From NCBI RefSeq assembly GCF_012272815.1, contig NZ_JAAWWL010000002.1, forward strand, positions 650,280 to 714,279: DNA of 64,000 nt. Direction: 5' to 3'. Of the stretch, positions 1 through 64,000 are shown one piece after another. Both the position numbers and the translations under genes were made by a program. The notes below the pieces were generated by a model. It worked only from the letters and a program-made list of their open reading frames with translations, ran no database searches and was not told the DNA's origin. The stretch comes from Croceivirga thetidis (GTDB taxonomy: Bacteria; Bacteroidota; Bacteroidia; Flavobacteriales; Flavobacteriaceae). The first letter of the stretch is position 1; every line of letters starts with the position of its first letter.

Positions 1-140
1 TTTATAAATATGGTACCAAATGGGCTAATCCAGTTCGTCACAAAATCTTTTCCCCATTCAAAACCAGTCATTAAAAAACCAAAGAGAATACCTAAAACCA
101 TTCCGATTAGGATTTTCCAATGCAATTCCAATTTGCGCAT
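1..140 (-). CDS. Dicarboxylate/amino acid:cation symporter, N-terminal fragment
   Basis: The gene runs off the left edge; only the first 46 codons are present, starting at the ATG complementary to 138-140. They encode a short basic N-terminus, then a first hydrophobic helix (KILIGMVLGILFGF) and the segment WGKDFVTNWISPFGTIF. This pattern is typical of the DAACS sodium/proton:glutamate or dicarboxylate symporters (GltP/DctA family), inner-membrane carriers for C4-dicarboxylates or acidic amino acids. It lies 56 bases downstream of aroC on the same strand. Substrate cannot be told from this fragment. Confidence 0.6.
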   Translation of the reverse strand, partial: MRKLELHWKILIGMVLGILFGFLMTGFEWGKDFVTNWISPFGTIFI

Positions 141-196
141 ATCAAAAATTTAGAAAGTCAAGATAGCATTTTGATGGTAAACAAAATGAAAGGTCC

Positions 197-1261
197 TCAA
201 ATTTTGTTTGTCTTTGCTAAGAGTGTGTAATCGGCCAAGACCAAGGCTGTCATGGCTTCAACTATGGGTACTGCCCTTGGCACAACACAAGGGTCGTGTC
301 TTCCTTTACCCTGAGTTTTAACCTTGTTACCATCTTTATCAATGGTCTCATAACCTTGTAAAACGGTCGCCACAGGTTTAAACGCCACATTAAAATAGAT
401 GTCCATACCATTACTAATCCCGCCTTGCACACCGCCACTTTTGTTTGTCTTAGTTGTACCATCGGAATTGAAGGAATCGTTATGGGCACTACCCTTCATG
501 GTAACACCCTGAAAACCACTTCCGTACTCAAAGCCCTTAACTGCATTGATCGAGAGCATTGCTTTGCCCAGCTCGGCATGCAATTTATCAAAGACAGGTT
601 CACCAAGACCAATGGGTACATTTTTCGCCACACAAGATATGACCCCGCCAATTGTATCCCCTTCTTTTTTGATTGCCTTGATGTACTCTTCCATTTGAGC
701 AGCCATTTCTGGGTCAGGACAGCGAACAGGGTTGGATTCGATTTTCGAGAAATCAAGATCCTCATAACTCTTATCCAATTTTAATTCTCCGACTTGAGAA
801 ACGAAGGCATTTATTTTTATCTCAGGAAGCATTTGTTTTGCAATGGCGCCAGCCACTACCCTACTTACCGTCTCTCTCGCCGAACTGCGACCACCCCCGC
901 GATAATCCCTAAAACCATATTTTTTGTCGTACACGTAGTCGGCATGGGATGGCCTATAGGAATCTTTGATGTGGGAATAGTCCTTTGATTTTTGGTTGGT
1001 ATTATGGATGGCAAAACCAATCGGTGTTCCGGTTGTCTTACCTTCAAAAATACCGGAGAAGAATTCTACAGAATCAGGCTCCTTACGTTGAGTTACGATT
1101 TTTGATTGTCCGGGTTTGCGTCTATCCAATTCAGCTTGAATTGCATCGAAATCCAAGGTAATTCCCGAAGGGCAACCGTCTATGATGCCACCCAGTGCCT
1201 TACCATGTGATTCACCAAAGGTTGTTACCTTAAATAGCTGTCCGAAAGTGTTTCCTGCCAT
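197..1261 (-). CDS. aroC: Chorismate synthase
   Basis: Encodes 354 residues, the usual length. The enzyme converts 5-enolpyruvylshikimate-3-phosphate to chorismate, the last step of the common aromatic pathway, using reduced FMN. Family signatures are visible: FGESHG near the N-terminus, the Gly/Arg-rich [11 protein letters not shown] segment, and [13 protein letters not shown] near the C-terminus. The frame stays open to 1396, but the N-terminus MAGNTFGQ matches the family and starts at the ATG complementary to 1259-1261. A TTTG-N18-TATATTTG promoter lies just upstream, giving a leader of about 14 bases. The flanking metallophosphoesterase gene is divergent. Confidence 0.97.
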
Positions 1262-1278
1262 GAAATCTAAAAGAAAGT

Positions 1279-1308
1279 CAAATATAGACCTTACACAATT
1301 GAAACAAA
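1279..1308 (-). promoter_or_regulatory. aroC promoter (Bacteroidota type)
   Basis: On the minus strand a TTTG (complement of 1305-1308) is followed after 18 bases by TATATTTG (complement of 1279-1286). This matches the Bacteroidota sigma factor consensus TTTG-N17-23-TAnnTTTG. The predicted transcript start is about 14 bases before the aroC ATG, which also supports that start over longer versions of the frame. Confidence 0.7.
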
Positions 1309-1428
1309 AGAATCCAAGGCACTTAAGAATTATGAAACATTGCAAGCATTGTGATAATGTTCTAATAACTATAAGCTTATAATCTATTGACGGCAATTTG
1401 ATTTTCAGTTCATTATGCCAGCTTTACT

Positions 1429-2358
1429 TTGCATTTAAATCGTGTTGAATTGAAGAAAAGAAAAATAGAAGTCGCTGTAATTTCTGATGTTCACCTAGGA
1501 ACTTATGGCTGTCATGCCGATGAATTAATTACCTATCTCAATAGCATAGAGCCAAAAAAATTGGTGCTAAATGGTGATATCATTGATATTTGGCAATTCA
1601 GCAAGCGTTACTTTCCCCCTTCTCATTTAAAGGTCTTAAAGAAAATCATCGGTATGGCCTCAAAAGGCACAGAAGTTTTCTATATCACAGGAAACCATGA
1701 TGAAATGCTCCGGAAGTTTGCACCAACTTCTATGGGAAACATCAAAATTGATAACAAATTGGTCCTAAATTTAGATGGAAAAAAGGCATGGATATTTCAT
1801 GGTGACGTATTCGATTTATCCATTCAAAATGCCAAATGGCTGGCAAAATTGGGAGGCTATGGTTATGACCTACTTATTCTTATCAATAGTGCTGTCAATT
1901 GGGTGTTGACGAAATTGGGTCGTGAAAAATATTCACTTTCCAAACGAATTAAAAACAGTGTTAAGGGTGCTGTTAAGTATGTCAATGACTTTGAACAAGT
2001 TGCTGCTGAATTGGCCATTGAAAACGATTATGACTACGTAATCTGCGGACATATACATCAACCAAAAAAGGAGATTATCAAGAATGCGCAAGGTGTGACC
2101 ACCTATTTAAATTCAGGGGATTGGGTAGAAAACCTTACCGCTCTAGAATATTCATTTAAACGATGGAAGGTGTATCAATATAATCACGATAAACTATCAC
2201 CATTTTTTGCAGATGAAGATTTGAAGGAAATGGATATGAACGACCTCATTGCTTCAATAACAACCAAAGCCGATTTATCAGAATTCGAAGTTAACGGGGA
2301 GCAAGAAGAAAGCCTACCTCGAAATGAGGGCTTGTCTCAAGATAGTAGCGGGATGTAG
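1429..2358 (+). CDS. UDP-2,3-diacylglucosamine diphosphatase-like metallophosphoesterase (LpxH family)
   Basis: 309 residues, with the calcineurin-like phosphoesterase motifs in order: SDVHLG (D-x-H), NGDIID (GDxxD), GNHDE and CGHIHQP (GHxH). These ligate the two metal ions. The arrangement is that of the YbbF/LpxH group, which cleaves UDP-2,3-diacylglucosamine to lipid X in lipid A synthesis at the cytoplasmic membrane face. That role is inferred from family; a related phosphodiesterase is possible. The start is a TTG (1429), since no ATG lies in frame before the first motif. The last 45 bases overlap the 3' end of the convergent FAD/Fe-S dehydrogenase gene. Confidence 0.8.
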   Translation: MHLNRVELKKRKIEVAVISDVHLGTYGCHADELITYLNSIEPKKLVLNGDIIDIWQFSKRYFPPSHLKVLKKIIGMASKGTEVFYITGNHDEMLRKFAPTSMGNIKIDNKLVLNLDGKKAWIFHGDVFDLSIQNAKWLAKLGGYGYDLLILINSAVNWVLTKLGREKYSLSKRIKNSVKGAVKYVNDFEQVAAELAIENDYDYVICGHIHQPKKEIIKNAQGVTTYLNSGDWVENLTALEYSFKRWKVYQYNHDKLSPFFADEDLKEMDMNDLIASITTKADLSEFEVNGEQEESLPRNEGLSQDSSGM

Positions 2359-5223
2359 CGCCTTTCTACCAGTCCCATCATAAATCTGGTGTCTGCAACT
2401 GGTACCATTGGCAGAAATAATGGTTTCCTTATCAGCTTTCCGAACAGCTGGAAATAACTTAAGCTCACCAATTTGCATACTAACCTCGTAATGTTCTTTT
2501 TCATAACCAAAAGAACCGGCCATACCACAACAACCTGAAGGTATTATTGTTACCGAGTAATTCTCAGGTAAATTGAGAATATCAAATGTCACTTTTTGGT
2601 TGGCCAAGGCTTTTTGATGACAGTGTCCGTGTATTTTTATCGTCTTAACTTCCGTTGTAAACTGCTTAGCTGTTATATTCCCAGCACTGATTTCCTTAGC
2701 CAAAAACTCCTCTAATAAAAATGATTTTACAGCAAGTCTTTCCGCTAAGTCCCTATTGGAAGCCATTCGTTTGTATTCATCTCTAAACGAAAGTACTGCA
2801 GAAGGCTCCAGACCAATAATTGGCCATTCGTTGTCGAGTAAGTGGCGAAGCTTTTCTAGATTTTCATTCGCCAATTGTTTCGCATGCTTTAAATATCCTT
2901 TGGATAAATAGGTGCGGCCACTCTCAGCATAAAAAAGCTCAACATCGTAACCTAAGCCAACTAGCAAATCTATGGCATCCTTACCTACCTCAACATCCAA
3001 ATACTTCGTGAACTCATCTAAATAGAGCACAACCTTTTTTACATTCTTCAAAGACTTTTTTGCATTCGAAAGATAGCTGTCAAATTTTACCTTATGCACC
3101 CTTGGCAAACTCCGCTGCATAGCTACACCAGCCAGTTTTTTTAGAGCACCACTTAAAAACTTTGACTCAAAAGTGAAGTTTGCCATTGAAGGGACTAAAC
3201 TCCCCAAAGCATTCAATTTGGTATTATGGGCGAATAATTTACTCCGCATCGAATACCCATTTGCTTCTTGATAATGGTATAAAAATTCTGCTTTTAAAGT
3301 GGCGACATCTACATTGCTGGGGCATTCTTTGGCACATGCCTTACAACTGAGGCATAAGTCGTAGGCCTCTTTGATTTCTTCGTAATCAAATCTGTTGGTC
3401 TTATCGGGTCTGGTCAAAAATTCCCGTAACACATTGGCCCTCGCCCTTGTAGTATCCTTTTCATTCTTGGTAGCATGATAACTCGGGCACATTCCGCCCT
3501 TCATTTCGTGTGATTTTCTACAATCACCACTACCATTACACTTTTCAGCCGCCTTTAAAATGCCTTCACTATCCGAAAAATCAAAAAGTGTTTCCACTGT
3601 TGGTTCTTCCCTATCGATTTCGTACCGCAAAGATTCATCCATAGGAAAGGAATCCACGATTTTACCAGGATTGAAAATATTATGAGGGTCAAAAACCGAC
3701 TTCAGTCGTTTTAGTAAGGCATAGTTTTTTTCGCCAATCATCAGCGGAATGAACTCTGCCCTTACTATTCCATCACCATGCTCTCCACTGAAACTACCTT
3801 TGTATTTTTTAGTCAACAAGGCTACATCGGTCGTTATTTTTCTAAATAGGCCAACATCTTCAGATTTTTTAAGGTTTAGAATCGGTCGAAGATGGAGCTC
3901 CCCTGCTCCTGCATGTGCATAATAAACGGCTTCTTGGCCATAGCCCTTCATAATTTCTGAAAACTCAAGAATAAAATCCTTTAAGTCGTTTAAGTCAACT
4001 GCCGTATCCTCTATACAGGCAACAGCCTTTCTATCCCCAACAATATTGCCAAGAAGACCAAGACCGGCTTTTCGAAGTTCAATTGCTTTATTGATATCAG
4101 CGCCATACAGCACTGGGTTGGCATAACTCCTACCCTTCCCAACAGTTTGTAATAGGTTCTTAACTTCTTTTTCTAGGGATTGTTCAGAGTCAGCTTTAAG
4201 CTCACACATTAAAATTGCTGCCGGATCACCGTCAACAAAAAATCGATTTTCGAGTTGTTGACGGTTGTTTTTGGTACAATCCAATATTACCTTGTCCATC
4301 ATTTCACATAGGTGTAACCCATGTTGCATCACTACAGCAACATCTGCAAGACAATCCTCTAAACTATGGTAATGCGTGCAAACCATTGCAGAATACTCAG
4401 GTGGAAGTTCGTCAAGCTGCAATGTAATTTCAGTGGTAAAAGCCAGGGTTCCTTCGCTTCCAGCCAGCAATTGGCAAAAATTAAAAGGAATGGGGTTGGA
4501 GCCAAACACCTCATTCTTCAATAATTCATCAATGGCGTAGCCAGTATTTCTTCTATGGATGGAAGGTTTGGGAAATTCACGTTCTATTTCCTCTTGAATC
4601 TCCGATTTGGACAACTCCTCTAAGATGAATCGATATACCTCACCTTCCCTGTTTTCACTTTCAGTTTTTGCTTTGAACGCTTCCTTATTCAAATCTTCGA
4701 AGACTACCTCGGTACCATCTGAAAGCAAGGTTTTCATTTTGAGTACCTTATCTCTGGTGACTCCATATTTGATAGAAGTAGTACCCGAGGAATTATTCCC
4801 GACCATACCACCAATCATACATCTATTTGAAGTTGAAGTGTTGGGACCAAAAAATAGTCCGTGGGGTTTTAAAAATAGGTTCAGTTCATCACGAACAACT
4901 CCGGGTTGAACAGTAACTTGTCTTTTTTCTTTATCAAAATTCAATATCTCTGTGAAGTGCTTTGAGGTATCGACTACAATACCGTCACCAACGCACTGCC
5001 CAGCAAGTGATGTTCCTGCTGTTCTTGGAATCAAGCCTATATTGTTATCAGTTGCAAAGGATATAAGTTCTATTATATCATCAGAACTTTTTGGGTAAGC
5101 CACTGCTAATGGAATCTTTCGGTATACCGATGCATCAGTTGCATAAAGCACCTTATGCAAATCGTCAAATAACAATTGCCCTTCAAGGCGTTCAGAAAGA
5201 AGTTTCAGAACTGAATTTTTCAA
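2314..5223 (-). CDS. FAD-linked oxidase / Fe-S dehydrogenase fusion (YdiJ-like)
   Basis: A 969-residue fusion. Residues about 35-260 form a PCMH-type FAD-binding domain (RTAGTSLAGQCVGDG contacts FAD), followed by the FAD-linked oxidase C-terminal domain to about 540 (FSGEHGDG motif). Next is a ferredoxin-like dicluster with Cys motifs near residues 561-580 and CLSCKACAKECP near 621, then a CCG-type domain with HGHCHQ near 864 and SGCCGMAGSFG near 896. This order matches E. coli YdiJ, a D-2-hydroxyglutarate dehydrogenase, and GlcD/GlcF glycolate oxidases; D-lactate or D-2-hydroxyglutarate is the probable substrate. Electrons likely pass to the respiratory chain. Confidence 0.88.
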   Translation of the reverse strand: MKNSVLKLLSERLEGQLLFDDLHKVLYATDASVYRKIPLAVAYPKSSDDIIELISFATDNNIGLIPRTAGTSLAGQCVGDGIVVDTSKHFTEILNFDKEKRQVTVQPGVVRDELNLFLKPHGLFFGPNTSTSNRCMIGGMVGNNSSGTTSIKYGVTRDKVLKMKTLLSDGTEVVFEDLNKEAFKAKTESENREGEVYRFILEELSKSEIQEEIEREFPKPSIHRRNTGYAIDELLKNEVFGSNPIPFNFCQLLAGSEGTLAFTTEITLQLDELPPEYSAMVCTHYHSLEDCLADVAVVMQHGLHLCEMMDKVILDCTKNNRQQLENRFFVDGDPAAILMCELKADSEQSLEKEVKNLLQTVGKGRSYANPVLYGADINKAIELRKAGLGLLGNIVGDRKAVACIEDTAVDLNDLKDFILEFSEIMKGYGQEAVYYAHAGAGELHLRPILNLKKSEDVGLFRKITTDVALLTKKYKGSFSGEHGDGIVRAEFIPLMIGEKNYALLKRLKSVFDPHNIFNPGKIVDSFPMDESLRYEIDREEPTVETLFDFSDSEGILKAAEKCNGSGDCRKSHEMKGGMCPSYHATKNEKDTTRARANVLREFLTRPDKTNRFDYEEIKEAYDLCLSCKACAKECPSNVDVATLKAEFLYHYQEANGYSMRSKLFAHNTKLNALGSLVPSMANFTFESKFLSGALKKLAGVAMQRSLPRVHKVKFDSYLSNAKKSLKNVKKVVLYLDEFTKYLDVEVGKDAIDLLVGLGYDVELFYAESGRTYLSKGYLKHAKQLANENLEKLRHLLDNEWPIIGLEPSAVLSFRDEYKRMASNRDLAERLAVKSFLLEEFLAKEISAGNITAKQFTTEVKTIKIHGHCHQKALANQKVTFDILNLPENYSVTIIPSGCCGMAGSFGYEKEHYEVSMQIGELKLFPAVRKADKETIISANGTSCRHQIYDGTGRKALHPATILRQALISR

Positions 5224-5263
5224 GTTGGAACAATTTTTGGAGACGAAATTAAGTTTTATTGAG

Positions 5264-5284
5264 CGAATGTTTCATGAGCATTCG
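5264..5284. repeat. Inverted repeat in divergent promoter region
   Basis: CGAATG and CATTCG form 6-base arms separated by 9 bases, between the divergent FAD/Fe-S dehydrogenase gene and the 5313 gene. It could be an operator or chance; no T-run follows, so it is not a terminator. Confidence 0.3.
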
Positions 5285-5312
5285 ACTGATTTATGAACTA
5301 AATGGAACACTT

Positions 5313-5822
5313 ATGAAAAAAATCACAGCATTTATCTTTTTTGTATTCGGTACCCTCACTTTTGGATTCAGTCAAAATATAGCCGATAATGCCTTAGGGC
5401 TTCGCCTTGGCGATAGTGACGGCTTCGGTGCTGAAATATCGTATCAAAAACACGTTTCGAATAATAACCGATTACAGTTCGACCTGGGATGGCGTGATAG
5501 TCGTGAATATGATGCCTTTAAACTCGCAGGAGTTTACCAATGGGTAGAAAATATTGATGGCGGTTTCAATTGGTATTATGGTTTTGGAGGTGGACTTGGA
5601 AGTGCCGATTTTGAACCACGGGAAGATGGCGACGGTATGTTTAGGGATGAGAACGACGGATTGTTTGTTTTTGCCGCAGGAAACGTAGGGATTGAATATA
5701 ATTTTGATATTCCGCTAGTGATTTCAATAGGAACACGCCCAGAACTCGGCATTATCAATTATGATGGTTTTGATAATAATTTTCTTTTTGATTTAGCCTT
5801 GGGTATTCGATACCAATTCTAA
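5313..5822 (+). CDS. Secreted outer-membrane beta-barrel-like protein, unknown function
   Basis: Encodes 169 residues with a clear signal peptide (MKKITAFIFFVFG, cleaved after the FSQ at about residue 21). The rest alternates polar and hydrophobic residues with many Gly, Asp and aromatic positions (LQFDLGWRDSREYD, NWYYGFGGGLGSADF) and ends LGIRYQF, with a terminal Phe as in outer-membrane barrels. I see no catalytic motif. The open frame starts at 5259, but the ATG at 5313 directly precedes the signal peptide. A strong hairpin terminator follows. A small 8-stranded porin-like or structural barrel is likely. Confidence 0.7.
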   Translation: MKKITAFIFFVFGTLTFGFSQNIADNALGLRLGDSDGFGAEISYQKHVSNNNRLQFDLGWRDSREYDAFKLAGVYQWVENIDGGFNWYYGFGGGLGSADFEPREDGDGMFRDENDGLFVFAAGNVGIEYNFDIPLVISIGTRPELGIINYDGFDNNFLFDLALGIRYQF

Positions 5823-5831
5823 AATGGATTT

Positions 5832-5851
5832 AAAGGGCTTCGGCCCTTTTT
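5832..5851 (+). terminator. Intrinsic terminator
   Basis: AAAGGGC, a TTCG tetraloop and GCCCTTT form a 7-base stem directly followed by T residues, 10 bases after the stop of the beta-barrel gene. Confidence 0.8.
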
Positions 5852-5896
5852 CTATGGCTTTGATTATCGCTACCTTTATCCAAATTTTGATAGCAG

Positions 5897-7009
5897 ATGA
5901 AGAAGCTTATACTTTCATTATTGACCCTCACTGTGCTTAGTTGTAATACGGTTCCTGAAAATGGGTTTCGCATAGAGGGGCAGTTACGGGGTGACTTAGA
6001 GGATAGCACTCTTGTTTTTCTTCGTATTAATGACACCTTGCAAAGAGGTATGGTTACCCTTGATAGCACATACCTTGTAAATGGCAGTTTTGAATTTAGC
6101 GGTGAGACAAAAATGCCCGAATTACATTACCTGAGTTTTGATGGAATTCGTAACGCCGCAGCCGTTATTATTGAAAACGGAACCATTGAATTCAAAGCAC
6201 AAAAAGACAGTCTCAATTTTGCTAAGGTTAAGGGAACCGAACAGAATAAAATGTTCATGGAGTTCATGGATGAGCGAAATCGAATGCAAAACATTGCGAA
6301 AACTTTTAGCGATGATCTTAGAAGGGCCAACGCTGCCAATGATACAGCAACAGTAAATTCATTACGAGAGGAATATTTTGAGCTTCAAGAAAAATCAAAG
6401 AATTTTAACCAGGAATATATTGAGAGCCATCCCAACGCCTTGATGTCAGCCCTTTTACTCTATGAGATGGCGCAACGCAAGACGCTACCCATCGAAGATA
6501 TCGAGAAATTGAGCCAAAAATTTTCACCTGAAATACAAAAAACACGGCCAGCTAAGAAAATAAAGGAATTGGTTGAGACGGCTAAAAGAACCAAAATTGG
6601 GGCTGTGGCACCTGATTTTTCAGGTCCAACGCCAGATGGCAAACAATTAGCACTCAATGACGTAAAAGGAAAAGTTACGCTAATAGACTTTTGGGCTGGC
6701 TGGTGTAGGCCTTGTCGAATGGAAAATCCCAATATCGTCTCGGTCTATGAGAAATATAAGGATAAAGGCTTGGAAATAATCGGGGTTTCATTAGACCGTA
6801 ATAGAGAACAGTGGTTACAAGCCATAGAAGATGACGGCCTTGAATGGAATCAAGTTTCAAACGTTCAGTACTTCCAGGGTCCAATTGCACAATTGTACAA
6901 TATTCAAGCCATTCCAGCCGCTTTTCTTCTTGATGAAAATGGCGTCATTATTGCTAAAGACCTTCGCGGACCGGCTTTGGAAGCCATGGTTGCAGAACTA
7001 TTGAAATAA
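5897..7009 (+). CDS. TlpA/ResA-like thioredoxin-fold lipoprotein
   Basis: 370 residues. The signal peptide ends in a lipobox (TVLSC, Cys16), so the protein should be lipid-anchored in the envelope. Residues about 22-130 resemble the DUF4369 immunoglobulin-like domain often found before Bacteroidota thioredoxins; a helical linker follows. From about 235 it has an AhpC/TSA-thioredoxin domain (GAVAPDFSGPTPDGK) with the active site WCRPC (Cys270 and Cys273) and the cis-Pro loop AIPAAF. The likely role is reducing periplasmic disulphides, for example in cytochrome c maturation. It ends just before a strong bidirectional terminator. Confidence 0.88.
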   Translation: MKKLILSLLTLTVLSCNTVPENGFRIEGQLRGDLEDSTLVFLRINDTLQRGMVTLDSTYLVNGSFEFSGETKMPELHYLSFDGIRNAAAVIIENGTIEFKAQKDSLNFAKVKGTEQNKMFMEFMDERNRMQNIAKTFSDDLRRANAANDTATVNSLREEYFELQEKSKNFNQEYIESHPNALMSALLLYEMAQRKTLPIEDIEKLSQKFSPEIQKTRPAKKIKELVETAKRTKIGAVAPDFSGPTPDGKQLALNDVKGKVTLIDFWAGWCRPCRMENPNIVSVYEKYKDKGLEIIGVSLDRNREQWLQAIEDDGLEWNQVSNVQYFQGPIAQLYNIQAIPAAFLLDENGVIIAKDLRGPALEAMVAELLK

Positions 7010-7029
7010 AAGAACTTTTACCAAAATAA

Positions 7030-7062
7030 AAACCCTGGTGAAAATTGCACCAGGGTTTTTTT
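7030..7062. terminator. Bidirectional intrinsic terminator
   Basis: An 11-base stem AAACCCTGGTG / CACCAGGGTTT with a 7-base loop is followed by seven T residues on the plus strand and flanked by an A-rich run that gives a T-run on the minus strand. It separates the convergent thioredoxin and beta-propeller lipoprotein genes. Confidence 0.88.
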
Positions 7063-7081
7063 ATTAAGAAGTAATAGGTTA

Positions 7082-8716
7082 TTAAAACCTATTAAAGTAA
7101 TCGTCGAAATTTCCACTTACTTCAGCCGAATCTGCAATGGATACATCTCCAAATACATATACTCGATTAGTTTCTCCAAGGAATTCCAATTTGGCGTTAT
7201 CCTGTAAGATTAAATCTCCATAAATGATTAAAGTGCCTTCGATACGCATGGTCGCATTATCGCCAACAACAATATTTCTTCTTCTACTATTTCTTCCGTT
7301 ATAAAGTGTGCCCTGTACTTCAAAAAGTCCATTTTCAGTAACATTCAATTCATTACGTACTGACCAAGAACCACAAAGCAGTAATTCACCCGATATACTT
7401 AAATCCCTGAAATAATAACTTCCATTATAGTCTAAATCTTGACCTTGAGCTACATTTAGGTTGTTACCTCCAGGATATCTCTGACTAGCACTACAAGCCT
7501 CGGTCAATGATTCTGTTGGCCTATTCATTTTAATTATCTGCAATCCAGCTCTTCCTGAAGCAGCAAAGATGAAATCACCTTTTGACGCCACATGGTTAAT
7601 TGATCCACTTAATTCGATTATCCCTACCTGGTTTAGGTCATCACCATTTTCTGAAATTGCAAGACCTGCACCACCATTGGCCATTAAGAAAACATCATCG
7701 TTAAAGGTGACTGAGTTAGTTACCACCTCTTCTTGAGAAGCGTCTTGTGGGTTGATTAAAATTGGCAAATACCCTTCGAAAGCTCCTGTTTGGATATTAT
7801 AGATACCCGCTCCATTGCTGCCTTCGGCAACTGATATTTTATTATCGAAATAAGAAATGGTTCGTTTATCTGCCTCCCTAAAGTCACCATTACTAATGGG
7901 AAAACCTCCATTAGGTTCGAGATTTGAATCCAAGTAATGAACCCCATAAGATGCATCCAATACTGCAAGATTGTTCTCCATTTCTATTATATATCGTAAG
8001 TCATCATAAGGAACCTCACGAATAAGCTCTAATGAGTTTTTGTCGTATTGCGTCAGGTATCCATTTCTACCACTGGAAACGAAAAGTCCATTTTGGTTGA
8101 TAACCAAATCATTGGCAGAAAGACCTTCTTGAAAGCCATAGGAAATACCACCAGAAATATCCAGTCGTCCACTATTAACAGGAATCTTACCGATAAAGGA
8201 ATTAGAGGTTGCTGTTACCGATTGTTCCGAATCAACCCCACCAACAACATAAATATATCCGTTGTCATATTGCAGTGAATTGATATCCGCATTAATGTAA
8301 TAAAGTCTAGAAGTTAGTCTTGGCTGCAAAACATTTGAAATGTCTATTACATCCACTCCACCGGCATAAACATCACCTGCTGTATTGTAAGAAACGTAGA
8401 GGTAGTCCCCATTCATATCGATGTGGGTCGCAGCTAAATCAGTAGCATTTGCATATGAAGGTGCCGATATATTTGCAACAAGGGTCAAAGGATATTGGTC
8501 AGCATCAACTCCATTCGATTTAGAGCTCGCCTTTAAGGCGTCGTCTTGATAAATATCCAAAACACCACTCTCATCATAATTAACACTGTTTGAAAGTATG
8601 GATTCGTTAATTTCAAGAACTAAAGACTCATTGGGATCTTCGTAAATGATTGTTTCGTCAGTACATGCATTAAAAACTACTGCGAATACCACGGGAAAGA
8701 GTATTCTTTTTTTCAT
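7082..8716 (-). CDS. Beta-propeller (LVIVD-like) lipoprotein
   Basis: 544 residues with a lipoprotein signal (VVFNAC, Cys18). Residues about 75-400 consist of repeated segments such as YLYVSYNTAGDVYAGGVDVIDIS, GYIYVVGG, FIFAASGRAGLQIIKM, which resemble the LVIVD repeats that build beta-propellers. The last roughly 120 residues are rich in short beta strands (ATMRIEGTLIIYGDLILQDNAKLEF) like right-handed beta-helix or bactofilin-type folds. No catalytic residues recognised. Probably a surface or periplasmic protein. It is read alone, with its own promoter region between 8717 and 8850. Confidence 0.6.
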   Translation of the reverse strand: MKKRILFPVVFAVVFNACTDETIIYEDPNESLVLEINESILSNSVNYDESGVLDIYQDDALKASSKSNGVDADQYPLTLVANISAPSYANATDLAATHIDMNGDYLYVSYNTAGDVYAGGVDVIDISNVLQPRLTSRLYYINADINSLQYDNGYIYVVGGVDSEQSVTATSNSFIGKIPVNSGRLDISGGISYGFQEGLSANDLVINQNGLFVSSGRNGYLTQYDKNSLELIREVPYDDLRYIIEMENNLAVLDASYGVHYLDSNLEPNGGFPISNGDFREADKRTISYFDNKISVAEGSNGAGIYNIQTGAFEGYLPILINPQDASQEEVVTNSVTFNDDVFLMANGGAGLAISENGDDLNQVGIIELSGSINHVASKGDFIFAASGRAGLQIIKMNRPTESLTEACSASQRYPGGNNLNVAQGQDLDYNGSYYFRDLSISGELLLCGSWSVRNELNVTENGLFEVQGTLYNGRNSRRRNIVVGDNATMRIEGTLIIYGDLILQDNAKLEFLGETNRVYVFGDVSIADSAEVSGNFDDYFNRF

Positions 8717-8734
8717 AAGTAGGCATTAATTTGT

Positions 8735-8749
8735 TTGGTATTCTACCAA
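8735..8749. repeat. Short dyad upstream of the beta-propeller lipoprotein
   Basis: TTGGTA-TTC-TACCAA, a perfect 6-base dyad with a 3-base centre, lies 19 bases upstream of the lipoprotein ATG. It could be an operator; no regulator is known. Confidence 0.35.
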
Positions 8750-8790
8750 CGAATGCAACTACCTGATTGTATGAATGTTTGCACTTTTTC

Positions 8791-8811
8791 GATGAAATGA
8801 AGCATTTCATC
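8791..8811. repeat. Perfect 9-base inverted repeat
   Basis: GATGAAATG-AAG-CATTTCATC lies between the convergently-spaced ends of the lipoprotein promoter region and the rhomboid stop codon. No T-run follows on either strand, so an operator or an mRNA 3' stabilising hairpin for the rhomboid transcript is more likely than a classical terminator. Confidence 0.4.
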
Positions 8812-8850
8812 ATAAATAATGTCAAAAAAGAAGGTTTTTTCTTACAATAA

Positions 8851-9501
8851 TTAAATCTTACCGAGCTTTTGAAGAATAAAAAGTCCAACTATCGGAATGG
8901 CCAATAAAATTACCATTAGGGTTTCATCAACAAGCAATTCTGGACGAAAAATTATTGTTGTTATATATCCTCCAACAGCGCCACCAAAATGTGCTGTATG
9001 CCCAATATTGCCTATTCGGGTTTTCATTCCATAAATGGAATATATCAAATAGCCAATCCCTAAAATATATGCCGGTAATGGAATGGGAATAAAAAAGAAG
9101 CCCAATGTCATATTAGGTTGTAGCAGAATGGCTGAATATAGAATACCAGTTACAGCCCCACTGGCACCCACTGCACTGTAAAAGGGCTCATCTTTATGAA
9201 AGAACAATGCAAATAAGCTCCCAGCCAAAAGACTTATCAAGTAAATAATGATAAATTTTCCTGGGTCAAACCAATAGATGACCACGTTTGCGAAAAAATA
9301 CAATGTTATCATGTTGAATAAAAGGTGTGTATAGTCAACATGGAGAAAACCAGAGGTAAGTGTTCGCTCTTTTTCTCCAGTCTTTATGGCACCAACACTA
9401 AACTTGTAGCGTTCAAAAAACGAACGGTCGTTAAAGCCTTTTAGTGAAGCCAAAACATTGGCTGCTATGATTGCAATTGTGGCAATATGAAGGTTTTGCA
9501 T
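8851..9501 (-). CDS. Rhomboid family intramembrane serine protease
   Basis: 216 residues, almost entirely hydrophobic with six predicted membrane segments. The catalytic dyad is visible: Ser in GASGAVTG and His in HFGGAVGG near the C-terminus. The conserved HLLFNM of helix 2 supplies the oxyanion His and Asn. Rhomboids cleave transmembrane segments of client proteins within the inner membrane. Substrates are unknown here. The gene is divergent from the lipid A-type acyltransferase, sharing a 49-base promoter region in which both -7 boxes form one palindrome. Confidence 0.93.
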   Translation of the reverse strand: MQNLHIATIAIIAANVLASLKGFNDRSFFERYKFSVGAIKTGEKERTLTSGFLHVDYTHLLFNMITLYFFANVVIYWFDPGKFIIIYLISLLAGSLFALFFHKDEPFYSAVGASGAVTGILYSAILLQPNMTLGFFFIPIPLPAYILGIGYLIYSIYGMKTRIGNIGHTAHFGGAVGGYITTIIFRPELLVDETLMVILLAIPIVGLFILQKLGKI

Positions 9502-9517
9502 GTACGCAGTTTGGTCT

Positions 9518-9535
9518 CAAATATAGCTATATTTG
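9518..9535. promoter_or_regulatory. Palindromic divergent -7 elements
   Basis: CAAATATAGCTATATTTG is a perfect 18-base palindrome that reads TATATTTG (TAnnTTTG) on each strand. The plus copy (9528-9535) would start the acyltransferase transcript about 12 bases before its ATG; the minus copy serves the rhomboid gene. Upstream -33 TTTG boxes are at poor spacing (14 bases for the plus copy). Confidence 0.55.
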
Positions 9536-9550
9536 CGCAACGAATTTTTT

Positions 9551-10444
9551 ATGCAGCTACTAGCGTACCTCATAGCTTATCCCCTGCTCTGGCTCGTTTC
9601 ACGACTACCTTTTCGAATACTTTATTTCATATCCGACGTAGTGTATCTATTGGTATATCACATGATTGGATATCGTAGAAAAGTGGTAGAAGAAAATTTA
9701 AAGTTGGTTTTCCCAAAGAAATCAAAGTCAGAGATAAATACCATTCAAAAAAAATTCTACAAGCATATGTGCGATATGTTCTTGGAAATGGTAAAGACCA
9801 TGGGGATTTCGGAAAAGGAATTGCACAAGAGATTTACATTTACCAATGTAGAGGTCATTCATGAATTTGAAGCAAAAAACAAAAGCATGATGACCTTTTT
9901 TCCGCACTATGCAAGTTGGGAGTGGACCATAGCACTAGACCCATTAATTCAATCAAAAGGTTATGCCATTTACCAAGTGGTCGGGAATAAATATTTTGAT
10001 AAACTAGTGAGGCGTATTCGAGAAAAGTTCGGCACCACGCTGATATCTACCAGAGAGACCCCAAAAGTGGTACGTAGTAACCGAAAAAACAACCAACTCA
10101 GTATTTACGGTATTCTAAGCGACCAATCACCCATGGTAATGCACGCCAAACATTGGACTGAATTTATGGGCATCAAGGTTCCGGTACATGTGGGAGCGGA
10201 AGTTTTATGCAAGAAACTGAATATCCCGGCAGTCTATTTGAAAGTGGAAAAACTAAAAAGGGGGTATTACCAAGGCACTTTTATTGTTTTGGCAGAAAAC
10301 CCAAACGAACATAACAACTTTGAAATAACGGATGCCTTTTTGAGGCAGGTCGAAAAATCAATTCAAGAAGCCCCTGAATATTACTTTTGGACGCATAAGC
10401 GGTGGAAGCACCGAAATAAAGTCCCTGCCGCACATTCAGATTGA
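9551..10444 (+). CDS. Lipid A biosynthesis lauroyl/myristoyl acyltransferase family protein (LpxL/HtrB-like)
   Basis: 297 residues. An N-terminal hydrophobic helix anchors it to the inner membrane; HYASWEW near residue 115 fits the H-x4-D/E catalytic motif with Glu as acid, and DQSP and the TEFMG segment are typical of the family. The enzyme would add a secondary acyl chain to lipid A; some Bacteroidota members act on other lipids. I start at the ATG at 9551 rather than the TTG at 9533, because that TTG is part of a -7 promoter element. The fhs gene follows after 50 bases. Confidence 0.85.
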   Translation: MQLLAYLIAYPLLWLVSRLPFRILYFISDVVYLLVYHMIGYRRKVVEENLKLVFPKKSKSEINTIQKKFYKHMCDMFLEMVKTMGISEKELHKRFTFTNVEVIHEFEAKNKSMMTFFPHYASWEWTIALDPLIQSKGYAIYQVVGNKYFDKLVRRIREKFGTTLISTRETPKVVRSNRKNNQLSIYGILSDQSPMVMHAKHWTEFMGIKVPVHVGAEVLCKKLNIPAVYLKVEKLKRGYYQGTFIVLAENPNEHNNFEITDAFLRQVEKSIQEAPEYYFWTHKRWKHRNKVPAAHSD

Positions 10445-10494
10445 TATTTCTTGCTGAAGTCATAATGCGTATCTTAAAGGCTTAATCCATCTTC

Positions 10495-12162
10495 ATGAAA
10501 GATATAGAGATTGCCAGAGAAGTAACGCTTCGACCCATTGCTGAAATCTCAGAAAAGCTGGGCATCCCATCAAATACTTTTGAACCTTACGGTCATTACA
10601 AAGCGAAACTACCCATTGAGCTTATTGATACCGAAAGTGCCAAAAACTCAAACCTTGTATTGGTCTCAGCCATTTCCCCTACCCCAGCTGGCGAAGGGAA
10701 AACGACCATGTCTATCGGATTGACTGAAGGCTTGAACCAATTGGGAAAAAAGACCACTGTGGTTCTCCGTGAACCTTCGTTGGGCCCTGTTTTTGGTATT
10801 AAGGGAGGGGCCACTGGAGGTGGTTATTCACAAGTACTACCTATGGAGGATATCAACCTTCATTTTACCGGAGACTTCGCTGCAATTGAAAAAGCCCATA
10901 ATCTTTTGTCTGCTCTAATTGACAACAACATTCAAAGCAAGACCAATTCGCTGAACTTAGACCCAAGGACAATTTCATGGAAACGGGTTCTCGACATGAA
11001 CGATAGGTCTTTAAGACATGTTATTGTCGGTTTAGGAGGAACCGCCTCAGGTATTCCGAGGGAAACAGGTTTTGACATCACTGCAGCATCAGAAATAATG
11101 GCAATTCTATGTTTGGCTAATGACCTACTTGATTTAAAAAATAGACTGGGGTCCATTTTTATAGGATTTACGTTTAAAGGAGATCCAATCTATGCACGAG
11201 ATTTAAAAGCAGAAGGTGCTATGACAGCCCTTTTGAAAGATGCCTTAAAACCCAATTTGGTACAAACCATAGAAGGTAATCCTGGCATAATACATGGTGG
11301 ACCCTTTGCCAATATCGCCCAAGGCACGAATTCGGTGATTGCGACCCGAATGGGTATGACCTTTTCTGATTATACGGTCACCGAAGCAGGTTTCGGTTTT
11401 GACCTTGGGGCTGAGAAGTTTTTTGATATCAAGTGCCAAAGTGCAGACCTTTCCCCAAAAGTGGTAGTGCTTACTGCAACTATCCGAGCACTAAAATACC
11501 ACGGCGGAAAACCATTGTCAGATTTGACACAACCCGATTTGGACGCCTTGAAAAAAGGACTTCCCAATTTAGAAAAGCATGTAGAAAATATAAAACAATT
11601 CAACGTAGAACCGGTCATTGCAATAAATCGCTTCAATTCAGATAGTGAAGAAGAAATAGCTGTTATTCAAGAAAAAGCAAAAGAACTAGGGGTGTCAGTG
11701 GCGATAGCAGAGGTTTGGGCCAAGGGAGGAAAAGGCGCGCTTGATTTGGCCGAAAAGGTGGTCTCCATTGCCGAAAAAGCTAAGGGTGATTTTACACCGA
11801 TGTATAAATGGGAAGATTCCATTGAGGATAAAATAGAAAAAATCGCCACTAAAATCTACGGTGCAGAATACGTGGACTATAATGCTCAAGCTAAAAAGGA
11901 CTTAAAGAAAATAAAAACCCTGGGTTTAGAGCATTTACCTGTTTGTATTGCGAAAACCCAGAAATCCCTTTCTGATAATCCAAAACTGTTAGGAAGGCCA
12001 AAAGACTTCATTATAACTGTGCGCGAGATTGAAATAGCAGCGGGCGCAGGCTTTGTAATCCCGATAACAGGTAATATTATGAGAATGCCGGGTTTACCTG
12101 CTAGACCTGCTTCTGAGCAAATTGATATTGATGCCAAAGGAAATATTTCGGGTCTGTTTTAA
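10495..12162 (+). CDS. fhs: Formate-tetrahydrofolate ligase
   Basis: 555 residues, the normal length. It joins formate to tetrahydrofolate with ATP, giving 10-formyl-THF for purine and initiator tRNA formylation. Visible signatures: the P-loop-like PTPAGEGKTT near residue 65, LREPSLGPVFGIKGGATGGGYSQV, and GFDLGAEKFFDIKC. The C-terminus ITGNIMRMPGLPARP is also typical. It lies just after the acyltransferase gene and 39 bases before the NTF2-like gene. Confidence 0.97.
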   Translation: MKDIEIAREVTLRPIAEISEKLGIPSNTFEPYGHYKAKLPIELIDTESAKNSNLVLVSAISPTPAGEGKTTMSIGLTEGLNQLGKKTTVVLREPSLGPVFGIKGGATGGGYSQVLPMEDINLHFTGDFAAIEKAHNLLSALIDNNIQSKTNSLNLDPRTISWKRVLDMNDRSLRHVIVGLGGTASGIPRETGFDITAASEIMAILCLANDLLDLKNRLGSIFIGFTFKGDPIYARDLKAEGAMTALLKDALKPNLVQTIEGNPGIIHGGPFANIAQGTNSVIATRMGMTFSDYTVTEAGFGFDLGAEKFFDIKCQSADLSPKVVVLTATIRALKYHGGKPLSDLTQPDLDALKKGLPNLEKHVENIKQFNVEPVIAINRFNSDSEEEIAVIQEKAKELGVSVAIAEVWAKGGKGALDLAEKVVSIAEKAKGDFTPMYKWEDSIEDKIEKIATKIYGAEYVDYNAQAKKDLKKIKTLGLEHLPVCIAKTQKSLSDNPKLLGRPKDFIITVREIEIAAGAGFVIPITGNIMRMPGLPARPASEQIDIDAKGNISGLF

Positions 12163-12201
12163 ACTCAACTATAAGTTTTGTAAATACCTAATTATTTTAA
12201 A

Positions 12202-12762
12202 GTGAACCCTATCAATATCCAAACAAAAATATTTTCGATTCTGGTTTTTTTTCTCCTCATTTGCCCGTTGTTTGGACAAGAAGAAAATCAATCAAAAACA
12301 GATGTGGATTTAATTTCTGCAATAAAACAGGATATATGGATTCCATTTATGGAGGCCTACCGAGATTATGACGAAGAAAAGTTAAAATCAATCCATACAG
12401 AAGATATTCTGAGAATCAATATTGATAATAATCAAATTCGTTATGGAGCGCCTTATTTAAATGAGTTTGCTGCTTTTCTACCACGGATGAAACAAAATGG
12501 TGATAAAGTCGGTATTGCCTTTGTAATTTTAACCACAGCATTCAATAACACTAAAGAAATCGCCTACCAAACAGGGTATTATCAATTTCAAATGCAATCA
12601 ATGGAAGAAGAAGCCATTAGTCCACGAGGATATGGCTACTTTCATGTTGGTCTCCGAAAGGAAAAAGATGTTTGGAAAATCTTTTTGGATTCCGATAAAA
12701 AAGCAGACCTGAACACTGCCCAATTCAAAGGCGGAAATACGGTTTACGAATTGGAAAACTAA
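12202..12762 (+). CDS. Secreted NTF2/SnoaL-like (DUF4440-type) protein
   Basis: 186 residues beginning at GTG (12202), with a signal peptide ending CPLFGQ. The mature part (IKQDIWIPFMEAYRDYDEEKLKSIHTEDILRIN ... ISPRGYGYFHVGLRKEKDVWKIFLDSDKK) has the length and helix-sheet pattern of the NTF2-like/SnoaL fold, a cone-shaped domain used for small-molecule binding or simple catalysis. No function can be assigned. Its stop codon overlaps the glmM stop codon by four bases (CTAA) on the opposite strand. Confidence 0.65.
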   Translation: MNPINIQTKIFSILVFFLLICPLFGQEENQSKTDVDLISAIKQDIWIPFMEAYRDYDEEKLKSIHTEDILRINIDNNQIRYGAPYLNEFAAFLPRMKQNGDKVGIAFVILTTAFNNTKEIAYQTGYYQFQMQSMEEEAISPRGYGYFHVGLRKEKDVWKIFLDSDKKADLNTAQFKGGNTVYELEN

Positions 12763-14147
12763 AGACCGGCTATCGTTTTTATTTCTTCAATTATTCTATC
12801 TGCAAGAGAATTGGCCTCGACTTGACTTTGGGCCTCCGTATAAATTCTAATAATTGGTTCCGTATTTGATTTTCTTAAGTGTACCCAATAGTTTAGAAAA
12901 TCAATTTTTACACCGTCTATAGTAGAAACCTCTTCATTTTTATATTTATCATGCATGGCATGCAACAAGGCATCAACATCCAACTCTGGAGTCAATTGAA
13001 TTTTTTTCTTGCTCATGAAATAACTTGGAAAACTTGCCCTTAATTCAGCCACAGTGCCTCCCTTTTCAGCCATAAGCATCAAAAACAAGGCTGTACCCAC
13101 CAACGAATCTCGACCGTAATGGCTTTCAGGATAAATGATGCCTCCATTCCCTTCGCCACCAATAATGGCGTTTGTAGCTTTCATTTTAGTAACTACATTA
13201 ACTTCGCCAACGGCAGCAGCCTCATAAGTGCCTCCATGTTTCTGGGTTATATCTCGAAGTGCCCGGGACGATGAAAGATTTGATACCGTGCTCCCTGGTG
13301 TTTTCCCCAATACATAATCTGCACAAGCAACCAAGGTGTACTCCTCACCAAACATTTCACCGTCGTTGCTGATAAAAGCCAGTCTATCCACATCTGGATC
13401 AACTACAATACCAAAATCTGCCTGCTCATCAACGACCATTTTACAGATATCACCTAAATGTTCCTTTAAAGGTTCTGGATTGTGTGGAAAATGCCCCGTA
13501 GGATCACAGTACAGTTCAACTACTTCCACGCCAAGTGTTTTTAGCAGCTTTGGAATTGCTATACCTCCGGTGGAATTAACTCCATCAACCACTACTTTGA
13601 ATTTTTTCTCTCGAATCACATCAGCCTCAACCAATGAAAGGTTTAGAACTTCATCTATATGAATGTCGATGTAAGAATCATTTTTCGTGATGGTTCCCAA
13701 ATCGTCAACTTCAGCAAAGTCAAAATCTTCTTTCTCAGCTAATTCCAAAATTTTGGCTCCCTCTGCAGCATTTAAGAATTCTCCTCTTTCATTCAATAAT
13801 TTTAAGGCGTTCCATTGCTTAGGATTATGGCTGGCCGTGAGAATAATTCCGCCATCCGCTTTTTCTAATGGTACAGCAATCTCCACAGTTGGTGTAGTCG
13901 AAAGACCTAAATCAACAACGTCAATCCCTAACCCAACCAATGTAGAGACCACCAGGTTTTGGATCATTTCACCAGATAACCGAGCATCACGTCCAATTAC
14001 CACGGTCAACTTTTCTTTTTTGGAATATTCCTTCAACCAAGTGCCATAAGAGGCTGCAAACTTTACCGCATCAATTGGGGTAAGATTGTCACCTGTATTT
14101 CCACCAATTGTTCCTCGGATTCCTGAAATGGATTTGATTAAAGTCAT
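12759..14147 (-). CDS. glmM: Phosphoglucosamine mutase / phosphohexomutase
   Basis: 462 residues with the four domains of the alpha-D-phosphohexomutase family. The phosphoserine loop is TASHNP near residue 97, the metal-binding loop is DPDVDRLAF near 235, the sugar-binding loop is GEGNGG, and the phosphate-binding Arg region is RKSNTEPIIRIYTE near the C-terminus. It interconverts glucosamine-6-phosphate and glucosamine-1-phosphate for UDP-GlcNAc; a phosphomannomutase activity is possible. The family start MTLIKSISGIRGT fits the ATG complementary to 14145-14147. A TTG-N18-TATATTTG promoter precedes it. Confidence 0.85.
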   Translation of the reverse strand: MTLIKSISGIRGTIGGNTGDNLTPIDAVKFAASYGTWLKEYSKKEKLTVVIGRDARLSGEMIQNLVVSTLVGLGIDVVDLGLSTTPTVEIAVPLEKADGGIILTASHNPKQWNALKLLNERGEFLNAAEGAKILELAEKEDFDFAEVDDLGTITKNDSYIDIHIDEVLNLSLVEADVIREKKFKVVVDGVNSTGGIAIPKLLKTLGVEVVELYCDPTGHFPHNPEPLKEHLGDICKMVVDEQADFGIVVDPDVDRLAFISNDGEMFGEEYTLVACADYVLGKTPGSTVSNLSSSRALRDITQKHGGTYEAAAVGEVNVVTKMKATNAIIGGEGNGGIIYPESHYGRDSLVGTALFLMLMAEKGGTVAELRASFPSYFMSKKKIQLTPELDVDALLHAMHDKYKNEEVSTIDGVKIDFLNYWVHLRKSNTEPIIRIYTEAQSQVEANSLADRIIEEIKTIAGL

Positions 14148-14165
14148 ATGTTGAAAAAGTTTTTG

Positions 14166-14194
14166 CAAATATATGGTGATGAAACCAACCCCAA
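14166..14194 (-). promoter_or_regulatory. glmM promoter (Bacteroidota type)
   Basis: On the minus strand TTG (complement of 14192-14194) is followed by 18 bases and TATATTTG (complement of 14166-14173). The leader to the glmM ATG would be about 15 bases. Confidence 0.65.
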
Positions 14195-14218
14195 GTCTTG
14201 AATTTGTAAATTCATTCC

Positions 14219-14812
14219 GTGAATTTTTTGGCCCACATTTATCTTTCTTTCGACGAACCTGAAATTACACTTGGAAATTTTTTTGCAGATCATATTCGGG
14301 GCAATAAATACCAGCATCTGCCGGAAAGAATTCAAAAAGGTATCCTTTTACATCGAGAAATCGACACCTATACTGATGCACACCCAATTGCTAAAATGAG
14401 CAGTAAACGTCTTCACAAGAATTATAGTCATTATAGCAGGGTTATCGTAGACATTTATTACGACCATTTTTTAGCTAAGAATTGGGATGATTACTGTCCT
14501 ATTCCTTTAAAAAAATACGTTGAGGATTTCTATGATTTGTTAGAGGAGAATTACAATATTTTACCGATAGGGACCAAAAGAATGATGCCCTACATGATTG
14601 CTGATAATTGGCTTTATAATTATTCCAATTTGGAAGGAATTTCAAGGGTTTTAAATGGAATGAATAGAAGAACCAATAATAAATCAAAGATGAATTTTGC
14701 GATTCTTGATTTGGAAGAACACTATGAAGCCTTCGAGAATGAATTCATCGAATTCTTCAAAGATTTAAGTACCTTTTCCCGAGAAAAATTTAATGAACTA
14801 TGCGAAAACTAA
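14219..14812 (+). CDS. Acyl carrier protein phosphodiesterase-like protein (AcpH/DUF479)
   Basis: 197 residues with a GTG start. The N-terminus MNFLAHIYLS and motifs GNFFADHIRGN, LHREIDTYTDAHP and SRVIVDIYYDHFLAKNW match AcpH, a metal-dependent HD-like hydrolase that removes the 4'-phosphopantetheine arm from acyl carrier protein. Length agrees with E. coli AcpH (193). Its 3' end overlaps the gamma-glutamyltransferase gene by 13 bases, so the two are probably translationally coupled at the head of a five-gene operon. Confidence 0.85.
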   Translation: MNFLAHIYLSFDEPEITLGNFFADHIRGNKYQHLPERIQKGILLHREIDTYTDAHPIAKMSSKRLHKNYSHYSRVIVDIYYDHFLAKNWDDYCPIPLKKYVEDFYDLLEENYNILPIGTKRMMPYMIADNWLYNYSNLEGISRVLNGMNRRTNNKSKMNFAILDLEEHYEAFENEFIEFFKDLSTFSREKFNELCEN

Positions 14813-16485
14813 TACTGTTATTAGGAGGTTTAACACTATTTACTGCGTGCAAAACCAATGCTCCAGAACCTACTGGACTTGTTACTAAAAATGCAATGGT
14901 TGTCGCTGCACGTGAAGAAGCAGCAGAAATCGGTGTTGAAATCATGAAAAAAGGTGGTAATGCCTTTGATGCCATGGTTGCTACTGAATTGTCACTATCG
15001 GTAGCCTTCCCGTTTGCAGGTAATTTAGGTGGTGGTGGTTTTATGGTTTATCGCAAGAACAATGGGGATGTCGGAAGCATAGACTATAGGGAAAAAGCGC
15101 CCTTGACCGCACATAAGGATATGTACCTTGATTCCCTAGGGAATGTAATACCCAATATGAGTACAGTAGGCGCCACTGCAGTGGGCGTACCTGGTACGAT
15201 CGCTGGGGTCTTTGAAGTTCATGAAAAGTTTGGGTCCCTTTCAATGGAGGAGATTTTGAAACCAGTTATAGCCCTGGCCAAGAGGGGTGTTATCGTGACA
15301 GAGAAGCAGGCAAAAAGATTGGAGTTTCTAAGGGAAAGGGTAATCGAAGTTAGTGGTGACAGTACCAAGTTTGCACAAGTTTTCGTTAAGGGAGACACCA
15401 TAAAATATCCCAAGCTAGCTTGGACTTTAGAGCAAATAATGGAAAAAGGCCGTGACGGTTTTTATAAAGGGGAGGTTGCCGAAATGCTAGCTGGTTTTAT
15501 CCAAGAAAAAGGGGGTTTCATTACTGTTGAAGACTTGGCCAAATATGAAGCAAAATGGAGGCAGCCAGTAATTTTCAAATACAAAGACTTGGAAATTATC
15601 AGTATGAGTCCACCGAGTAGTGGCGGAGTAACTATCAATCAAATTTTTAAAATGATGGAGCCCTATGATGTTGCGGAATACGGCCATAATTCGGCCAAGA
15701 CCATTCAATTATTTACAGAGGCTGCGAGACGTGCCTATGCCGATAGAAACTTCTTTTTAGGCGACCCAGATTTTGTAGATATACCTTTGGATGTATTGCT
15801 TAGTCAGAATTACCTTGATGAACGAATGAGTACGTTTTCATTTGAAAAGGCCACCCCTTCAGACTCCGTTTCACATGGAGCCGTAGAAATTTTGGAAAGT
15901 GCGGAAACAACTCACTACTCCATAGTCGACAGTGAGGGGAATGCCGTTTCTGCTACCACCACTTTGAATGGTGCCTATGGATCTAAACTTTTTCATCCTG
16001 AATTGGGCTTTTTCTTGAACAATGAAATGGATGATTTTAGTTCCAAACCGGGCGTGCCGAATATGTTTGGGTTAATTGGCGCTGAGGCCAACAACATACA
16101 ACCTGAAAAAAGAATGCTAAGTAGCATGACCCCTACAATTGTTGAAAAAGATGGGGTTTTGTATATGGTGGTCGGAACTCCAGGAGGTTCAACCATTATC
16201 AATTTTGTCGCACAGACCATTCTCAATGTTTATGAATTTGATTTGAGCATGCAGAACGCTGTGAACGCACCAAGATTTCATCATCAATGGCTGCCCGATA
16301 TGATTCTGTTTGAAGAGGAAGGGTTTTCAGAAGAATTAAAAACCGAATTAAAAGACAAAGGTTACAATCTATTTGAAGGTCCCGCCAGAATTGGAGGTAA
16401 GGTAGATGCTATTCGAGTTTTACCAAATGGGAATTTGGAAGGAGGTGCGGACAAACGCGGGGACGACAAAGCGGTTGGCTATTAA
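14800..16485 (+). CDS. ggt: Gamma-glutamyltransferase, lipoprotein form
   Basis: 561 residues, an N-terminal nucleophile hydrolase made as a precursor that cleaves itself. The catalytic Thr is the first of TTHYS near residue 369, followed by the conserved VSATTTLNGAYGS; substrate-binding GTPGGSTI is near the C-terminus. A lipobox (LFTAC, Cys17) indicates a lipid-anchored envelope protein, whereas E. coli GGT is soluble in the periplasm. It hydrolyses or transfers the gamma-glutamyl group of glutathione or similar peptides. It overlaps the AcpH-like gene by 13 bases and the ATP-grasp gene by one base (TAATG). Confidence 0.93.
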   Translation: MRKLILLLGGLTLFTACKTNAPEPTGLVTKNAMVVAAREEAAEIGVEIMKKGGNAFDAMVATELSLSVAFPFAGNLGGGGFMVYRKNNGDVGSIDYREKAPLTAHKDMYLDSLGNVIPNMSTVGATAVGVPGTIAGVFEVHEKFGSLSMEEILKPVIALAKRGVIVTEKQAKRLEFLRERVIEVSGDSTKFAQVFVKGDTIKYPKLAWTLEQIMEKGRDGFYKGEVAEMLAGFIQEKGGFITVEDLAKYEAKWRQPVIFKYKDLEIISMSPPSSGGVTINQIFKMMEPYDVAEYGHNSAKTIQLFTEAARRAYADRNFFLGDPDFVDIPLDVLLSQNYLDERMSTFSFEKATPSDSVSHGAVEILESAETTHYSIVDSEGNAVSATTTLNGAYGSKLFHPELGFFLNNEMDDFSSKPGVPNMFGLIGAEANNIQPEKRMLSSMTPTIVEKDGVLYMVVGTPGGSTIINFVAQTILNVYEFDLSMQNAVNAPRFHHQWLPDMILFEEEGFSEELKTELKDKGYNLFEGPARIGGKVDAIRVLPNGNLEGGADKRGDDKAVGY

Positions 16486-17405
16486 TGAAAGCTTTTGACA
16501 TTGTTCTGCTTACCACAGATAAATATATGCCTTCGGAAACGCAAAATCCTTTGGCTACAAATCCCATTTTGGAAAATGAATTGGTAGCTCAAGCGCTCCG
16601 GCAAGAAGGACTAAAAGTGACAATTCAATCTTGGTTGGACTCTGAATTTGTTTGGGAAAGCACCAAATATGTATTGATACGCACCCCATGGGATTATTTT
16701 GAGCAGTTTGATGAATTTTCAAAATGGTTTCAGACTACAGCCAAGAAAACATTATTTATTAATAGTTCAGAACTAATTCAATGGAATATCGATAAAAACT
16801 ATCTAAAGGAATTAGCAACAAAAGGGGTTCATATTCCAAGTACTTTTTTTATTCCGAAAGGTTCAGGTTTATCCTTAACAGAAGCCTTGACCCTTGCAGA
16901 AAAAGAGTTTGGAAAAGAATGTACAACTTGGGTTTTAAAACCTTGTATTGCTGCCGGTGCTTTTCATACCTATAAATTCGAAAAAGATGAAATGGGTGCT
17001 AATGAAGAACGATTTAGAAGTCATATAGCGGAAGGAGATTTTATGCTACAAGAATTCCAACAAAGTATTTTGGACAAAGGTGAAGTATCCTTAATGCTCT
17101 TTAGCGGGGAGTACACCCACGCGGTGTTGAAGCTACCGAAATCGGGTGATTTTCGAGTACAAGATGATTATGGTGGTAGTGTCGAAAATTATAACGCTTC
17201 AATTAAAGAAATAAACTTTGCAAAGCAGGTTGTAAATGCAGCACCTGAAGAAGCCGATTATGCACGGGTAGATATTTTTATGGATAATGAAGGTAAGCTT
17301 GCCCTGGCGGAACTTGAAATTTTTGAACCGGAACTATGGTTTCGCCTTAAACCTGAAGCTGCCCAGGTCATGGCCAAACAATTGAAAAAACGTTATTTCC
17401 AATGA
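16485..17405 (+). CDS. ATP-grasp domain protein (glutathione synthetase/RimK-like)
   Basis: 306 residues. The central and C-terminal parts carry ATP-grasp features: an ATP-binding Lys in WVLKPCIAAGAFHTY near residue 148, a second strand DFMLQEF near 184, and the metal ligands in ARVDIFMDNEGKLALAELEIFEPELWF near 264-288. These enzymes ligate a carboxylate to an amine through an acylphosphate. The family resembles glutathione synthetase and the cycloserine cyclo-ligase DcsG; the substrate is unknown. Its ATG overlaps the ggt stop codon (TAATG), and its stop overlaps the next start (ATGA), so all three are likely translated together. Confidence 0.75.
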   Translation: MKAFDIVLLTTDKYMPSETQNPLATNPILENELVAQALRQEGLKVTIQSWLDSEFVWESTKYVLIRTPWDYFEQFDEFSKWFQTTAKKTLFINSSELIQWNIDKNYLKELATKGVHIPSTFFIPKGSGLSLTEALTLAEKEFGKECTTWVLKPCIAAGAFHTYKFEKDEMGANEERFRSHIAEGDFMLQEFQQSILDKGEVSLMLFSGEYTHAVLKLPKSGDFRVQDDYGGSVENYNASIKEINFAKQVVNAAPEEADYARVDIFMDNEGKLALAELEIFEPELWFRLKPEAAQVMAKQLKKRYFQ

Positions 17406-18103
17406 AACGAATTTTAAAATGGGTTGGAGTCATTTTTGCAATACTAATTCTGTTGGGCATTGTGCTGGCATGGATTAAGAGTGAGCCTTTACCCGCTGGA
17501 GAAAATGGTCAAGCAGCGAATGAACACGCTGAAAAAATGCTAAAGGCAATGAACAGTGAGGCTTACGCGCAAACCCGCTACCTTGAATGGTCTTTTCGGG
17601 GTGGAAAAAATCATTACAGATGGGATAAAAAACTTGGTATTTGCCATATTAGATGGGAAGATTACAAGGTCGTCTTAAACTTAAATAACCTAGAAAAGAG
17701 TGAGGCTACCAAGGCCCACCAACCACTTGAACCAGACAAAAAAATGGAAGTTGTTGAAAAAGCACTGGAATATTTTAATAACGACTCCTTTTGGTTGGTA
17801 GCACCATATAAAGTCTTTGACAAAGGAACCGAAAGGTCATTGGTCGAATTAGAAAATGGAGAAAAGGGATTATTGGTTACTTACCAAGAAGGTGGAAGCA
17901 CTCCCGGTGATAGCTACCTTTGGCTGTTGAACGACAATGGTTTTCCAAATTCATTTAAAATGTGGGTCGGGGTTATTCCAATAGGAGGTGTCGAAGCAAG
18001 TTGGGACAATTGGCTTGTAACAGAAAGTGGCGCCTTTTTACCCAAAACACACCAATTCGGACCTATGGAGTTTGATATGGGAAATGTTAGGGGTTATAAC
18101 TGA
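17402..18103 (+). CDS. Conserved membrane-anchored protein of unknown function
   Basis: 233 residues. A single N-terminal helix (WVGVIFAILILLGIVLAWI) anchors a soluble domain, probably periplasmic. The domain is rich in Trp and Tyr (YLEWSFRGGKNHYRWDKKLG, HIRWEDYKVVLNL) and resembles an open beta sheet, with no catalytic motif I recognise. It overlaps the ATP-grasp gene by four bases (ATGA). It may be a lipocalin- or LolA-like binding protein, but that is speculation. Conserved context with ggt would be the best clue to its role. Confidence 0.6.
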   Translation: MKRILKWVGVIFAILILLGIVLAWIKSEPLPAGENGQAANEHAEKMLKAMNSEAYAQTRYLEWSFRGGKNHYRWDKKLGICHIRWEDYKVVLNLNNLEKSEATKAHQPLEPDKKMEVVEKALEYFNNDSFWLVAPYKVFDKGTERSLVELENGEKGLLVTYQEGGSTPGDSYLWLLNDNGFPNSFKMWVGVIPIGGVEASWDNWLVTESGAFLPKTHQFGPMEFDMGNVRGYN

Positions 18104-18136
18104 ATTTAATCAACAACAAAGTTGGAATCCAAAAAA

Positions 18137-19567
18137 ATGAAATACCTCTCCCTTAAAAATTTGAATGTTCGCCTTCGCAATCAACTTGGTTTTGCCCTAG
18201 TATTATTTTCTTTTATTACCAATGTAACAGCTCAGCGTTTAATGGTAAGTGATAACCATCGTTTTCTAGTAAACGAAGATAACCAACCGTTTTTTTGGTT
18301 GGCCGATACGGCTTGGGAACTTTTTCATAGGTGCGATTCTACTGAGATAACAAACTACCTAAACAAGAGAGCCTCTCAGGGATTCAATGTCGTTCAAGCG
18401 GTAGCATTGGCAGAGCTTGACGGATTAAATACCCCAAATACGAATGGAGATAGACCATTGCTTGACAACAATCCAGAAAAACCGAATGCGAAGTATTTTG
18501 ATTATGTGGATTGGGTTATAGTTGAAGCAAAAAAACGAGGGATATACATTGCGCTTCTTCCTACTTGGGGAGATAAACTTTTTACCAATAACTGGGGTGT
18601 TGGGCCTGAAGTGTTCAACCAGAAAAATGCTCAGTCTTTTGGTAAATGGATTGGAAGTCGCTTTAAAGCACATGATAACGTTATTTGGGTAATCGGAGGT
18701 GATCGTAACCCCAGAGATAATAGTGAAGATGTAGACGTTTGGAATCAAATGGCCGAAGGAATTCTATCGAATTATGAAAATCAAGATGATGTCCTTCTTA
18801 CTTTTCACCCTCAACCAAAACAAGCAGGAGGTTCATCCACATGGTTTCATGATGAAAAGTGGCTAGATTTCAACATGCACCAAACCGGTCATTGCGCCAA
18901 CCAAGGCACCTACCTGCACATTGAACATGATTATAACTTGAAACCGACCAAACCCGTATTGGACGGGGAACCGCTGTATGAAGACCATCCCAACTGTTTT
19001 AATGCAAAAGAACTTGGGCACTCTGTGGCAAGGGATATACGTAGAATCATGTACTGGAATGTCTTTGCTGGGGCGTTTGGACAAAGTTACGGTTGCCATG
19101 CGGTTTGGCAGATGTATGATTTGGATAAAAAGGGTGTAAATCAACCGTTACGACCTTGGAAGGAAGCATTGGATTTACCAATGGCAAATCAAGTAAAGCA
19201 CCTTAAAAACTTAATGCTATCGCGTCCATTTTTAAGTCGTATACCTGATCAAGAAATGATTATTGATGCGCAAGAAGCGAATAATGATTACACTTCTGCC
19301 ACAAGAGATATAGATGGAACTTATGCCATGATTTATTTTCCACAAGGTAGGGATGTACCTATTTCGTTAGAAAACCTTCAAGGGCAAAGCTTCAATACAT
19401 GGTGGTATGATACAAGAACAGGAAATAGTTTTATGGGCAAAGAATTAACCTTAAAAGAGGAAATTCAAATTACGCCTCCAACTTCTGGATTAGGGAATGA
19501 CTGGGTGTTGGTCATAGATGCCGTGAAATTCAACTATCCAAAACCCGGTGTGTCTTTGTATGACTAA
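18137..19567 (+). CDS. Secreted glycoside hydrolase, GH140/DUF4038-like
   Basis: 476 residues with a signal peptide ending NVTAQ. The DUF4038 (TIM-barrel) pattern is clear: FFWLADTAWELFHR, YLNKRASQGFNVVQAV, VIWVIGGDRN and KPVLDGEPLYED; the acidic residues of the last two are candidates for acid/base and nucleophile. From about residue 385 a small beta domain follows (collagen-binding-like). GH140 contains apiosidases acting on rhamnogalacturonan II; the substrate here is unproven. A TTG at 18122 could start five codons earlier. The stop overlaps the convergent channel gene by four bases. Confidence 0.82.
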   Translation: MKYLSLKNLNVRLRNQLGFALVLFSFITNVTAQRLMVSDNHRFLVNEDNQPFFWLADTAWELFHRCDSTEITNYLNKRASQGFNVVQAVALAELDGLNTPNTNGDRPLLDNNPEKPNAKYFDYVDWVIVEAKKRGIYIALLPTWGDKLFTNNWGVGPEVFNQKNAQSFGKWIGSRFKAHDNVIWVIGGDRNPRDNSEDVDVWNQMAEGILSNYENQDDVLLTFHPQPKQAGGSSTWFHDEKWLDFNMHQTGHCANQGTYLHIEHDYNLKPTKPVLDGEPLYEDHPNCFNAKELGHSVARDIRRIMYWNVFAGAFGQSYGCHAVWQMYDLDKKGVNQPLRPWKEALDLPMANQVKHLKNLMLSRPFLSRIPDQEMIIDAQEANNDYTSATRDIDGTYAMIYFPQGRDVPISLENLQGQSFNTWWYDTRTGNSFMGKELTLKEEIQITPPTSGLGNDWVLVIDAVKFNYPKPGVSLYD

Positions 19568-20640
19568 AGCTCTGTTAACCCAAATTCAGAAAGAATAACT
19601 TCCCATTCTTGTGTTTCCAGAATTTCTAAGATGCGTTGTGAAATTGCTTGTTCCAGCTCAACCGCGTCCTTTTTTATTCCAAAAGCATAAAATTGAACAT
19701 CGAATTTTAAGGGCAATACTTCAAGCTTTTTCAATGACTCATCTTTTTTCATACGATATTGTAAAATCGGTTCGTCATAAATAAAAGCATCCAATTGTCC
19801 TTTCTTTAGGTCTTTCAATCCAGGTACAACCCCTTCGTATTCAATTACATCTTTAAAAAAGTGAACTCGAAGAAAATCCCTTGATTCAGAACTTTTAACC
19901 GTACCGACTTTTCTGTCTTTAAAAGCATTAAAGCTATCCGAACTATTTGCCAATTGATTTACGGTTAAGCTTGAAGCAATACTCGCTGTCAATCCAGAAA
20001 CAAATAACAATCCACTTAACATTAGACCAAGTGCGGCAATCTTTCCGCCTCGTGTCTTCGGTGATTTATCTCCATAACCCACAGTAGTCAAGGTAACAGC
20101 AGACCACCAGAGACCATCCCAAATTCCCTTATGATTTTTTCGAAATTCAGGATTCCCCCTCCGTTCGAAAAGCCAAGCTAGCATTCCAAAAAACAACAGT
20201 ATTATGAACAGTAGTAAAAATCCCCTCAAGAAATTCAGTCGAAAAAACGATTCTACAAACTGTTTGATTTTTTGAAATGAAGAAAGCTGGGCAACTGCAA
20301 TAGTTGAATGTGATGCAAAGAAAGAGTGGGTGAATTCCATCTCTTTGCTCCTATCTCCTGTGATGGTCAATGGATTTATACTAACATCGATTTCTCCAGA
20401 TTTGATAGCAGTTAGCATCTCTGAAAAGTTCATCTGCTTTAGGGTATACTCCAGCTCTAAATCATCAGCAACTTTGCGCCATAACCAAATATTTATTCCT
20501 TCTAGTAAACCATCTTCCTGAATAATAAAAGGAGCTGCAGGAGCATAGCCTACAATCAGTGTGTCTTTGGTTTCATCAATTTCCTGCCCAATACTGGAAT
20601 TAAATAAGAGCAAGAGAACCAGTGTAAAACTATATTTCAT
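19564..20640 (-). CDS. GluR0-type ligand-gated potassium channel (periplasmic-binding domain split by an ion-channel core)
   Basis: 358 residues from the ATG complementary to 20638-20640. After a signal peptide (SSIGQ), the first half of a family 3 solute-binding domain (DTLIVGYAPAAPFI, IDVSINPLTITGDRSKEMEFT) is interrupted near residue 125. The insert holds a transmembrane helix, a pore loop with the potassium selectivity filter TVGYGD near residue 183, and a second helix (LMLSGLLFVSGLTASIASSL). The second half of the binding domain follows (VGTVKSSESRDF, DAFIYDEPIL). This is the architecture of Synechocystis GluR0, an amino-acid-gated potassium channel of the inner membrane. The ligand is unknown. 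Confidence 0.88.
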   Translation of the reverse strand: MKYSFTLVLLLLFNSSIGQEIDETKDTLIVGYAPAAPFIIQEDGLLEGINIWLWRKVADDLELEYTLKQMNFSEMLTAIKSGEIDVSINPLTITGDRSKEMEFTHSFFASHSTIAVAQLSSFQKIKQFVESFFRLNFLRGFLLLFIILLFFGMLAWLFERRGNPEFRKNHKGIWDGLWWSAVTLTTVGYGDKSPKTRGGKIAALGLMLSGLLFVSGLTASIASSLTVNQLANSSDSFNAFKDRKVGTVKSSESRDFLRVHFFKDVIEYEGVVPGLKDLKKGQLDAFIYDEPILQYRMKKDESLKKLEVLPLKFDVQFYAFGIKKDAVELEQAISQRILEILETQEWEVILSEFGLTEL

Positions 20641-20746
20641 AAGGTTGGCAATTACCCTAAAAATACACATTACCTAGATACATCAACAAACTGTAATTCT
20701 GTATTCAAATTCAACGTCACTTCGTATATTCCGCTAAATTTTTGCT

Positions 20747-22192
20747 ATGAATTCACATTTTGATGTGATAGTCGTTGGTGCAGGACTATCCGGAATTGGT
20801 GCTGCATATTACATTCAAGAAAAGTGTAAAAGCAAAACCTTTACCATACTTGAAGCCCGTGAAAAAATGGGAGGCACTTGGGATCTCTTCAAATACCCCG
20901 GACTTCGTTCAGATTCCGACATGTACACCTTTGGTTTTCCTTTTCACCCTTGGAAAGACCCAAAAGCCATTGCAGATGGAAAATCCATTTTGGAATACAT
21001 CAAGGATACCGCTCAAACCTTCAAAATTGACCAGAAAATTCAATATGACAGAAGGGTTACAGCTGCAGATTGGAATTCGGAAACAAAACAATGGTCGCTT
21101 GAAGTTTCATCAGCTACTTCAGACGAAATGCAAATGGTTACATGTTCCTTTTTGATGATGTGCTGTGGGTACTACAACTACAAAGAAGCCTATACCCCTG
21201 AATTTAAAGGTCTTGAGAAGTTCACTGGAAAGGTGGTTCATCCACAATTTTGGGATACAGAATTAAACTATACCGATAAAGAGATTGTAATAATTGGCAG
21301 TGGTGCTACGGCAATCACTTTAGTTCCCGAATTATCAAAAAAAGCAAAAAAAGTTACCATGTTACAACGCTCTCCCACTTACATTATGAATTTACCAAGT
21401 GAGGACATTGTAGCGAATTTTTTACGCAAAGTGATACCTAATTCTTGGGCGCACCACCTTGTTCGATGGAAGAATATTTTATTATCCATCCTAATATATT
21501 CTTGGTCACGAAAAGCTCCAAAATCATTGATTAAGCTTTTAAAAAGAGGGATTAAGAAAGCCCTAGGCAAAAAATATATTGAAAAAGACTTTACCCCAAA
21601 ATATGGCCCTTGGGACCAAAGACTGTGCCTAGTTCCAGATGCTGACTTTTTTGAAGCGATGAAAGCTGAAAAGGCACACGTCATAACCGATACCATTGCA
21701 GATTTCCATTCAAAAGGGGTTCTAACGGACTCAGGAATAAATCTTAATGCTGATATTTTGATTACTGCAACTGGATTAAAAATTCAATTGCTTGGGGGTG
21801 CCACGGTCAGTATTGATGGCAAAACGGTTAATACTGCTGAACTTCTAGCTTATCGAGGCGTCATGTTCAGTGGTGTACCAAATTTTGCAGTTGCCATTGG
21901 GTATACCAACGCTTCATGGACCCTTAAATGTGATTTAAATTGCAGGTATTTGGCCAAAGTTTTGAATTATATGGATGAAAATGGGAAATCTGTTGTAATC
22001 CCACAATTTGATGAAACTGAATTCGAAACAGAACGATTATTGGACTTTGACGCAGGATATATTCTTCGTGCAAAAGATGTCTTGCCAAAACAAGGTTCGG
22101 CTTCTCCTTGGAAAGTGCATCAAAACTATATCAAAGACTTATTGGCCTTGAATTATGGTAAAGTAAATGACCAGTATTTGGTCTACCATTAG
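20747..22192 (+). CDS. Flavin-containing (Baeyer-Villiger-type) monooxygenase
   Basis: 481 residues. An N-terminal FAD-binding Rossmann motif (VVGAGLSGIGAAY), the GGTWDLFKYPGLRSD segment, the Baeyer-Villiger fingerprint KFTGKVVHPQFWD near residue 155, and a second NADPH-binding GSGATA near 184 are in the expected order. Such enzymes use NADPH and oxygen to oxygenate ketones or heteroatoms. The substrate is unknown. The gene stands alone on the plus strand; its stop overlaps the stop of the convergent repressor gene by four bases (TTAG). Confidence 0.88.
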   Translation: MNSHFDVIVVGAGLSGIGAAYYIQEKCKSKTFTILEAREKMGGTWDLFKYPGLRSDSDMYTFGFPFHPWKDPKAIADGKSILEYIKDTAQTFKIDQKIQYDRRVTAADWNSETKQWSLEVSSATSDEMQMVTCSFLMMCCGYYNYKEAYTPEFKGLEKFTGKVVHPQFWDTELNYTDKEIVIIGSGATAITLVPELSKKAKKVTMLQRSPTYIMNLPSEDIVANFLRKVIPNSWAHHLVRWKNILLSILIYSWSRKAPKSLIKLLKRGIKKALGKKYIEKDFTPKYGPWDQRLCLVPDADFFEAMKAEKAHVITDTIADFHSKGVLTDSGINLNADILITATGLKIQLLGGATVSIDGKTVNTAELLAYRGVMFSGVPNFAVAIGYTNASWTLKCDLNCRYLAKVLNYMDENGKSVVIPQFDETEFETERLLDFDAGYILRAKDVLPKQGSASPWKVHQNYIKDLLALNYGKVNDQYLVYH

Positions 22193-22947
22193 GTCGTACC
22201 TCCTAGTTGTCTTTTTAAATCTTCCATAGATTCTTGAAGTTGTTTTAAGAGCCCATGGTTACTGGTAGGATTTAAATCAAAGGTCAATTTGCTGCTAACC
22301 TCCCAAACCTCTTGAATTTGGAATGGTTTTATATCGTAAGGGGGATAGTTTTCATTGGTAGAAACAAGTGTAATGTTATTGGAGTTTGGTCGCTTTTCAA
22401 TCTTTTTGACCATTACTGAATCTTGTAAGACCACTACGTACATTTTATTGGGACTAACGTAGTCAATATGCTCAATGGCACGAGCCATCACCCAATCACC
22501 AGGATACAAATTGGGAAGCATACTATCACCTTCGACCTGAAAGCCACGATAGGTGGCATTTCTGAATTCAGGAATTGGCAAATCAAATGCTGGCAGTTGT
22601 TCATACCAACTCGTGTCGGCAATATTTTGAGGATAGCCCGCTGCAGCCTTGGCATTGACCAAAACCATATTATCGTTTTCCTGACTATCAACAGTCACAA
22701 CTTTCGGAATGACACTGGTCTTGTTTGTATCTAAATATTTTTCATCGCTTTCACCAAAAAGCCAAAGGGGATTTATTTTAAACTGTCGTAATAATTCAGC
22801 TACTACCCTGCCCGATAATTTAGTTCGCCCCCTTTCGATATCTGCTGTGGTATTTGACACACCAATTTTTTCGGCAAACTCCGATTGGGTAAAGCCTAAA
22901 TCTCGCCGAATCTCAGAAAATCGCTTAAGTGTGAGTTCATTTTCCAT
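22189..22947 (-). CDS. LexA-like XRE/S24 transcriptional repressor
   Basis: 252 residues. Residues 6-65 form an XRE helix-turn-helix (FTQSEFAEKIGVSNTTADIERG); residues about 90-215 form an S24/LexA-like peptidase domain. The self-cleavage elements are intact: scissile Ala103-Gly104 in AKAAAGYP, Ser142 in EGDSMLPN and Lys181 in VMVKKIEK, spaced much as in LexA. It is therefore likely to cleave itself in response to RecA filaments or another signal. It is divergent from a radical SAM DNA repair module, with four dyad operators between them. The -7 box ends three bases before the ATG, so the mRNA may be leaderless. Confidence 0.88.
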   Translation of the reverse strand: MENELTLKRFSEIRRDLGFTQSEFAEKIGVSNTTADIERGRTKLSGRVVAELLRQFKINPLWLFGESDEKYLDTNKTSVIPKVVTVDSQENDNMVLVNAKAAAGYPQNIADTSWYEQLPAFDLPIPEFRNATYRGFQVEGDSMLPNLYPGDWVMARAIEHIDYVSPNKMYVVVLQDSVMVKKIEKRPNSNNITLVSTNENYPPYDIKPFQIQEVWEVSSKLTFDLNPTSNHGLLKQLQESMEDLKRQLGGTT

Positions 22948-22950
22948 ACT

Positions 22951-22980
22951 CAAATATAGGTGATTTGGATTATTTCCAAA
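22951..22980 (-). promoter_or_regulatory. Repressor gene promoter, probably leaderless
   Basis: On the minus strand TTTG (complement of 22977-22980) is followed by 18 bases and TATATTTG (complement of 22951-22958), a perfect Bacteroidota promoter. The expected transcript start falls at or next to the A of the ATG. The -33 box lies within operator dyad 1, so binding there would block the promoter. Confidence 0.75.
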
Positions 22981-23040
22981 AATAAATTTGGAATATTTCC
23001 ATATTTAGGAATTAATCCATAATTTTGGATAAAAACCAAA
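22964..23040. promoter_or_regulatory. Array of four dyad operators (TTTGGA-N5-TCCAAA)
   Basis: Four copies of one dyad lie in the gap between the repressor and the radical SAM gene: 22964-22980 TTTGGA/TCCAAA (perfect), 22987-23003 TTTGGA/TCCATA, 23005-23021 TTAGGA/TCCATA and 23024-23040 TTTGGA/ACCAAA, each with a 5-base centre. Centre-to-centre distances are 23, 18 and 19 bases, about two helix turns. Dyad 1 covers the repressor's -33 box; dyads 3 and 4 cover the -7 box of the radical SAM gene. Most simply these are operators of the divergent XRE/S24 repressor. Confidence 0.7.
23020..23027 (+). promoter_or_regulatory. -7 element of the radical SAM repair operon
   Basis: TAATTTTG fits TAnnTTTG and would start transcription about 15 bases before the TTG at 23046. 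There is no well-spaced -33 TTTG. The box lies between and partly within operator dyads 3 and 4. Confidence 0.55.
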
Positions 23041-23045
23041 TTACG

Positions 23046-24308
23046 TTGAATTTCGAACGAATAAAGGAAAAACTAAACATCTTGGCAGACGCTGCAAAAT
23101 ATGACGTTTCCTGCGCCAGTAGTGGCAGTAACAGAACCAATACCACCAAAGGTTTGGGTAACAGCACAGGCATGGGTATCTGCCATAGCTATACTGAAGA
23201 TGGGCGTTGTGTCTCCTTGTTAAAAATTCTATTGACCAACCATTGCATTTACGATTGTGCGTATTGTGTATCTAGAAGAAGTAACGATATCAAACGTGCT
23301 GGTTTTAAGATTCAAGAAGTTGTTGACTTAACCATCAATTTTTATAGAAGAAATTATATTGAGGGACTGTTCTTAAGTTCAGGCATTTTCAAAAGTCCTG
23401 ACCATACAATGGAGCGATTGGTTCGTGTCGCTAAAAAACTCCGTGAAGAAGAAAATTTTAATGGTTACATACACTTGAAATCCATTCCCGGATGTAGTGA
23501 TGAGCTAATGTATGAGGCTGGACTCTATGCAGACCGTTTATCGGTCAATATTGAAATCCCCACCGTTTCTGGCCTCAAACTATTAGCCCCCGAAAAAGAA
23601 CACAAAGATTTTACCAAGCCAATGCTCAAAGTTAAAAATGAGATTGTGCGATACAAGAATGAAAAGAGACTCATCAAGAATACCCCAAAATATGCACCCG
23701 CTGGGCAGAGCACACAAATGATTGTGGGGGCAACGGGTGAAACGGATAAAGACATTATGTATTCAGCCACCTATTATTACAAAACCTACAGTATGAAGCG
23801 GGTGTATTATTCAGGTTATGTACCTGTTCTAGAAGACAGTCGACTTCCTTCGCTCACGGCAAAAGTTCCCATGCTAAGAGAGAATCGCTTGTACCAAACA
23901 GATTGGTTGTTGCGCTTTTATGGCTTTGCTGTAAATGAATTATTAAACGATGACCACCCGAATTTAGATGTGGACGTTGACCCCAAACTTTCATGGGCCT
24001 TACGTAACCTTCATCACTTTCCTGTAGATGTCAATAAAGCAGATAAACATGTATTGGCCAGAATACCTGGACTTGGAATGCGCTCTGTTCATAAAATTAT
24101 CAATGCCAGACGCTTTCGAAAACTGAACTGGGACCACCTTAAAAAAATAGGAGTGGCCCTCAACCGTGCCAAATACTTTATGATTTGTGATTCTCGAAAT
24201 TGGGAACGTCGTGATTTGGATGCGGATAGAATTAAAGGATTGATTTTACAAAACTCCACAGGAAAGTTTCGAAATCAATATAGTCAACAGTTATCCCTTT
24301 TTAATTGA
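23046..24308 (+). CDS. Putative DNA modification/repair radical SAM protein (TIGR03916-like)
   Basis: 420 residues from the TTG at 23046. The radical SAM cluster motif CxxxCxxC (CIYDCAYC) holds Cys67, Cys71 and Cys74; the N-terminus (KYDVSCASSGSNRT) and GMGICHSYTEDGRCVSLLKIL are family signatures. A helix-hairpin-helix (HVLARIPGLGMRSVHKI) near residue 340 suggests DNA binding. Members resemble spore photoproduct lyase and are usually paired with a TIGR03915 protein and a uracil-DNA glycosylase-like protein. The open frame begins at 23025, but that TTG sits inside the promoter and an operator. It heads a probable three-gene operon. Confidence 0.85.
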   Translation: MNFERIKEKLNILADAAKYDVSCASSGSNRTNTTKGLGNSTGMGICHSYTEDGRCVSLLKILLTNHCIYDCAYCVSRRSNDIKRAGFKIQEVVDLTINFYRRNYIEGLFLSSGIFKSPDHTMERLVRVAKKLREEENFNGYIHLKSIPGCSDELMYEAGLYADRLSVNIEIPTVSGLKLLAPEKEHKDFTKPMLKVKNEIVRYKNEKRLIKNTPKYAPAGQSTQMIVGATGETDKDIMYSATYYYKTYSMKRVYYSGYVPVLEDSRLPSLTAKVPMLRENRLYQTDWLLRFYGFAVNELLNDDHPNLDVDVDPKLSWALRNLHHFPVDVNKADKHVLARIPGLGMRSVHKIINARRFRKLNWDHLKKIGVALNRAKYFMICDSRNWERRDLDADRIKGLILQNSTGKFRNQYSQQLSLFN

Positions 24309-24359
24309 ATGATATTTTAAAAGGGAGTTGAATTCAATTGGAAAATAAAAACGAGAACA

Positions 24360-24506
24360 ATGGAAACAATCATCAAAAAACAAAATTACTTAGATCGTAA
24401 ACGAGCACTAATTCTTGATATGGGGTATGATTTCGTTCGTTTTAAAAGCCGAACGAAAAAGTCTTTAGCAACCCTAAAAAGACAGATTTCTTCTTTTCAA
24501 TCTTAA
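24360..24506 (+). CDS. Small basic protein, 48 residues
   Basis: ATG at 24360 to TAA at 24506, between the radical SAM gene and the TIGR03915-like gene, 10 bases before the latter. The product begins METIIKKQNY and is basic (many Lys and Arg) with a predicted helix LDRKRALILDMG. I do not recognise the family. Its tight place in the operon and its position-fitting gap make a real gene plausible; it may be a partner of the repair proteins or a translation-coupling leader. Chance cannot be excluded at this length. Confidence 0.45.
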   Translation: METIIKKQNYLDRKRALILDMGYDFVRFKSRTKKSLATLKRQISSFQS

Positions 24507-24516
24507 ATCAACAATC

Positions 24517-25413
24517 ATGAGAAACACAAATACAATCGAAATGTCTTCTCAGGCACAACTAACCTTTCAGCAAATTAAGTCGAGAGAATTAGAAGCTAAA
24601 GATTCACGCCTCAGTTCGCCTTCGCTCGCTGCAAGTTACACGAATGAGAAAGAGGTTACTTTGATTTATGATGGTAGTTTCAATGGCTTTCTTACTGCTG
24701 TATTTATGGCCTTTGAAGAACGATTAAATATAGTTGATATTCAACGTAATGGACAAGCGCAAAATGGATTGTTTTCTGAAACCGAAACCGTCTTTACCAA
24801 TGTTGAAAAAGCCAAACGGGTTTGGAATGGTGTTCGAAAAAAAAGTTACAATGCCATTAGCAATATTTATTTCGCTTTTCTAAGCGAAACTGAAGGTGTT
24901 GAAATGTTGTGTTTTGATTACATCAAAAAACTGATGGCTTCAAAAGACAAGCAAAAGGACTATTCAGATGAAACCATGCTTTACATTGCCCAATTAGCCC
25001 GTAAAGTTGGTCGTGAAAAACATCGGATGGAGGCCTTTGTGCGTTTTCAATTGACAAAAGACAATATTTACTTCGCCAACATTGAACCAGACTTCAATGT
25101 CTTGCCTTTAATTTCAAAACATTTCCGCAAGCGCTATGCAGATCAACAATGGTTGATCTATGATGTGAAGCGACGTTACGGTATTTTTTACAATCTAGAG
25201 GGGGTTGAAATCGTGTCATTGAATTTGGATGAAATTCATTTTAACCGTACACGCAAAAGCAAAGCATTCTCTGATACCGAGTACAACTACCAAGAATTAT
25301 GGAATAATTATTTTCAAAGCACGAACATCAAATCACGTATCAATAGAAAGTTGCATACACAACATGTACCAAAGCGCTATTGGAAGTATCTATCGGAGAA
25401 AAAGGTTAGCTAG
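24517..25413 (+). CDS. DNA metabolism protein, radical SAM partner (TIGR03915-like)
   Basis: 298 residues. The family pattern is clear: LIYDGSFNGFLTAVFMAFEERL near residue 49, KKAKRVW-type segment, REKHRMEAFVRFQLTKDNIYFA near 167, and VLPLISKHFRKRYADQQWLIYDVKRRYGIFY. This domain is found in genomes next to the radical SAM protein TIGR03916 and is often fused to a uracil-DNA glycosylase-superfamily domain. Here the glycosylase part is absent and the protein ends after the conserved domain. It probably acts with the radical SAM enzyme on damaged or modified DNA; the reaction is unknown. Likely repressed by the XRE/S24 protein. Confidence 0.82.
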   Translation: MRNTNTIEMSSQAQLTFQQIKSRELEAKDSRLSSPSLAASYTNEKEVTLIYDGSFNGFLTAVFMAFEERLNIVDIQRNGQAQNGLFSETETVFTNVEKAKRVWNGVRKKSYNAISNIYFAFLSETEGVEMLCFDYIKKLMASKDKQKDYSDETMLYIAQLARKVGREKHRMEAFVRFQLTKDNIYFANIEPDFNVLPLISKHFRKRYADQQWLIYDVKRRYGIFYNLEGVEIVSLNLDEIHFNRTRKSKAFSDTEYNYQELWNNYFQSTNIKSRINRKLHTQHVPKRYWKYLSEKKVS

Positions 25414-25465
25414 AAATTGGATGGCTTGAACTTTTGATATGGTCGGTATTAAATGATAAAGGCAA

Positions 25466-25487
25466 ACCCTGAGCTAAGTCGAAGGGT
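25466..25487. repeat. REP-like extragenic palindrome
   Basis: A 22-base element with arms ACCCT and AGGGT enclosing GAGCTAAGTCGA lies in the 146-base gap after the repair operon. It closely resembles the CCCTGAGC...GTCGAAGGG elements scattered between genes in many bacteria, including Flavobacteriia. Only this copy was seen in the window. The rest of the gap shows no gene. Confidence 0.45.
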
Positions 25488-25559
25488 AAGTGAAAAGAAA
25501 AAGGTAGTTTAAAAACTGTAACAAATAAGAGGATTCTTTGTCTTTCAAAAAAATGACAA

Positions 25560-26678
25560 ATGATAACCAACCGCTTATCCTATCATTTATTCATCTCCGT
25601 ATTGCTCTTTTATATCTCATTAAATTTAGGCTGCAAACACTATTCAAAAAATGAGACCCTTAGTCCTGAAGTTAATACGAAAGGTGTTTTGTTTGGGAAG
25701 TTATTACCGACAGTCAGCATTGATTCATTTATAGAAGCCGAACGACAGGTACATAAGATTCCTGCGGTTTCATTGGCAATTATTAATAATGGAGAAGTTG
25801 CTTACTTCAAAAACTATGGAGTGGTCAATGTTGATTCACAGGAGCCTATTGCCCAAACAGCCGTCTTTGAAGCAGCCTCGATAACCAAACCCGTATTCGC
25901 CTATACCGTTTGTCGCCTGGCGCAGAAAGATATTATCAATCTTGATAGTACTTTACACGAGCGATTGCCATTTCCTGTTGATTTAATCAAGAAATATCCC
26001 TGTTATCCCGATATGACCCCGCGTCATGTATTAACCCATGTCTCAGGGCTTGCCAATTGGGGCGTAGATCTAAAGCATTGTCCTGGTGAAAAGTATGGTT
26101 ATTCAGGGCAGGGTTTTGAATTTTTAACCAAGGCACTGGCTAGGAGTTTTACAGAGGTTATGGACCAAAGAATTATGAAATACCTCAATGATGAGGTACT
26201 TATCCCCTTTGAAATGACCAACACCTACTTTGTAGAAAGCGATGAGCTAAAAATGCTTTGTGTTGATGGGCATTTGGAAGGAAAACCATCGAAACAAGAA
26301 TTTCCTGAATCTCCTGAAATGGCCTTTGGCATGCACTGCAATGCCAGGGATATTGCCAAATTCGCCATTCATATGCTCAATCGTACGGGATTGAGCGAAG
26401 AGATGTCAGAAACCATGTTCAGTATTCAAACACCCGTACCTGAAGAGGAAAAAGAATTTCAGAATTCGTTTGAACAAGGATATGGCCTCGGTTTCTATAT
26501 TAGGGAATCTCCAAAAGGCAAGGTTTTTGGTCATTCAGGAAGTAATTATGACTTTAAATGTCTCTTTGAGGTTTATGAGGATCTAGAGATGGGTTATGTC
26601 ATAATGACCAATTCTGATACTGGAGACCTTTTAAATGATAAAATGGCCGAATTTTTGGTCGAAGGTTTTAAAAAGTAG
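25560..26678 (+). CDS. Serine hydrolase, class C beta-lactamase family lipoprotein
   Basis: 372 residues. A signal peptide ends in a lipobox (LNLGC, Cys25). The catalytic SxxK is SITK in FEAASITKPVFAY near residue 107; the Tyr motif is YSG (GYSGQGFEF) near 180; HSGSNYDF near 325 stands in the KTG position. The fold is shared by class C beta-lactamases, D-aminopeptidases and esterases. Substrate is unknown; an esterase or peptidase role in the envelope is more likely than antibiotic resistance. It stands alone downstream of the radical SAM operon. Confidence 0.85.
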   Translation: MITNRLSYHLFISVLLFYISLNLGCKHYSKNETLSPEVNTKGVLFGKLLPTVSIDSFIEAERQVHKIPAVSLAIINNGEVAYFKNYGVVNVDSQEPIAQTAVFEAASITKPVFAYTVCRLAQKDIINLDSTLHERLPFPVDLIKKYPCYPDMTPRHVLTHVSGLANWGVDLKHCPGEKYGYSGQGFEFLTKALARSFTEVMDQRIMKYLNDEVLIPFEMTNTYFVESDELKMLCVDGHLEGKPSKQEFPESPEMAFGMHCNARDIAKFAIHMLNRTGLSEEMSETMFSIQTPVPEEEKEFQNSFEQGYGLGFYIRESPKGKVFGHSGSNYDFKCLFEVYEDLEMGYVIMTNSDTGDLLNDKMAEFLVEGFKK

Positions 26679-26761
26679 AAGTGATTAATTCAATAATTCT
26701 TTATGCTTAGCCTATTGATTATTTTTATTGATGGTAGTCCAAAATCAGTCCGATAATAAAT

Positions 26762-27487
26762 TTAAGAGATACTATTCATTTTAGTAGCCCTCAACATCAT
26801 AAAAGCAGGGAATTCTCGGAGTTCCTTATAATGTCTTGGGTCCAGTTCTTTAAATTCTGGCACCGGTAGGGGTTCTAACAATTCTTCAATATGAAACCCA
26901 TTATCAGTAAATGGCGTTAGACATTGCATAAGTGGTCTTCGAAAACTCGGCACTTTTACTCGACCTCCAGATCCAGTCCAAGTAGCTTCAACCTGTTCTA
27001 TTTTAAAATAGTTTTTTGATTTAAAATACGTGTACTCAAAAAAGGGATGTTCTATAGAAATTACCACTTGACCCCTATCTTTTAATACCCTGTGAAATTC
27101 CTTTACAACTGCATTCCAATCTTCAACATAATGCATGGCCAAAGCACAAAGCACCAAATCAAATTGTTTTGGTTCGAACATTGAAAAAGGTTGGCTAAGG
27201 TCATGAATAAAGAAATGGCCATTTTCCTTATTACGTTTATGTGCCATCTCTACCATTTTAGGGCTAATATCAAAGCCTTCAATAGTTGCCCCTTGTTCCA
27301 TTAGTATTTCAGCGTATTTACCTGGCCCGCAGGCAGCATCAAGTATATGCTTCCCCTTTACCTCCCCAAGTAAACGAAGTGTGTTTGGCCTATCATAAAA
27401 AGCGTTATGAGGTTTGTACTCTATACGTTCACTATAACTCTCGGCTAGTGACCATAGGCACTTATGATTGCTGACCTTGGTGACGAT
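26762..27487 (-). CDS. Class I SAM-dependent methyltransferase with no canonical start codon
   Basis: The only in-frame ATG (complement of 27299-27301) lies after the SAM-binding motif I, ILDAACGPGKYAEIL. The frame stays open upstream to the stop codon of the preceding gene (27488-27490) and encodes family-like sequence (YSERIEYKPHNAFYDRPNTLRLL), but has no ATG, GTG, TTG or CTG there. The full frame is 241 codons, the normal length for such enzymes (motifs GFDISPKMVE, FDLVLCALAMHYVEDW, LKDRGQVVISIEHP). Either a rare codon such as ATC, ATA or ATT starts translation, or the start has been lost and this is a young pseudogene, or there is a base error. Methyl acceptor unknown. Confidence 0.65.
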   Translation of the reverse strand: MVTKVSNHKCLWSLAESYSERIEYKPHNAFYDRPNTLRLLGEVKGKHILDAACGPGKYAEILMEQGATIEGFDISPKMVEMAHKRNKENGHFFIHDLSQPFSMFEPKQFDLVLCALAMHYVEDWNAVVKEFHRVLKDRGQVVISIEHPFFEYTYFKSKNYFKIEQVEATWTGSGGRVKVPSFRRPLMQCLTPFTDNGFHIEELLEPLPVPEFKELDPRHYKELREFPAFMMLRATKMNSIS

Positions 27488-28012
27488 TTATTTGCTTTTT
27501 TCCCCCACAAACCGATCGCTTTCATTTTTAAAGAGCACATTAAAACTGGTCAATGAACCGTATATGCGGGTAATGTATTGCTGCAAGTCAATTTTATCTT
27601 GATCTTCAAGGGTTTTGCTACTGTTTACTTTTTGCTCCATTACCCGTAGTCGGTCACGTACCATCACGATTTTATGAAAAAAGGTTGCAATTGGCATTTC
27701 TTTATTTGCAAGGTCACCTCCGGGTTCCAAGATGAGCTTCCCACCTTTCCACTTGTCAGCAATGGCGACTTTTTCATGCGTGTCACCCCATTTCTTTAGA
27801 ATGCTTACCAAAGAACTTTCCACATCAAAAAGACTAACGGTATCCACATCATCCTCCGAACGTTCAATAACTTCAAATTCGGAATCCAAATCAATGGTTT
27901 CGAGACCCTTTTCTATAAAGGTGACCCAATAATGCTGTGATGAAACGTTTGTGACGACCCCTTTACCGTAATCAGGGTGATTTATTCTAGAGCCTATGCC
28001 CAATAATTTCAT
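27488..28012 (-). CDS. Hypothetical protein with UvrD C-terminal-like (Tudor-type) N-terminus
   Basis: 174 residues. The N-terminus (GIGSRINHPDYGKGVVTNV) resembles the C-terminal domain of UvrD/PcrA, here encoded at 43343 with VKVNHTRFGKGKVLKI. The rest is acidic then helical and basic (HKIVMVRDRLRVMEQKV), with no catalytic motif. It is probably a nucleic-acid- or polymerase-interacting protein, by analogy with the UvrD Tudor domain; that is an inference. The stop is immediately followed in the same frame by the methyltransferase frame. Confidence 0.6.
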   Translation of the reverse strand: MKLLGIGSRINHPDYGKGVVTNVSSQHYWVTFIEKGLETIDLDSEFEVIERSEDDVDTVSLFDVESSLVSILKKWGDTHEKVAIADKWKGGKLILEPGGDLANKEMPIATFFHKIVMVRDRLRVMEQKVNSSKTLEDQDKIDLQQYITRIYGSLTSFNVLFKNESDRFVGEKSK

Positions 28013-28041
28013 AGTAGTTGTTTTATAAACTCAAAAATACC

Positions 28042-28914
28042 TCACTCCCTCTCAAAAGCCAATAAGGTCTCATAAAAATCTTGATAGATGGCATCCGCAT
28101 CGATGCTTTTGTAAAAGGTGACCACTCGATTGCCACTATCACGTGAGGTTTTGATTTTGACGGTTTCCCCAAAATCGGGATTTATAAACACTGATATCAA
28201 GGCCAAGTCCCATAAGGTGCGGCTTCTTCGTTCGCCATCAATATGGTCAACCCATCGTTTCTGAAGGTGTTTCCCTAGAAAATGACTACCAATTTTTGAA
28301 TCCATTACATCAAAACCAATCTTCATGGCACTGGCTACACTTACCGGAATAATGTTCAATTCCACTTCAGACTCCAATAGATAATCAAGTGCAAACGGGT
28401 CCATTAAGGGATTGAAGTCGTTTCGCTTCACAATTTCTTTTTCAAAATCAACCGTTGTACCCAACCAATAGACCGTTATGTTCTTGGCTATCTCCGGCTT
28501 AATGAATACTGCAGAGCCAACATTGGTCAAGGCCCCAAGGGCAAGAATTGTTAAATGTCCTTTCTCAGCTTCATTAATAATATTATAAGCAGCAGCCGAG
28601 TGTTGGGCGCGATCTCCCCAATCATACATTCTGGCAGAGGCTCCCCGATAGGTGGGAATTTGCAAATCCATTTCACCCAATAATTGCTGGTTTAACCGGT
28701 GGCTATTTTCCATCGAGTTCTCGATTGACCAATGACTGGTTTGCCAATGGGCCGCATTCAAGGCGGTTACTTTAATGGAAGGTTCCAACAATATGCGAAC
28801 CAAAGCATATAAATCATCGACTTCATTACCCGTGTCAGCATCTACAATAATTTGCTTTTGTGCCGAACTTATAAGGGTTGCCGTTACACATATCAAAAAA
28901 AATAGCTTTTTCAT
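28042..28914 (-). CDS. Secreted nucleoside hydrolase family protein
   Basis: 290 residues with a signal peptide ending LISSAQ. The nucleoside hydrolase calcium-binding motif appears as VDADTGNEVDDLYAL (DxDxGxxxDD pattern) near residue 24; further metal and ribose ligands are in HLTILALGALTNV near 130 and the NDFNPLMDPFAL segment near 182. Such enzymes split the N-glycosidic bond of ribonucleosides to free base and ribose. Export to the periplasm suggests nucleoside scavenging. The start is the ATG complementary to 28912-28914; the open frame extends 16 codons further. It is divergent from uvrA. Confidence 0.82.
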   Translation of the reverse strand: MKKLFFLICVTATLISSAQKQIIVDADTGNEVDDLYALVRILLEPSIKVTALNAAHWQTSHWSIENSMENSHRLNQQLLGEMDLQIPTYRGASARMYDWGDRAQHSAAAYNIINEAEKGHLTILALGALTNVGSAVFIKPEIAKNITVYWLGTTVDFEKEIVKRNDFNPLMDPFALDYLLESEVELNIIPVSVASAMKIGFDVMDSKIGSHFLGKHLQKRWVDHIDGERRSRTLWDLALISVFINPDFGETVKIKTSRDSGNRVVTFYKSIDADAIYQDFYETLLAFERE

Positions 28915-28996
28915 GGTGTCCACTTTGTTTAAAAATAGCAGATATACTTCATAAAACAACAATTGAATCTCACTTCTTTTTTAGTAGTCAAAGCCG

Positions 28997-29004
28997 TATT
29001 TTTG
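28997..29004 (+). promoter_or_regulatory. -7 element of uvrA
   Basis: TATTTTTG fits TAnnTTTG 28 bases before the uvrA ATG. No TTTG stands at the usual -33 distance. No copy of the TTTGGA-N5-TCCAAA operator was seen here. Confidence 0.4.
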
Positions 29005-29031
29005 AAGCTTTGCTATGTTTAAAGAAGCTGA

Positions 29032-31893
29032 ATGATTAACTACGAAGAAAACATCGAAGTAAAGGGTGCCCGGGTGCATAACCTAAAAAATATCGATGTT
29101 ACCATACCTCGTGAAAAATTGGTGGTTATTACCGGTCTCTCGGGCAGTGGTAAATCATCTTTGGCCTTCGATACCATATATGCAGAAGGCCAACGGCGTT
29201 ATATTGAAACCTTCTCTGCCTATGCCCGTCAATTCTTGGGAGGTCTTGAACGACCCGATGTAGATAAAATCGATGGCCTATCTCCCGTCATTGCAATTGA
29301 ACAGAAGACTACTTCAAAATCACCAAGGTCTACTGTAGGAACAATAACCGAGGTTTATGATTTTCTTCGTTTGCTATTTGCAAGGGCTGGTGATGCCTAT
29401 AGCTATGTAACTGGCCAAAAAATGGTGAGTTACAGCGATGAGCAAATCAAGCAATTGATCATTGATAGCTACCACGAAAAAAAAATCAATGTTCTAGCAC
29501 CAGTAATAAAATCAAGGAAAGGGCATTATCGCGAACTTTTTGAGCAAATTGGCAAGCAAGGATTTGTTAAGGTCAGGGTGGATGGTGAGGTACAAGACAT
29601 CGTTAAAGGAATGAAAGTCGACCGTTACAAAACCCACGATATAGAAATCGTCATCGACCGCTTAAAGGTTGGCCAAGGAGAGGATTTTGACAAACGCCTC
29701 ATGGAAACCATTAATACGGCCATGTACTCTGGTAACAATGTTTTAATGGTTCTTGAAGAAGGATCTGATGAACCTCGCTATTTTAGTCGTGATTTAATGT
29801 GCCCGACTTCAGGAATCTCCTACCCCACGCCTGAACCCAATACCTTCTCTTTCAACTCCCCGAAAGGCATGTGTCCCGATTGTAACGGTTTAGGACACGT
29901 ATATGAGGTGAACAAGGACAAGATATTCCCAAACAAAAAATTGTCCATCAAAAATGGAGGTATTGCCCCTCTAGGTGAATACAAGCGTTCATGGGCTTTC
30001 AAACAATTGGAAACCATAGGGCAACGCTACGGTTTTGATATGGAAACCCCAATTGAAAAAATACCAAAAGAGGCCATGGAAATCATCCTAAATGGCGGTA
30101 ATGAAAGCTTTACGGTGGATTCAAAAACCTTGGGGGTCAAGCGCGATTACAAAATCGATTACGAGGGTATTTCGAATTTTATCAAATCCCAGTTTGAAGA
30201 ATCGAATTCAGCTTCCATAAAAAGATGGGCCAAGGAATACATGGATAAAATTACCTGTCCAACCTGTGAAGGATCTCGTTTGCGGAAAGAATCGCTTTAT
30301 TTTAAGATTGACGGAAAGAATATCGCTGAGCTGGCCCAAATGGACATCGCAGAACTGGCCGATTTCTTTAATCAATTGGAAGGTAAACTAGAAGGCAACC
30401 AAAAGAAGATTGCAGAAGAAATAATTAAGGAAATTAAGGCTCGTATTGGTTTTCTGTTGGATGTAGGTTTGGATTACCTTTCGTTGAACCGAGGGTCCAA
30501 AACACTTTCAGGTGGTGAGGCGCAACGAATTCGTCTGGCTACCCAGATTGGCTCCCAATTGGTTGGGGTACTTTATATTTTAGACGAGCCTAGTATTGGA
30601 TTACACCAACGCGATAATGAACGCTTAATTAATTCACTATCATCATTACGCGATATCGGCAATTCCGTAATAGTTGTTGAACACGATCGTGATATGATTG
30701 AAGCCGCTGATCATGTCATTGATATTGGGCCGAAGGCAGGTAAACATGGAGGCAAAATAATTTCTGAGGGGCCACCTTCCGAATTAGTTAATTATGATAC
30801 GTTAACTGCAGATTATATCACAGGCGATAAAGAAATTGCTGTTCCGCAGAAACGTAGAAAAGGTACGGGTAAAAAAATCACCTTGACAGGCTGTACGGGT
30901 AACAATTTGAAGAATGTTTCGGTTGACTTCCCTCTAGGGAAAATGATTGGGGTAACTGGAGTATCCGGTAGTGGAAAGTCCACTTTGATTAATGAAACCC
31001 TTTACCCTATCATGAATGCCCATTATTTCAATGGGGTCAAAAAACCAATGCCCTATAAAAAAATATCTGGGCTACAGCATATAGACAAAGTAATTGACAT
31101 CAACCAATCACCTATCGGCAGAACGCCACGTTCTAATCCGGCGACATATACCGGCGTTTTTAGTGAAATACGTTCACTTTTTGCGAAAACTACCGAGGCT
31201 ACCATTCGAGGATACAAACCAGGTCGCTTCAGCTTCAATGTCGCAGGAGGTCGTTGTGAGACATGTCAAGGTGGTGGCATGAAAGTTATTGAAATGAACT
31301 TTCTACCAGATGTGTATGTACAGTGCGAGACCTGTAATGGCAAGCGTTTCAACAGAGAGACCCTCGAGATTCGGTATAAAGGGAAATCCATAGCCGACGT
31401 GCTTGAAATGACAATTAACGAAGCCGTTGACTTTTTTGAAAACATTCCAAAAATCCATCGGAAATTAAAGACTATTAAAGATGTTGGCTTGGGATATATT
31501 TCATTAGGCCAACAATCAACAACGCTTTCAGGCGGTGAAGCGCAAAGGGTAAAACTGGCAACAGAATTGTCGAAACGTGATACAGGAAATACATTCTATA
31601 TTCTTGATGAACCAACTACAGGGCTACATTTTGAAGATATTCGTGTTCTAATGGAAGTTTTAAACCAATTGGTAGACAAAGGAAATACCGTATTAATCAT
31701 AGAGCATAATCTCGATGTCATAAAAATGGTCGACCACATAATTGACATTGGCTATGAAGGCGGTCGCGGTGGTGGAATGGTTGTTGCAACCGGTACTCCG
31801 GAACAAGTTATCAAAGATGACAAGAGCTACACCGCTAAATTTTTAAAGAAAGAATTGGAACCATCAAATAAAAACATTGCAAAAGCAGTTTAA
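29032..31893 (+). CDS. uvrA: Excinuclease ABC subunit A
   Basis: 953 residues. Two ABC ATPase halves are complete: Walker [24 protein letters not shown] near residue 34 and [17 protein letters not shown] near 646; Walker [12 protein letters not shown] and [13 protein letters not shown]. Zinc-binding Cys motifs CPDCNGLG near 281, CPTCEGSR near 411 and [27 protein letters not shown] near 743 are all present. UvrA finds bulky DNA lesions and loads UvrB in nucleotide excision repair. It starts a run of plus-strand genes ending at the fused E1. Confidence 0.98.
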
Positions 31894-31901
31894 ACAATAT
31901 T

Positions 31902-32588
31902 ATGGCACTAAGCAATCATCCTAAAGGTTGGAACGAAATCAAAACCAACGACTCCTGGGCACTTTTTAAAATTATGGGTGAATTCGTTAATGGGTTTGAA
32001 CGAATGAGCTTAATAGGCCCATGCGTATCGGTTTTTGGGTCTGCGCGCACAAAACCAGGTGAAAAGTATTACGAGCTCGCCGTTAATGTTGCCAAGAAAA
32101 TTGCCGAATCAGGATATGGAGTGATTACCGGTGGAGGACCCGGAATCATGGAAGCTGGTAATAAAGGAGCAAACGCTGCTGGCGGAACTTCTGTTGGATT
32201 GAATATTGATTTACCGTTTGAACAACACGACAATCCGTTTATTGATCCAGATAAAAGCCTGGATTTCGACTATTTCTTTGTACGAAAGGTAATGTTCGTG
32301 AAGTATTCTCAGGGTTTTGTGGTAATGCCTGGGGGTTTCGGTACCCTTGATGAACTTTTTGAAGCAATGACACTTATACAAACCCATAAAATTCAGAACT
32401 TTCCTATCATCTTGGTGGGAACTGAATTTTGGGGAGGTCTTTTTGACTGGATTAAAAATACCATGTTGGAAGCAGGAAATATCAGTCCAAAAGATTTGGA
32501 CCTTATTAAATTGGTTGATACTGAAGACGAGGTTGTTGAAATTATAAACGCATTTTACAAGGGACACACCCTGAGTCCTAATTTCTAA
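31902..32588 (+). CDS. LOG family (TIGR00730) Rossmann-fold protein
   Basis: 228 residues. The LOG signature PGGFGTLDE near residue 144 and the substrate site GGGPGIMEAGNKGA are intact, as is the GSAR motif near the N-terminus. LOG enzymes are cytokinin riboside 5'-monophosphate phosphoribohydrolases, releasing a base from a nucleotide; bacterial members may also act on other nucleotides. It follows uvrA by eight bases and lies three bases before the next start, so it is probably in one operon with both. Confidence 0.85.
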   Translation: MALSNHPKGWNEIKTNDSWALFKIMGEFVNGFERMSLIGPCVSVFGSARTKPGEKYYELAVNVAKKIAESGYGVITGGGPGIMEAGNKGANAAGGTSVGLNIDLPFEQHDNPFIDPDKSLDFDYFFVRKVMFVKYSQGFVVMPGGFGTLDELFEAMTLIQTHKIQNFPIILVGTEFWGGLFDWIKNTMLEAGNISPKDLDLIKLVDTEDEVVEIINAFYKGHTLSPNF

Positions 32589-32591
32589 GCC

Positions 32592-35435
32592 TTGAGTTGT
32601 CAAAAGTTATTCTTCTTTTTAATTTTTACGCTGTGCATTCATCCTGCCTCTGAAATCCTTGCACAGAGGCATAGCAACACAATCTCGGCCACTCTTGATG
32701 GGATTTCACATGCCATAGAGATAAATCAAGAATTTGTTTACTTCAATAATTCAGGTAAACCACTAAAGGAATTATATTTCAACGATTGGAATCACTCCTA
32801 TTCAAGCAGTACAACTGCGCTAGCCAAAAGATTTGGGGAAGAGTTTAAGAAGAGCTTGCATTTATCCAAAGAAAAAAATAGGGGGTTTACTTATATCAAA
32901 AGCATTACTGACAGTGATAATAATGGACTAAATTGGGATAGGAAACATGCACCAGACATTATCAAAATAGTTTTGAAAGAGCCGTTACTCCCACGTGAAT
33001 CACTAAAACTTTTCTTTTCGTATGACATTCAACTTCCAAATAGCAAGTTCACTACCTATGGTCATGGCTACCTAAATGGTTATTACTTAAATGACTGGTA
33101 TCTCACACCTGCAGTTTTTGACAAGGAATGGAAACTTTATAGCAACAAAGACCTTAACGACCTTTACACAGAAGCCTCAGATACAGAGATACGATTAAAG
33201 TATCCTAAAGGCTTGAATGTCGCGAGTAATTTCAAGCGTACCAGCTCAACTGATTTCTCCTCAGGGAACTTTTTAATGCTAACAGGCACAAATAGAAAAA
33301 GCTGTAGAATTATTCTAACTCCTGAAAAGCGATTTACCACGCACAAAACAGAAACGTTGACCATTACCACTGACCTTGAAAGTGACAAGTACAGTGAAAT
33401 GTCACAAATATTATCAATCGACCGTATAACAAGGTTCTTATCGGAAAACCTTGGTGCCTTTCCGCATGACAATTTATTGGTATCTGATTTGGATTACGGT
33501 AGAAACCCCTTGTATGGGCTTAGTTTGTTACCAGGTTTTGTAAGACCGTACCGAGAACAATTTCAATTTGAGCTGAAGTTCTTAAAAACTGCCCTTTACA
33601 ATATTGTCAAAGAATCGGTGTATTTGGATGAACGAAAAGAAAGATGGGTTCTGGATGGCATCAAGAATTACTTGATGATCAAATATGTTGATGAATTCTA
33701 CCCGAACCAAAAATTCACTGGAAAGCTTTCCAATGTCTGGTTGTTCCGATCTTACAATTTGGCAAAGATGGATTTTAATGAGCAGTATTTCTTATTGCAA
33801 ATGGCTGCTGTTAGAAGAAATGACCATCAATCGTTATTAACACCAAATGACTCACTTACACGGTGGAACCAAAAAATAGCCAATCGTTACAAGGCAGGTC
33901 TTGGTTTGTCTTTTTTAGGCGAATACGTAGGTTACGACCATATAGATAAAACCATTAAAGATTTTTATGCTACACACAAAACCGAGCCGAGATTAAAGGC
34001 AACCGTTTTCGAAGAGATACTGAATTCAAATTCAGAGAAGGATATCTCGTGGTTTTTTGATGAATTTCTTAATCAGCGTAAAAACATTGATTTTAAGATT
34101 AAAAAGGTTGTAAAAACCGAAGATTCCCTTTACGTAACCATTAAAAATAAAACCAAATCAACTGTACCAATTTCACTATTCGGATTGCAAAATGATAGCG
34201 TAATCACCAAATATTGGTTAACCGATATCGATAGCACACAAAGAGTGGTACTGCCCAATAACAATGAAACCAGATTGGTTTTAAATTATGACAAAAAGAT
34301 TCCTGAAACCAATCAACGGAATAATTGGAAGAGTTTGACCGGCAGCATTTTCAGTAACAAGAAGCTCCAACTTCGTTTTTTTAAGGATATTGAAAACCCC
34401 TATTACAATCAGTTGTTTTATTTACCGGAGTTCAAATTTGACGTGAATAACGGAATTACCGCAGGTTTGACATTGAACAATAGAACCTTCCTTAACCGTA
34501 ATTTTAGCTTTTCATTGAAACCCCAGTACTCATCAAAAGAGCAAGCTTTGGTTGGTAGTCTAGGGTTTACCAAAAGAAATTTCTTCACCGAAGGCAAATT
34601 AAATAGTTTCAATTATTCATTGAGTTACAGTAATTTCTTCTTTGATACCAATTCTAGATTTACCACTTTCACTCCATCTGTAAGCTTTAATTGGCGACCT
34701 ACTGACTTCATTTCAAACCACCGACAGTTCCTTTTCGCCAGACTGCGAAACGTTTTTCGAAACATTGATGAAAGCGTGGCTGAAACTATTGATACTGACC
34801 CTGACTTCACGATTTTCAATGTTCGTTATGGAGATATAAATAATAGTATTCTAGATTTTAAGTCATGGGTTATTGATGGTCAAATTGCAGGTAACTTTTC
34901 AAAGTTATCCGTTGAATGGGAAAGTCGAACCTTATTTAACAACAACCGACAACTCAATCTCAGGTTTTATGCCGGAAAGTTTATAACCAATAATACGAAT
35001 TCCGATTTTTTCAGTTTTGCATTGGACAGACCCACAGATTATTTGTTCGATTTGAATTATTTAAATCGATCTACAAATGCCAGCGGCCTTAGTAGCCAGC
35101 AATTCGTTTTGGCCGAGGGTGGTTTCAAATCAATTTTTGATGACCGATTTGGTAATGATTGGATTATCGCTGGTAACCTTAGCTTTAATCTATGGCAATG
35201 GATTGAAGTCTATGGGGATATAGGTGGAATAAAGGATAAAGGCGAATCTGCGCGCTTTGTTTATGATTCAGGTATTCGATTGAACCTCGTCACTGATTTT
35301 TTTGAATTGTACTTTCCAGTGTACTCCAACAATGGCTACGAAATTGCACAGCCAGACTATGGCGAGCGCATCAGATTTGTTGTTACCCTAAGTCCCAGAA
35401 CTTTAACGGGACTGTTTACGAGAAAGTGGTTTTAG
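32592..35435 (+). CDS. Degenerate M1-peptidase-like protein fused to an outer-membrane beta-barrel
   Basis: 947 residues with a TTG start and a signal peptide (HPASEILAQ). The first 500 residues follow the M1 aminopeptidase layout (DFSSGNFLMLTGT; ERWVLDGIKNYLMIKYVDEFYP aligned with the active enzyme's HHWLHEGFATYY), but the HExxH zinc motif is absent and the third zinc ligand Glu is Asp. From about 600, alternating strands (SLKPQYSSKEQALVGSLGF) with the C-terminal KWF suggest an outer-membrane beta-barrel. It is therefore a probable pseudo-enzyme anchored in the outer membrane. Its function is unknown. Confidence 0.6.
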   Translation: MSCQKLFFFLIFTLCIHPASEILAQRHSNTISATLDGISHAIEINQEFVYFNNSGKPLKELYFNDWNHSYSSSTTALAKRFGEEFKKSLHLSKEKNRGFTYIKSITDSDNNGLNWDRKHAPDIIKIVLKEPLLPRESLKLFFSYDIQLPNSKFTTYGHGYLNGYYLNDWYLTPAVFDKEWKLYSNKDLNDLYTEASDTEIRLKYPKGLNVASNFKRTSSTDFSSGNFLMLTGTNRKSCRIILTPEKRFTTHKTETLTITTDLESDKYSEMSQILSIDRITRFLSENLGAFPHDNLLVSDLDYGRNPLYGLSLLPGFVRPYREQFQFELKFLKTALYNIVKESVYLDERKERWVLDGIKNYLMIKYVDEFYPNQKFTGKLSNVWLFRSYNLAKMDFNEQYFLLQMAAVRRNDHQSLLTPNDSLTRWNQKIANRYKAGLGLSFLGEYVGYDHIDKTIKDFYATHKTEPRLKATVFEEILNSNSEKDISWFFDEFLNQRKNIDFKIKKVVKTEDSLYVTIKNKTKSTVPISLFGLQNDSVITKYWLTDIDSTQRVVLPNNNETRLVLNYDKKIPETNQRNNWKSLTGSIFSNKKLQLRFFKDIENPYYNQLFYLPEFKFDVNNGITAGLTLNNRTFLNRNFSFSLKPQYSSKEQALVGSLGFTKRNFFTEGKLNSFNYSLSYSNFFFDTNSRFTTFTPSVSFNWRPTDFISNHRQFLFARLRNVFRNIDESVAETIDTDPDFTIFNVRYGDINNSILDFKSWVIDGQIAGNFSKLSVEWESRTLFNNNRQLNLRFYAGKFITNNTNSDFFSFALDRPTDYLFDLNYLNRSTNASGLSSQQFVLAEGGFKSIFDDRFGNDWIIAGNLSFNLWQWIEVYGDIGGIKDKGESARFVYDSGIRLNLVTDFFELYFPVYSNNGYEIAQPDYGERIRFVVTLSPRTLTGLFTRKWF

Positions 35436-35565
35436 TTTGAATTATTCTTAATTCGAATACTTCAATTTAGCTTTAAAATAACATATTATCAATTTATGTG
35501 ATATTTTTTGTCATATTCTCAATTATTTAAGATGCTTCGATATACGAAAATTCGTTATGGTTTTG

Positions 35566-35573
35566 TAGTTTTG
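35566..35573 (+). promoter_or_regulatory. -7 element of the fused E1 gene
   Basis: TAGTTTTG fits TAnnTTTG and lies 17 bases before the ATG, giving a leader of about 14 bases. No -33 TTTG is present. The rest of the 155-base gap (35436-35590) holds no gene or hairpin terminator that I can see. Confidence 0.5.
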
Positions 35574-35590
35574 CAAAAAATCACCCTTCA

Positions 35591-38002
35591 ATGAATAACA
35601 ATCCCGAAACGAGCAAAAATATTTCATTTGATGACTTCAAATCACAAATCTTAAATGATTACAAGATTGCCGTTACTAGTAGGGAATGTAGTTTGTTGGG
35701 AAGACGTGAAGTTCTAACTGGAAAAGCAAAGTTTGGGATTTTTGGTGATGGTAAGGAATTACCCCAGCTCGCAATGGCAAGAGCTTTCCAAAATGGTGAT
35801 TTCAGAAGTGGTTATTACCGCGACCAGACTTTTATTATGGCCCTTGGCCAATTGACCCCGAAAGAACTATTCCATGGTTTATATGCTACGACAGATTTGG
35901 AATTGGAACCGATGAGTGCTGGTCGACAAATGGGTGGACATTTCGGAACGTACAGCATTAACGAAGATGGTTCTTGGAGAGATTTGACCCAACAAAAAAA
36001 CAGTAGTGCCGATATTTCCTGTACTGCTGGTCAGATGCCACGATTACTTGGACTTGCACAAGCCTCGAAGATTTATCGTGAAGTTGAAGGAATCGATGGT
36101 ACCAATTTCTCAAAAAACGGAAACGAAGTTGCTTGGGGCACTATAGGTAATGCAAGTACAAGCGAAGGTCATTTTTTTGAGACCTTTAATGCTGCGGGTG
36201 TAATGCAAGTTCCCATGGTCATTAGTATATGGGATGACGAATATGGTATTTCGGTTCCTGCAAAATACCACACTACAAAATCGAATATTTCTAAAGTCCT
36301 TGAAGGTTTCCAACGTAATGAAGAGGAAAAAGGATATGAAATAATTGTAGTTAAGGGCTGGGATTATACAGGCTTGATACATGCTTATGAAACGGCCTCC
36401 GATTTAGCTCGCGAACAACATGTTCCGGTAATGATTCACGTTACCGAATTGACTCAGCCACAGGGTCATTCAACCTCGGGTTCACATGAACGATACAAGT
36501 CAAAAGACCGGCTCGAATGGGAAAGGGAAAATGACTGCAACAAACGGTATCGCGAGTGGATATTAGAGAACAATATAGCAAATGAGGCAGAACTTCTAGA
36601 AATAGAAAAAACAGCAAAAGTAGAAGTGCGCACTGCACGAAGGGAAGCATGGTCAGAATTCTTGCGGCCACTTTTGAAACAAAAAGAAGAATTGGTTGGT
36701 CTTCTAAATCGCATAGCAACAAAAAGTTCAAACAAGGTTTTCTTGCGAAAACTCATCAATGAGCTCGCTGAAACTAAGGAACCCATTAAGAAGGACTTGA
36801 TTTCTACAGCAAGAAAATCATTGCGATATACCCTAAAAGAAAACATCGGAGAAGTAAAACAACTTCAAACCTGGATTAATAACTTTTTTGAAGAATCCCA
36901 ACCAAAATACAGTTCTGAATTGTACTCCGAATTACCAAATAGAGCCAGCGCCATTGAAGGTATTGCACCTAGTTATGGCCCTGACAGCCCTGAAGTTGAC
37001 GGCAGAGTAGTTCTCAGGGATAATTTCGGGGCCGTTTTCTCCAAATACCCTGAAACTTTGGTTTTTGGTGAAGATACTGGGGCAATTGGTGATGTCAATC
37101 AAGGGCTTGAAGGCTTACAAGAGAAATTTGGGCCTTTACGTATTGCCGATACAGGAATTCGGGAAACAACGATTATAGGTCAAGGTATTGGTATGGCAAT
37201 GAGAGGTTTAAGACCGATTGCTGAAATCCAATATCTGGATTATATCTTATATGCCTTACAAACGTTAAGTGATGATTTAGCGACTTTAAGATACCGAACC
37301 GTCGGAAAACAAAAGGCACCTTTAATAATTCGAACTAGAGGGCATCGATTGGAGGGAATTTGGCATTCAGGCTCACCAATGGGTGGATTGATTCATTTAT
37401 TGCGGGGAATCTATATTCTTACACCGCGCAATATGACCCAAGCAGCTGGTTTTTACAATACCCTATTAAAATCGGATGAACCGGCGTTAGTTATAGAAAG
37501 TTTAAATGGCTATCGCTTAAAGGAAAAAATGCCCAGCAACCTAGGCGAATTCTGTACACCAATTGGCCAGGTCGAGACGATAAAAGAGGGCAAAGACATT
37601 ACCCTTCTTTCATATGGATCAACGTTAAGAATTGTTGAGAAAGCGGCACAAGAACTGTTAGAAGTAGACATCGATGCAGAGGTTATTGACGCACAATCAT
37701 TATTACCTTTCGATTTGAACCATAACATGGTAAAAAGCATAGCGAAGACGAATCGTTTGTTGATAATCGATGAGGATGTGCCAGGAGGGTGTTCGGCCTA
37801 TTTATTGCAGGAAATCATTGAAAAACAACAAGCCTATCGGTATTTGGACAGTGCACCACAGACACTTACTGCCAAAGCTCATAGACCGGCTTATGCAACA
37901 GATGGTGATTATTTCTCTAAACCTAGTTCTGAGGATATCTTTGAAAAAGTGTATTCCATTATGAATGAGGTTAATCCTGTGGATTATCCCGCTTTACGCT
38001 AG
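35591..38002 (+). CDS. 2-oxoacid dehydrogenase E1, alpha/beta fusion (branched-chain type)
   Basis: 803 residues joining the two E1 chains. The alpha part (about 1-430) has the thiamine diphosphate domain with NASTSEGHFFETFNAAG; the beta part (about 460-800) has VFGEDTGAIGDVNQGLEGL, GIRETTIIGQGIGMAMRGLRPIAEIQ and the C-terminal transketolase domain ITLLSYGS. It decarboxylates a branched-chain 2-oxoacid or pyruvate and passes the acyl group to E2 lipoamide. Fused E1 is usual in Flavobacteriia; E2 is not in this window. The likely substrate is 2-oxoisovalerate and relatives. Confidence 0.88.
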   Translation: MNNNPETSKNISFDDFKSQILNDYKIAVTSRECSLLGRREVLTGKAKFGIFGDGKELPQLAMARAFQNGDFRSGYYRDQTFIMALGQLTPKELFHGLYATTDLELEPMSAGRQMGGHFGTYSINEDGSWRDLTQQKNSSADISCTAGQMPRLLGLAQASKIYREVEGIDGTNFSKNGNEVAWGTIGNASTSEGHFFETFNAAGVMQVPMVISIWDDEYGISVPAKYHTTKSNISKVLEGFQRNEEEKGYEIIVVKGWDYTGLIHAYETASDLAREQHVPVMIHVTELTQPQGHSTSGSHERYKSKDRLEWERENDCNKRYREWILENNIANEAELLEIEKTAKVEVRTARREAWSEFLRPLLKQKEELVGLLNRIATKSSNKVFLRKLINELAETKEPIKKDLISTARKSLRYTLKENIGEVKQLQTWINNFFEESQPKYSSELYSELPNRASAIEGIAPSYGPDSPEVDGRVVLRDNFGAVFSKYPETLVFGEDTGAIGDVNQGLEGLQEKFGPLRIADTGIRETTIIGQGIGMAMRGLRPIAEIQYLDYILYALQTLSDDLATLRYRTVGKQKAPLIIRTRGHRLEGIWHSGSPMGGLIHLLRGIYILTPRNMTQAAGFYNTLLKSDEPALVIESLNGYRLKEKMPSNLGEFCTPIGQVETIKEGKDITLLSYGSTLRIVEKAAQELLEVDIDAEVIDAQSLLPFDLNHNMVKSIAKTNRLLIIDEDVPGGCSAYLLQEIIEKQQAYRYLDSAPQTLTAKAHRPAYATDGDYFSKPSSEDIFEKVYSIMNEVNPVDYPALR

Positions 38003-38107
38003 TCTTTCAAGCCTAAAAACTTCTTTCTGAATTTTTCGGGGTAATTCCTATTTCCCTATTTAATTTGCGATTACTATTTTCGTCAAATAACTAATTCCCC
38101 CTTTAAT

Positions 38108-38485
38108 ATGAATTCTAATATTCTAAAACACATTGGTTTAGCAATTTTAAGGATAGCGCCGTCCTTATTGATGTTGACACATGGCTACCCCAAATTCCAA
38201 AAACTAATTTCAGGTGATTTCTCCTTCGGTAACCCTATAGGTATTGGAGAAGCACCAACGCTATTTTTAGCGGTTTTAGCTGAATTTGTTTGTCCGTTAC
38301 TTATTATAATCGGCTATAAAACAAAACTTGCGTCTATCCCTGTAATTATTACAATGCTTGTTGCAGCATTCGTAGTTCACCTTTCCGATCCAATTGGTAC
38401 CAAAGAAAAGGCTTTGTTGTTTCTGGCATTCTACGTTTGTGTATTTCTACTTGGTCCTGGTAAGTTTAGTTTGGACAAACGTTAA
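38108..38485 (+). CDS. DoxX family membrane protein
   Basis: 125 residues with four predicted transmembrane helices (SLLMLTHGYPKF, TLFLAVLAEFVCPLLIIIGY, ASIPVIITMLVAAFVVHL, ALLFLAFYVCVFLLG). The HGYPKF loop between helices 1 and 2 is typical of DoxX/DoxD-like proteins. These small inner-membrane proteins are linked to quinone redox or thiol oxidation in a few species; no function is proved here. The stop overlaps holA's stop by four bases (TTAA). Confidence 0.85.
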   Translation: MNSNILKHIGLAILRIAPSLLMLTHGYPKFQKLISGDFSFGNPIGIGEAPTLFLAVLAEFVCPLLIIIGYKTKLASIPVIITMLVAAFVVHLSDPIGTKEKALLFLAFYVCVFLLGPGKFSLDKR

Positions 38486-39483
38486 AAAGTACCGGCTAAT
38501 AGCTCTTTAAGTAAATCAGCTTGTGAAATATTTTGGCTTCCTACGCCTTTACCCTTAAGGTCAAGATTGCGTAGGTGGCTAATTATTCTGCTTACCTGTT
38601 TCATTGGATAATTTTTGGCTGCAACCTCAAATTCATTTACAAAGAACGGATTGATTCTTAAGGCAGAAGCAACATTTCTTGAGGATTTGTCTTTCAAGCC
38701 ATGGTATTGCAAGAGTTGCACAAAAAATGCTTGCAAGGTTGCTACCGTAACCACAAAAGGATTGTCCTTTGGGTTTTGTGAAAAATAGGACACGATGCGA
38801 CCAACTTTTTTTATGTTCTTTTCACCGATGGCCTTTTTAAGTTCAAAATTGTTGTAATCCTTACTAATCCCAATGTGCTTCTCAATGAACTCTGGGGTTA
38901 TTTTTTTTTCAGCTGTCAGCATTGGTAGCATTTTCTTAAACTCATTTGAAATCCTGCTGAGGTCATTTCCTAGAAATTCAGCCATCATCTCCGACCCTTT
39001 GAAGTCTATTTCAAGTCCCCGTGCCTTTGCAAATGAAGAAATCCATGGTCCTACTTGATTATCATATAGTTTTTTGGTCTCCAGTACAATTCCGTTTTCC
39101 TTGATTAACTGGTGCAACTTTTTTCGCTTGTCCAGTTTTTTGTATTTGTAACAAACTACTAGAATGGTAGTGAGTTGTGGGTTTTTTGCGTAAGCACCCA
39201 GTTGTTCAATGGTTCTAGAAAGCTGCTGCGCCTCTTTGACTATAATAACTTGGTAATCTGCCATCATTGGAAAACGTTTGGCATTTGAAGTTATCTCGTC
39301 TATGGTAGTGTCTTTACCATATAAGACCATTTGGTTAAAGCCTCTTTCTTCTTCTGTCAAAACTGAATTTGAGATGTAATCAGAAATTAAATCGATATAA
39401 TAAGGCTCATCACCCATTAGAAAATATATAGGTTTGAGTTCCTTGCTTTTTATGTCCTTCAAAATCTTCTTTACTTCCTCCAT
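38482..39483 (-). CDS. holA: DNA polymerase III subunit delta
   Basis: 333 residues. The N-terminal signature KPIYFLMGDEPYYIDLISDYI is typical of delta subunits, followed by the AAA+-like body and the C-terminal collar domain (FFVQLLQYHGLKD). HolA opens the beta clamp within the clamp loader. The ATG complementary to 39481-39483 is preferred to the upstream TTG. The start lies 26 bases from the divergent HsdR_N-like gene, sharing a CAAATTTG palindrome that could hold both -7 boxes. Confidence 0.92.
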   Translation of the reverse strand: MEEVKKILKDIKSKELKPIYFLMGDEPYYIDLISDYISNSVLTEEERGFNQMVLYGKDTTIDEITSNAKRFPMMADYQVIIVKEAQQLSRTIEQLGAYAKNPQLTTILVVCYKYKKLDKRKKLHQLIKENGIVLETKKLYDNQVGPWISSFAKARGLEIDFKGSEMMAEFLGNDLSRISNEFKKMLPMLTAEKKITPEFIEKHIGISKDYNNFELKKAIGEKNIKKVGRIVSYFSQNPKDNPFVVTVATLQAFFVQLLQYHGLKDKSSRNVASALRINPFFVNEFEVAAKNYPMKQVSRIISHLRNLDLKGKGVGSQNISQADLLKELLAGTF

Positions 39484-39498
39484 GTCAATAAGATTATG

Positions 39499-39506
39499 CA
39501 AATTTG
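39499..39506. promoter_or_regulatory. Possible shared divergent -7 box of holA and the 39510 gene
   Basis: CAAATTTG reads the same on both strands and differs from TAnnTTTG by one base. On the minus strand it would give a 12-base holA leader; on the plus strand the transcript would start at the ATG at 39510. Supporting -33 boxes are weak. Confidence 0.3.
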
Positions 39507-39509
39507 TGC

Positions 39510-39956
39510 ATGCAGTCTTTGAACTTTCCCAAATTCAACTTTCGATTCAAAAATAGCGAAAAGGGTGTTCAAATATTTGATATAATCCGCAAGAAGTTTG
39601 TTGTCTTGCAACCCGAAGAATGGGTAAGGCAACATGCAGTTCACTACCTCATTGAAAATTTGAATTATCCAAAGAATTATATCAATGTAGAAAAGCAGTT
39701 AAAGCTAAACAAGCTAACTAAACGTACGGATATTATAGTTTTTGATGCTATTGGAAATTTGGAAATACTTGTGGAATGCAAAGCACCATACGTGAATATT
39801 GATCAATTGACCTTTGATCAGATTGCACGGTACAATCTTGCTGCAAATGCGAAGTTTTTGATGGTCACTAATGGGCTTTCACATTACTATTGTCAAATGG
39901 ACTATGGTGACGAAAAATATAATTTCATACCAGAACTTCCTGAATTTAGCCGTTAA
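39510..39956 (+). CDS. HsdR N-terminal-like nuclease-fold protein (HSDR_N_2)
   Basis: 148 residues. The core RTDIIVFDAIGNLEILVECKAP near residues 74-93 matches the PD-(D/E)xK pattern of the type I restriction enzyme R N-terminal domain. Here it is a free-standing protein without the helicase or methylase genes, as is common in Bacteroidota. It is likely a nuclease or DNA-binding housekeeping protein; not a restriction system on this evidence. The ATG at 39510 is preferred to the TTG at 39504. The glycosyltransferase starts 12 bases after its stop. Confidence 0.8.
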   Translation: MQSLNFPKFNFRFKNSEKGVQIFDIIRKKFVVLQPEEWVRQHAVHYLIENLNYPKNYINVEKQLKLNKLTKRTDIIVFDAIGNLEILVECKAPYVNIDQLTFDQIARYNLAANAKFLMVTNGLSHYYCQMDYGDEKYNFIPELPEFSR

Positions 39957-39968
39957 TTTGCCCTCGTT

Positions 39969-40970
39969 TTGAAAATCGCGATAGTCATATTGAATTGGAA
40001 CGGGGTTACTTTGCTAAAAGAGTACCTCCCTTCTGTGGTTGCACTTTCAAATAATGCGGACATTTGGGTAATTGATAATGCATCAAGTGACGATTCAATT
40101 TCTTTCCTAAAAGAAAATTATCCACAAATCAATATTGCAGAGTTAGCGAAAAATTATGGGTTTGCCGGTGGTTACAATAGAGGGTTAAAACAAATTAAGG
40201 CAGACATTTACTGCCTATTAAACTCTGATGTAAAGGTATCTGAAGACTGGCTTCAACCCATCATGGAATTATTTCAGAACCGAACTGATATTTCAATTAT
40301 CCAACCCAAAATACTAGATCTTAAAAAACCTGAGTATTTTGAGTATGCCGGGGCTGCAGGTGGTTTTATTGACCTTCTAGGCTATCCCTTCTGTCGTGGA
40401 CGTATTTTTCAATCAATTGAAAAGGATGAAGGCCAGTATAATGATGAAATTGATATATTCTGGGCTACGGGTGCATGCATGTTCATAAGAACCGATGTTT
40501 TCAAAAAACTTGGTGGCTTTGATGAAGATTATTTCGCACACCAAGAAGAGGTTGATTTATGCTGGAGAGCACAAAACAAAGGACACAAAATTCGATACTG
40601 CGGTGAATCTAAGGTTTATCATTTAGGGGGTTCAACATTATCGAACATGAATCCGAAAAAAACATTTTTAAATTTTAGGAATTCGCTTTATTCCATCACT
40701 AAAAACCTGCCTGCCAGTAAAGCATTCCCTATAATTTTTGCCCGTTTAATTTTGGATGGGATTGCGGCGGCACGCTTTTTACTACAGCTAAAACCCTTGC
40801 ATTGCCTAGCAGTATTGCGGGCCCACTTCAGTTTTTACAGTAACTTTCGAAAAATGTATAAAAGAAGGGAAAAGGCTAATTTTTTATTAAAATATTACAG
40901 CACAACATCTATAGTGTGGAAACACTTCGTAGGTAAGGTGAACAATTTTAACATTTTAGTAAAAGATTAA
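39969..40970 (+). CDS. Glycosyltransferase family 2 (rhamnosyltransferase-like)
   Basis: 333 residues with a TTG start. GT-A fold motifs are in order: AIVILNWNGVTLLKEYL, WVIDNASSDDS, NYGFAGGYNRGL, the LNSDV divalent-metal site near residue 80, and FAHQEEVDLCWR (ED acceptor motif) near 195. C-terminal hydrophobic stretches suggest membrane association. Such enzymes add sugars to surface polysaccharide or O-antigen; WbbL-type rhamnosyltransferases are the nearest known relatives. Acceptor and donor are unknown. Confidence 0.85.
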   Translation: MKIAIVILNWNGVTLLKEYLPSVVALSNNADIWVIDNASSDDSISFLKENYPQINIAELAKNYGFAGGYNRGLKQIKADIYCLLNSDVKVSEDWLQPIMELFQNRTDISIIQPKILDLKKPEYFEYAGAAGGFIDLLGYPFCRGRIFQSIEKDEGQYNDEIDIFWATGACMFIRTDVFKKLGGFDEDYFAHQEEVDLCWRAQNKGHKIRYCGESKVYHLGGSTLSNMNPKKTFLNFRNSLYSITKNLPASKAFPIIFARLILDGIAAARFLLQLKPLHCLAVLRAHFSFYSNFRKMYKRREKANFLLKYYSTTSIVWKHFVGKVNNFNILVKD

Positions 40971-40982
40971 CGGTGCCGAAAT

Positions 40983-41011
40983 TTTGCCCAGTTTGAATTT
41001 GCATAGTTTTG
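40983..41011 (+). promoter_or_regulatory. Promoter of the OmpA-family lipoprotein
   Basis: TTTG (40983-40986), 17 bases, then TAGTTTTG (41004-41011): a full TTTG-N17-TAnnTTTG promoter. The leader to the ATG at 41073 would be about 58 bases, longer than for other genes here. Confidence 0.7.
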
Positions 41012-41072
41012 CATCAATTTCTTTTAAAATTAGAACCTATTTAATCATTAATACTTTAATTCACAATTAGTT

Positions 41073-41945
41073 ATGAAGAAAATCATTTTAGGACTTTTTG
41101 GTTTAGCGATTTTAGCTTCTTCTTGTGTTTCGCAAAAGAAATACGCTGAATTGGAAGCTAAACATAAAGAAACTCAAGACCTTTTGAATTCGGCTACAGT
41201 AAAATTGAATGACTGTTTGGAAGAGAAGGCCACAGCTACTTCTCGATTGGCGTCTTTAGAGACCGAAAACGAGTTCTTGAAGTCCACAAATTCAGGCTTA
41301 ATAAAACAAATCGGTGATATGACCACCCTAACTGCTCAGGGTGCTGAAAACCTTGAAAAGTCTTTGGAAAGTCTTCAAGAAAAAGACTTAACGATTAGAA
41401 AACTCCAAGATGCGGTTACTAGAAGGGATTCTGTGAATCTTTCATTGGTACAAAGTCTTAAGGGTGTTCTAGGAAACCTTGATGATCAAGATATTGAGGT
41501 AAGCGTGGAGAAAGGTGTTGTTTTTGTTTCAATTTCTGACAAACTTTTGTTTAGAAGCGGTAGTTACAACGTATCTAGTGAAGCAAAGGCCATTTTAGGT
41601 AAAGTTGCCAAAGTTGTGAACAACAAACCTGATTTTGAATTTATGGTTGAAGGTCATACGGATAATGTTCCTTACAGCAGCGGAGTTCTTAAAGATAACT
41701 GGGATTTAAGTGCCAAGCGTGCTACTTCCATTGTACGTATTCTACAAAACGATTTTGGTGTAGACCCTGCGAGAATGACTGCAGCAGGTCGTAGCTACTA
41801 TGTACCATTGGCTAGCAACGATTCTTCAGCCAATAGAGCTAGAAATAGAAGAACACGTATTGTGGTGTTACCTAAATTGGATCAGTTCTACAGTATGATT
41901 GAAGAAGGAATGAAAGACCCAGCTATCGGTGGATCTGGAAACTAG
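41073..41945 (+). CDS. OmpA-family lipoprotein with coiled coil
   Basis: 290 residues. Lipobox LASSC (Cys18). Residues about 24-125 form a long coiled coil (KHKETQDLLN, LEKSLESLQEK). The C-terminal OmpA/MotB peptidoglycan-binding domain (about 145-270) has FMVEGHTDNVPY, NWDLSAKRATSIVRIL and NRARNRRTRIVVLP with the Asp and Arg that bind diaminopimelate. It links the outer membrane to the cell wall. It shares its C-terminal tail (DQFYSM) with the protein at 49261. A strong terminator follows. Confidence 0.93.
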   Translation: MKKIILGLFGLAILASSCVSQKKYAELEAKHKETQDLLNSATVKLNDCLEEKATATSRLASLETENEFLKSTNSGLIKQIGDMTTLTAQGAENLEKSLESLQEKDLTIRKLQDAVTRRDSVNLSLVQSLKGVLGNLDDQDIEVSVEKGVVFVSISDKLLFRSGSYNVSSEAKAILGKVAKVVNNKPDFEFMVEGHTDNVPYSSGVLKDNWDLSAKRATSIVRILQNDFGVDPARMTAAGRSYYVPLASNDSSANRARNRRTRIVVLPKLDQFYSMIEEGMKDPAIGGSGN

Positions 41946-41966
41946 TTTAGTCCCTAAATAAAATCT

Positions 41967-41995
41967 AAAAGGACGGCCAAAGCCGTCCTTTTTTT
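41967..41995. terminator. Intrinsic terminator (bidirectional)
   Basis: An 11-base stem AAAAGGACGGC / GCCGTCCTTTT with a CAAA loop is followed by T residues; the A-rich 5' side gives T residues on the minus strand too. It ends the OmpA lipoprotein transcript and overlaps the stop codon of the convergent TsaC gene. Confidence 0.88.
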
Positions 41996-42617
41996 ATTGC
42001 AAATGTTCAATTGAACCTTTCCCTTCACGAACAATTTCCACTTCTCCCTTCGACAGGTCAACGACCGTTGAAGCGATATTTCCGCCAAAACCGCCATCAA
42101 TTACACAGTCAACCAATCCATTCCATTTTTCATAAATTAATTCTGGATCAGTTGTATATTCAATGACATCATCTTCATCATGAATTGAAGTAGAAACGAT
42201 TGGGTTTCCTAGTGATTCAACAATGGTCGTTATAATGGAATTGTTCGGTACACGTATACCAACCGTTTTTTTCTTTTTAAAGGATTTGGGTAAATTGTTG
42301 TTGCCGGGTAAAATAAACGTGTAAGGGCCTGGCAGGTTATTTTTTAAAATTTTAAAAGTAGGTGTATCAATTTGACGGATGTAGTCAGACAGATTTGATA
42401 AATCAGCACAGATAAATGACCATTTAGCTTTTTCCAATTTCACCCCTTTAAGTTGGGCCAAACGATTCATCGCTTTAGTATTCGTAATATCACACCCTAG
42501 ACCATAGACGGTATCGGTAGGGTAAATTACCAAACCTCCATTTCTCAAAATGGATACAACCTCTTCGACTTGTTTTGGATTTGGATTCTCCTCGTATAGT
42601 TTGATAAAATCGGCCAT
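41994..42617 (-). CDS. L-threonylcarbamoyladenylate synthase (TsaC/Sua5/YrdC)
   Basis: 207 residues of the YrdC domain. Signatures: GGLVIYPTDTVYGLGCD near residue 27, KKTVGIRVPNNS, and NPIVSTSIH near 138. The enzyme makes threonylcarbamoyl-AMP for the universal t6A37 tRNA modification. It is the short, single-domain TsaC form rather than the longer Sua5. The stop overlaps a terminator shared with the OmpA lipoprotein gene. The zinc-ribbon protein gene lies just upstream on the same strand. Confidence 0.93.
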   Translation of the reverse strand: MADFIKLYEENPNPKQVEEVVSILRNGGLVIYPTDTVYGLGCDITNTKAMNRLAQLKGVKLEKAKWSFICADLSNLSDYIRQIDTPTFKILKNNLPGPYTFILPGNNNLPKSFKKKKTVGIRVPNNSIITTIVESLGNPIVSTSIHDEDDVIEYTTDPELIYEKWNGLVDCVIDGGFGGNIASTVVDLSKGEVEIVREGKGSIEHLQ

Positions 42618-42672
42618 ATCTACCCAAAGTTAGGGAGAAAAAGCCACCATTAGTGATAGGACAACATCAATT

Positions 42673-43275
42673 CTAACGGTCAATATCTTTGATATAACCT
42701 TGGTCAAACATTGATTTTATTGCATTGTTAGTTAAGACATAGACTTCACTACTATAATTCTTTTTCAAGTCTATTTTTCGAATTCCAGAAATCTTGTCTG
42801 TTTCATAGTCATTGTAGTTTACAAATACACTATCCTGAAATACCTCGACAATTTTGAATGTTGAATAGTAATTCGATTCCGTTTTAAAGGTATACGTATC
42901 AAACATGGCAGGATTTTCTAGGTACTCTACAACTTTTTTGTCATTTTGAATTGAAGAATAAATCCCCATACCAATTAGTATGGCGATAATTGCAAGTCCG
43001 GTGTACTTCCATAATGGTGTCTTGACAGTACCCTTGAAATTTTTATAGGCCAATTTTGCGTCTTCTCCCAATTCTTTCTTCTTGAAACCTTTATGGCACT
43101 GTTTGCATTCAAAAACTGCCTTTTTACCAACAGGAAAGAGGGGAATCCAAAAAACATGGACATGCCTACCAAATACACTAGCAGTTAATTTTCCTTTGCT
43201 TTCTCCACACGGGCACTTTGCATTTGGGAGATTACTTGATTTAAGATGGGTTGAACGACTTCCGTAGATAATCAT
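42673..43275 (-). CDS. Zinc-ribbon membrane protein of unknown function
   Basis: 200 residues. The N-terminus carries two Cys pairs, CPCGE near residue 21 and CKQCHKG near 56, which form a zinc ribbon facing the cytoplasm. A single helix follows near residue 92 (YTGLAIIAILIGMGIYSSI), then a domain with many Tyr and Asp residues (FVNYNDYETDKISGI) probably outside. No catalytic motif. It lies between TsaC and UvrD on the same strand, but the gaps suggest separate transcripts. I do not recognise a function. Confidence 0.6.
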   Translation of the reverse strand: MIIYGSRSTHLKSSNLPNAKCPCGESKGKLTASVFGRHVHVFWIPLFPVGKKAVFECKQCHKGFKKKELGEDAKLAYKNFKGTVKTPLWKYTGLAIIAILIGMGIYSSIQNDKKVVEYLENPAMFDTYTFKTESNYYSTFKIVEVFQDSVFVNYNDYETDKISGIRKIDLKKNYSSEVYVLTNNAIKSMFDQGYIKDIDR

Positions 43276-43342
43276 GGTTAGTTTGTTGATGGTTACCCCT
43301 TTAAAACGGCCGAAAAAAGAATTTGTTTTCTTTTGAACTCGT

Positions 43343-45667
43343 CTACCCTAATATTTCGAGCTTGGCAAATCGAAGCAGTAACTTTTTAACGTCACCAGAG
43401 TCAAATTGAATTTCGGCCTTTTTATCATTACCAACACCTTCGATTTTTAATACTTTGCCTTTTCCAAACCTGGTATGATTGACCTTTACCCCTTCTGCTA
43501 AATTGGGGTCGATGACCGCAGTGTTCTTCGAAGGTTCTCCTAGGTTGGGTTTAATTTTCCGAAGCTTTCGAAGTTGATTTTCGTTCGGTTTATGCGTTCG
43601 TGGTGGGGTGCCATTTTTAGGTTTTACTTGCCGAAGTTTGCTTTTATCCACATCCCCCCAGATATCGTCACTAATCATTGATTTGTAACGATACCCATCA
43701 TTTACTGGTGTCAGATTTTCTAGGTATTGCTCGTCTATTTCTTCCAAAAATCGACTAGGTTCTGCATCAATAAGTTTTCCCCATCGATATCGATTTTGGG
43801 TATAGGTCAAGTAGGCCTGTTTCTCTGCTCTAGTCAATGCTACATAGAATAATCTCCGTTCTTCCTCCAATTCACTTCGGGTATTCATGCTCATGGCAGA
43901 AGGAAACAAATCCTCTTCCATACCAACAATATATACATAGGGAAATTCGAGCCCCTTTGCCAAATGTATTGTCATGAGAGCAACTCGGTCATCATCTCCA
44001 ACATCTTTGTCCATGTCAGTAGCAAGGGCGACATCTTCCAAAAATTCAGTAAGACTACCTGTAGCGTCAGCCAATTCTTTTTGCCCCTCAACAAAATCCT
44101 TTACCCCATTCAACAATTCTTCTATGTTTTCCATACGGGCAATACCTTCTGGTGTCCCGTCCTTTTTAAATTCAAGTAGAAGACCCGTCTTTTTTGATAC
44201 ATGTTCGGCCAAGGTGAATGCATCAGAACCTTCATTCATAATCTGAAAGCTCTTGATCATGTTCACAAAATCGGTGAGTTTATTCTTTGTACCAGCGTTA
44301 ATCTTCAAATCAATTTTATCAAGATTCTCCATTACTTCGAATATCGAACGTTGATAGTGATTTGCCGCTACAGTTAATTTGTCAATTGTGGTATTGCCTA
44401 TACCACGTGCCGGGAAATTAATGACACGTTTTAGGGCTTCCTCATCTTTAGGATTTACAATAAGCCGTAGATAGGCCAAAACATCCTTTATTTCCTTACG
44501 CTGATAAAAAGAAAGGCCTCCGTAAATACGGTATGGAATATCCTTCTTTCGCAAGGCATCTTCAATGGCTCGCGATTGTGAGTTTGTGCGATATAAAACA
44601 GCAAATTCACCATTCTGAAGTTGCTCTTGCATTTTAGTCTCGAATATGGAACTGGCTACATACCTGCCTTCCTCTGCATCGGTGATACTGCGATGTACCT
44701 TGATTTTATTCCCGGCATCATTTGCTGTCCAAACCACCTTTTCAAGCTGATCTCGATTCTTGGCAATTACTGAGTTAGCTGCTTGAACAATATTCTTTGT
44801 AGAACGATAGTTCTGCTCCAAGCGGTAAACGGCAACATCTTCATAATCACGTTGAAAATTTAAAATGTTGCTAATGTTTGCTCCCCGAAATGAGTAAATA
44901 CTCTGAGCGTCATCACCCACAACACAGATATTTTGATAACGGTCAGCCAAAGCCCTGACTATCAAATATTGACTGTGATTGGTATCTTGATACTCGTCTA
45001 CCAGAATGTACTTGAACCGCTCTTGATATTTCATTAAAACATCTGGAAAACGATTCAATAATTCATTGGTTCGCAACAACAAATCATCAAAATCCATGGC
45101 TCCAGCCTTAAAGCAACGGTCTACATAATTTTCATAAATTTCACCCATTCTTGGGCGCTTCGCCATAGCATCGGATTCTTGTAATTCAGGGTTTTGAAAA
45201 TAGGCCTTGACCGTTATTAAACTGTTTTTATAGGATGATATTCGGTTTTGAATCTGCTTGTACTTGTAAATGTCCTTATCCAGCCCCATTTCCTTAATAA
45301 TGCTATTGATAAGCCTTTGGGAATCTTGGGTGTCATAAATAGTGAAATTACTAGGAAAACCAAGCTTGTCCCCATCATATCGTAAAAGGCGGGCGAATAT
45401 GGAATGAAAGGTTCCCATCCATAGATTTTTGGCTTCAGAGTCCCCAACAATAGTAGCAATCCGCTTTTTCATTTCACGGGCTGCTTTATTCGTAAAGGTC
45501 AATGCCAAAATGTTGAAAGAATCTACCCCCTGCCCCATTAAATGGGCAATTCTATAGGTAAGGACCCTTGTTTTACCAGAACCCGCACCAGCAATAACCA
45601 TTAAAGCTCCGTCCTTATGAAGGACAGGTTCTCGTTGGGCATCATTAAGCTCGTCTAAATATGACAT
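43343..45667 (-). CDS. UvrD/PcrA-type superfamily 1A DNA helicase
   Basis: 774 residues. All SF1A helicase motifs are present: Q motif LNDAQREPV, Walker A VIAGAGSGKTRVLTYR near residue 26, motif II FKYILVDEYQDTN near 220, VVGDDAQSIYSFRGA, and motif VI EERRLFYVALTRAEKQ. The C-terminal Tudor-type domain (VKVNHTRFGKGKVLKI) binds RNA polymerase in relatives. It unwinds DNA 3' to 5' in excision and mismatch repair. Upstream of it, the 45668-45791 gap separates it from the divergent DsrE-like gene. Confidence 0.95.
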   Translation of the reverse strand: MSYLDELNDAQREPVLHKDGALMVIAGAGSGKTRVLTYRIAHLMGQGVDSFNILALTFTNKAAREMKKRIATIVGDSEAKNLWMGTFHSIFARLLRYDGDKLGFPSNFTIYDTQDSQRLINSIIKEMGLDKDIYKYKQIQNRISSYKNSLITVKAYFQNPELQESDAMAKRPRMGEIYENYVDRCFKAGAMDFDDLLLRTNELLNRFPDVLMKYQERFKYILVDEYQDTNHSQYLIVRALADRYQNICVVGDDAQSIYSFRGANISNILNFQRDYEDVAVYRLEQNYRSTKNIVQAANSVIAKNRDQLEKVVWTANDAGNKIKVHRSITDAEEGRYVASSIFETKMQEQLQNGEFAVLYRTNSQSRAIEDALRKKDIPYRIYGGLSFYQRKEIKDVLAYLRLIVNPKDEEALKRVINFPARGIGNTTIDKLTVAANHYQRSIFEVMENLDKIDLKINAGTKNKLTDFVNMIKSFQIMNEGSDAFTLAEHVSKKTGLLLEFKKDGTPEGIARMENIEELLNGVKDFVEGQKELADATGSLTEFLEDVALATDMDKDVGDDDRVALMTIHLAKGLEFPYVYIVGMEEDLFPSAMSMNTRSELEEERRLFYVALTRAEKQAYLTYTQNRYRWGKLIDAEPSRFLEEIDEQYLENLTPVNDGYRYKSMISDDIWGDVDKSKLRQVKPKNGTPPRTHKPNENQLRKLRKIKPNLGEPSKNTAVIDPNLAEGVKVNHTRFGKGKVLKIEGVGNDKKAEIQFDSGDVKKLLLRFAKLEILG

Positions 45668-45752
45668 TCAGTTATCTTAACTCAATTGGTGAAATTAGCC
45701 AAAAGAACTAGCTCTAAAAAATGAGATCTTCAATACTTTTAAACAGTATATG

Positions 45753-45780
45753 TTGGTATTAATGAATTTAGATATATTTA
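45753..45780 (+). promoter_or_regulatory. Possible promoter of the DsrE-like gene
   Basis: TTG (45753-45755), 17 bases, then TATATTTA (45773-45780), one base from TAnnTTTG, ending 12 bases before the ATG at 45792. Confidence 0.4.
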
Positions 45781-45791
45781 GCTTCCAGAAA

Positions 45792-46322
45792 ATGAAACGA
45801 AATCTATTCTTCCTTTTAATTTGGCCTTTCGCCTTAATTTCTCAAGAAAAAAAAACTGGGCCAATTATAACAGACTATGGGCCCGTATGGACAATTGAAA
45901 ACACTGATTTTGAAACCCCAATCGAAGCGGAATACAAAGTCGTTTTTGATATCATGAATTCTCCCGAAGATGTTTCAAAAAGAAATGCCAGTATTGAAAC
46001 GGCAGCACGTTTTTTGAATATGCATGCCCAGGCGGGAGTATCAATTCAAAACTTAAAGGTTGCCTTGGTTGTTCATAATAAAGCTTCGAAAGACCTACTT
46101 TCAAAAAAAGCTTATTTTGAACGCTACAATATTGAAAACCCAAATGCGGATATGATAGCCCAATTGATGGATGCCAATGTTCAATTTATATTTTGCGGTC
46201 AATCTTCCGCATCACGTAATATTCCAATTAAAGAAACAATACCAGGTGTACAACTTGGACTTTCAGCCATGACGGCCTTAATACAATTACAAAATGAAGG
46301 CTATCGCCTTATTAAATTTTAA
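45792..46322 (+). CDS. Secreted DsrE-family protein
   Basis: 176 residues from the ATG at 45792, after which a signal peptide ends LISQ. The DsrE/DsrF-like fold is seen in YKVVFDIMNSPEDVS, FLNMHAQAGVSIQNLKVALVVHNKAS and VQFIFCGQSSASRNI (a Cys in the conserved loop). The fold is used in sulfur relay, but many secreted members have no known function; the Cys may carry sulfur. It starts an apparent operon with the amidohydrolase, whose ATG lies 10 bases after its stop. Confidence 0.78.
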   Translation: MKRNLFFLLIWPFALISQEKKTGPIITDYGPVWTIENTDFETPIEAEYKVVFDIMNSPEDVSKRNASIETAARFLNMHAQAGVSIQNLKVALVVHNKASKDLLSKKAYFERYNIENPNADMIAQLMDANVQFIFCGQSSASRNIPIKETIPGVQLGLSAMTALIQLQNEGYRLIKF

Positions 46323-46332
46323 ACTCCTCATT

Positions 46333-47613
46333 ATGAGACTTTTTACAACACTATTATTCTGCGCATGTTCAATAGCATGTTTCGCTCAAGGACCTAATTT
46401 GGAAGATGATTATGCCGCTATAGAACAGAAAGTTATTGACTGGCGACATGACATTCACCAATTTCCTGAGTTAAGCAATCGTGAGTTCAAAACTTCAGAA
46501 AAAATTGCCAAGCACCTTAAGAGTCTTGGAATTGAAGTACAAACCGAAGTTGCACATACCGGAGTGGTTGGAGTATTGAAGGGTGACAATCCGGGTAAAG
46601 TGGTCGCTTTAAGAGCAGATATTGATGCGCTACCTGTTACAGAACGCAACGACTTACCTTTTAAATCGGAAGTAACCTCAGAGTTTTTAGGTGAGAAAGT
46701 TGGAGTAATGCATGCTTGTGGTCATGATACGCATACGGCTATTTTAATGGGCGTAGCAGAGGTACTTTCAAAGAACAAAGATAAAATAAATGGCACTGTA
46801 AAATTCATTTTTCAACCGGCTGAAGAAGGTCCACCACCGGGAGAAGAAGGCGGTGCACTTCTTATGGTTAAAGAAGGGGTGTTAAAGAATCCAGATGTTG
46901 ATGCCATTTTTGGCCTTCATATCAATTCGCAGACCCCGGTTGGCATGATACGTTATAAAATCGGCGGTGCAATGGCTGCAGCACAAGAATTTAGAATCAA
47001 TGTTAAAGGAAAACAGAGTCATGGTTCCCAACCATGGTCAGGTGTAGATCCCATTCTAATAAGTGCCAAAATCATTGACGGTCTTCAAACTATAATAAGT
47101 CGAGAGGCTAACCTGACAAATGAAGCGGCAGTAATCACTGTTGGAAAAATAAAAAGTGGTGTTCGTTTCAATATCATACCTGAATCAGCTGAAATGTTAG
47201 GGACCATCCGCACTCTGGATTATGATATGAAAGACCACATTAACAAGAGAATGAAGGAAATGGTTTCGACCATTGCCAAAGCTTATGGTGGTGAAGCTAC
47301 TTGTGAAATTAAAGATGCTACAGACATTACCTTCAATCAACCTGAACTTGCACAACAAATGCTACCAACCCTTAGACGTATTGCCGGCAGGGAAAACGTG
47401 GTAGCCCAAAAAGCGATTACTGGTGCTGAGGATTTTTCATATTTTCAACGTGAAGTTCCTGGTTTCTTTTTCTTTTTAGGTGGCATGACTCCTGGCAATA
47501 AAGAATCATATCCTCATCATACTCCAGATTTTTTAATTGATGATGCTGGAATGCAATTAGGTGTTAAGGCCATGACAGAACTAACATTGGATTATTTGAA
47601 CGCAGGCAGCTAA
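46333..47613 (+). CDS. M20D family amidohydrolase, secreted
   Basis: 426 residues with a signal peptide (ACSIACFAQ). Metal ligands are visible: CGHDTHTAIL near residue 135, QPAEEGPPPGEEGG near 170 and GLHINSQTPVG; the dimerisation domain follows and the final His is in SYPHHTPDFLID. Related enzymes cleave N-acyl amino acids, hippurate or IAA-amino-acid conjugates. The natural substrate is unknown. It is preceded by the DsrE-like gene and followed six bases later by the FMN glutamate-synthase-like gene. Confidence 0.88.
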   Translation: MRLFTTLLFCACSIACFAQGPNLEDDYAAIEQKVIDWRHDIHQFPELSNREFKTSEKIAKHLKSLGIEVQTEVAHTGVVGVLKGDNPGKVVALRADIDALPVTERNDLPFKSEVTSEFLGEKVGVMHACGHDTHTAILMGVAEVLSKNKDKINGTVKFIFQPAEEGPPPGEEGGALLMVKEGVLKNPDVDAIFGLHINSQTPVGMIRYKIGGAMAAAQEFRINVKGKQSHGSQPWSGVDPILISAKIIDGLQTIISREANLTNEAAVITVGKIKSGVRFNIIPESAEMLGTIRTLDYDMKDHINKRMKEMVSTIAKAYGGEATCEIKDATDITFNQPELAQQMLPTLRRIAGRENVVAQKAITGAEDFSYFQREVPGFFFFLGGMTPGNKESYPHHTPDFLIDDAGMQLGVKAMTELTLDYLNAGS

Positions 47614-47619
47614 TTACTT

Positions 47620-49188
47620 ATGGTGCATATATTTCAGTTTCTGAAATCCATCCCTTGGTGGGCCTACCCTATCCTATTTATAATTCTAGTGGCCTTGTGG
47701 GATGTTTTTATCCAAAAAAAACATACCATTAAGCACAATTATCCCGTAGTTGGCCATTTGCGCTATTGGTTGGAAAGTATTGGACCGGAAATGCGTCAGT
47801 ATTTTGTAGCGAACAATCGTGAAGAGCTACCATTTAATAGGATAGAACGTGGATGGATTTATGCCTCCGCCAAAAAGGAAAACAACTACGAGGGTTTTGG
47901 AACGGATCGTGACATTTATGCCCATCAACATATTTTCATAAAGAATGCAATGATTGGCTACAAAAAGCCTGTTGGTCATCCAAATCTAAGCGACCCAAAT
48001 TTTTTGCCTTGTGCCAAGGTAATTGGTGCGTATAACAATAGAAAAAAGCCTTTTCGGCCAGCAAGCATAATCAATATTTCGGCAATGAGTTTTGGTTCGC
48101 TTTCGGCGGCTGCCGTTGAAGCTATGAATAAGGGTGTTGAAAAATCAGGTGCTTATCACAATACAGGTGAAGGTGGCTTGTCGCCGTATCATAAGCAAGG
48201 AGGTGACGTTATATTTCATTTTGGAACCGGTTACTTTGGAGTGCGCTCCAAAGATGGAAACTTCTCTATGGAAAAGATGAAGGAATTGACGGTGGGCAAT
48301 CCTTGTATCAAAGCCATTGAAATAAAGCTAAGTCAAGGGGCAAAACCTGGTAAAGGCGGTGTCTTACCTGGCGCTAAAATTACTAAGGAGATAGCTGAAA
48401 TACGGGGTGTGGAAGTTGGTAAGGACGTACTCTCACCATCAACACACAAGGCCTTTTCGTCAATTGAAGAATTAGTTGACCTAATTGAGGCCATAGCAGA
48501 AGAAACAGGACTTCCTGTTGGTATTAAGGCTGCAATAGGAAAAACGGGCCAATGGATTGAACTTGCTGACCTAATGAAAAAAACTGGTAGAGGACCTGAC
48601 TTTATTGCGGTTGATGGTGGTGAAGGTGGAACAGGGGCAGCACCTCCAAGTTTTGCGGACCATGTCTCGTTACCATTTGTATATGGTTTCGCAAGTATCT
48701 ATCGTATTTTCCAAGAACGCGGACTAACGGAACGTATTGTTTTTATTGGAAGTGGAAAACTTGGTTTTCCAGCTAAAGCTGCAATGGCCTTTGCCATGGG
48801 AGTTGATTGTATCAATGTGGCTCGTGAGGCCATGATGAGCATTGGTTGTATTCAGGCACAAGTGTGCCATACCAATAAATGTCCGGCTGGAATTGCAACG
48901 CAGAGCAAGTGGCTGCAAGCTGGAATAAATGTTCCGTTGAAGTCTGACCGTCTTGCGCAATATTTTAAAACCTTTCGAAAAGAACTCTTAGAAATCACTA
49001 ATGCCTCTGGTTATGAGCATCCGTGCCAATTCAATATGGAAGATGTTCAGGTAAACGTTGACGATGATTATCTTAGCAGCGATTTACGTCGCGTGTACGG
49101 TTATCAAAAAGATCAGGTTCCCTTTGAAGGAATGGAATCCCTTTTAAAATGCCCACACTTAGGCGGCAAAAAAATAATTTCAGTATAA
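47620..49188 (+). CDS. FMN-binding glutamate synthase family protein
   Basis: 522 residues. An N-terminal membrane helix (WWAYPILFIILVALWDVF) precedes a glutamate synthase FMN/TIM-barrel domain: INISAMSFGSLSAAAVEAMNKG near residue 155, the ammonia-channel-region AVDGGEGGTGAAPPSF near 330, and a 3Fe-4S cysteine set CIQAQVCHTNKCPAG near 410. It lacks the glutaminase and C-terminal domains of full GltB, so it may act as an ammonia-dependent or electron-transfer relative; function is not proven. Close to the upstream amidohydrolase. Confidence 0.88.
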   Translation: MVHIFQFLKSIPWWAYPILFIILVALWDVFIQKKHTIKHNYPVVGHLRYWLESIGPEMRQYFVANNREELPFNRIERGWIYASAKKENNYEGFGTDRDIYAHQHIFIKNAMIGYKKPVGHPNLSDPNFLPCAKVIGAYNNRKKPFRPASIINISAMSFGSLSAAAVEAMNKGVEKSGAYHNTGEGGLSPYHKQGGDVIFHFGTGYFGVRSKDGNFSMEKMKELTVGNPCIKAIEIKLSQGAKPGKGGVLPGAKITKEIAEIRGVEVGKDVLSPSTHKAFSSIEELVDLIEAIAEETGLPVGIKAAIGKTGQWIELADLMKKTGRGPDFIAVDGGEGGTGAAPPSFADHVSLPFVYGFASIYRIFQERGLTERIVFIGSGKLGFPAKAAMAFAMGVDCINVAREAMMSIGCIQAQVCHTNKCPAGIATQSKWLQAGINVPLKSDRLAQYFKTFRKELLEITNASGYEHPCQFNMEDVQVNVDDDYLSSDLRRVYGYQKDQVPFEGMESLLKCPHLGGKKIISV

Positions 49189-49260
49189 ATTACCTATTCA
49201 AAGCGAAATCTGTTTACGACTCCAGATTCGTAGATAAGATCAAAATCCTAATCCATTTCG

Positions 49261-50022
49261 ATGAAAAAAATATTACTTCTATTTAGCATTCTTTTTACTC
49301 TTACAGTTTCTGCCCAGAAAAAATCAGAGTTAATAGCACAAGTTGCCCGCTTACAAAAAGAGCTTGATTCTACGAAATCTGTAGTCGCCAAAGCTGAAAG
49401 AGAAGCTTCAAGCAGCAAGACTTTTGCTGAAGAAAAAGAAAGACAATTAAAAGACCTACAGGCCGCGAACACAGCACTTCTACAAAACTTGAACAATTTT
49501 GCCGAAGTGTCGAAACGAAATACAACCAATGCGACCAGGGCCCTCGAAACCCTAGACAAAAAAGAGGCCCAGATAAACACCATTACAGATGTCTTTGCAA
49601 AAAATGATTCCCTAGCAGTGCAAGTGGTAGGCAAAGCCAAAGGTACCTTGGGTGATGGCCCTCAATTGGGTATCGGAGAACGCTCCATTGGTATTTCATA
49701 TCCGGTTACTTCCTTTTTTACGGATTATAAAGCCAAACAGCTAACAGCAGAAGGCCAAGCAACTGCCGAGCGATTAGCTGCGTTTTTTGCTAACTACCCA
49801 AACTATAATATTGTTGTTGAGGGATTAAGCAATACAGGAGATTTTGACCTAACGGGAGCTCAAGCAAATATCATTGCGTTTGCCATAAATAAAGCAGGGG
49901 TGGAAATTAGCAGAATTAGTAGTGCAGGTCGTGATGGTGGATTTAAAGATGGTTTTCTATTTCGAATGGAGCCACAATTTGACCAATTCTATAGTATGGT
50001 GAAAGACCAATTTAAAAACTAA
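49261..50022 (+). CDS. Secreted coiled-coil protein with OmpA-related C-terminus
   Basis: 253 residues. Signal peptide ends VSAQ. A coiled coil follows (KKSELIAQVARLQKELDSTKSVV). The C-terminal part (YKAKQLTAEGQATAERLAAFFANYPNYNIVVEGLSN) has the OmpA-domain order, but the peptidoglycan-binding Asp/Arg motif is not clear. The tail FDQFYSMVKDQFKN resembles LDQFYSMIEEGMKD of the OmpA lipoprotein at 41073, so these two are likely paralogues. The protein lacks a lipobox and is probably periplasmic. Confidence 0.7.
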   Translation: MKKILLLFSILFTLTVSAQKKSELIAQVARLQKELDSTKSVVAKAEREASSSKTFAEEKERQLKDLQAANTALLQNLNNFAEVSKRNTTNATRALETLDKKEAQINTITDVFAKNDSLAVQVVGKAKGTLGDGPQLGIGERSIGISYPVTSFFTDYKAKQLTAEGQATAERLAAFFANYPNYNIVVEGLSNTGDFDLTGAQANIIAFAINKAGVEISRISSAGRDGGFKDGFLFRMEPQFDQFYSMVKDQFKN

Positions 50023-50042
50023 GGGTCTATATAATTTTAAGG

Positions 50043-50057
50043 GTTTGCAAACGTTTG
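50043..50057. promoter_or_regulatory. Possible LacI-type operator
   Basis: GTTTGCAAACGTTTG holds two overlapping 10-base palindromes (GTTTGCAAAC and CAAACGTTTG), resembling GCAAACGTTTGC-type sites bound by LacI/GalR family regulators. It lies 28 bases before the gene at 50086. No regulator gene is in the window. Confidence 0.3.
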
Positions 50058-50085
50058 TGTTGTAAACCTAAAATTCCAAACCGAC

Positions 50086-50604
50086 ATGAGTGGTGACGAT
50101 ATTTTCCAACTCTTCGCATATTTATTACCTGCAGTGGTAACTGGGGCAGTGGCCTTTTACTTTTTTAGATTACATACCAATAACGAAGAAGGACGTCGAC
50201 GCTTTCTATTGCATAAGGATTCACAAAAAGAAACACTACCAATTCGACTACAGGCCTATGAACGAATGGCCTTGTTTTTAGAACGAATAACCGTAAATAA
50301 TCTGGTAGTACGGGTTTCTCCACTTACTGCCGATAAAACAGCTTATGAAAATTTGTTAATTAAGCAGATAGAAAATGAGTTTGAGCATAATTTATCCCAA
50401 CAAATCTATTTGAGTGATGAATGTTGGAATATTATCAAAACTGCTAAAAATGCCACAATCCGAATCATTCGCTCCGCAGGCATGAGTGATTCCGATTCTG
50501 CAGATAAACTTCGTGAAGACATTTTGAATCAAACTATGGAGAAGACCTCTCCTTCTTCTGCTGCACTTGCCTTCATCAAAAAGGAAGTAGCAGCTCTTTG
50601 GTAG
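50086..50604 (+). CDS. Conserved membrane-anchored protein of unknown function
   Basis: 172 residues. An N-terminal helix (FQLFAYLLPAVVTGAVAFYFF) is followed by a helical soluble domain (QAYERMALFLERI, IENEFEHNLSQQIYLSDECWNII, AALAFIKKEVAALW). No recognised motif. The pattern is common in Flavobacteriia genomes, but I know no function. Its stop lies eight bases from the convergent patatin gene. Confidence 0.65.
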   Translation: MSGDDIFQLFAYLLPAVVTGAVAFYFFRLHTNNEEGRRRFLLHKDSQKETLPIRLQAYERMALFLERITVNNLVVRVSPLTADKTAYENLLIKQIENEFEHNLSQQIYLSDECWNIIKTAKNATIRIIRSAGMSDSDSADKLREDILNQTMEKTSPSSAALAFIKKEVAALW

Positions 50605-50612
50605 ACCTTTGG

Positions 50613-51527
50613 TTATTCTTGTTTTTCAGGTTGAATGGGCATGCTCTCTGTATTCTTGTTTTTTGCATAGAGATAACCTCGTTTCCACCATCTTGTCATT
50701 TTTTCTTTATTGAAAATCAAGGAATTCGTAGTAAGTATGGTTGGGGTATAATATAGGTTGATAATAACGTCACGTTGATTAGCCACAAGCTTTCCGATTC
50801 TAATATTTTGATTTTCAATTCGTTCCAACACAAAGGTGAACATGCTGGTCAAAAGCTCAAAGGCATTTCGTGAAGGCATTTTATTGTAGAAACTAACCTC
50901 TGTATGGAGCACGACAACATCTACCTCTGTTGCCCCTAATTGAATAGCCTCTTCTATGGGTACCAGACTGCCCAAACCGCCATCGGCATATTCGCATCCA
51001 TTCTTCCTTACCAAACTCATAAAAGGAGTATAATTTGAAGAAATCCATATCCAATCTAAAAACTCCTCGTAACCAAAATCATTAATACTCTTGTATTCTA
51101 CTTGGTTCAGTGAAAGGTTGGAGACAGTGACAACCACATTTCTGTTACTCGCTTTGAGTTCGTCAAACTCATCCCTTGTAATACTATTACCTATAAGTTT
51201 GCGAAGGTTTTCACTCTCACCAAAGGTCTTTTTTCCTTTAATAAAATTCTTAAGTATGTTGAAATGGTTTAGAGTGATGATATCTGCCCCATATTTTTTT
51301 CGAATTTTATAAGGGCAAACACTAAAAATACTATGCTCATCAACAGATGAGTAGATATTCTTGATTTTGTCGATTTTCCCCAAGGCCAGATGGGATATTA
51401 AAAGGCTTCCCGTAGAAGTACCCACAAAAATGTCATACTCCCTACCCAACTCTTCAATGAGAAATTGAGCGACACCTCCTGCAAAGGCACCTTTGCTTCC
51501 ACCTCCTGAAATCACTAGGGCCTTCAT
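50613..51527 (-). CDS. Patatin-like phospholipase family protein
   Basis: 304 residues. The patatin catalytic set is intact: the oxyanion loop SGGGSKGAFAGG at residue 6, nucleophile Ser in GTSTGS near 40, and Asp of the dyad in ADGGLGSLVP near 180. There is no signal peptide, so it is probably cytoplasmic or inner-membrane-associated. It hydrolyses phospholipid acyl chains. It overlaps the M1 peptidase gene by four bases (ATGA) and is translated downstream of it. Confidence 0.92.
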   Translation of the reverse strand: MKALVISGGGSKGAFAGGVAQFLIEELGREYDIFVGTSTGSLLISHLALGKIDKIKNIYSSVDEHSIFSVCPYKIRKKYGADIITLNHFNILKNFIKGKKTFGESENLRKLIGNSITRDEFDELKASNRNVVVTVSNLSLNQVEYKSINDFGYEEFLDWIWISSNYTPFMSLVRKNGCEYADGGLGSLVPIEEAIQLGATEVDVVVLHTEVSFYNKMPSRNAFELLTSMFTFVLERIENQNIRIGKLVANQRDVIINLYYTPTILTTNSLIFNKEKMTRWWKRGYLYAKNKNTESMPIQPEKQE

Positions 51528-53626
51528 GGATTAATTACTTTTTGGAAGTTTTGTTGTGATTCTTCTGGCCACTGCTTCTCCAGTTGCTCGAACCTCATTT
51601 TACCTTCAGGGGTATTATACAATTGACGGATTAAATTTCTTGAAGATTTTTTGAACTGCCAAGCATGGTGGTCCAATGCCAATACTAAATTCTTAATGGA
51701 TTTATCACTTAATGCTTGTATTTGAGAAAGATACTGAAAGGCCAACTGTCTGACTTCAAAATTGTGTTTAGGTAATGTAAAATCATTTAATTCGTCGTAG
51801 AATTCCTTTTTTCTTTCAGGTTCAAACTCTGGAGTTACCAAGGCCAACGTAAGCCATAGTTGCCGTACATTTTTATTAGGCAGCCCCACTACCCCATCCA
51901 TTTGTTTCAAATACTTAGAACGGTTGGCTGGAAAAGCTTCCCATAATTTAAAAAGGGTCGTTTCTTGGGTGACATAGCTTTTATCTGTAAGCAATGATTC
52001 AAATTCTTCTTGCAGGGCATTTGGGAATTTTGGCATAGCTATGGCCACTGCTTGCCGAACTATTAAACTTTCCTCTTGAATTATTTCCTTTAATCTGGTA
52101 TTTGGAATTTGCTCTTCGAATTCTAGTATACAATGTTTTTTAAATTCATCGGATGCATTGTTCCAATAGCTATCAACCCAGTAATCTGCTTCGCTTTCAG
52201 TTTGGTTCGAATAGATTTTCTTGACAAATAAAAAGTTCTTGACTTGTTGGCTTTTTTGCTCCAGAAGCCATTTAACTTCCTGCCAAGGGAATTCCGCACT
52301 TTCAAGCCAAATTTTTTGGAAATTCTCTAGGTTTATCCCCGAGGCATTTTGAATTTCATTTAAGAAATCAGAAATCGTTGCATTTTTAAAGGCATAGGTT
52401 TTCAAATAGGATTTAATGCCTTTTTTAAAATTTGAATCACCAACACGTTCTCGCAACATTACCAAGGCCCATGCTCCTTTCTCGTAAAAGGTCAAACTAC
52501 CGGCCCCTGGGTCGGTTAATGCTTCCCCTTGACCATCTTCCGAAAGTTGGTGTAAGGTTTTGGCTGTATCGTAAAGTTTCCAGTAAAAATGATCTTCTCC
52601 GAAAAGTTCTTTTTCCGCTAGGTAGGCATAGTAGGTCGCAAAACCTTCATGCAACCAATGGTGCTCCCCACTGACTTCAGTAACCAAATTACCAAACCAT
52701 TGATGTGCCAGTTCATGGGCGTTTACATTGATATAATTTTTATCTACAAAGGCCGTGGAATCGATAACAAATTGGTTTGAGAATATGGTGCAGCTGGTAT
52801 TTTCCATTCCGGCATAGAGAAAATCTTGAACAGGTACTTGTTTGTAATTCTGCCAAGGGTATTCTACCCCAATCTCTTGTTCTAAAAAGTCAAAAATTTC
52901 TCTAGAATAGCGGTATGTAGGTTCAAATTTTAAGCTATCCTTTGGTTCATAGTACAATTCCAAAGGAACGCCAGACTTTGATTTTAGCACCTTCTTTTCA
53001 AAATCCCCAATAACAAAAGCAACAAGGTAGCTGCTCATGGGTTTAGTCATATCATATCTCCAATAATTATGGAAAAAATCCAAGGTGTCAGATGACTTCA
53101 AATTTCCATTCGCAATAACTTCAAATTGAGGTGCCGCACGAATTGTTAAATCAAATTCAATCTTATCATTCATATCATCCAATGAAGGAAGCCAATGACT
53201 TGTATATTTTCCTTGGCCTTGTGTCCAAACCTGTCCTTTGGAATTGTCTTTTTCCTTCTTAAGAGAAAACCATGAATCCCTTTCCAAAAAGTATACGGTT
53301 TGTTTTGGAAAAGCCGCAAATTTCAAAAATAAATGATATGTTTCGCCCTTTTTGAAATCATGATAAACTCGAATCTTATTATCGAAGTATTTATAATCAA
53401 AAGGTTTTTTATTTAGAACAACACTACTAAAAGCCATGTTATTTGCATTTAAGAATATTGAATCTACATCTTTCAAGACATGAAAGCGATAGCTTACGCT
53501 TCCATTTATGTATCCTTTTTTTAACCTTTTTATTTTAACGTTTGCAGTTGTAAAATCAATACTCTCCTGTCTTTGCGAAAAAGAAAAAGAAAAACAGAAT
53601 AGTGCAAAAAGAAGAAAGAATCTCAT
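51524..53626 (-). CDS. M1 family zinc aminopeptidase, secreted
   Basis: 700 residues with a signal peptide (FCFSFSFSQ). The gluzincin motif HELAHQW (HExxH) near residue 302 and the third ligand Glu in HHWLHEGFATYY 18 residues on are intact; the GMENTS-type sequence YAGMENTSCTIFSN precedes it. The C-terminal half is a helical domain. It removes N-terminal residues from peptides in the periplasm or outside. It overlaps the patatin gene by four bases. Compare the inactive M1-like domain of the gene at 32592. Confidence 0.93.
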   Translation of the reverse strand: MRFFLLFALFCFSFSFSQRQESIDFTTANVKIKRLKKGYINGSVSYRFHVLKDVDSIFLNANNMAFSSVVLNKKPFDYKYFDNKIRVYHDFKKGETYHLFLKFAAFPKQTVYFLERDSWFSLKKEKDNSKGQVWTQGQGKYTSHWLPSLDDMNDKIEFDLTIRAAPQFEVIANGNLKSSDTLDFFHNYWRYDMTKPMSSYLVAFVIGDFEKKVLKSKSGVPLELYYEPKDSLKFEPTYRYSREIFDFLEQEIGVEYPWQNYKQVPVQDFLYAGMENTSCTIFSNQFVIDSTAFVDKNYINVNAHELAHQWFGNLVTEVSGEHHWLHEGFATYYAYLAEKELFGEDHFYWKLYDTAKTLHQLSEDGQGEALTDPGAGSLTFYEKGAWALVMLRERVGDSNFKKGIKSYLKTYAFKNATISDFLNEIQNASGINLENFQKIWLESAEFPWQEVKWLLEQKSQQVKNFLFVKKIYSNQTESEADYWVDSYWNNASDEFKKHCILEFEEQIPNTRLKEIIQEESLIVRQAVAIAMPKFPNALQEEFESLLTDKSYVTQETTLFKLWEAFPANRSKYLKQMDGVVGLPNKNVRQLWLTLALVTPEFEPERKKEFYDELNDFTLPKHNFEVRQLAFQYLSQIQALSDKSIKNLVLALDHHAWQFKKSSRNLIRQLYNTPEGKMRFEQLEKQWPEESQQNFQKVINP

Positions 53627-53672
53627 AAAAAGAAAGAAGCAAAAGTCAAGCCAATTTAAGTATTTTCGTTAG

Positions 53673-55778
53673 ATGCGAAGTGGCGTACTGCAAACTCCCC
53701 TAGCCTATCTTAAAGGTGTTGGTCCGAATCGTGCCGAAGCCTTAAAAACTGAACTTGGTTTGGAAACCTTCGGTGACCTATTACAATTATATCCGAATCG
53801 TTATCTCGATAAAACCCAATATTATAAAATCAATCAACTGCAAAATAGTGGTGCTGATGTTCAGATTGTTGGCAAAATTGTCAATCTAAAAACCATAGAA
53901 CAAAAGCGCGGAAAACGTTTGGAAGCCTCTTTTGTAGATGAAACCGGAGAGTTGAAATTGGTGTGGTTCCGTTCACACAAATGGATTCGCGAAAACATTA
54001 AAATCAATGAGCCCTACGTGGTTTTTGGTAAGGTGAACCGTTATGGAAACAGCTTTTCAATGCCACATCCTGAAATGGAGCTACTTAAAGTCCATCAAGC
54101 TGGACTAAAAATCAGTATGCAACCCATTTATCCATCGACTGAGAAGCTGAGTGCCAAAGGCATCACCAACAAAGTCGTCAGCAAGATGTTGCAGCAATTG
54201 TTTTTGGAAACTAAAGCTGATTTCAATGAATCCCTACCCAAAACCCTGCTTGATGAGCTAAAGTTGCTTCCGAAGCCAGAATCACTCTTAAATATCCATT
54301 TCCCAAAAAGTCAAGAATTACTGGCCAAAGCCCAGTTTCGATTGAAGTTTGAAGAGTTGTTCTATGTGCAACTGCAGTTACTTTCAAAAAAAGCAGCTCG
54401 AAAGAAGAAAATTAAAGGACTGCCCTTTAAAGAAGTGGGTGAACAATTCAATTCGTTTTTCAACAACCATTTACCATTTGAATTGACCAATGCTCAAAAA
54501 CGGGTTATTAAGGAGATACGAAACGATATGGGCAGTTCAGCACAAATGAACCGTTTGCTGCAAGGTGATGTAGGTTCAGGAAAGACCATTGTTGCCCTAA
54601 TGTGTATGCTTTTGGCTATTGATAATGGGTTTCAGGCCTGTTTAATGGCTCCAACCGAAATCCTGGCCCAACAGCATTACAATGGGCTTAAAGACCTCTT
54701 GCTTCAAATGAATTTGAAGATTGCACTACTTACAGGGTCTACAAAACGTGCTGAACGTACATTTTTGCACAACCAATTGGAAAACGGAAATTTAAATATT
54801 TTGGTGGGGACCCATGCCGTTCTTGAAGATAAGGTCCAATTCAAGAATTTAGGTTTAGCCATTATCGATGAACAACACCGATTTGGCGTGGCACAGCGTT
54901 CCAAATTGTGGCATAAAAATGAAATACCGCCCCATGTTCTTGTGATGACAGCAACACCTATTCCCAGAACATTGGCTATGAGTTTGTACGGCGATTTGGA
55001 TATTTCAGTAATTGATGAACTTCCGCCAGGTAGAAAACCTATAAAGACCGTACATCGATTCGATTCAAATCGGTTAAAGGTTTTTGGTTTTATTAAAGAC
55101 GAGATTAAAAAGGGACGTCAGATATATATTGTTTACCCACTGATCAAAGAAAGTGAAGCCTTGGATTACAAAGATTTGATGGACGGCTACGAAAGTATTG
55201 CCCGTGAGTTTCCACAACCGGAATATCAAATATCCATAGTGCATGGGCAAATGAAACCGCAGGATAAGGATTATGAAATGGAGCGTTTTGTCAATGGGGA
55301 AACACAGCTAATGGTGGCCACTACAGTCATAGAGGTTGGGGTTAATGTGCCTAATGCATCGGTAATGATCATAGAAAGTGCTGAGCGTTTCGGCCTTTCA
55401 CAACTGCATCAATTACGTGGTCGAGTTGGAAGGGGTGCGGAACAGAGTTTCTGCATTTTAATGACAAGTCACAAATTATCGGCCGATGCAAAAACACGAT
55501 TGGAAACCATGACAGGAACCAATGACGGATTTGAAATTGCAGAGGTTGATTTAAAACTTCGAGGCCCCGGAGATTTAATGGGTACCCAACAAAGTGGACT
55601 GCTAAATCTGAAAATAGCAGATATCGTAAAGGACAACCCTATTCTGAAATTAGCCAGACATCACGCAGTTCAACTATTAAAACAGGATCCTAAATTGGAC
55701 AAGCCAGATAATCTACCGGTTCGAAGAACCTATGCTGAACTGGTAAAGGATAAAGCCATTTGGGGATATATAAGTTAG
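53673..55778 (+). CDS. recG: ATP-dependent DNA helicase RecG
   Basis: 701 residues. An N-terminal wedge domain (TPLAYLKGVGPNRAEALK, oligonucleotide-binding fold with FVDETGELKLVWF) precedes an SF2 helicase: Walker A LLQGDVGSGKTIVAL near residue 298, motif II LAIIDEQHRFGVAQR near 395 (DEQH), ATPIPRTLAMSLYGD and the C-terminal LRGRVGRGAEQSFC. The TRG region is LRGPGDLMGTQQSG. RecG regresses stalled replication forks. It is divergent from the M1 peptidase. Confidence 0.97.
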   Translation: MRSGVLQTPLAYLKGVGPNRAEALKTELGLETFGDLLQLYPNRYLDKTQYYKINQLQNSGADVQIVGKIVNLKTIEQKRGKRLEASFVDETGELKLVWFRSHKWIRENIKINEPYVVFGKVNRYGNSFSMPHPEMELLKVHQAGLKISMQPIYPSTEKLSAKGITNKVVSKMLQQLFLETKADFNESLPKTLLDELKLLPKPESLLNIHFPKSQELLAKAQFRLKFEELFYVQLQLLSKKAARKKKIKGLPFKEVGEQFNSFFNNHLPFELTNAQKRVIKEIRNDMGSSAQMNRLLQGDVGSGKTIVALMCMLLAIDNGFQACLMAPTEILAQQHYNGLKDLLLQMNLKIALLTGSTKRAERTFLHNQLENGNLNILVGTHAVLEDKVQFKNLGLAIIDEQHRFGVAQRSKLWHKNEIPPHVLVMTATPIPRTLAMSLYGDLDISVIDELPPGRKPIKTVHRFDSNRLKVFGFIKDEIKKGRQIYIVYPLIKESEALDYKDLMDGYESIAREFPQPEYQISIVHGQMKPQDKDYEMERFVNGETQLMVATTVIEVGVNVPNASVMIIESAERFGLSQLHQLRGRVGRGAEQSFCILMTSHKLSADAKTRLETMTGTNDGFEIAEVDLKLRGPGDLMGTQQSGLLNLKIADIVKDNPILKLARHHAVQLLKQDPKLDKPDNLPVRRTYAELVKDKAIWGYIS

Positions 55779-55803
55779 GTGCATTCACTATTTCACAATT
55801 GAT

Positions 55804-55818
55804 TTCAACTTTGTTGAA
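55804..55818. repeat. Dyad upstream of leuC
   Basis: TTCAAC-TTT-GTTGAA, a perfect 6-base dyad with a 3-base centre, lies about 84 bases before leuC in a 123-base gap. It could be an operator for the leu operon. No T-box or leader-peptide attenuator is visible in this gap. Confidence 0.35.
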
Positions 55819-55901
55819 CATCGTAATTTACAGGTCTCTACTTTCCATTTAAATTACCTACAATTCCTATTTTAGTCGCTTAAATTTATTTATACCGTAT
55901 T

Positions 55902-57308
55902 ATGGGAAATACGTTGTTTGACAAGGTCTGGGATTCACATGTTGTGAAAAAAATAGAAAACGGCCCAGACGTGCTGTTTATAGACCGTCACTTGGTTCAT
56001 GAGGTGACAAGTCCAGTTGCTTTTTTGGGATTAAAGAATCGAAATATTCCGGTTATTTTTCCCAATAAAACCTTTGCAACTGCAGATCACAATACCCCAA
56101 CCTTAAATCAACATCTACCGGTAAAAGACCCATTGTCTGCAAACCAGCTCGCCGCACTAGAAAAAAATGCAGGTGAACATGGTATTCGTTATTGGGGATT
56201 AGGACACGAAAAAAACGGAATTGTTCACGTTATAGGACCAGAAAACGGGATTACCCTGCCAGGTGCCACAATTGTATGTGGAGACTCCCATACCTCTACC
56301 CATGGGGCCTTTGGTGCAATTGCTTTTGGTATAGGAACTTCTGAGGTGGAAATGGTTTTGGCCAGTCAATGTATTATGCAACCAAAACCAAAGAGCATGC
56401 GTATTAATATCAATGGTGAATTGCAATTTGGAGTAACCCCAAAAGATGTAGCGCTTTACATTATTTCGCAATTGACAACATCTGGGGCAACCGGTTACTT
56501 TGTAGAATATGCGGGTGATGTATTTAAAAATATGTCGATGGAAGGTCGAATGACCGTCTGTAATTTAAGTATTGAAATGGGTGCGCGAGGCGGAATGATA
56601 GCACCAGATGAAACCACATTTGATTATATCGAAGGTCGCGAATTCGCGCCGAAAGGAGCCGATTGGGATAAGGCCATGGCCTATTGGAAAACCCTATATT
56701 CTGAAACAGATGCTGAATTTGATAAAGAATTGATATTTGAAGCCTCTGATATTGAGCCAATGATTACCTATGGAACCAATCCAGGAATGGGCTTCGGAAT
56801 TTCAAATTCCATCCCATCAGCTGGTGAAGGTTCTGGAGCCAAAACCTACAAGAAGTCCTTGGCTTACATGAATTTTAATGAAGGTGATGAAATGTTGGGC
56901 AAACCTATAGACTTCGTTTTTTTGGGTAGTTGTACCAATGGTAGAATAGAAGATTTTAGGGCATTTGCTTCCATTGTTAAAGGAAGAAAAAAAGCAGCTA
57001 ATGTCACCGCATGGTTGGTACCAGGGTCGCATAGAGTTGAAGAAGCCATAAAGGAAGAGGGAATCTTGGAGATTCTTCATGACTCGGGTTTTGAACTCCG
57101 TGAACCTGGCTGTTCTGCTTGTTTGGCAATGAACGATGATAAAGTTCCTGCAGGCAAATACGCAGTAAGTACCAGTAATCGAAATTTTGAAGGAAGACAA
57201 GGTCCGGGTGCCAGAACATTATTGGCAAGTCCTTTGGTGGCTGCGGCGGCAGCGGTAACAGGTAAAGTCACAGACCCCCGGGAATTGATGCAATTAGAAA
57301 CGGCTTAA
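55902..57308 (+). CDS. leuC: 3-isopropylmalate dehydratase large subunit
   Basis: 468 residues, aconitase family. [4Fe-4S] ligands are in [13 protein letters not shown] near residue 346 and [13 protein letters not shown] near 404; the substrate region [13 protein letters not shown] near 128 is conserved. With LeuD it isomerises 2- to 3-isopropylmalate in leucine synthesis. It starts a plus-strand leuCDAB operon; leuD follows after 51 bases that hold a small stem-loop. Confidence 0.97.
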
Positions 57309-57322
57309 ATAAAAAATTACAA

Positions 57323-57338
57323 TCTCGCATTCGCGGGA
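57323..57338 (+). repeat. Stem-loop between leuC and leuD
   Basis: TCTCGC-ATTC-GCGGGA can form a 6-base RNA stem with a U-G pair and a four-base loop. It has no T-run directly after it. It may set the relative expression of leuC and leuD; it also resembles the TCCCGCGAAAGCGGGA-type repeat. Confidence 0.35.
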
Positions 57339-57359
57339 ATATTTAAAAAGAAAAGAAAG

Positions 57360-57956
57360 ATGGCTTACGATAAATTCAGTGTACTTAATTCTACGGCGGT
57401 TCCCTTACCCATAGAAAATGTGGATACCGATCAAATTATACCTGCACGATTTTTAAAGGCAACGGAGCGTAAAGGTTTTGGAGACAACCTTTTTCGAGAT
57501 TGGAGATATAATACCGATGACACCCCAAAAGAACAGTTTGTATTAAACAATCCCATCTACAGTGGAAAAATTCTTGTAGGTGGTAAAAATTTTGGTTCTG
57601 GCTCGTCAAGGGAACATGCGGCATGGGCAGTTTATGACTATGGATTCAGATGTGTGGTTTCCAGTTTCTTTGCAGATATTTTTAGGAACAACTGTTTAAA
57701 CGTAGGTGTTTTACCCGTGCAAATAAGTCCCGATTTTCTGGAAAAGATATTCAAGGCCATTGAATCAGACCCGAATACCGAATTCAAAGTAGACCTCCCT
57801 GAACAAACATTTACTATTTTAAGTACTGGAGAGTTTGAAACATTTGGTATCAACGAATACAAAAAAGGAAATTTACTTAACGGTTTTGATGATATTGACT
57901 ATCTCTTGAATCTCAAGGATAACATTAAGGAATTCGCTCAAACCCGACCTTTTTAA
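57360..57956 (+). CDS. leuD: 3-isopropylmalate dehydratase small subunit
   Basis: 198 residues, the swivel domain of the aconitase family. Signature: [13 protein letters not shown] near residue 21, and [23 protein letters not shown] near 71. It forms a heterodimer with LeuC. The 2-isopropylmalate synthase-like gene begins nine bases after the stop. Confidence 0.96.
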
Positions 57957-57965
57957 TTCAACAAA

Positions 57966-59480
57966 ATGGCTCGAACCATTGAAATAATGGATACTACCCT
58001 ACGTGATGGGGAGCAGACTTCTGGGGTTTCCTTTACGGCTTCTGAAAAATTGACCTTGGCAAAATTGTTATTGGAGGAATTAAAAGTAGACCGTATAGAA
58101 GTAGCTTCCGCAAGGGTCTCTGAGGGCGAATTCAACGCCGTTAAAAATATTACGGAATGGGCAGCTGAAGAAAATAGACTTACACAGGTGGAAGTGTTGA
58201 CATTTGTTGATGGAGGTGCTTCCATTAAATGGATGAAGAAGGCAGGTGCAAGGGTTCAAAATCTACTCACAAAGGGCTCGATGAACCATTTGACCCACCA
58301 ATTGAAAAAAACTCCTGAAGAACATTTTGAGGGGATTGCCGAAGTTGTTCAATTAGGACTTGACGAAGGAATCGAAACTAATGTGTATTTAGAGGATTGG
58401 AGCAATGGTATGCGGAACTCACCTGATTACGTATTCCAATTTCTTGATTTCTTAGCGACCCAACCCATAAAACGTATCCTTTTACCGGATACCTTAGGAG
58501 TTTTGACTCCTTCAGAAACATTTGAATATGTTGAGAAAATAGTCAAGCGTTATCCTACAATTCACTTTGATTTTCATGGCCATAACGACTATGATTTAAG
58601 TGTTTCAAATGTAATGGAGTCGCTTAAAGCCGGTGCGCATGGATTGCATTTAACCGTTAATGGCATGGGTGAACGCGCTGGTAACGCCCCATTGGCCAGT
58701 ACAATAGCCGTTATAAATGATTTCTTGCCAGAAATAAATACAAAGGTTATAGAATCCTCACTTTATAAAGTGAGCAAACTGGTCTCTACTTTTACAGGTT
58801 TTAGCATACCAGCTAACAAACCTGTGGTAGGTGAAAATGTATTTACCCAAACGGCAGGTATCCATGCCGATGGTGACAACAAAAACAATCTCTACTTCAG
58901 CAATTTGATGCCTGAGCGTTTCGGAAGAAAACGCCAATATGCATTAGGAAAGACATCTGGAAAGGCCAATATTCTTAAAAACCTACAAGAGCTTGGTTTG
59001 ACCCTTAATGATGAGGAAGTAAAAAAAGTTACTGAACGCATCATCGAACTTGGTGATAAAAAAGAAAAAGTTACCAAAGATGATTTGCCGTACATCATTT
59101 CAGACGTATTGGATAGCAGCTCATTTAAGCAAAAGGTATTCATAAAGTCCTATGTTTTGACCCATGCAAAAGGATTGATGCCCTCCACTACCCTTTGCAT
59201 TGAAATCGATGGCGATTTATACGAAGAAAATGCCCAAGGCGATGGCCAATTTGATGCTTTCATGAATGCTCTAAAAAAGATTTATGAAAAGCGTGATAGT
59301 AGTTTGCCAAAATTAATAGATTATGCCGTTCGAATCCCACCAGGTAGTAGTTCTGACGCCCTATGTGAAACCATGATAACCTGGAAAACCAAAAAGAACG
59401 ATTTCGTTACAACAGGTCTCGATTCCGATCAAACTGTTTCGGCTATTAAGGCCACTGAAAAAATGCTCAATTTAATTTAA
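57966..59480 (+). CDS. leuA: 2-isopropylmalate synthase family protein
   Basis: 504 residues. The HMGL-like TIM barrel has the metal and catalytic motif IMDTTLRDGEQTSGVSFT at residue 7 and DFHGHNDYDLSVSNVM near 200, with the GMGERAGNAPL loop. The C-terminal domain (about 370-504) resembles the LeuA regulatory dimer domain that binds leucine. The protein lies between leuD and leuB and so most likely condenses 2-oxoisovalerate with acetyl-CoA. It is a divergent branch of the family; citramalate synthase is the main alternative. Confidence 0.82.
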   Translation: MARTIEIMDTTLRDGEQTSGVSFTASEKLTLAKLLLEELKVDRIEVASARVSEGEFNAVKNITEWAAEENRLTQVEVLTFVDGGASIKWMKKAGARVQNLLTKGSMNHLTHQLKKTPEEHFEGIAEVVQLGLDEGIETNVYLEDWSNGMRNSPDYVFQFLDFLATQPIKRILLPDTLGVLTPSETFEYVEKIVKRYPTIHFDFHGHNDYDLSVSNVMESLKAGAHGLHLTVNGMGERAGNAPLASTIAVINDFLPEINTKVIESSLYKVSKLVSTFTGFSIPANKPVVGENVFTQTAGIHADGDNKNNLYFSNLMPERFGRKRQYALGKTSGKANILKNLQELGLTLNDEEVKKVTERIIELGDKKEKVTKDDLPYIISDVLDSSSFKQKVFIKSYVLTHAKGLMPSTTLCIEIDGDLYEENAQGDGQFDAFMNALKKIYEKRDSSLPKLIDYAVRIPPGSSSDALCETMITWKTKKNDFVTTGLDSDQTVSAIKATEKMLNLI

Positions 59481-59493
59481 CCAAAACAACTAT

Positions 59494-60549
59494 ATGAACC
59501 TTAATATCGCTTTGCTGGCCGGTGACGGTATCGGCCCCGAAGTTATTGACCAAGCTGTTAAAGTATGTAATGCAGTGGCATCAAAGTTCAATCATGAAAT
59601 AAGCTGGAAATCGGCTTTGGTAGGAGCGGCAGCTATTGATGCTGTTGGCGAACCCTATCCTGATGAAACACATGCGATTTGTGAGGCCTCTGATGCTGTA
59701 TTGTTCGGCGCCATTGGGGATCCAAGATTTGATAACAACCCTTCAGCTAAGGTTAGACCAGAGCAAGGATTGTTAAAAATGCGTAAGGCATTGGGCTTGT
59801 TTGCCAATGTGCGACCTACTTTTACATTTCCGTCCCTAATTGACAAATCCCCTTTAAAACGGGACAGAATTGAAGGTACCGACTTGGTTATCGTACGTGA
59901 ATTGACCGGCGGTGTTTACTTTGGTGAACGAGGACGACTAAATGAGGGAGAGACCGCCTTTGATACTATGACATACCATCGTTTTGAAATTGAACGCATC
60001 GCCAAAAAAGGTTTTGAAATGGCTTTGAAACGTGGCAAGAAGTTGTGCTGTGTTGATAAGGCTAACGTCTTGGAAGCCTCCAGACTATGGAGGGAAACGG
60101 TTCAACGAATGGAAAAGGACTATCCCGAAGTTGAAGTTACCTACGAATTTGTAGATGCTGTTGCTATGCGATTGATACAGTGGCCAAAAGGCTATGATGT
60201 CATCATAACGGCCAACCTTTTCGGAGATATTTTAACCGATGAAGCCTCGGTTATTTCAGGTTCTATGGGACTAATGCCTTCTTCGTCTTTGGGTGAAAAG
60301 ATTGGATTATATGAACCTATTCATGGTTCGTACCCACAGGCAGCTGGCAAGGATATTGCGAATCCATTGGCAACAGTACTTTCAGCAGCAATGCTATTTG
60401 AAGACCTTAACCTTGCTGAGGAAGCAGAAGCCATTCGAGAAGTAGTAAATAAATCTTTAGCAGAAGGTATAGTAACAGAAGACTTGGCTGATGGAGGCAA
60501 ATCTTATAAAACATCAGAAGTTGGAGATTGGTTGGCAAACAACCTTTAG
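59494..60549 (+). CDS. leuB: 3-isopropylmalate dehydrogenase
   Basis: 351 residues, isocitrate/isopropylmalate dehydrogenase family. The substrate-binding RPEQGLLKMRKALGLFANVRP near residue 90, the RELTGGVYFGERG segment near 135, ITANLFGDILTDEASVISGSMGLMPSSS and HGSYPQAAGKDIANPLATVLSAAMLFE near 270 are typical. It oxidises and decarboxylates 3-isopropylmalate with NAD. It is the last gene of the operon; a terminator follows. Confidence 0.97.
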   Translation: MNLNIALLAGDGIGPEVIDQAVKVCNAVASKFNHEISWKSALVGAAAIDAVGEPYPDETHAICEASDAVLFGAIGDPRFDNNPSAKVRPEQGLLKMRKALGLFANVRPTFTFPSLIDKSPLKRDRIEGTDLVIVRELTGGVYFGERGRLNEGETAFDTMTYHRFEIERIAKKGFEMALKRGKKLCCVDKANVLEASRLWRETVQRMEKDYPEVEVTYEFVDAVAMRLIQWPKGYDVIITANLFGDILTDEASVISGSMGLMPSSSLGEKIGLYEPIHGSYPQAAGKDIANPLATVLSAAMLFEDLNLAEEAEAIREVVNKSLAEGIVTEDLADGGKSYKTSEVGDWLANNL

Positions 60550-60566
60550 TAGTTAATAAAAGAAAT

Positions 60567-60600
60567 AAAAAGGCCCAGTGAATCACAGGGCCTTTTATTA
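60567..60600. terminator. Bidirectional intrinsic terminator
   Basis: AAAAGGCCC and GGGCCTTTT form a 9-base stem (60568-60576 and 60588-60596), with an inner GTG/CAC pairing in the loop. T-rich flanks on both strands end leuCDAB and the convergent gapN. Confidence 0.85.
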
Positions 60601-62187
60601 TAATAAGTAATCCGTACTTAAAAAATTGCTGACCTTCGCGTCTAAAAGCTGCTCAACAGTTTCATTGTTTAAATCGTTGTCTTTAAACGCTACAAAGGTT
60701 CGAATACTAAACGAACGTAAGGCATCATGAACACTGAGTGTTGATTGGGCGGAGTCTTTTCTGCCCGTAAATGGGTAAACATCCGGTCCACGCTGGCATG
60801 AACTATTTAGGTTCACACGGCAAACCAAGTTAGCCAATGTATCAATCAATGGGGAAAGTGTATACACATCCTTACCAAACAAACTTACCTGTTGGCCGTA
60901 GTTGCTTTCGGCCATATCATCTAAAGGCTCATCGATATCAGTAAATGTGACTACCGGAATTACTGGACCAAACTGTTCCTCTTCATAAACACGCATGTTT
61001 TTGGTTACCGGATGTATGACCGATGGCCAAATAAAATTCTCAGAACGCTCCCCGCCTTTAGCATTAATAATTTTTCCGCCTTTCTCTTTGGCATCATCAA
61101 TTAGCTCCTGAATATATGCCGGTTTACCAGGTTCAGGGAGTGGGGTAAGCTGAACCCCTTCGTCCCAAGGGTTTCCAAACTTCAATTCATCTACAGCAGC
61201 TGAGAAACGCTTTAAGAATTCTTCTTCAACATCTTTGTGCACATAGACTATTTTCAAGGCTGTGCAACGCTGGCCGTCATAAGAAAGCGTACCTGCGATA
61301 CATTCCTTAACTGTCAAATCCAAATCTGCATCTGGTAGAATTATGGCCGGGTTTTTGGCTTCAAGTCCTAAAACCTGACGTAATCTATTACTTTTCGGAT
61401 GTTGATTGACCAATGCATTTGCGGAAGAACTATGACCTATTAGGGCGAGGACATCAATCTTACCGGTTGTCATTATGGGTCCTGCAATCGCCCTACCCCT
61501 ACCAAATAGAATATTTACTACACCTTTAGGAAAACTACTTTGGAACGCTTCCAACAGTGGGGTAATTAACAATACGCCGTGCTTAGCAGGTTTGAAAATC
61601 GTCGTATTTCCCATGATTAATGCGGGAATCAATAGTGTAAATGTCTCGTTCAACGGATAGTTGTAAGGTCCCAAACAAAGCACCACACCTAGTGGACCAC
61701 GACGAATATGCGCGTATACACCATCGTGCTTTTTGAAATTTGCAGCATCACGGTCCAGTTGTTTATATTCCTCAATGGTATCATTAATGTAATCAACCGT
61801 ACGGTCAAATTCTTTGTACGAATCAGGTTTGTTCTTTCCTATCTCCCACATTAACAACTTTACGACCTCTTCACGCTTCATCTTCATTTGGGAAACAAAG
61901 TTTTCCATACAGGCAATCCTGTCTTTGACTTTCATGGTGGGCCAAACCCCTTTGCCATTGTCCCAAGCGTTAGTTGCGGCATCCAATGCCTCTAAGGCTT
62001 CGGTTTCCGCATTGTTAGGAATACTACCCAAAAGAGTTGGTTTGTACTCCTTTGTAGAAGAAATCGTGGAGAACACCTCTGAAGTTGCTCCGTTCCAGTT
62101 CTTTAATTCCCCATTGACCAAATATTGCTTTTGGTGGATTTCATTTTGAATTTGAAATTCTTCTGGAATTAAATTTTGCGTAGTCAT
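60598..62187 (-). CDS. gapN: NADP-dependent glyceraldehyde-3-phosphate dehydrogenase (GapN-type aldehyde dehydrogenase)
   Basis: 529 residues of the aldehyde dehydrogenase superfamily. The catalytic Cys is in [11 protein letters not shown] near residue 310 and the Glu in [13 protein letters not shown] near 276; the NADP-binding [12 protein letters not shown] is near 195. The C-terminal [23 protein letters not shown] matches GapN rather than other aldehyde dehydrogenases. It oxidises glyceraldehyde-3-phosphate directly to 3-phosphoglycerate, making NADPH without ATP. It is preceded by a striking 16-base inverted repeat. Confidence 0.88.
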
Positions 62188-62212
62188 CGTAATGAATTTT
62201 ACTAAAGATACT

Positions 62213-62250
62213 ATTTTGTTTAATATTTTATCTTAAATATTAAACAAAAT
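62213..62250. repeat. Perfect 16-base inverted repeat between gapN and ilvC
   Basis: ATTTTGTTTAATATTT (62213-62228), a 6-base centre TATCTT, and its exact reverse complement (62235-62250). It lies 26 bases upstream of the gapN ATG and 33 bases downstream of the ilvC stop. There is no T-run after it, so it looks more like a large operator for gapN or a processed 3' end of ilvC than a terminator. Confidence 0.6.
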
Positions 62251-62283
62251 GAAGGTAACGAAAATTTCTTCGTTTGCTTTTAT

Positions 62284-63759
62284 CTAAACAATGGGTTTCA
62301 TTGCTGTCATTGACTCTCGCAGTCTTGCGCCAACAATCTCAACTTCATGCTCACGAATGGCCTTGTTAACCGCAATAAGTCTTCTGTTGTCAACACCATG
62401 GTCGCTGCCATTAATGAAGTCCTTTCCAATGACATCGGTATCAATGTTTTTCATGAAATCCTCCAATAGGGGTTTACAGGCGTGGTCAAATAGATAGCAA
62501 CCATACTCAGCCGTATCAGAGATAACCCTATTCATTTCAAATAATTTTTTACGTGCAATGGTATTGGCTATCAACGGGGTTTCATGTAAAGATTCATAGT
62601 ATGCAGATTCACCGATTATTCCAGATTCGGTCATAGTTTCATAGGCCAATTCAACACCAGCTTTAACAAAAGCGACCATTAATACACCATTGTCATAGTA
62701 TTCCTGTTCTGAAATTTCAATATCTCCAGCAGGTGTCTTTTCGAAAGAAGTTTCGCCCGTAGCGGCTCTCCAAGTCAATAAATTTTTATCTCCATTTGCC
62801 CAATCTTCCATCATGGTCTTTGAAAAATGGCCACTCATTATATCGTCTTGGTGCTTTTGAAATAACGGTCGCATAATTACCTTCATCTCTTCGGCCAAGT
62901 CAAAAGCTTTGATTTTTGCTGGATTGGATAGACGGTCCATCATATTGGTAATACCACCTTGTTTTAATCCTTCTGTGATGGTTTCCCATCCGTATTGAAT
63001 CAATTTAGAGGCATAACCTGCATCGATACCTTTTTCAAGCATTTTATCAAAACTCAGAATCGAACCGGTCTGTAATAGGCCACATAGAATTGTTTGTTCG
63101 CCCATTAGGTCAGATTTAACTTCCGCTACAAATGATGATTCCAAAACCCCGGCCCTATGACCACCAGTAGCTGCCGCATATGCTTTTGCTTGGGCGAGAC
63201 CTTTTCCTTCAGGATCATTTTCAGGATGAACCGCGATTAATGTTGGCACACCAAAACCTCTTTTGTATTCTTCCCGAACTTCAGAACCTGGACTTTTAGG
63301 TGCTACCATGATTACAGTCAGATCTTCTCGAATCTGCATTCCTTCTTCAACAATATTGAAACCATGTGAGTATGAAAGTGTGGCCCCTTTTTTCATTAAT
63401 GGCATCACCGTACTTACTACATTAGTGTGTTGCTTGTCTGGTGTAAGGTTAATAACGACATCCGCATTAGGAATTAGTTCTTCATAATTGCCAACTGTAA
63501 AATTATTCTCAGAGGCGTTTTTGTAAGACTGTCGCTTTTCTTGAATAGCTGCATCACGAAGCGCATAAGAAATATCAAGCCCTGAATCTCGCATGTTCAA
63601 ACCTTGATTAAGACCTTGAGCCCCACAACCAACAATTACTATTTTCTTTCCCTTCAAAGCGTTTACACCATCAGCAAACTCATGCGCATCCATAAAACGG
63701 CATTTTCCGAGTTGCTCCAACTGATCTCGTAATGATAGTGTATTGAAGTAGTTTGTCAT
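62284..63759 (-). CDS. ilvC: Ketol-acid reductoisomerase, class II (long form)
   Basis: 491 residues, the long class II form as in E. coli. NADPH-binding [19 protein letters not shown] near residue 40, the metal-binding [18 protein letters not shown] region near 152, and two copies of the C-terminal knotted domain ([25 protein letters not shown] and [24 protein letters not shown]). It makes 2,3-dihydroxyisovalerate and its isoleucine counterpart. It follows ilvN in an ilv operon. Confidence 0.97.
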
Positions 63760-63784
63760 TTTCTTAAGTGTTATGTTTTGATTT

Positions 63785-64000
63785 TTAGTTCTCTAATTGA
63801 AATTCAGCCAATAATTCAGTAATTGGCATGGTGTCTTTTGTTACTGCGATGCGTCCAGAACGCACAAATTGCATTATACCAAATGGCTCTAATTTATCGT
63901 GCATCTCGTCTATTTCGTGTCTTCTACCAGTTTTTGCCAAAACAAAAAAGTCGCGTGCAACCGTTACAATTTGTGCATGACTTTCTTTGATTATGTTTTG
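63785..64000 (-). CDS. ilvN: Acetolactate synthase small subunit, C-terminal fragment
   Basis: The gene runs off the right edge; the last 71 codons are seen, ending at the TAA complementary to 63785-63787. The sequence ([39 protein letters not shown]) matches the C-terminal domain of the acetolactate synthase regulatory subunit, which binds valine. It ends 25 bases before the ilvC start and belongs to the same operon. Confidence 0.9.

Follow-up and report, generated by a model that had tools for sequence, protein, structure and literature searches.

Non-canonical LexA Proteins of Bacteroidetes

Proteins that combine a CI-type helix-turn-helix (HTH) domain with an S24 domain have been described as the non-canonical LexA of Bacteroidetes, with GGA-N5-TCC as their motif (Sanchez-Osuna et al. 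2021, PMC8565304; here and below, as far as the accessible parts of that paper go). In Salegentibacter agarivorans, gel shifts (EMSA) with the motif and induction by mitomycin C are reported there, and recA is not induced. The listed targets are DinB, DNA polymerase III alpha, SplB, a COG1573-COG4277 pair, SRAP, UmuDC, and a GIY-YIG exonuclease; the COG1573-COG4277 pair is termed a UDG base-excision system.

Searches for literature on DUF4130, COG4277, and TIGR03915/TIGR03916 returned only PMC3765255 and PMC8565304, all preprints and most subscription papers lying outside their reach. In the parts of the sources that were accessible, no paper was found stating a function for TIGR03916 and TIGR03915.

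A Further Case in Croceivirga thetidis

The window considered here is a stretch of 64,000 nucleotides from C. thetidis, a member of the Flavobacteriaceae. A preliminary description read part of it as a LexA-type, SOS-like regulon, in which an XRE HTH and S24 repressor is divergent from a radical SAM gene, a 48-residue open reading frame (ORF), and a TIGR03915-like gene. All of these genes are borne out by profile matches or, for the small ORF, by homologues in relatives. They are arranged as follows.

22189..22953, minus strand: probable non-canonical LexA-type repressor, CI-like HTH and S24 peptidase (PF01381, PF00717)
23046..24308, plus strand: TIGR03916 radical SAM protein with a CxxxCxxC motif; the listed ORF starts at 23025
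24360..24506, plus strand: basic small protein of 48 aa (48 codons) with homologues in relatives and no annotation
24517..25413, plus strand: TIGR03915/DUF4130 protein by its profiles, without a uracil-DNA glycosylase domain; predicted DHH/DHHA1-like fold

The repressor is very probably the SOS repressor of this genome, a non-canonical LexA of the GGA-N5-TCC group that is divergent from an SOS-controlled repair operon. Its assignment to the group is drawn from domains, residues, boxes, and targets, not from comparison with the tested S. agarivorans protein WP_075324850.1. The regulon first proposed is supported by invariant S24 determinants, by boxes that face SOS genes, and by conserved gene order. 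The SOS reading is well supported in silico, but the system has already been published for the phylum (PMC8565304), and the locus is one more clear case of a Flavobacteriaceae SOS response run through a CI-like repressor. What it offers beyond the accessible parts of that paper is the phasing of its boxes by 18 and then 22/23 bp, the small ORF, and the persistence of DUF4130 where the radical SAM gene has been lost.

The Repressor

In profile searches the repressor matches PF01381 (HTH_3; 2.9e-8, 34.1 bits against a cut-off of 23) and, at its C-terminus, PF00717 (Peptidase_S24; 2.9e-13, 50 bits against 23.3). It resembles canonical LexA in its S24 domain with Ala-Gly and Ser-Lys, its putative autoregulation, and its SOS gene set. 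Unlike canonical LexA, whose winged HTH (PF01726) has no match in the repressor at E up to 1, it carries HTH_3. The probable start is the ATG at 22947, judged by where relatives begin; the ORF list differs slightly.

Residues A101, A103, G104, S142, K181, and K182 are unchanged across 22 orthologues, down to 42% identity. By likeness to LexA, the scissile bond would be Ala103-Gly104 and the catalytic residues Ser142 and Lys181 (252-residue numbering); the choice of Lys181 over Lys182 likewise follows LexA and is provisional. In a fold search with a predicted model of low confidence (pLDDT 65.9, pTM 0.41), the S24 region matches LexA, CI, and UmuD, with Z up to 12.7. A PDB sequence-profile search with the repressor gave HTH proteins only, and the structural matches to S24 domains needed the fold search.

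Within the 3.7-Mb genome, which is 99.99% complete, the search turned up no further S24 protein, so there is no sign of a canonical LexA or UmuD. The check for a canonical LexA that had been proposed at the outset therefore returns this repressor as the sole S24 protein found. The accompanying idea of a local substitute for LexA holds insofar as no canonical LexA is apparent, but the regulator is family-wide and already published (PMC8565304). The features shared with the published Bacteroidetes group are the CI-type HTH_3 and S24 domains, the Ala-Gly and Ser-Lys residues, membership of the Flavobacteriaceae, and the lack of a canonical LexA.

Operator Boxes at the Divergent Promoter

Four related dyads had been reported in the shared promoter region. 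A search for TTTGGA-N5-TCCAAA with at most two mismatches finds all four, at 22964, 22987, 23005, and 23024. Only three have the exact core, however; that of the fourth is GGA-N5-ACC.

22964..22980, no strand: putative operator box 1, TTTGGATTATTTCCAAA; exact GGA-N5-TCC, the same position being boxed in relatives
22987..23003, no strand: putative operator box 2, TTTGGAATATTTCCATA; exact GGA-N5-TCC, 23 bp from box 1, spacing conserved
23005..23021, no strand: putative operator box 3, TTAGGAATTAATCCATA; exact GGA-N5-TCC, 18 bp from box 2, spacing conserved
23024..23040, no strand: weaker fourth dyad, TTTGGATAAAAACCAAA; 19 bp from box 3

The fourth dyad sits just upstream of the probable radical SAM start. 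Degenerate fourth sites ([TC]TTGTA-N5-TCCAAA) are present in four family relatives (L046, L048, L052, and L053).

In the window as a whole, dyads with at most two mismatches are mildly frequent (16 against 9.33 +/- 3.03; 2 of 100 shuffles reached 16). The core itself has a background of 115 occurrences in 733,301 bp outside the promoters of 80 related loci, or 0.042 per 270 bp. Because this rate is low and the array itself is conserved, the four dyads within 77 bp are not a product of chance. An exact GGA-N5-TCC lies upstream of all 22 close orthologues found among 60 family genomes, and of none of the eight loci examined among 25 weaker matches. The phasing of 18 and then 22/23 bp recurs in 78 of 80 named close relatives. 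This architecture is regular enough to be used in regulon annotation.

The gene order across the promoter is conserved as well. The repair module adjoins the repressor in 77 of the 80 named relatives, where it begins no more than 450 bp from the point at which the repressor starts, and it is divergent from the repressor in all ten other genomes of the genus. The genomes in these two sets are closely related and in part identical, which makes the two counts dependent on each other. In 13 of the 77 loci DUF4130 stands without the radical SAM gene. It speaks against the SOS reading that 6 of the 22 family orthologues stand divergent from a gene that is not recognised as one for repair.

Boxes Elsewhere in the Genome

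A search for single boxes at two mismatches is too lax, giving 718 sites where the control gives 356. Exact cores with AT flanks number 29 in the genome against 9 in the reversed control, and 20 of the 29 lie inside ORFs. A genome-wide scan for the motif had been suggested at the start; clustered boxes were found at three promoters only, and the genes facing all three are of SOS type. The first is the repressor locus, the second lies between a dinB-dnaE operon and the SRAP gene facing it, and the third precedes a PA0069-family (SplB-like) radical SAM gene. COG1533 (SplB) is taken here to cover the PA0069 family, and COG4277 presumably corresponds to TIGR03916. The boxes thus stand at the kinds of site known from the Bacteroidetes group, namely the repressor's own promoter and DinB/polymerase III alpha, SplB, SRAP, and COG4277-type targets (PMC8565304).

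It also counts against the SOS reading that there is no box at the start of recA in this genome, although recA was not induced in S. agarivorans either (PMC8565304), and that the sole site at the second Y-family polymerase gene has one mismatch and lies within the start of the coding sequence.

In eight relatives, AT-flanked boxes against the reversed control come to 16/3, 20/19, 13/14, 10/7, 23/7, 15/7, 5/2, and 10/26, and the excess is not clear in four of them (G001 20/19, G050 13/14, G053 10/7, and G010 10/26). Raw box counts alone therefore show no regulon, but tandem pairs do. Paired boxes in the relatives face at least two dinB genes, at least two GIY-YIG exonuclease genes, at least one PA0069-family gene, and at least one UmuD-like gene, in a listing that omits the sites of G001 and G011.

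Model of Regulation and Alternatives

Repressor dimers would occupy the three to four phased boxes, silencing the repressor gene itself and the TIGR03916-small protein-TIGR03915 operon. They would also silence the dinB-dnaE operon, the facing SRAP gene, and the SplB-like gene. Prompted by RecA filaments that form on damaged DNA, the repressor would cleave itself at Ala103-Gly104 by means of the Ser142/Lys dyad. With the boxes emptied, the genes would be induced, and the operon would presumably act in repair.

Phage operators are phased and multi-box, and certain XRE-S24 repressors of phages are switched off by an antirepressor protein. The array at this locus has the look of such operators, the HTH belongs to HTH_3, a type found in phage repressors, and the N-terminus of the low-confidence model matches several HTH domains, that of P22 c2 among them (Z 7.1). 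The repressor might accordingly be a phage-derived, local CI repressor beside cargo genes, one that regulates only itself and the divergent operon and has no genome-wide SOS role. This is very unlikely, for clustered boxes also stand at dinB-dnaE/SRAP and at the PA0069-family gene, every one of the 11 genus genomes searched and 22 of 60 family genomes carry an orthologue of the repressor, and the same kind of protein is a demonstrated SOS regulator in a relative (PMC8565304). Scarcely credible is a repressor that senses a non-RecA signal, such as a metabolite or an antirepressor, and uses S24 for dimerisation only, as dimerisation alone would need none of the Ala-Gly, Ser, and Lys residues kept in the 22 orthologues and mitomycin C induction has been seen in a relative (PMC8565304).

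The Repair Operon

On the SOS repressor reading, the TIGR03916/TIGR03915 module of Flavobacteriaceae is a repair unit of SOS type that lacks a glycosylase. The radical SAM protein matches TIGR03916 with 672.2 bits (cut-off 343.5), and its CxxxCxxC motif reads CIYDCAYC in translation. A C-terminal HhH_3 match falls below its cut-off. The probable start is the TTG at 23046, by likeness to the MNFERIKEKL of relatives.

The last gene of the operon matches TIGR03915 (266.6 bits against 112.25) and DUF4130 (175.7 bits against 27), the family domain beginning at residue 49. DUF4130 is the sole domain found at E up to 1 and up to 5, with no uracil-DNA glycosylase domain. In this the partner gene differs from the COG1573-COG4277 UDG system (PMC8565304). 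A parallel is found in Proteobacteria, where a TIGR03916-type gene is likewise followed directly by a gene for a protein with a DUF4130 region. The proteobacterial partner, however, is annotated as UdgX and has about 470-480 aa, whereas here DUF4130 stands alone.

The module provides three handles for biochemistry: a possible DUF4130 fold, a DUF4130 tail whose retention goes with the radical SAM partner, and a small protein that is conserved. Not found in print were the small-protein family, the persistence of DUF4130 at loci without the radical SAM gene, the DUF4130 -AV end, and the predicted RecJ/Cdc45-like fold. Among the matches listed for UdgX/radical SAM, Flavobacteriaceae LexA, and DHH/Cdc45/RecJ with radical SAM, no paper dealt with the DUF4130 fold or the small protein.

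DUF4130 fold. The predicted fold best resembles, with weak scores, RecJ and Cdc45 (DHH/DHHA1), a possible relationship that is absent from the literature found. RecJ, Cdc45, and their kin fill the best 30 rows of the fold search (Z 5.8-8.9, rmsd 4.4-7.1), covering both halves of the protein. Unlike RecJ and Cdc45, DUF4130 has no sequence-profile match of this kind: a profile search for solved relatives gave none at E up to 10, and the DHH models in Pfam and NCBIfam gave none against the DUF4130 profiles at E up to 5. With Foldseek, the best value is 2.2e-4 and TM-scores stay under 0.4. In many DUF4130 members an N-terminal Y-D-x-[ST]-[FY]-[DEN]-G resembles DHH motif I. The stretch reads D-x-S-x-N-G here and D-x-[ST]-x-[DE]-G in some members, and is absent in others, among them those of Lachnospira, Caballeronia, and Phaeobacter.

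DUF4130 tail. In 60 of 79 relatives the last two residues of the protein are -AV. The radical SAM gene is repeatedly absent where DUF4130 is kept, and the DUF4130 tail is then usually decayed; raw counts for this association are strong, but only three independent pairs fall on well-supported branches, too small a number for a statistical test. It is conceivable, if rather unlikely, that DUF4130/TIGR03915 is a degenerate RecJ/Cdc45-like (DHH/DHHA1) scaffold for handling DNA. Its C-terminal tail, HVPKRYWKYL, would dock TIGR03916 at lesions, the extreme C-terminal -AV would be a ClpXP turnover mark in many relatives, and the SOS-induced basic protein of 48 aa would be a co-worker. On loss of the radical SAM gene the tail would decay, and the scaffold and SOS operator would stay.

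Small protein. The small ORF has no match in Pfam or NCBIfam, and none that is convincing in Pfam, PHROGs, or the PDB. The 372-bp stretch containing it has no repeat elsewhere in this genome. Loci sampled at one per genus suggested an ORF that is not conserved, a view overturned by homologues in nearer relatives. Judged by sequence comparison, the ORF represents a conserved, unannotated family of the repair module, absent from the literature found. Purifying selection is indicated by dN/dS (94 of 136 pairs being without usable dS), and alternative frames are closed. Homologues are present in 33 of the 80 named loci and in 8 of the 10 other genus genomes, two sets that share genomes.

The locus

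Domain searches find all four genes of the preliminary description at the positions it had proposed:

22189-22953, minus strand: repressor, with HTH_3 and Peptidase_S24 domains
Divergent from the repressor, likely start TTG 23046: radical SAM gene, TIGR03916
24360-24506, divergent from the repressor: 48-codon ORF, between the TIGR03916 and DUF4130 ORFs
24517-25413, divergent from the repressor: TIGR03915/DUF4130 ORF

The repressor itself likely starts at ATG 22947; both starts are placed by likeness to relatives. A convergent flavin monooxygenase-like gene (20747-22192) shares 4 bp with the end of the repressor gene. We take TIGR03916 to be the family COG4277.

A probable non-canonical LexA

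The repressor is very probably a non-canonical LexA that acts as SOS repressor of the divergent, presumed repair operon. Bacteroidetes SOS repressors with a CI-type HTH and an S24 domain have been described, and the available part of that paper divides them by motif into a GGA-N5-TCC group, mainly in Flavobacteriaceae, and a CTAA-N5-TTAG group (Sanchez-Osuna et al. 2021, PMC8565304). The present protein is therefore a further member of the published kind. The same part reports gel-shift experiments in Salegentibacter agarivorans and induction there by mitomycin C (PMC8565304).

The preliminary description had raised the question of a canonical LexA. No S24 protein besides the repressor was found in the genome (3.7 Mb, 99.99% complete), by a search that was positive in 10 of 14 control genomes. 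The AlphaFold model of the repressor has low confidence (pLDDT 65.9); fold searches align its S24 part with LexA, CI and UmuD, and for the N-terminus they give several HTH domains, including that of P22 c2.

Matches occur in 41 of 60 family genomes. Close orthologues, at 43-100% identity, are present in 22 of the 60, own genome counted, and are separated by a clear gap from 25 weaker matches at 36% identity or less. A103-G104, S142 and K181/K182 are invariant across the 22.

The operator

Four TTTGGA-N5-TCCAAA-like dyads had been noticed between the divergent genes, and they are indeed there, at 22964, 22987, 23005 and 23024. The first three, in steps of 23 and then 18 bp, have cores that are exactly GGA-N5-TCC; the core of the fourth terminates in ACC instead of TCC. 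At least one exact core lies within 260 bp upstream in all 22 close orthologues, and none upstream in the eight more distant loci inspected among the 25 weaker matches.

A denser sample is provided by 80 named loci from close relatives (81-94% identity; the best 80 of 565 confirmed), which span Croceivirga, Maribacter, Allomuricauda/Flagellimonas, Croceitalea and others. At least two boxes occur in the 260-bp upstream stretch of 79 of these 80 loci, which as near relatives do not give independent counts. In the eightieth, L161, four boxes are found at a greater distance, next to the radical SAM gene, and another gene separates them from the repressor. A step of 18 and then 22 or 23 bp is present in 78 loci, L161 among them, and the commonest spacing is 23-18-23 (34 loci). 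Outside the promoters, the 80 loci hold 115 cores in 733,301 bp, or 0.042 per 270 bp. In family-level loci with at least three boxes, the box spacing is mostly 18-20 and then 22-23 bp.

Each operator edge carries a TAnnTTTG element (22951-22958 and 23020-23027), presumably a Bacteroidota-like promoter element. No more than a few bases separate the first from the ATG of the repressor, whose mRNA would then be nearly leaderless.

Other sites in the genome

The genome-wide box scan, suggested earlier and now run, gives 29 matches to WWGGAWWWWWTCCWW, against 9 in a reversed control; 20 of the 29 fall inside ORFs of at least 80 codons. Only three places hold clustered boxes:

Place 1: repressor/radical SAM promoter
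Place 2: pair 19 bp apart, between dinB and SRAP
Place 3: pair with the same 19-bp spacing, ahead of a radical SAM gene of the PA0069 family

A DNA polymerase III alpha gene lies downstream of dinB on the same strand, and the PA0069-family gene is taken for the published SplB target. In the available part of the source, targets of the GGA-N5-TCC group are DinB with polymerase III alpha, SplB, COG1573-COG4277, UmuDC, SRAP and a GIY-YIG exonuclease, and recA is not induced in S. agarivorans (PMC8565304). The recA start of the present genome has no box. A second Y-family polymerase has just one site, with one mismatch, inside its coding start. Two single boxes may be there by chance; one stands before an 86-codon ORF, the other before the gene of a GDSL lipase. 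A uvrA gene (29032-31893, UvrA domains matched) lies 3.6 kb downstream, and its upstream region holds no GGA-N5-TCC-like site.

The same pattern was searched in eight relatives' genomes. Among the matches listed, which exclude those of the relatives G001 and G011, the six paired sites retrieved face dinB (two, assigned by likeness), a GIY-YIG exonuclease (two), a PA0069-family gene (one) and a UmuD-like S24 gene (one). Box totals are not clearly above the reversed control in four of the eight, and these weak counts make the LexA assignment slightly less certain.

In undamaged cells, repressor dimers would most likely occupy the phased boxes that separate the two starts and keep both promoters shut. 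Filaments of RecA would set off self-cleavage. The repressor, radical SAM enzyme, small protein and DUF4130 would then be induced along with dinB-dnaE, SRAP and splB.

Gene order and loss of the radical SAM gene

The divergent order of repressor, radical SAM and DUF4130, whose conservation the preliminary description had proposed to check, is kept in all ten other genus genomes. TIGR03916 is present in 13 of the 60 family genomes; nine of these have a close repressor orthologue, and in eight of the nine both genes are divergent neighbours. The 22 repressor loci face radical SAM (8), DUF4130 directly (6), SRAP (1), DinB (1) or no recognised repair gene (6).

Among the 80 close relatives, radical SAM and DUF4130 are both present in 66, DUF4130 alone in 13 and neither in one. 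The module begins at most 450 bp from the start of the repressor in 64 of the 66 and in all 13. The DUF4130-alone loci are:

L159, L167, L175, L181, L182, L183, L192, L195, L198, L203, L213, L227, L232

TIGR03916 was absent genome-wide from all 12 of these 13 genomes that were searched (completeness not given). On the repressor tree, radical SAM presence needs eight changes, three of them forced by well-supported branches. At L236 (genome of L222), in the sole named relative whose repressor has neither gene as a neighbour, the radical SAM gene is at another site and carries a TAG in frame.

The DUF4130 protein

Family names and company suggest that the radical SAM/DUF4130 pair acts in DNA repair or tolerance. 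The available part of the published account treats COG1573-COG4277 as a uracil-glycosylase repair system (PMC8565304), whereas the partner here is DUF4130, in which domain searches found no uracil-glycosylase domain. A UdgX-annotated DUF4130 form stands beside a radical SAM gene of the same family in Phaeobacter and Azospirillum; the stand-alone form also occurs in Parabacteroides and Lachnospira. In the available part of a 2013 paper on SOS components, DUF4130 is a predicted mutagenesis-related enzyme (PMC3765255).

In all 66 loci with radical SAM, the tail of DUF4130, HVPKRYWKYL, reaches a score of 9-10 out of 10. Where radical SAM is absent, the score is 10 in two loci, 8 in two and at most 6 in nine; in these nine the tail is decayed or missing, and four of them are truncated to about 200 aa; these are raw counts, with phylogenetic pairs too few for a test. 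The protein ends in -AV, possibly a ClpXP-type degron, in 60 of 79 relatives (the four truncated forms included) and in -VS in the window. None of 544 other ORF-called genes of at least 150 codons in the same loci, many of them mutual orthologues, ends in -AV.

The predicted DUF4130 model is good (pLDDT 81.1, pTM 0.68). Its best Foldseek matches are two chains of PAP phosphatase, presumably of the DHH family (2.2e-4), and then RecJ (6e-3), with TM-scores below 0.4. In a second comparison, RecJ, Cdc45 and related proteins take up the first 30 rows at Z 5.8-8.9; the tool itself calls values under about 9 marginal, and a chain from a replisome entry is taken to be Cdc45. NanoRNase and family II pyrophosphatase domains follow, over residues 163-243. 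The modelled fold resembles RecJ/Cdc45 (DHH/DHHA1) with marginal scores and a degenerate first motif, and sequence profiles do not confirm it. DUF4130 might be a RecJ/Cdc45-like scaffold whose tail docks the radical SAM enzyme, with -AV as a ClpXP mark in many relatives and the 48-aa protein as partner. Such a role seems rather unlikely, and the low TM-scores and the lack of the DHH-like first motif in Lachnospira, Caballeronia and Phaeobacter members lower its probability.

The 48-aa protein

The literature searched held no report of the 48-aa family, the radical SAM loss, or the DUF4130 tail, -AV ending or fold. The 48-aa ORF is a real conserved family, for which no known family was found. 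It is a small basic protein with the core R-x(3)-L-x(2)-GY, and in the loci that were checked its ORF precedes DUF4130. The same search found homologues in 33 of the 80 close relatives, none in the other 47, and in eight of ten other genus genomes (the sets share genomes). In the 33, the position of the stop ranges from 32 bp within the DUF4130 ORF to 377 bp upstream of its start. dN is below dS in all 42 usable pairs (median ratio 0.28), the other 94 of 136 having no usable dS, and the alternative frames are closed in 17/17 and 16/17 sequences. Across 299 family genomes there are 12 matches at E <=1e-3; seven adjoin the module and five weak ones do not. The family also occurs in three loci that have no radical SAM gene, L159, L181 and L203.
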